11,162 bases of DNA, taken from Anaerolineae bacterium (GTDB lineage: Bacteria > Chloroflexota > Anaerolineae > Anaerolineales > Villigracilaceae). This document shows, in pieces, positions 1 to 11,162 of this stretch. The notes beneath the pieces are model-generated. The model was given only the letters and a program-made list of their open reading frames with translations, made no database searches and was not told the origin of the DNA. Numbering within the stretch: the stretch's first letter is position 1; each line of letters opens with the position of its first letter. The stretch is taken from the NCBI GenBank assembly GCA_003524705.1, contig DQGV01000242.1, positions 1-11,162 of the forward strand, in the 5' to 3' direction. The translations under genes and the position numbers were made by a program.

Positions 1-1
1 G

Positions 2-46
2 GTTTGGCGCAAAGGCGTGAAAAAGTATTCAGCGGTTGGAGCCTAA
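2..46 (+). CDS. ABC-2 type permease, C-terminal end only (partial)
   Basis: An open frame enters from the left edge and ends at TAA 44-46, giving the last 14 residues VWRKGVKKYSAVGA. This resembles the C-terminus of the next gene (VWKAGLKRYSGASS), so it is most likely the tail of a paralogous ABC-2 membrane subunit. In this transporter family, an ATPase gene is commonly followed by two related permease genes, and the stop lies only one base before the next ATG, as expected for tightly coupled subunits of one exporter. The visible part is too short to prove the family; the call rests on tail similarity and position. Confidence 0.6.
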   Translation, partial: VWRKGVKKYSAVGA

Positions 47-47
47 C

Positions 48-833
48 ATGCACTCACTTAAATTAATTTATGCCTTTCTCAAAATGAATATTCAAATGTC
101 GTTGGCATATCGTGCTGATACAGTTGTAAATATTTTATTGAACTTAATGTGGCTTGGCTGGGAATTACTCAGTTTAAATATTATCTTCAGCAATACACAA
201 ACGCTCGGTGGCTGGGGCATCGGCGAACTGATTGCATTGCTCGGTGTCTTTCGTCTCGTCAACACATTGATGATTGCACTCATCTGGCCCAACACCGAAA
301 AATTTAATCAATCCATTCGTGATGGCTCCATGGATTACACCATCTTACAACCCGCCAACAGCATGTTCCTCGTCACATTTTCACGCATCACGGTTTGGAG
401 ATTTTGGGATTTGATTCTCGCCATCATTTTGATTTTGATTGGCATCAACATGTCTGGTGACTTAATCACCGCGCCTCAAATCCTGACCTTCCTCCTGCTT
501 GCCCTTTCAGGCATTATCGTCATTTACAGTTTGTGGATTGTTCTGATTGCGCTCACATTTTGGTTCACAAAATTTGATAACAACGTCACCATCCTACAAG
601 CCCTGTTAGACGCAGGACGTTATCCAGCAACAGTGTATCCTGTCTGGTTACGAGTGATAGTCACATTTATCATTCCAATTGCAGTTGCAACCACAATTCC
701 ATTACAAGCCTTACGTGGTGAGTTAGGTTTTATGCAAGTTTTGATTTTCTTTTTGATAGGCATTGCAAGTTTTGTTATCGCTTCACAAGTCTGGAAAGCA
801 GGTTTGAAACGTTATAGTGGCGCAAGTAGTTAA
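48..833 (+). CDS. ABC-2 family (DUF990-type) transporter permease subunit
   Basis: This is a polytopic membrane protein of 261 residues from ATG 48. That start is preferred over the in-frame TTG at 36, because GGAG at 38-41 sits 6 bases ahead of it and the upstream stop is one base away. About six hydrophobic segments are visible, near residues 22-45, 55-78, 110-133, 142-170, 202-222 and 230-250. The N-terminal 'FLKMNIQMSLAYRAD' region and the internal 'RDGSMDYTILQPAN' stretch are typical of the DUF990/COG3694 class of ABC-2 exporters. It would form the membrane pore with the partner subunit whose tail is at 2-46; the ATPase would lie further left, outside the window. The exported substrate cannot be deduced. 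A strong hairpin follows the stop, so this is the last gene of its operon. Confidence 0.85.
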   Translation: MHSLKLIYAFLKMNIQMSLAYRADTVVNILLNLMWLGWELLSLNIIFSNTQTLGGWGIGELIALLGVFRLVNTLMIALIWPNTEKFNQSIRDGSMDYTILQPANSMFLVTFSRITVWRFWDLILAIILILIGINMSGDLITAPQILTFLLLALSGIIVIYSLWIVLIALTFWFTKFDNNVTILQALLDAGRYPATVYPVWLRVIVTFIIPIAVATTIPLQALRGELGFMQVLIFFLIGIASFVIASQVWKAGLKRYSGASS

Positions 834-835
834 TC

Positions 836-866
836 AAAAAGACCAGAGAATTTCTCTGGTCTTTTT
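836..866. terminator. Bidirectional intrinsic terminator
   Basis: GACCAGAG (841-848) pairs with CTCTGGTC (854-861) around the loop AATTT. It is flanked by A5 (836-840) and T5 (862-866), so it works on both strands. It separates the permease (+) from the convergent META lipoprotein gene (-), whose stop codon begins just beyond at 869-871. Confidence 0.92.
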
Positions 867-868
867 AT

Positions 869-1276
869 TTATTTTCTTTCCAATACAATCACAGACGAAC
901 CATCTTGTGTTGTAAGAGTCAATTGATTTCCACTTAATTCAAAGTTTAGCTTTTGCTCTGATAAGATGTTCAAAAAAACAGTTTCTTGGTCCATGGTTCC
1001 TTCACAAAACATCAAAGTTGAATAAACTGGTTCAAAAGTGATTTGATTTCCACTGACTTGATAACCTGCGCCAAATGAATTGCATCCTACACTTCCGCCA
1101 AATTGACCATCTGCTCCGAAGTTGATAGAAGTTTCTATATTAGGTAAAGCAGGTGTTGGGTTAGTGGTATCACCATAGGAAATTAATGTCCATTCACCTT
1201 CAAGGGATGCAGAATTTCCTGAACAAGCAGAAAGTAAAAGTACGAAAGCAATTAAAAGAAAGTATATTTTTTTCAT
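869..1276 (-). CDS. META-domain lipoprotein (HslJ-like)
   Basis: This is a small secreted lipoprotein of 135 residues from the second of two adjacent ATGs. The second (1276-1274) has GGAG at 1286-1283 about 6 bases upstream; the first (1279) leaves only 3 bases, so the longer form is less likely. The N-terminus is a lipoprotein signal: a KK charge, a hydrophobic core and the lipobox LSAC, with the acylated Cys at residue 18. One META domain (PF03724 type) follows, recognised by 'LEGEWTLISYG', the 'GSVGCNSFGAGYQ' turn, and a closing strand ending in VIVLERK. META proteins such as E. coli HslJ are envelope-associated and linked to stress or antibiotic tolerance, with no enzymatic role known. 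It lies 50 bases downstream of the TsnR-like gene on the same strand and may be cotranscribed with it. Confidence 0.85.
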   Translation of the reverse strand: MKKIYFLLIAFVLLLSACSGNSASLEGEWTLISYGDTTNPTPALPNIETSINFGADGQFGGSVGCNSFGAGYQVSGNQITFEPVYSTLMFCEGTMDQETVFLNILSEQKLNFELSGNQLTLTTQDGSSVIVLERK

Positions 1277-1326
1277 CATTATCTCCGTTTATAGTTAAAC
1301 GAAGTTTGTAGATAAAAAGTTCCCGC

Positions 1327-2139
1327 CTATATTTTCTGATTAAACCCAACCCGATTAAATAATGTAATGCCTGCTGAAGCTGAGACGTTTAGCGATTCAA
1401 CTTTGTCACTGATTGGAATGCGAACTTTCAAAGTTGCGGCATCTTCTACTTCTGGCGAACAGCCATCTTTTTCACTGCCAAATGCAATCAGGAGTCTTTG
1501 TAGCATAGATGAAATTTCATCAACAGTTTTCACCGCATCCATATCCATGACGAGCAAGGTTTCATTATTCTTTTTGCAATAATCCAGAAAATCTTTTGTG
1601 CTGGCAGTAATCATCGGCACTGAAAATAAATATCCTCTACTAGCGCGAATCAAGCGGCGATCGTATAAATCAATTGGATCCATATTGAGTAAAAGAATCC
1701 CGCCCACACCTAGTGCAAGCGAAGTGCGTGTAATGTTGCCAATATTTCCCGAAATACTTAAGTCTTCCAAAACCACAATGTCTTTTGAAATAGATTTCAA
1801 TGCTTCTAAGCCAATTGATTTTGGTGTTTGGGCAAGGGCAAACACGCGTGAGAGTTTGTCATTTTCAAACAGTTTTTTTGAAGTCCGTGTAGCAACTTCA
1901 TGAATCGGAATAGTGTTTGGAATCTGATTTTTGAAATTTTCTGAAAGTCTATTTTCCCCAGCAAAATAAACTGACTCCACTTTTACGCCAGCCTTCAGTG
2001 CTTCAAGGATATTCTCTTCATCATCAATGAGGATTTTGTTTAGTTCTTGTCTACCCGAACGAGATAATAATTTCCGAATTGGCTGGGCAAGTGGATGGTT
2101 AAGCGAGTCAATTATGTTTGGATTTGTGATTTCAGTCAT
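1327..2139 (-). CDS. TsnR-like (thiostrepton-resistance family) SpoU/TrmH 23S rRNA 2'-O-methyltransferase
   Basis: This is a SPOUT-class RNA ribose methyltransferase using S-adenosylmethionine, 270 residues from ATG 2139. The three SpoU motifs are present: GNIGNITRTS (131-140, with Arg138), FGSEKDG (220-226), and IPISDKVESLNVSASAGI (241-258), which form the trefoil knot. The N-terminal third (about 20-105) is a substrate-binding domain. Several blocks look like the thiostrepton-resistance methylases TsnR/NshR rather than generic TrmH: an ILIDDEENILEALKAGV segment near 36-52, and DRRLIRASRGYLFSVP near 160-175. The length also matches (about 270). TsnR methylates A1067 of 23S rRNA (E. coli numbering) and blocks thiopeptides; whether this protein targets that base is inference. 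An in-frame TTG at 2175 would add 12 residues, but it overlaps a perfect -35 box, so the shorter start is chosen. Confidence 0.85.
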   Translation of the reverse strand: MTEITNPNIIDSLNHPLAQPIRKLLSRSGRQELNKILIDDEENILEALKAGVKVESVYFAGENRLSENFKNQIPNTIPIHEVATRTSKKLFENDKLSRVFALAQTPKSIGLEALKSISKDIVVLEDLSISGNIGNITRTSLALGVGGILLLNMDPIDLYDRRLIRASRGYLFSVPMITASTKDFLDYCKKNNETLLVMDMDAVKTVDEISSMLQRLLIAFGSEKDGCSPEVEDAATLKVRIPISDKVESLNVSASAGITLFNRVGFNQKI

Positions 2140-2145
2140 AAAGAC

Positions 2146-2175
2146 ATGATAAACCTTTGAGGATGTTCGTGTCAA
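2146..2175 (-). promoter_or_regulatory. Sigma-70 promoter of the TsnR-like gene, predicted leaderless
   Basis: On the minus strand a perfect TTGACA (2175-2170) is followed by an 18-base spacer and TATCAT (2151-2146), which matches TATAAT at five of six positions. The ATG at 2139 is 6 bases beyond the -10, so transcription should start at or within a base of the start codon. No ribosome binding site lies at a useful distance: AAGG at about 2157-2154 is 14 bases away and inside the promoter. Confidence 0.7.
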
Positions 2176-2184
2176 GAAAGATTG

Positions 2185-2190
2185 TATAAT
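2185..2190 (+). promoter_or_regulatory. Candidate -10 box for the cupin gene
   Basis: A perfect TATAAT occurs 66 bases before the cupin ATG. No convincing -35 is found 16-18 bases upstream; that stretch lies inside the divergent promoter of the methyltransferase gene. If used, the two promoters overlap back to back and may compete. The predicted start is near 2197, leaving a leader of about 60 bases that contains AGAGG (2247-2251), 5 bases before the ATG. Confidence 0.5.
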
Positions 2191-2256
2191 CTATGTCATT
2201 GTGAGGGCTTTCTTGTACTTTGCCCGAAGCAATCCCCATAATATGAAGAGGTTGTT

Positions 2257-2733
2257 ATGACAGATAACTCTGCACTGAGCATGATTGATACAAACATTCC
2301 AATTAAAAATTTTGGCAAACCTGTGATTCAGACAGGGTCAACGACTCGTATGGATTTTGGTGCTACACCTCTTCCATCGGCTTGGATTAAAGAAGGAAAC
2401 CCAACAGCGCGAAGTATTCCGTTAGCAAGAGCTGAAGATAATAATTTATCTTGTGGGTTATGGGATTGTCAGGCGGGCAAGTTTACTTTCATTTATGGTT
2501 GTGATGAAATTGTGCATATTTTAGAAGGCGAAGTGATTATTGAAGAAAATGGTGCAACTTACACTCTGAAAGTGGGTGATGTGGCATTTTTCCCTGAAGG
2601 GTTAGAAACTGTATGGACAGTGCCAAAGTATGTCAAGAAGTTTGCGATTTTTCGCTCTGTACGCGAGCCATTGATAGATAAAATATATATGAGATTAAAG
2701 AAGATATTGAAAAAAACAATTGGAAAAGCATAG
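2257..2733 (+). CDS. Cupin domain protein (DUF861 / cupin_3, EutQ-like fold)
   Basis: This is a 158-residue protein with a single beta-barrel cupin domain at about residues 65-132. Characteristic pieces are GLWDCQAGKFTF, the strand pair around DEIVHILEGEVIIEE, GDVAFFPEG, and a final WTVPKYVKKFAIFR. This arrangement (Gly-Trp start, DE before 'ILEGEV', 'GD..FF.EG', 'W.V') is that of cupin_3/DUF861 proteins, many of which are small, non-classical cupins of unknown substrate. The usual cupin metal-binding histidine pair is not obvious; one His lies in EIVHILEG. The last 25 residues are strongly basic and probably helical (LKKILKKTIGKA). AGAGG sits 5 bases ahead of ATG. The rluA-type gene begins 6 bases after its stop, suggesting cotranscription, with no clear functional link. 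Confidence 0.8.
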   Translation: MTDNSALSMIDTNIPIKNFGKPVIQTGSTTRMDFGATPLPSAWIKEGNPTARSIPLARAEDNNLSCGLWDCQAGKFTFIYGCDEIVHILEGEVIIEENGATYTLKVGDVAFFPEGLETVWTVPKYVKKFAIFRSVREPLIDKIYMRLKKILKKTIGKA

Positions 2734-2739
2734 CATTCA

Positions 2740-3390
2740 ATGATGCAAACTATATTCGCCGATGAGGATATTGTGATTATCAACAAGCCTGCTGGGATTT
2801 CGGTTTTGCCAGAAGGTTGGGATAAAACCGCAACGTATGTGGTGAAAGAATTAGAAGAACAATTTGAAAAAATATGGGTTGTGCATCGCATTGATAAAAT
2901 TACGAGTGGAATTATTTTATTTGCTTTGAACCCAGAAGCACATCGTTCATTGAATATTCAATTTGAGAAACATCAGGTGGAGAAAAAATATCATGCGATT
3001 TTGAATGGTTCACCAAAGTGGGATGAAAAAGTTACGAAATTTCCTTTACGAGTGAATGTGGGGCATAAGCATAGAACGGTTGTGGATGATAGAAATGGTG
3101 TCAATGCTGAAACGAAATTTAAAGTTGAGGAACGGTATCAGGCATCCACGTTGGTTGAGGCGATGCCAATGACGGGTAGAACGCATCAGATACGAGTCCA
3201 TGCTTACGCGTTGGGTCATCCGCTTGTGGGTGATATTTTGTATAGTGCGCCTGTATCAAAAATCATTCATCGCCCGGCATTACATGCCCGTTCATTAATA
3301 TTTACTCATCCTGCAACGGGTAATAAAGTATCATTTGAGGCAGACTATCCTGATGATTTTCGAGAAGCATTGACTAAATTAAGCACTTGA
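2740..3390 (+). CDS. RluA-family pseudouridine synthase, catalytic domain only
   Basis: It isomerises specific uridines in rRNA and/or tRNA to pseudouridine. The 216-residue protein contains just the catalytic domain. The start 'DEDIVIINKPAGISVLP' is the usual first strand, VVHRIDKITSG (47-57) carries the catalytic Asp52, and GRTHQIRVHAYALGHPLVGD near 143-163 and a later 'LHARSL' complete the active site. There is no N-terminal S4 RNA-binding domain, which RluC and RluD have. The length is close to E. coli RluA (dual 23S U746 / tRNA U32), but single-domain members vary in target, so the substrate is not assigned. The motif has HRID rather than the commoner HRLD, a conservative change. Start: two consecutive ATGs at 2740 and 2743; only a poorly placed GGAAAAG lies upstream, so translation may be coupled to the cupin gene. 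Confidence 0.9.
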   Translation: MMQTIFADEDIVIINKPAGISVLPEGWDKTATYVVKELEEQFEKIWVVHRIDKITSGIILFALNPEAHRSLNIQFEKHQVEKKYHAILNGSPKWDEKVTKFPLRVNVGHKHRTVVDDRNGVNAETKFKVEERYQASTLVEAMPMTGRTHQIRVHAYALGHPLVGDILYSAPVSKIIHRPALHARSLIFTHPATGNKVSFEADYPDDFREALTKLST

Positions 3391-3395
3391 AATTA

Positions 3396-3404
3396 TGGTA
3401 TATT
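3396..3404 (+). promoter_or_regulatory. Extended -10 promoter candidate for the two-component operon
   Basis: TGG-TATATT follows the pseudouridine synthase stop by 5 bases. The TG at 3396-3397, one base before a five-of-six -10 (3399-3404), makes an extended -10; no -35 is found at correct spacing. A start near 3411 would place AAGGAG (3412-3417) at the very 5' end of the message, 7 bases before the ATG at 3425. Confidence 0.45.
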
Positions 3405-3424
3405 TTTAATCAAGGAGTATAGCC

Positions 3425-4102
3425 ATGAATGAGCGAATCCTAATTATCGAAGACGACCAAGCTATTTTGAAATTGTTGCAACGCGGTTTGGCTTATGAAG
3501 GTTACACAGTGGATACTGCTGTGGATGGACGCATGGGTTTAATTGCCGCGCGTGACCATACCCCTGACCTTGTGATTTTGGATTGGATGTTGCCGGGGAT
3601 GGATGGTTTGGAAGTATGCCATCGTTTACGACAGGGCGGTTCAATTCCAATTTTGATGTTGACGGCGAAAGATACAGTGCAAGACCGCATTCAAGGGTTG
3701 GATGCCGGTGCTGATGATTACATGATTAAGCCGTTTAACTTAGATGAATTACTTGCGCGCGTGCGTGCTTTGTTGCGCCGTACGCAACCAGAACGAATTC
3801 CTGTTTTGAAATTTGCAGATTTATCTTTGGATACTGGCTCACGCCAGGCGACTCGTGGCGAGCGTACAGTTGCTTTAACCGCGAAAGAATATGAATTACT
3901 TGAATTATTTTTACGTCACCCGAAGCAAGTGTTGACTCGTGAAGTGATATTTGACCGAGTCTGGGGTTATGATTTTGGCGGTGAGAGTAATGTCTTAGAA
4001 GTATATATTCGCTATTTACGCCAAAAGTTAGAAGCAGAAAATGAAACTCGCTTGCTTCATACTGTGCGTGGTGTTGGGTATGTGTTGAGAGAGAATCCGT
4101 AA
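3425..4102 (+). CDS. OmpR/PhoB-family response regulator
   Basis: This is a transcription regulator of 225 residues activated by phosphorylation from the histidine kinase encoded next. The receiver domain (about 1-115) has the acidic pocket E9-D10-D11, phospho-acceptor Asp53 in [13 protein letters not shown], Thr80 in MLTAKD and Lys102 in IKPF, so all switch residues are intact. A short linker leads to a winged-helix DNA-binding domain (about 128-223) with [37 protein letters not shown] and [10 protein letters not shown], which is typical of the PhoB/OmpR group. AAGGAG is placed 7 bases ahead of the ATG, the best ribosome site on this strand so far. Neither the regulon nor the signal can be read from the sequence; the nearby genes are mostly RNA-modification or envelope genes. 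Confidence 0.95.
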
Positions 4103-4111
4103 ATCAGTAGC

Positions 4112-4128
4112 CAGTAATCAGTAATCAG
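4112..4128 (+). repeat. Short heptamer tandem repeat between regulator and kinase genes
   Basis: CAGTAAT is repeated directly at 4112-4118 and 4119-4125 and continues with CAG (4126-4128). A degenerate copy (TCAGTAG) precedes it at about 4105-4111. It fills the 41-base gap between the regulator and kinase genes and resembles the short tandem heptamer repeats common in cyanobacterial intergenic regions. No function is assigned. Confidence 0.6.
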
Positions 4129-4143
4129 AAAATTGTAAATTGA

Positions 4144-5511
4144 ATGCCTCTTCGCCTGCGCCTGACTTTGCTTTACTCAATATTTATGGGCGGAATTTTG
4201 CTCATCTTTGGCACGGCGGTGTATTTTGTTGTTAACTTCATATTGATTACACAAGTGGACAATACACTTGCGAGCGTGGCGCGAGAATTGATTCGGAATG
4301 TGAGTATAAATCCAGTGGGGGAGTTGATTGTAGTAAGACCTCCACAATTAAACATGACCGCCAATGCTTATATCCAAGTTTGGAGCATTGATGGCGAAAT
4401 TGTAGATGCTTCGCCGAGTATTGGTGAATTCAGTGAACCGCTTGACCCTATCGGTTTGTCAAATGGTGAAACGCTCTATCAAGATTCTACTTTTGAAGGC
4501 GTGCGTTTGCGCGTGTTGACAGTGCCAATGTCATTAGAAGGTCGCATGATTGGCACATTACAAGTCGGCGCAAGTCTCGGATTAATAGAAGCAACTCGCA
4601 CCGATTTAGTAAGAATTATGATTAGCATTGGTGTGATTGCTGTTTTATTAGCGGCTTTAGGTTCATGGGCGGTTTTGAAACGGGCATTAACTCCGCTTGA
4701 AACTATTGCGTACAGCGTTGATCAAATCAATAAGGCGGATGATTTGTCCCGTCGTATTCCATATCGTGGCAGGCAAGATGACGAAGTGAGTTATCTGGTT
4801 GTTTCATTTAATCAAACTCTTGAACGGCTTGAGTCATTGTTTAAATCACAACAAAGATTTTTGGCAGACGTCAGCCATGAACTTCGCACACCGTTAACGG
4901 TTATCAAAGGCAATATTGATTTAATGCGTCGCATCAAAACGACGGATGAAGATATCTTAAATGGTATGGATGATGAAGTAGGCAGGCTCACACGTTTGGT
5001 CGGTGGCTTGCTTATGCTTGTGCAGGCTGAGTCTGGCAAACTGGCTTTAAGTTTTGCACCTGTTGAACTTGATTTATTGCTCACAGAAGTTTTCACTGAA
5101 GTGCGCGTGTTGGCTGGCAGTAAAGTGAAAGTGCATCTTAATGAAATTGATGAGGTAATTGTGCGCGGCGACCGTGACCGCTTGAAACAAGTTTTATTAA
5201 ACTTGGTTGCCAATGCGATTCAATATACACCCACAGGCGGAGAAGTATATTTAAGTTTATCGAAAATTGCTGGTCAATCACGCCTCATTGTTCGTGACAC
5301 AGGACCTGGTATTCCAGCGGAAGATTTACCTCACATCTTCGACAGGTTTTATCGTGCTGAAAAATCACGCACGCGTTCAAAAGCAAGCGGGTTTGGATTA
5401 GGCTTATCCATCGCTAAATGGATTATTGAACAACATGGTGGGCAAATTAAAGTCGAATCAAAAGAAAGCGAAGGCACTACGTTTGTGATTTGGTTGAATG
5501 TGTTGAAGTAG
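4144..5511 (+). CDS. HAMP-containing sensor histidine kinase
   Basis: This membrane kinase of 455 residues is the partner of the response regulator 41 bases upstream. TM1 spans about 8-33 and TM2 about 157-178, enclosing an extracytoplasmic sensor region of roughly 120 residues with no recognised ligand domain. HAMP follows (about 179-231). HisKA holds FLADVSHELRTPL with phospho-accepting His245. The ATPase domain has the N box NLVANAIQYT (Asn357), G1 RDTGPGIP (Asp385), the F-box region HIFDRFYR, and G2 GFGLGLS (416-422). All catalytic elements are present, so it should be active. The architecture matches the BaeS/MprB-like class often paired with OmpR regulators. No Shine-Dalgarno motif precedes the ATG; the message probably comes from the regulator promoter. 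A 133-residue open frame on the other strand (4812-5213) is a shadow. Confidence 0.94.
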   Translation: MPLRLRLTLLYSIFMGGILLIFGTAVYFVVNFILITQVDNTLASVARELIRNVSINPVGELIVVRPPQLNMTANAYIQVWSIDGEIVDASPSIGEFSEPLDPIGLSNGETLYQDSTFEGVRLRVLTVPMSLEGRMIGTLQVGASLGLIEATRTDLVRIMISIGVIAVLLAALGSWAVLKRALTPLETIAYSVDQINKADDLSRRIPYRGRQDDEVSYLVVSFNQTLERLESLFKSQQRFLADVSHELRTPLTVIKGNIDLMRRIKTTDEDILNGMDDEVGRLTRLVGGLLMLVQAESGKLALSFAPVELDLLLTEVFTEVRVLAGSKVKVHLNEIDEVIVRGDRDRLKQVLLNLVANAIQYTPTGGEVYLSLSKIAGQSRLIVRDTGPGIPAEDLPHIFDRFYRAEKSRTRSKASGFGLGLSIAKWIIEQHGGQIKVESKESEGTTFVIWLNVLK

Positions 5512-5536
5512 GGATACGGCTCATCCTATCTTAGAG

Positions 5537-5559
5537 AGGGCGACCATGAAAGTCGCCCT
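5537..5559. repeat. GGGCGAC palindrome between convergent genes
   Basis: AGGGCGAC (5537-5544) pairs with GTCGCCCT (5552-5559) around a 7-base loop, giving an 8-bp GC-rich stem. There is no T-run on either side, so it is not a canonical intrinsic terminator, although it sits exactly between the convergent kinase and transglycosylase genes and overlaps the latter's stop codon by one base. It looks like the core of a dispersed palindromic element (GGGCGAC...GTCGCCC followed by TTACGG). I recall similar units being widespread in bacterial intergenic regions, but copy number here cannot be seen. Confidence 0.6.
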
Positions 5560-6275
5560 TACGGCAGCCCCAATCTCTTTGCGGCTTGACGGCATAAACT
5601 GACTCCGTAACTTGTATACCATTCATTCAACGCATTACTTGATTCAACACCACTGATTGCATCTTGATAAATCGGTGCGCCAAAATAAACATATCGCTTT
5701 GTTTGGGCAGACCATAGATATTCATTTTTATTAATAACACTAATGCCACCATTGTAACCAGCCAAAGCTAAACGTGCATTTCCATTGGCAGTATTTAATG
5801 AACGAAGTAAATAAGCAAGTCCACGTGCGGCGTTTGTGCCGGGGTCATACGGATTATCACTGGCATGAAAATGAAAAGGCATCACTTGAAACAATCCCAT
5901 TGCACCGGCAGATGATTTTGCACGTGGGTCGCCACAAGATTCGATTTGCATCACAGTGGCAACCAAGTTTGGGTCAAGAGAAGAAGCGGACGCCCAATTG
6001 ACGATAGAGTCAGCCCAATACTGCACCTCAGGTCGAAAGATAGGTGAAATGTTCCTCGAAGTGGAATCGGGCGTTGATATCACATCTACAATCAAATTAT
6101 TTTGAGTTGAAACAGGAAGTGGATTGACAAAATTCCATGCGACAGAAGCAAGGAAAACACTTATAAAAATTACAGCAAACGGGATGATGGTGAAGCCAGA
6201 TAAACAACCGCTACCTTCATTATATGGGGTAGCGGCTGTTGGCTCATATTCTTTTGTTGTGCGAGCGCGGGGCAT
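5559..6275 (-). CDS. Membrane-anchored lytic transglycosylase (SLT, GH23)
   Basis: It cleaves the MurNAc-GlcNAc bond of peptidoglycan. The 238-residue protein has a short cytoplasmic N-terminus, one membrane segment at about 28-50 and no cleavable signal peptide, then a 30-residue linker and an SLT domain (about 83-200). The catalytic Glu112 lies in VMQIESCGDP, followed by SAGAMGLFQVMP (122-133), which forms the fold's signature, and LALAGYNGG (169-177), the third conserved motif. Thus the active site is complete and outside the membrane. Cys114 beside the catalytic Glu and Cys233 near the end could form a disulfide. It lies downstream of the four-helix membrane protein gene on the same strand with a 97-base gap containing a 9-bp repeat. 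Upstream of the ATG only a weak AGAGA is seen. Confidence 0.92.
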   Translation of the reverse strand: MPRARTTKEYEPTAATPYNEGSGCLSGFTIIPFAVIFISVFLASVAWNFVNPLPVSTQNNLIVDVISTPDSTSRNISPIFRPEVQYWADSIVNWASASSLDPNLVATVMQIESCGDPRAKSSAGAMGLFQVMPFHFHASDNPYDPGTNAARGLAYLLRSLNTANGNARLALAGYNGGISVINKNEYLWSAQTKRYVYFGAPIYQDAISGVESSNALNEWYTSYGVSLCRQAAKRLGLP

Positions 6276-6331
6276 AGTTTATTCTCTTTTCTTGGTCTGT
6301 TCAGGACCGGGCTCGAAATGATTTTTATTTA

Positions 6332-6367
6332 ATAGGTCTTACTGGTCTAAATGGTCTAACTAGTCTT
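6332..6367 (-). repeat. Four tandem 9-bp units between two genes
   Basis: Written on the plus strand the units are ATAGGTCTT (6332-6340), ACTGGTCTA (6341-6349), AATGGTCTA (6350-6358) and ACTAGTCTT (6359-6367). Each shares GTCT at the same place. They lie immediately after the stop of the membrane-protein gene and before the transglycosylase gene, both on the minus strand. The copies are imperfect, so this is an old or selected array rather than a recent slip. Role unknown. Confidence 0.65.
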
Positions 6368-6372
6368 ACAAG

Positions 6373-7197
6373 TTACGCATCGTAACGACGGTCTCCATTA
6401 TTATCTGAATTGCGAGCATCATACGAAAGTGGGTGATACGTTGGTTCGGGTGGAATAAATGAAGATTGTTGTGACGAAACAGGTTTTGGTGCCGGGCGGA
6501 ATGAGTTTGAATTCACAGGGCGATTAATTTGTGAAGCCGGGCGAAGAATAGGTTGATTGGATGGTTGATTGACCGGGCGTTGATATGATTGTGATTGATA
6601 ACTTGGGCGAGATTGAGAGTTATTGTTATATGATTGGCGCGGTTGATACGATTGATGCGATGCCGCGGTAGTAAACAAACGGTCACCAGCCAATGAAATC
6701 GTACCGATAATCAAAACACGAATCAACCATACCATTGCGGCAACAAAAATGGGTACCCCTTGCGCCAAGGCTTGACCACTAATAGAAGTAGTACCTTGAA
6801 TACCACCATTGTTTGCAATTGCAACCGATACACTCCACCAAATCAAAATTGCATTAAAGCCCGCCGCCAGCAACCATGCGCCAAAGAGATAATACACTTC
6901 AGCGGGTTCATCACGACCTTGTTCAGGTGTGAAAATGCGTGCAATGCCGGCAAAGTCAATGCCACAGAAGGCAATTGCAAGGATAGTTGCCCACTTGAAA
7001 CCGCCAAAACTTAATGTGCCGAGCATATCTTGCAAAGCGTGTTGCGTGGCACTGAAGTTAAAAATTTCAAATGCAATCAAAGCACCAATGATGATGCCAC
7101 CAAAAGCGGCACCACGATTGATTTCACGATTGTGGGCAATACTATTCCACAAACGGCGGATGCCATCCCCTAATGGATTACGACGATAATTAGACAT
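6373..7197 (-). CDS. Four-helix membrane protein with Q/S/P-rich C-terminal tail, function unknown
   Basis: This is a 274-residue protein that I do not recognise. Start ATG 7197 is set by a near-perfect AGGAGGT at 7208-7202 just before it; an upstream in-frame ATG at 7224 would add nine residues but lacks such a site. After a basic N-terminus (NYRRNP...RRLW) there are four hydrophobic stretches at about 30-50, 65-90, 103-130 and 150-175. Beyond residue 180 comes a roughly 95-residue disordered tail rich in Gln, Ser, Asn, Pro and Tyr with repeated SYQ/RPxNQP-like pieces and no hydrophobic segment. The even helix number suggests both ends are cytoplasmic. Its promoter carries two LexA-like operators, so it may be damage-inducible. 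No transport or enzymatic motif is visible. The protein may be lineage-specific. Confidence 0.75.
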   Translation of the reverse strand: MSNYRRNPLGDGIRRLWNSIAHNREINRGAAFGGIIIGALIAFEIFNFSATQHALQDMLGTLSFGGFKWATILAIAFCGIDFAGIARIFTPEQGRDEPAEVYYLFGAWLLAAGFNAILIWWSVSVAIANNGGIQGTTSISGQALAQGVPIFVAAMVWLIRVLIIGTISLAGDRLFTTAASHQSYQPRQSYNNNSQSRPSYQSQSYQRPVNQPSNQPILRPASQINRPVNSNSFRPAPKPVSSQQSSFIPPEPTYHPLSYDARNSDNNGDRRYDA

Positions 7198-7234
7198 TTC
7201 GACCTCCTTAGCCGATTTAGCCAATTGATAAGAA

Positions 7235-7248
7235 AGAACAAGTGTTCT
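7235..7248. promoter_or_regulatory. LexA-like operator 1 (AGAACAAGTGTTCT)
   Basis: This is a perfect palindrome, AGAACA-AG-TGTTCT, of the form GAAC-N4-GTTC, which is the core of the Gram-positive LexA box. It covers the expected transcription start (about 7244) of the membrane-protein promoter, so a bound repressor would block initiation. The factor is inferred from the half-site only; another repressor with the same half-sites is possible. Confidence 0.6.
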
Positions 7249-7250
7249 AA

Positions 7251-7279
7251 AATATAGAACAAAAGTTCTTATTTGTCAA
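7251..7279 (-). promoter_or_regulatory. Strong sigma-70 promoter of the four-helix membrane-protein gene
   Basis: On the minus strand TTGACA (7279-7274, six of six) is followed by 17 bases and TATATT (7256-7251, five of six). Transcription is expected near 7244, giving a leader of about 47 bases with a strong ribosome site. A promoter this close to consensus normally needs a repressor, which fits the two embedded palindromes. It lies just downstream of the fmt stop, so the gene does not depend on fmt transcription. Confidence 0.8.
7256..7269. promoter_or_regulatory. LexA-like operator 2 (AGAACAAAAGTTCT)
   Basis: This second perfect palindrome has identical half-sites (AGAAC / GTTCT) and a 4-base spacer. 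Its centre is 21 bases (two helical turns) from that of operator 1, so both would be bound on the same DNA face. It fills most of the spacer between the -35 and -10 boxes of the minus-strand promoter, touching the first base of the -10. Confidence 0.6.
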
Positions 7280-7308
7280 GAGGGGAAAATGCCTAGCTAT
7301 TTGTCACA

Positions 7309-8223
7309 TTACAAGTTAGATTCCCAATTTCTTACGCCTGCTAGAAATGATTTACCAGACATAACTTTTTTGCCCGCAGGTTGGACTTCTTCCAAAATGA
7401 TTGAGCCATCAGCACATGTCATTGCGCCTCTTCCTTCGACGGTAAACCTGTTTCCTGTTTCCCCAACTTTTTTCTCACCTACACCGACTCGCATCACCTT
7501 GAGCAGATTTCCATTCCATTCAAACCATGCTGAGGGCCATGGATTCATAGCGCGCACTCGTCGTTCAATTTCATAAATTGAATGATTGAAATCTAATTTA
7601 CCATCTTCTTTTTTTAACATGGGTGCATAGGTTGCACCTTCGTCTGGTTGTGGCTGAGGCGTAATGCTTCCGTCAAAAATTTTTGGGAGTGTTTCGATTA
7701 ATAACTCTGCTCCAAGTGTAGATAATGCTTGAAAAACAGAACCAGCTGTATCGTCAGGGTTGAGGCGGATAGATTTTTTTGAAAGCATGTCACCCGTATC
7801 TAATCCAACATCCATTTTCATTATCGTCACGCCAGTTTCTTCATCACCAGCAAGAATGGCGGCATTGATGGGTGCCGCGCCACGCCAACGCGGAAGTAAC
7901 GAAGCATGAACATTGATGCAACCAAATTTTGGCAAATCCAAAATTTCTTTTTTGAGTATTTGACCGAACGCGGCAACGATGATGACATCAGGATTCCATG
8001 TTTTTATTTCTTCAGTCGCTTCTTTTAATTTTTCAGGTTGAAGTATTGGGAGATTTAATTCTCCCGCTAAAATTTTCACAGGCGGTGATTTTAATTCTCG
8101 CCCTCGTCCAGAGGCTCTATCAGGCTGTGTGATAACGCCAACTACATCATAGTTTTTGGCAAGCAAACGCAAAGATGGCAATGCAAAATCAGGTGAACCC
8201 ATGAATACGATACGTTTTGACAT
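7309..8223 (-). CDS. fmt: Methionyl-tRNA formyltransferase
   Basis: It transfers a formyl group from 10-formyltetrahydrofolate to initiator Met-tRNA in the cytosol, needed for fMet initiation. The 304-residue protein starts with VFMGSPDFALPSL and has the folate-binding NVHASLLPRWRGAAPI (104-119) with Asn104 and His106, and KMDVGLDTGDML with Asp142, equivalent to the catalytic N108/H110/D146 of E. coli Fmt. The C-terminal OB-type domain (about 205-300) includes RRVRAMNPWPSAWFEW, typical of the family. Length is normal (E. coli 315). The frequent partner def is not adjacent on either side. There is no Shine-Dalgarno sequence; a -10 box ends 6 bases before the ATG. Confidence 0.97.
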   Translation of the reverse strand: MSKRIVFMGSPDFALPSLRLLAKNYDVVGVITQPDRASGRGRELKSPPVKILAGELNLPILQPEKLKEATEEIKTWNPDVIIVAAFGQILKKEILDLPKFGCINVHASLLPRWRGAAPINAAILAGDEETGVTIMKMDVGLDTGDMLSKKSIRLNPDDTAGSVFQALSTLGAELLIETLPKIFDGSITPQPQPDEGATYAPMLKKEDGKLDFNHSIYEIERRVRAMNPWPSAWFEWNGNLLKVMRVGVGEKKVGETGNRFTVEGRGAMTCADGSIILEEVQPAGKKVMSGKSFLAGVRNWESNL

Positions 8224-8229
8224 GCGCCG

Positions 8230-8238
8230 ATTCTAGCA
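8230..8238 (-). promoter_or_regulatory. Extended -10 promoter of fmt, predicted leaderless
   Basis: On the minus strand TG-C-TAGAAT (TG 8238-8237; hexamer 8235-8230, five of six) forms an extended -10. The ATG at 8223 is 6 bases beyond, so the transcript should start at the start codon. No good -35 is found 16-18 bases upstream, which extended -10 promoters can tolerate. Confidence 0.6.
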
Positions 8239-8265
8239 CAGTACTATTGGGTGAAATTTGGCTGG

Positions 8266-8294
8266 TTGCATGTTGAGATGATTAGATGTAAAAT
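8266..8294 (+). promoter_or_regulatory. Candidate promoter of the first DUF4870-type gene
   Basis: TTGCAT (8266-8271), a 17-base spacer and TAAAAT (8289-8294) make a moderate sigma-70 promoter: three of six and five of six matches. It fires away from the fmt promoter and would leave a leader of about 30 bases containing AGGAG (8320-8324), 8 bases before the ATG. Confidence 0.5.
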
Positions 8295-8332
8295 ATTGAA
8301 AGTTCAAATTTATTTCTTTAGGAGAAAAAATC

Positions 8333-8641
8333 ATGTCTCAAGCACCTATGTCCGATATCACCCAAGACGATAAACTCTGGGCGATGCTTTCGTATCTCAT
8401 CCCAATCATTGCTATTGTTGTCTTGTTTATGGAAGACAAGAAAAACCGCCCCTATGTTAAGTTCAATGCAGTGCAATCTTTGGTTGCGGCAGTGGCAATT
8501 TCTATTATTGCAACAGTCACATTAGGTTGTGGTGGTATTCTTGGTTTAGTATTTTTATGGTGGGCATATCAAGCCTATCAAGGTCAAGATATTCGTATTC
8601 CGGTCATTACAGATTTCATCCGCAATCAAGGCTGGGCATAG
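8333..8641 (+). CDS. Small DUF4870-type membrane protein (102 aa)
   Basis: After a short acidic start (DITQDDKLWAMLSYLIPI) the protein has hydrophobic segments at about 18-34, 45-62 and 63-80 and ends in the polar QGQDIRIPVITDFIRNQGW. The 'D.LWAMLSYL..' opening, the charged turn EDKKNRPYVKFNAVQSL and a closing 'YQAYQGQ' are typical of the DUF4870 (Tic20-like) family of small integral membrane proteins with unknown function. AGGAG lies 8 bases before the ATG. It is closed by its own strong terminator, so it is a single-gene unit. It shares design and C-terminal pieces (YxAxQxxQGQD) with the next gene, implying an old duplication. Confidence 0.8.
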   Translation: MSQAPMSDITQDDKLWAMLSYLIPIIAIVVLFMEDKKNRPYVKFNAVQSLVAAVAISIIATVTLGCGGILGLVFLWWAYQAYQGQDIRIPVITDFIRNQGWA

Positions 8642-8654
8642 TTTATTCGTAATC

Positions 8655-8685
8655 AAAAAGACTCGCGCAATGCGCGAGTCTTTTT
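8655..8685. terminator. Intrinsic terminator after the first DUF4870-type gene
   Basis: GACTCGCGC (8660-8668) pairs with GCGCGAGTC (8672-8680) around an AAT loop, with A5 before and T5 after. The outer sequence is shared with the hairpin at 836-866 (TAATCAAAAAGAC on the left, GTCTTTTTATTTA on the right), although the inner stem differs. Confidence 0.93.
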
Positions 8686-8724
8686 ATTTAATTATGATAG
8701 ACTTAATTTGTAAAGGAGAAAATA

Positions 8725-9159
8725 ATGAGTGAACAAATTCCACAAACAAATCTTACCCCGCTTAGTCCGAGCGAGGAACGTCAATGGGCGATGATTGCTC
8801 ATTTAGGCGTATTGGTTAATTTATTTTCAGGTATTCTAGGTCCACTTGTGCCTTTAATTATTTATATGATTTACAAAGACCGTTCACGTTATGTTGCTTA
8901 TCAATCGTTACAAGGTTTAATCTTCCAAATCATTTGGTGGGTCGGCGGTGGCGTATTCACTGGAGTCGCTTGGGCAATTACGGGTACATTAAGTACCGTG
9001 TTAATTGGTTTACTATGTATTCCATTTGCTTGTATCATCAGCGCAATGCCCTTGGTCGCTTTGGGTTATGGTGTATATGCTGGTATTCAAACGAATCAAG
9101 GTCAGGATTTCAAATATTGGTTAATCGGTGATTGGGTACGAAGCACGTTGACTGGATAA
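8725..9159 (+). CDS. DUF4870 domain membrane protein (144 aa)
   Basis: This integral membrane protein has a polar Pro-rich N-terminus and then the classical DUF4870 opening SEERQWAMIAHLGVLVNL (about 16-33). Further helices lie at about 35-50, 65-88, 90-112 and 105-122. The turn YKDRSRYVAYQSLQGLIFQ (50-68) corresponds to EDKKNRPYVKFNAVQSL of the upstream paralogue. Members of this family (PF09685) are widespread, uncharacterised and often occur as tandem copies. AAAGGAG (8712-8718) lies 6 bases before the ATG, an excellent ribosome site. A terminator separates it from the first paralogue, so it needs its own promoter; TATGAT at 8693-8698 could serve as a -10 but has no visible -35. Confidence 0.88.
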   Translation: MSEQIPQTNLTPLSPSEERQWAMIAHLGVLVNLFSGILGPLVPLIIYMIYKDRSRYVAYQSLQGLIFQIIWWVGGGVFTGVAWAITGTLSTVLIGLLCIPFACIISAMPLVALGYGVYAGIQTNQGQDFKYWLIGDWVRSTLTG

Positions 9160-9169
9160 TCGTATTACT

Positions 9170-9595
9170 ATGCAAGAAAAGTTAAATATCCGCTTTGCAA
9201 GTGAGGCAGATATTCCAAATCTTAAACAACTTGACTCTTGGACAAAAGATATTATGTGGCATAGAAAAATTTTGGGTCAAGAAGTGATAGTTTTGGAGGC
9301 GGAAAATCAAATTATAGGTTTGATTCGGTATGATTTACTTTGGTCAACTGTGCCGTTTTTGAGTTTGATTTTCATTGAAGAAAATTACCGAGGTAAAGGC
9401 TATTCACGTCAAATGCTTGAATTTTTGAAAATGCATTTGCGAAGTGAAGGTTACGTCGCTTTACTTAGTTCATCACAAACCGATGAACCAGAAGCACAAA
9501 ACTGGCATCGTCACATAGGTTTCAAGTCTAATGGGATTATTGAAAATATTGCAGATGATGATGTAGGTGAGGTTGTGTTTCGGATGTTGTTATAA
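9170..9595 (+). CDS. GNAT-family N-acetyltransferase
   Basis: This is a 141-residue single GNAT domain that uses acetyl-CoA. Visible pieces are the opening LNIRFASEADIPNLKQLD, the central strand EVIVLEAENQIIGLIRYDLLW, the strand LSLIFIEENYRGKGYSRQMLEFL (about 63-85) with the acetyl-CoA pyrophosphate-binding loop YRGKGYS, and the late motif AQNWHRHIGF near 109-118, with GFKSNG in the usual place before the last strands. The substrate is not predictable. The gene starts 10 bases after the DUF4870 stop with no Shine-Dalgarno. Either it is translated from a read-through message, or from an upstream element (TTGGGT 9132-9137, 17 bases, GATAAT 9155-9160) that would give a nearly leaderless transcript. 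A terminator follows its stop. Confidence 0.88.
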   Translation: MQEKLNIRFASEADIPNLKQLDSWTKDIMWHRKILGQEVIVLEAENQIIGLIRYDLLWSTVPFLSLIFIEENYRGKGYSRQMLEFLKMHLRSEGYVALLSSSQTDEPEAQNWHRHIGFKSNGIIENIADDDVGEVVFRMLL

Positions 9596-9627
9596 AAACT
9601 CGGAAGTCTATGAGACTTCCGAGTTTT
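9595..9627. terminator. Bidirectional intrinsic terminator
   Basis: CTCGGAAGTCT (9599-9609) pairs with AGACTTCCGAG (9613-9623) around the loop ATG. It is flanked by A4 on the left, which overlaps the acetyltransferase stop by one base, and by a T-run on the right. It serves both the acetyltransferase (+) and the LCP gene (-), whose stop is 5 bases beyond. Confidence 0.94.
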
Positions 9628-9632
9628 TGATT

Positions 9633-11072
9633 CTATGGAATTGCAGGTGCAATATCGGAGCCGATGCGAATTTCAATATCTACAGTTTGATTGGGGTCAG
9701 GGTTGAAGCGGATTTGGCGAGCAGAAATCCCAAACGTGGCTTGTAACCATTTGATTGTGTAAAGTTTTGGTCCGTACACAATCACGACAGTTTGGCTGTA
9801 TGCTTCAGGTGCAGAACCTAATTCAGTGATATTCATTCCATATTGTTGGAATAATGCACCAGCACGTTGTTCAAGACCTGTAAAGGTGCCATCTAAGATG
9901 CGAATACGCGCTTCTTCTTCGCGCATCAGCGTTGCAGGGTCACCTTGTGCAAGTGGGCTGGTTGGACCTGTGGTGGTGAATATTTCATCACGTAACACTC
10001 GAATTTTATCCATAACAGGCTTCATAATACTTGCATCCTGTCCACCTAATGTTGTGTTGTCGAAGATAGCCATGCCTTGTTGAGGATCAATCACTCCAGT
10101 TTTTACAGTTGATGGGTCAATATCTTTTCCAAGGACTGCTAATTTTAGAGCATCCTCAAGAGACATATTCGTTTTGATACCGCTTGCAAGAGTAGCATAA
10201 ATTTCAGGTGCCCGTGCTATAAGAGAAGGAAATACATCTGGTTCAAAGACCTGGTCACGTATAGCAAAAATAACTTGTTGTTGGCGTCTAGAGCGCTCCG
10301 TATCACCGCCGCCGCTTTCAGTTTTACGAACACGAGCGTAGGCTAAGGCTTTCCAACCACATAATTGACGTTCTCCACCCGGAGTAATTACAACTTTATC
10401 CATACCAGAACCGACTGGATCTAATATAATTTTTTCTTCGGGAACCACCCAAATACAGCCAATGATGTCAATAAAATCTGAAAAAGTATTGAAATCCACT
10501 TGAGCATAATAATGGACTGGCACGCCTAACAATTGCTCAACTGTTTTCATTGCTAAGCCAGGTCCACCACCGGGTAATTGATTCCCTTCCCCACTTGAAT
10601 AAGCAGTATTAATACGGCTATACCCAAATCCAGGAATGTTTACCCACAAATCACGTGGAATAGATAACATGCCGGCAGTTTTTGTAAGGGGGTCCACAGT
10701 AAATAAAATCATCGTATCAGAACGAGGGGGTCCGTCATTCTCAACCACATCACGTGCATCTAACCCGATAAACAAAATATTGATGCGGCTGGCACCATCC
10801 CAAGGAGGTGGTAAGTCTGCTTCAGGGATAAGAACCGGGGTTGGGGGAAGTTCAGCATTGGGTGTGCCTTCTTCATTAATAGTTGGTTCATCACTATTAA
10901 TAGCCTGACCACATTTCGCTGGAGCAATACCGGGTAAGTCGGTAAGTGTCCAACATTGTATTAGATTATTAACAACAATAGATATAAGTATCGCAAACAC
11001 AACCGTAACACCCCAAAAAATAATCTGACGTGGAGTAAATTTTATATTTTTCAAGAATTCTAATTGTTTCAT
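9633..11072 (-). CDS. LytR-CpsA-Psr (LCP) family protein with LytR_C domain
   Basis: LCP enzymes transfer lipid-linked glycopolymers onto the cell wall, outside the membrane. This 479-residue protein has a cytoplasmic basic start, one membrane helix (about 17-38), a Pro-rich linker (60-92) and the LCP domain (about 95-285). Visible motifs are ILFIGLDAR (99-107), PRSDTMIL (116-123) with the catalytic-site Arg117 and Asp119, SIPRDLWV (137-144) with Arg140, RINTAY (153-158), YARVR (245-249) and the Arg-rich DTERSRRQQQVI (257-268). Cys206 and Cys238 could form a disulfide. A C-terminal LytR_C domain (about 388-475) starts at ARIRILDGT. The start ATG is 12 bases after the stop of the upstream gene, with GAGG (11086-11083) 10 bases ahead, so it is cotranscribed. 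Confidence 0.94.
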   Translation of the reverse strand: MKQLEFLKNIKFTPRQIIFWGVTVVFAILISIVVNNLIQCWTLTDLPGIAPAKCGQAINSDEPTINEEGTPNAELPPTPVLIPEADLPPPWDGASRINILFIGLDARDVVENDGPPRSDTMILFTVDPLTKTAGMLSIPRDLWVNIPGFGYSRINTAYSSGEGNQLPGGGPGLAMKTVEQLLGVPVHYYAQVDFNTFSDFIDIIGCIWVVPEEKIILDPVGSGMDKVVITPGGERQLCGWKALAYARVRKTESGGGDTERSRRQQQVIFAIRDQVFEPDVFPSLIARAPEIYATLASGIKTNMSLEDALKLAVLGKDIDPSTVKTGVIDPQQGMAIFDNTTLGGQDASIMKPVMDKIRVLRDEIFTTTGPTSPLAQGDPATLMREEEARIRILDGTFTGLEQRAGALFQQYGMNITELGSAPEAYSQTVVIVYGPKLYTIKWLQATFGISARQIRFNPDPNQTVDIEIRIGSDIAPAIP

Positions 11073-11084
11073 TTTTGTAAAACC

Positions 11085-11162
11085 TCAAGGGTTAATATAT
11101 ACCATATCTAACCCAAGTTTATCTAAGCCTTGTACTGCCCAATATTGAATCACTGCTGATTC
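11085..11162 (-). CDS. C-terminal end of an unidentified protein (partial)
   Basis: An open frame runs in from the right edge on the minus strand and stops at TGA 11087-11085, encoding 25 residues ending QGLDKLGLDMVYINP. It reads as real protein (aromatic, mixed charge) and ends 12 bases before the LCP ATG, as expected for operon neighbours. The LCP gene's GAGG overlaps this stop region. I do not recognise the family from so short a piece; a second LCP or other wall gene would fit the context but is not shown. Confidence 0.55.
   Translation of the reverse strand, partial: ESAVIQYWAVQGLDKLGLDMVYINP

Follow-up and report, generated by a model that had tools for sequence, protein, structure and literature searches.

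Organization of the locus

The analyzed stretch of DNA, referred to below as the window, is the 11,162-nucleotide contig DQGV01000242.1 of an Anaerolineae bacterium. On its minus strand, a gene for a membrane protein lies ahead of one for a lytic transglycosylase, and the membrane gene is preceded by a ribosome binding site and by a promoter that is overlaid by two candidate LexA boxes (Table 1).

Table 1. Features of the membrane-gene locus and their coordinates in the window
Feature	Position	Strand	Basis or remark
Candidate LexA box 1, AGAACTTTTGTTCT on the minus strand	7256..7269	-	fills the 17-bp promoter spacer
Candidate LexA box 2, AGAACACTTGTTCT on the minus strand	7235..7248	-	over the inferred start site
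-35 element, TTGACA	7274..7279	-	read 7279-7274; seen as ccTtgaca when 66 promoters are profiled on the box
-10 element, TATATT	7251..7256	-	read 7256-7251; promoter search
Ribosome binding site, AAGGAGG	7203..7209	-	read directly; followed by ATG
Membrane protein, 274 aa from ATG 7197, four predicted helices	6373..7197	-	start in the ORF list: TTG 7224
Membrane-anchored lytic transglycosylase (SLT domain)	5559..6275	-	Pfam PF01464, E 3.3e-20

The initial annotation had described two perfect GAAC-N4-GTTC palindromes whose centers are 21 bp apart, one of them in the spacer of a near-consensus promoter and the other over the expected start site of that promoter. A motif search located both palindromes where they had been placed, as 12-mers at 7236-7247 and 7257-7268 within the 14-mers AGAAC-N4-GTTCT of Table 1, and the minus-strand promoter, TTGACA-17-TATATT, was found to agree with the consensus at eleven of twelve positions. 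In both boxes the half-sites AGAAC and GTTCT are perfect, with four inner bases that are non-palindromic.

The further claim that such paired operators are unlikely to arise by chance held for their placement and conservation, which exceed chance, and failed for the bare counts of boxes and promoter-like sites. The promoter of the membrane gene is the best of three promoter-like sites in positions 5450-7400, a number that represents no enrichment over the mean of 4.0 obtained in shuffled sequences, and approximate boxes (one mismatch at most) are likewise not enriched in the window, with three found versus 4.17 expected. The same applies to perfect GAAC-N4-GTTC sites in G001, the nearest genome to the window, where 30 such sites, many of which fall within ORFs, compare with 36 for the reversed pattern. 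Counting motif matches as proof was therefore rejected, since the approximate matches in the window and the perfect matches in G001 are at or below the control level, and the case consequently rests on placement and conservation.

The membrane protein and its downstream lytic transglycosylase

Searches with the membrane protein returned no match in Pfam, NCBIfam or the PDB sequences, and at least 7,978 homologues of it were found. It is encoded by 36 of 41 close relatives and, in a draw of genomes across the phylum, by 15 of 151, all of which belong to the same class as G001 or are nearer to it. In the fold model, which is of low confidence (pLDDT 62, pTM 0.45), four long helices are seen together with a disordered tail. 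Residues E43, D80 and R159 within the helices, together with T252 and Y253 of the tail, are invariant in 42 sequences (numbering without the first Met), and the tail bears a conserved motif, PEPTYHP, of which EPTY is present in 41 of the 42. Judging by the charges at its ends and by the positive-inside rule, both ends of the protein are probably cytoplasmic.

One homologue of the membrane protein, at 44% over its best segment, is located on a phage-like viral contig (L233:4923-5621, plus strand), for which PHROGs indicate an RNase H and, weakly, a terminase. This homologue has neither a LexA box nor the PEPTYHP tail, and an identical stretch occurs in L232. A phage origin of the operon was considered and set aside, given the lack of a match in phage records and the fact that the single phage-like homologue has no box and no enzyme match beside it.

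The lytic transglycosylase gene, which is absent from the initial annotation, is the next same-strand gene after the membrane gene in 72 of 77 loci. At 68 of these 72 the genes are separated by no more than 177 bp, mostly by 60-130 bp, and at the other four by at least 396 bp. As regards the five exceptions, L193 is without a transglycosylase, L196 ends 238 bases past the membrane gene, and L229-L231 represent second copies of that gene. The catalytic Glu of the enzyme is present in all 75 matched loci, and the transglycosylase of the window has one predicted membrane helix. No terminator was found between the two genes in the window, which is weak evidence as shuffled sequences gave a mere 1.7 there. 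The intergenic gap (6276-6372) contains a short run of TAGACC/AAGACC-like units.

A second membrane-gene match, also absent from the initial annotation, was identified in 21 of 25 genus members, one such match being a fragment. The other 20 second copies each possess a perfect box upstream, and no transglycosylase match was obtained in the few kilobases around them, with the sequence of L143 stopping within the gene. At the second-copy locus of G001 (L112:1531-4395), the membrane gene follows genes for an S41/PDZ peptidase and a Zn_peptidase_2 protein on the same strand.

Conservation of the boxes in membrane-gene promoters

Conservation of the palindromes in orthologous promoters was assessed in three sets of loci, whose genomes overlap, and was evident in each. 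Among the relatives, a perfect box lies upstream of 51 of 59 membrane-gene homologues, two short fragments having been left out of the 61 matches; of the remaining eight, one has only 11 bases of upstream sequence, six have one-mismatch boxes and one is without a box. At L146 no box was found upstream even with one mismatch allowed. Among named contigs, for which the best 80 of 447 relatives were retained, a perfect box is present within 150 bp in 67 of the 73 loci that have enough upstream sequence. In this set, five of 82 loci (L182, L191, L214, L232 and L233) were left out for want of a start or motif recognized by the script, which also set the start codons and misplaced them in two or more cases (among them L170 and L226). 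As a control, the other 659,580 bases of the named-contig loci contain five perfect 12-mers and no 14-mer. Finally, the draw across the phylum yielded a perfect box at 22 of 25 loci examined, three repeats among 28 loci having been omitted; at L248 there is no close box, the only one-mismatch site being at -237.

The position of the boxes relative to the promoter was also found to recur. In 65 of 67 promoters, a count without a shuffled control, the box is situated in the spacer or over the -10 element or start of the best promoter match, and when 66 promoters are profiled with the box as anchor, hardly anything stands out beyond a TTGACA-like -35 element, the box itself and a -10-like AaT. 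In 16 loci of the named contigs there are two boxes, each with up to one mismatch, at distances of 20-22 or 29-33 bp, i.e., near two or three helical turns. Both boxes of the window are also perfect in G001, while box 2 is perfect in G011 and G015 as well, where box 1 has one mismatch.

LexA and its candidate binding motif in related genomes

It had been proposed that LexA, or a repressor with the same half-sites, represses the membrane gene and releases it after DNA damage, and the search for lexA and recA, and for the motif in their promoters, was carried out in the genomes of relatives, from which all evidence on lexA, recA and uvrB is drawn. A LexA_DNA_bind match was obtained in 25 of 26 related genomes and is strong in 24, and the LexA protein of G001 contains both the LexA_DNA_bind and the Peptidase_S24 domains. 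A perfect GAAC-N4-GTTC box precedes lexA at 23 of the 24 strong loci; six loci with weak LexA_DNA_bind matches, encoding proteins of 348-364 aa (L070-L075), are without a perfect box.

The recA gene was found to carry a conserved one-base variant, GAAC-N4-GTGC, an example of which is AGAACATCTGTGCT. This variant precedes 16 of 28 recA rows (two of 30 loci, L100 and L102, were left out), only one of which has a perfect box, and within the genus it is present at 13 of the 14 main recA genes, the fourteenth having neither the variant nor a perfect box. For uvrB, a box is positioned 34-49 bp before the start in all 14 genus members examined and, outside the genus, in only one of nine genomes, G011 and G031 having been excluded from this set on account of weak matches only. 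When read by eye, the boxes of lexA and recA in G001 lie between the -35 and -10 elements.

A matrix built from the 23 lexA boxes alone ranks the two boxes of the window first and second within it (scores of 10.6 and 9.9, the next being 3.2). The background of this matrix was drawn from loci that include boxed promoters; its upper quantiles provide no clean control and were not used.

The proposal is strongly supported by these comparisons, i.e., by the boxes at lexA and uvrB, the variant at recA and the conserved promoters of the membrane gene. The repressor is very likely LexA because of the boxes at lexA, recA and uvrB and the ranking obtained with the lexA matrix, although in principle it could be a regulator of the same specificity. 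As judged from sequence comparison, it is highly probable that the membrane gene would be under LexA control, and there is a high probability of LexA control over an SOS envelope operon.

Of the related genomes, G034 has neither a LexA_DNA_bind match nor a homologue of the membrane protein; it possesses a second recA gene with a perfect box upstream (L104:1399-1410). Further perfect boxes of G001 are found near ORF starts (L006:1501-1512, L014:1501-1512, L010, L107 and L005), and the genes at these boxes encode RuvA, a possible AAA ATPase (below the Pfam cut-off), two glyoxalase-like proteins and a GNAT protein. The ruvA box is G+C-rich and could belong to a hairpin.

Alternative explanations

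That the palindromes are chance matches would be in keeping with the lack of a genome-wide enrichment of perfect sites in G001, but such a coincidence is practically negligible in view of the boxed promoters of 67 of 73 homologues, which compare with approximately 0.001 box per 150 bp in the remaining sequence of those loci, and of the conservation seen across distant homologues. It is also very improbable that the membrane gene is governed by some other repressor that recognizes these half-sites. Such a reading could draw on the shortness of the motif and on the perfect sites that in G001 also precede a TetR-family gene, the two glyoxalase-like genes and a GNAT gene, genes that we would not expect in an SOS regulon; however, the same box is present at lexA and its variant at recA, both in G001 with the in-spacer placement seen in the window, and the matrix made from lexA boxes singles out both sites of the window. 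How far the control by LexA reaches is a separate matter, as the membrane protein could be the sole SOS-controlled product and the transglycosylase an independent neighbor with its own promoter. Gaps of mostly 60-130 bp could hold such a promoter, those of four loci are considerably longer, and the second copy of the membrane gene has no transglycosylase near it. This arrangement is nonetheless rather unlikely when set against the identical strand and order of the two genes in 72 of 77 loci and, as weak evidence, the absence of a terminator-like site between them in the window, and the transglycosylase is probably on the same transcript as the membrane gene.

A different function may also be envisaged for the gene pair, namely that of a lysis module in which a holin-like membrane protein and an endolysin-like transglycosylase bring about lysis and release of cell contents upon damage. 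An SOS-controlled pair of this kind, with the gene for a wall-cutting enzyme behind that for a membrane protein, indeed resembles the lysis cassettes of phages, the enzyme being adjacent in nearly all loci, and a homologue of the membrane protein is present on a phage-like contig. That copy, however, has no box and no match to the enzyme nearby, no match was found in 50,697 phage records, and the second copy occurs without the transglycosylase in its vicinity. Membership of a holin family was not indicated by any significant PHROG (best E 0.092) or Pfam match, a result to be read with the diversity of holins in mind. Strong conservation of the gene pair in the loci examined would moreover be unexpected for a killing module. 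A lytic role is thus improbable, and it is weaker than a checkpoint role because the pairing of the two genes is widespread and strongly conserved in those loci.

A possible SOS-controlled envelope function

Under LexA control of the membrane gene, LexA dimers on one or two AGAAC-N4-GTTCT boxes would, as suggested by the placement of the latter, block RNA polymerase. RecA filaments that form upon DNA damage trigger the self-cleavage of LexA, which is the established SOS mechanism, and the promoter would thereby be released. The resulting transcript would encode the four-helix membrane protein, with its disordered and probably cytoplasmic tail, and then the anchored lytic transglycosylase, whose intact catalytic Glu would face outward. 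The membrane protein might engage proteins of division or wall synthesis through polar residues lying within the membrane and through the tail with its PEPTYHP motif, and the transglycosylase might trim peptidoglycan, such that division would wait for repair.

From the pairing of the genes and by analogy with YneA and ChiZ, a role in an SOS envelope checkpoint is tentatively proposed as the most likely one. The four-helix protein and the transglycosylase may possibly constitute a new type of SOS effector that halts division or remodels the wall after damage. An effector of this kind, if it is one, would share no sequence relationship with the SOS division inhibitors known so far and would have been kept across an order and beyond, and it is conceivable that its second copy acts without the enzyme.

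SosA and SidA are SOS-induced suppressors of division. The same is reported of YneA and DivS, several such suppressors being membrane proteins (PMC13396833, PMC3989709), and YneA is described as targeting FtsW (PMC13396833). In YneA a single transmembrane helix is combined with a LysM domain, whereas the protein of the window has four predicted helices and a disordered tail; the single helix and extracellular LysM domain of YneA-type proteins were not recovered, there being no Pfam match, LysM included. Mycobacterial ChiZ (Rv2719c) is presented in PMC3989709 as a DNA-damage-induced cell-wall hydrolase that restrains division. The likeness to ChiZ consists in a wall-cutting enzyme behind an SOS promoter, but ChiZ is a single protein with LysM, while here an SLT lytic transglycosylase is encoded beside a separate membrane protein. 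By its domain and its catalytic Glu the downstream gene belongs to the SLT lytic transglycosylases (PF01464), and no report of such an enzyme behind a LexA promoter was found among open-access titles and abstract openings.

The motif GAAC-N4-GTTC is given in PMC3323433 as that of B. subtilis and, by extension, of Gram-positive bacteria. The boxes described here have the same half-sites and spacing as those of the Bacillus-type SOS regulon and are likewise found at lexA, at uvrB within the genus and, as the variant, at recA; they differ from that regulon in their occurrence in Anaerolineae, in the mostly in-spacer layout and in an effector family for which no name was found. The SOS response is stated in PMC8565304 to have been characterized in most major bacterial groups. 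The extended analysis of PMC3323433 names Sphaerobacteraceae, another Chloroflexi family, among multi-chromosome groups, and PMC6403190 mentions both LexA and Anaerolineae. No SOS regulon of Anaerolineae was described in open-access titles and opening abstract lines, subscription papers being outside this scope. The type of LexA box is thus already known; no report was found of this effector family or of an association between it and a lytic transglycosylase in Anaerolineae.

SOS envelope effectors vary between bacterial groups, and the Anaerolineae are a mostly uncultured class that, going by record titles, is known mainly from metagenome assemblies. A conserved membrane protein together with a lytic transglycosylase appears to be a LexA target in this class, often in two copies, and it offers a concrete candidate for a DNA-damage checkpoint of Anaerolineae, through which damage to DNA would be linked to the cell envelope. 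The LexA motif and the promoter layout can also be used to find further SOS genes in the class.

The region upstream of the promoter

The window and the corresponding locus of G001, which is on a different contig from lexA, are 94-95% identical over positions 1-834 and 869-7286 of the window. The match stops at 7286, a few bases upstream of the -35 element, and this position is either a rearrangement point or an assembly join. Unless there is such a join in the window, the promoter went with the operon and the upstream gene changed. The upstream neighbor in the window is fmt, as identified by its Pfam domains, and a tblastn search with this gene gave no match in L152, an Anaerolineales bacterium UBA2317 contig that carries the membrane gene. 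On the plus strand, a promoter-like TTGATA-17-TAAAAT sequence (7225-7253) extends across box 2 in the opposite direction, toward the antisense of fmt. Further along the same strand (8333-9595), two adjacent DUF4870-like genes, the first of which scores below the Pfam cut-off, are followed by a GNAT acetyltransferase gene.
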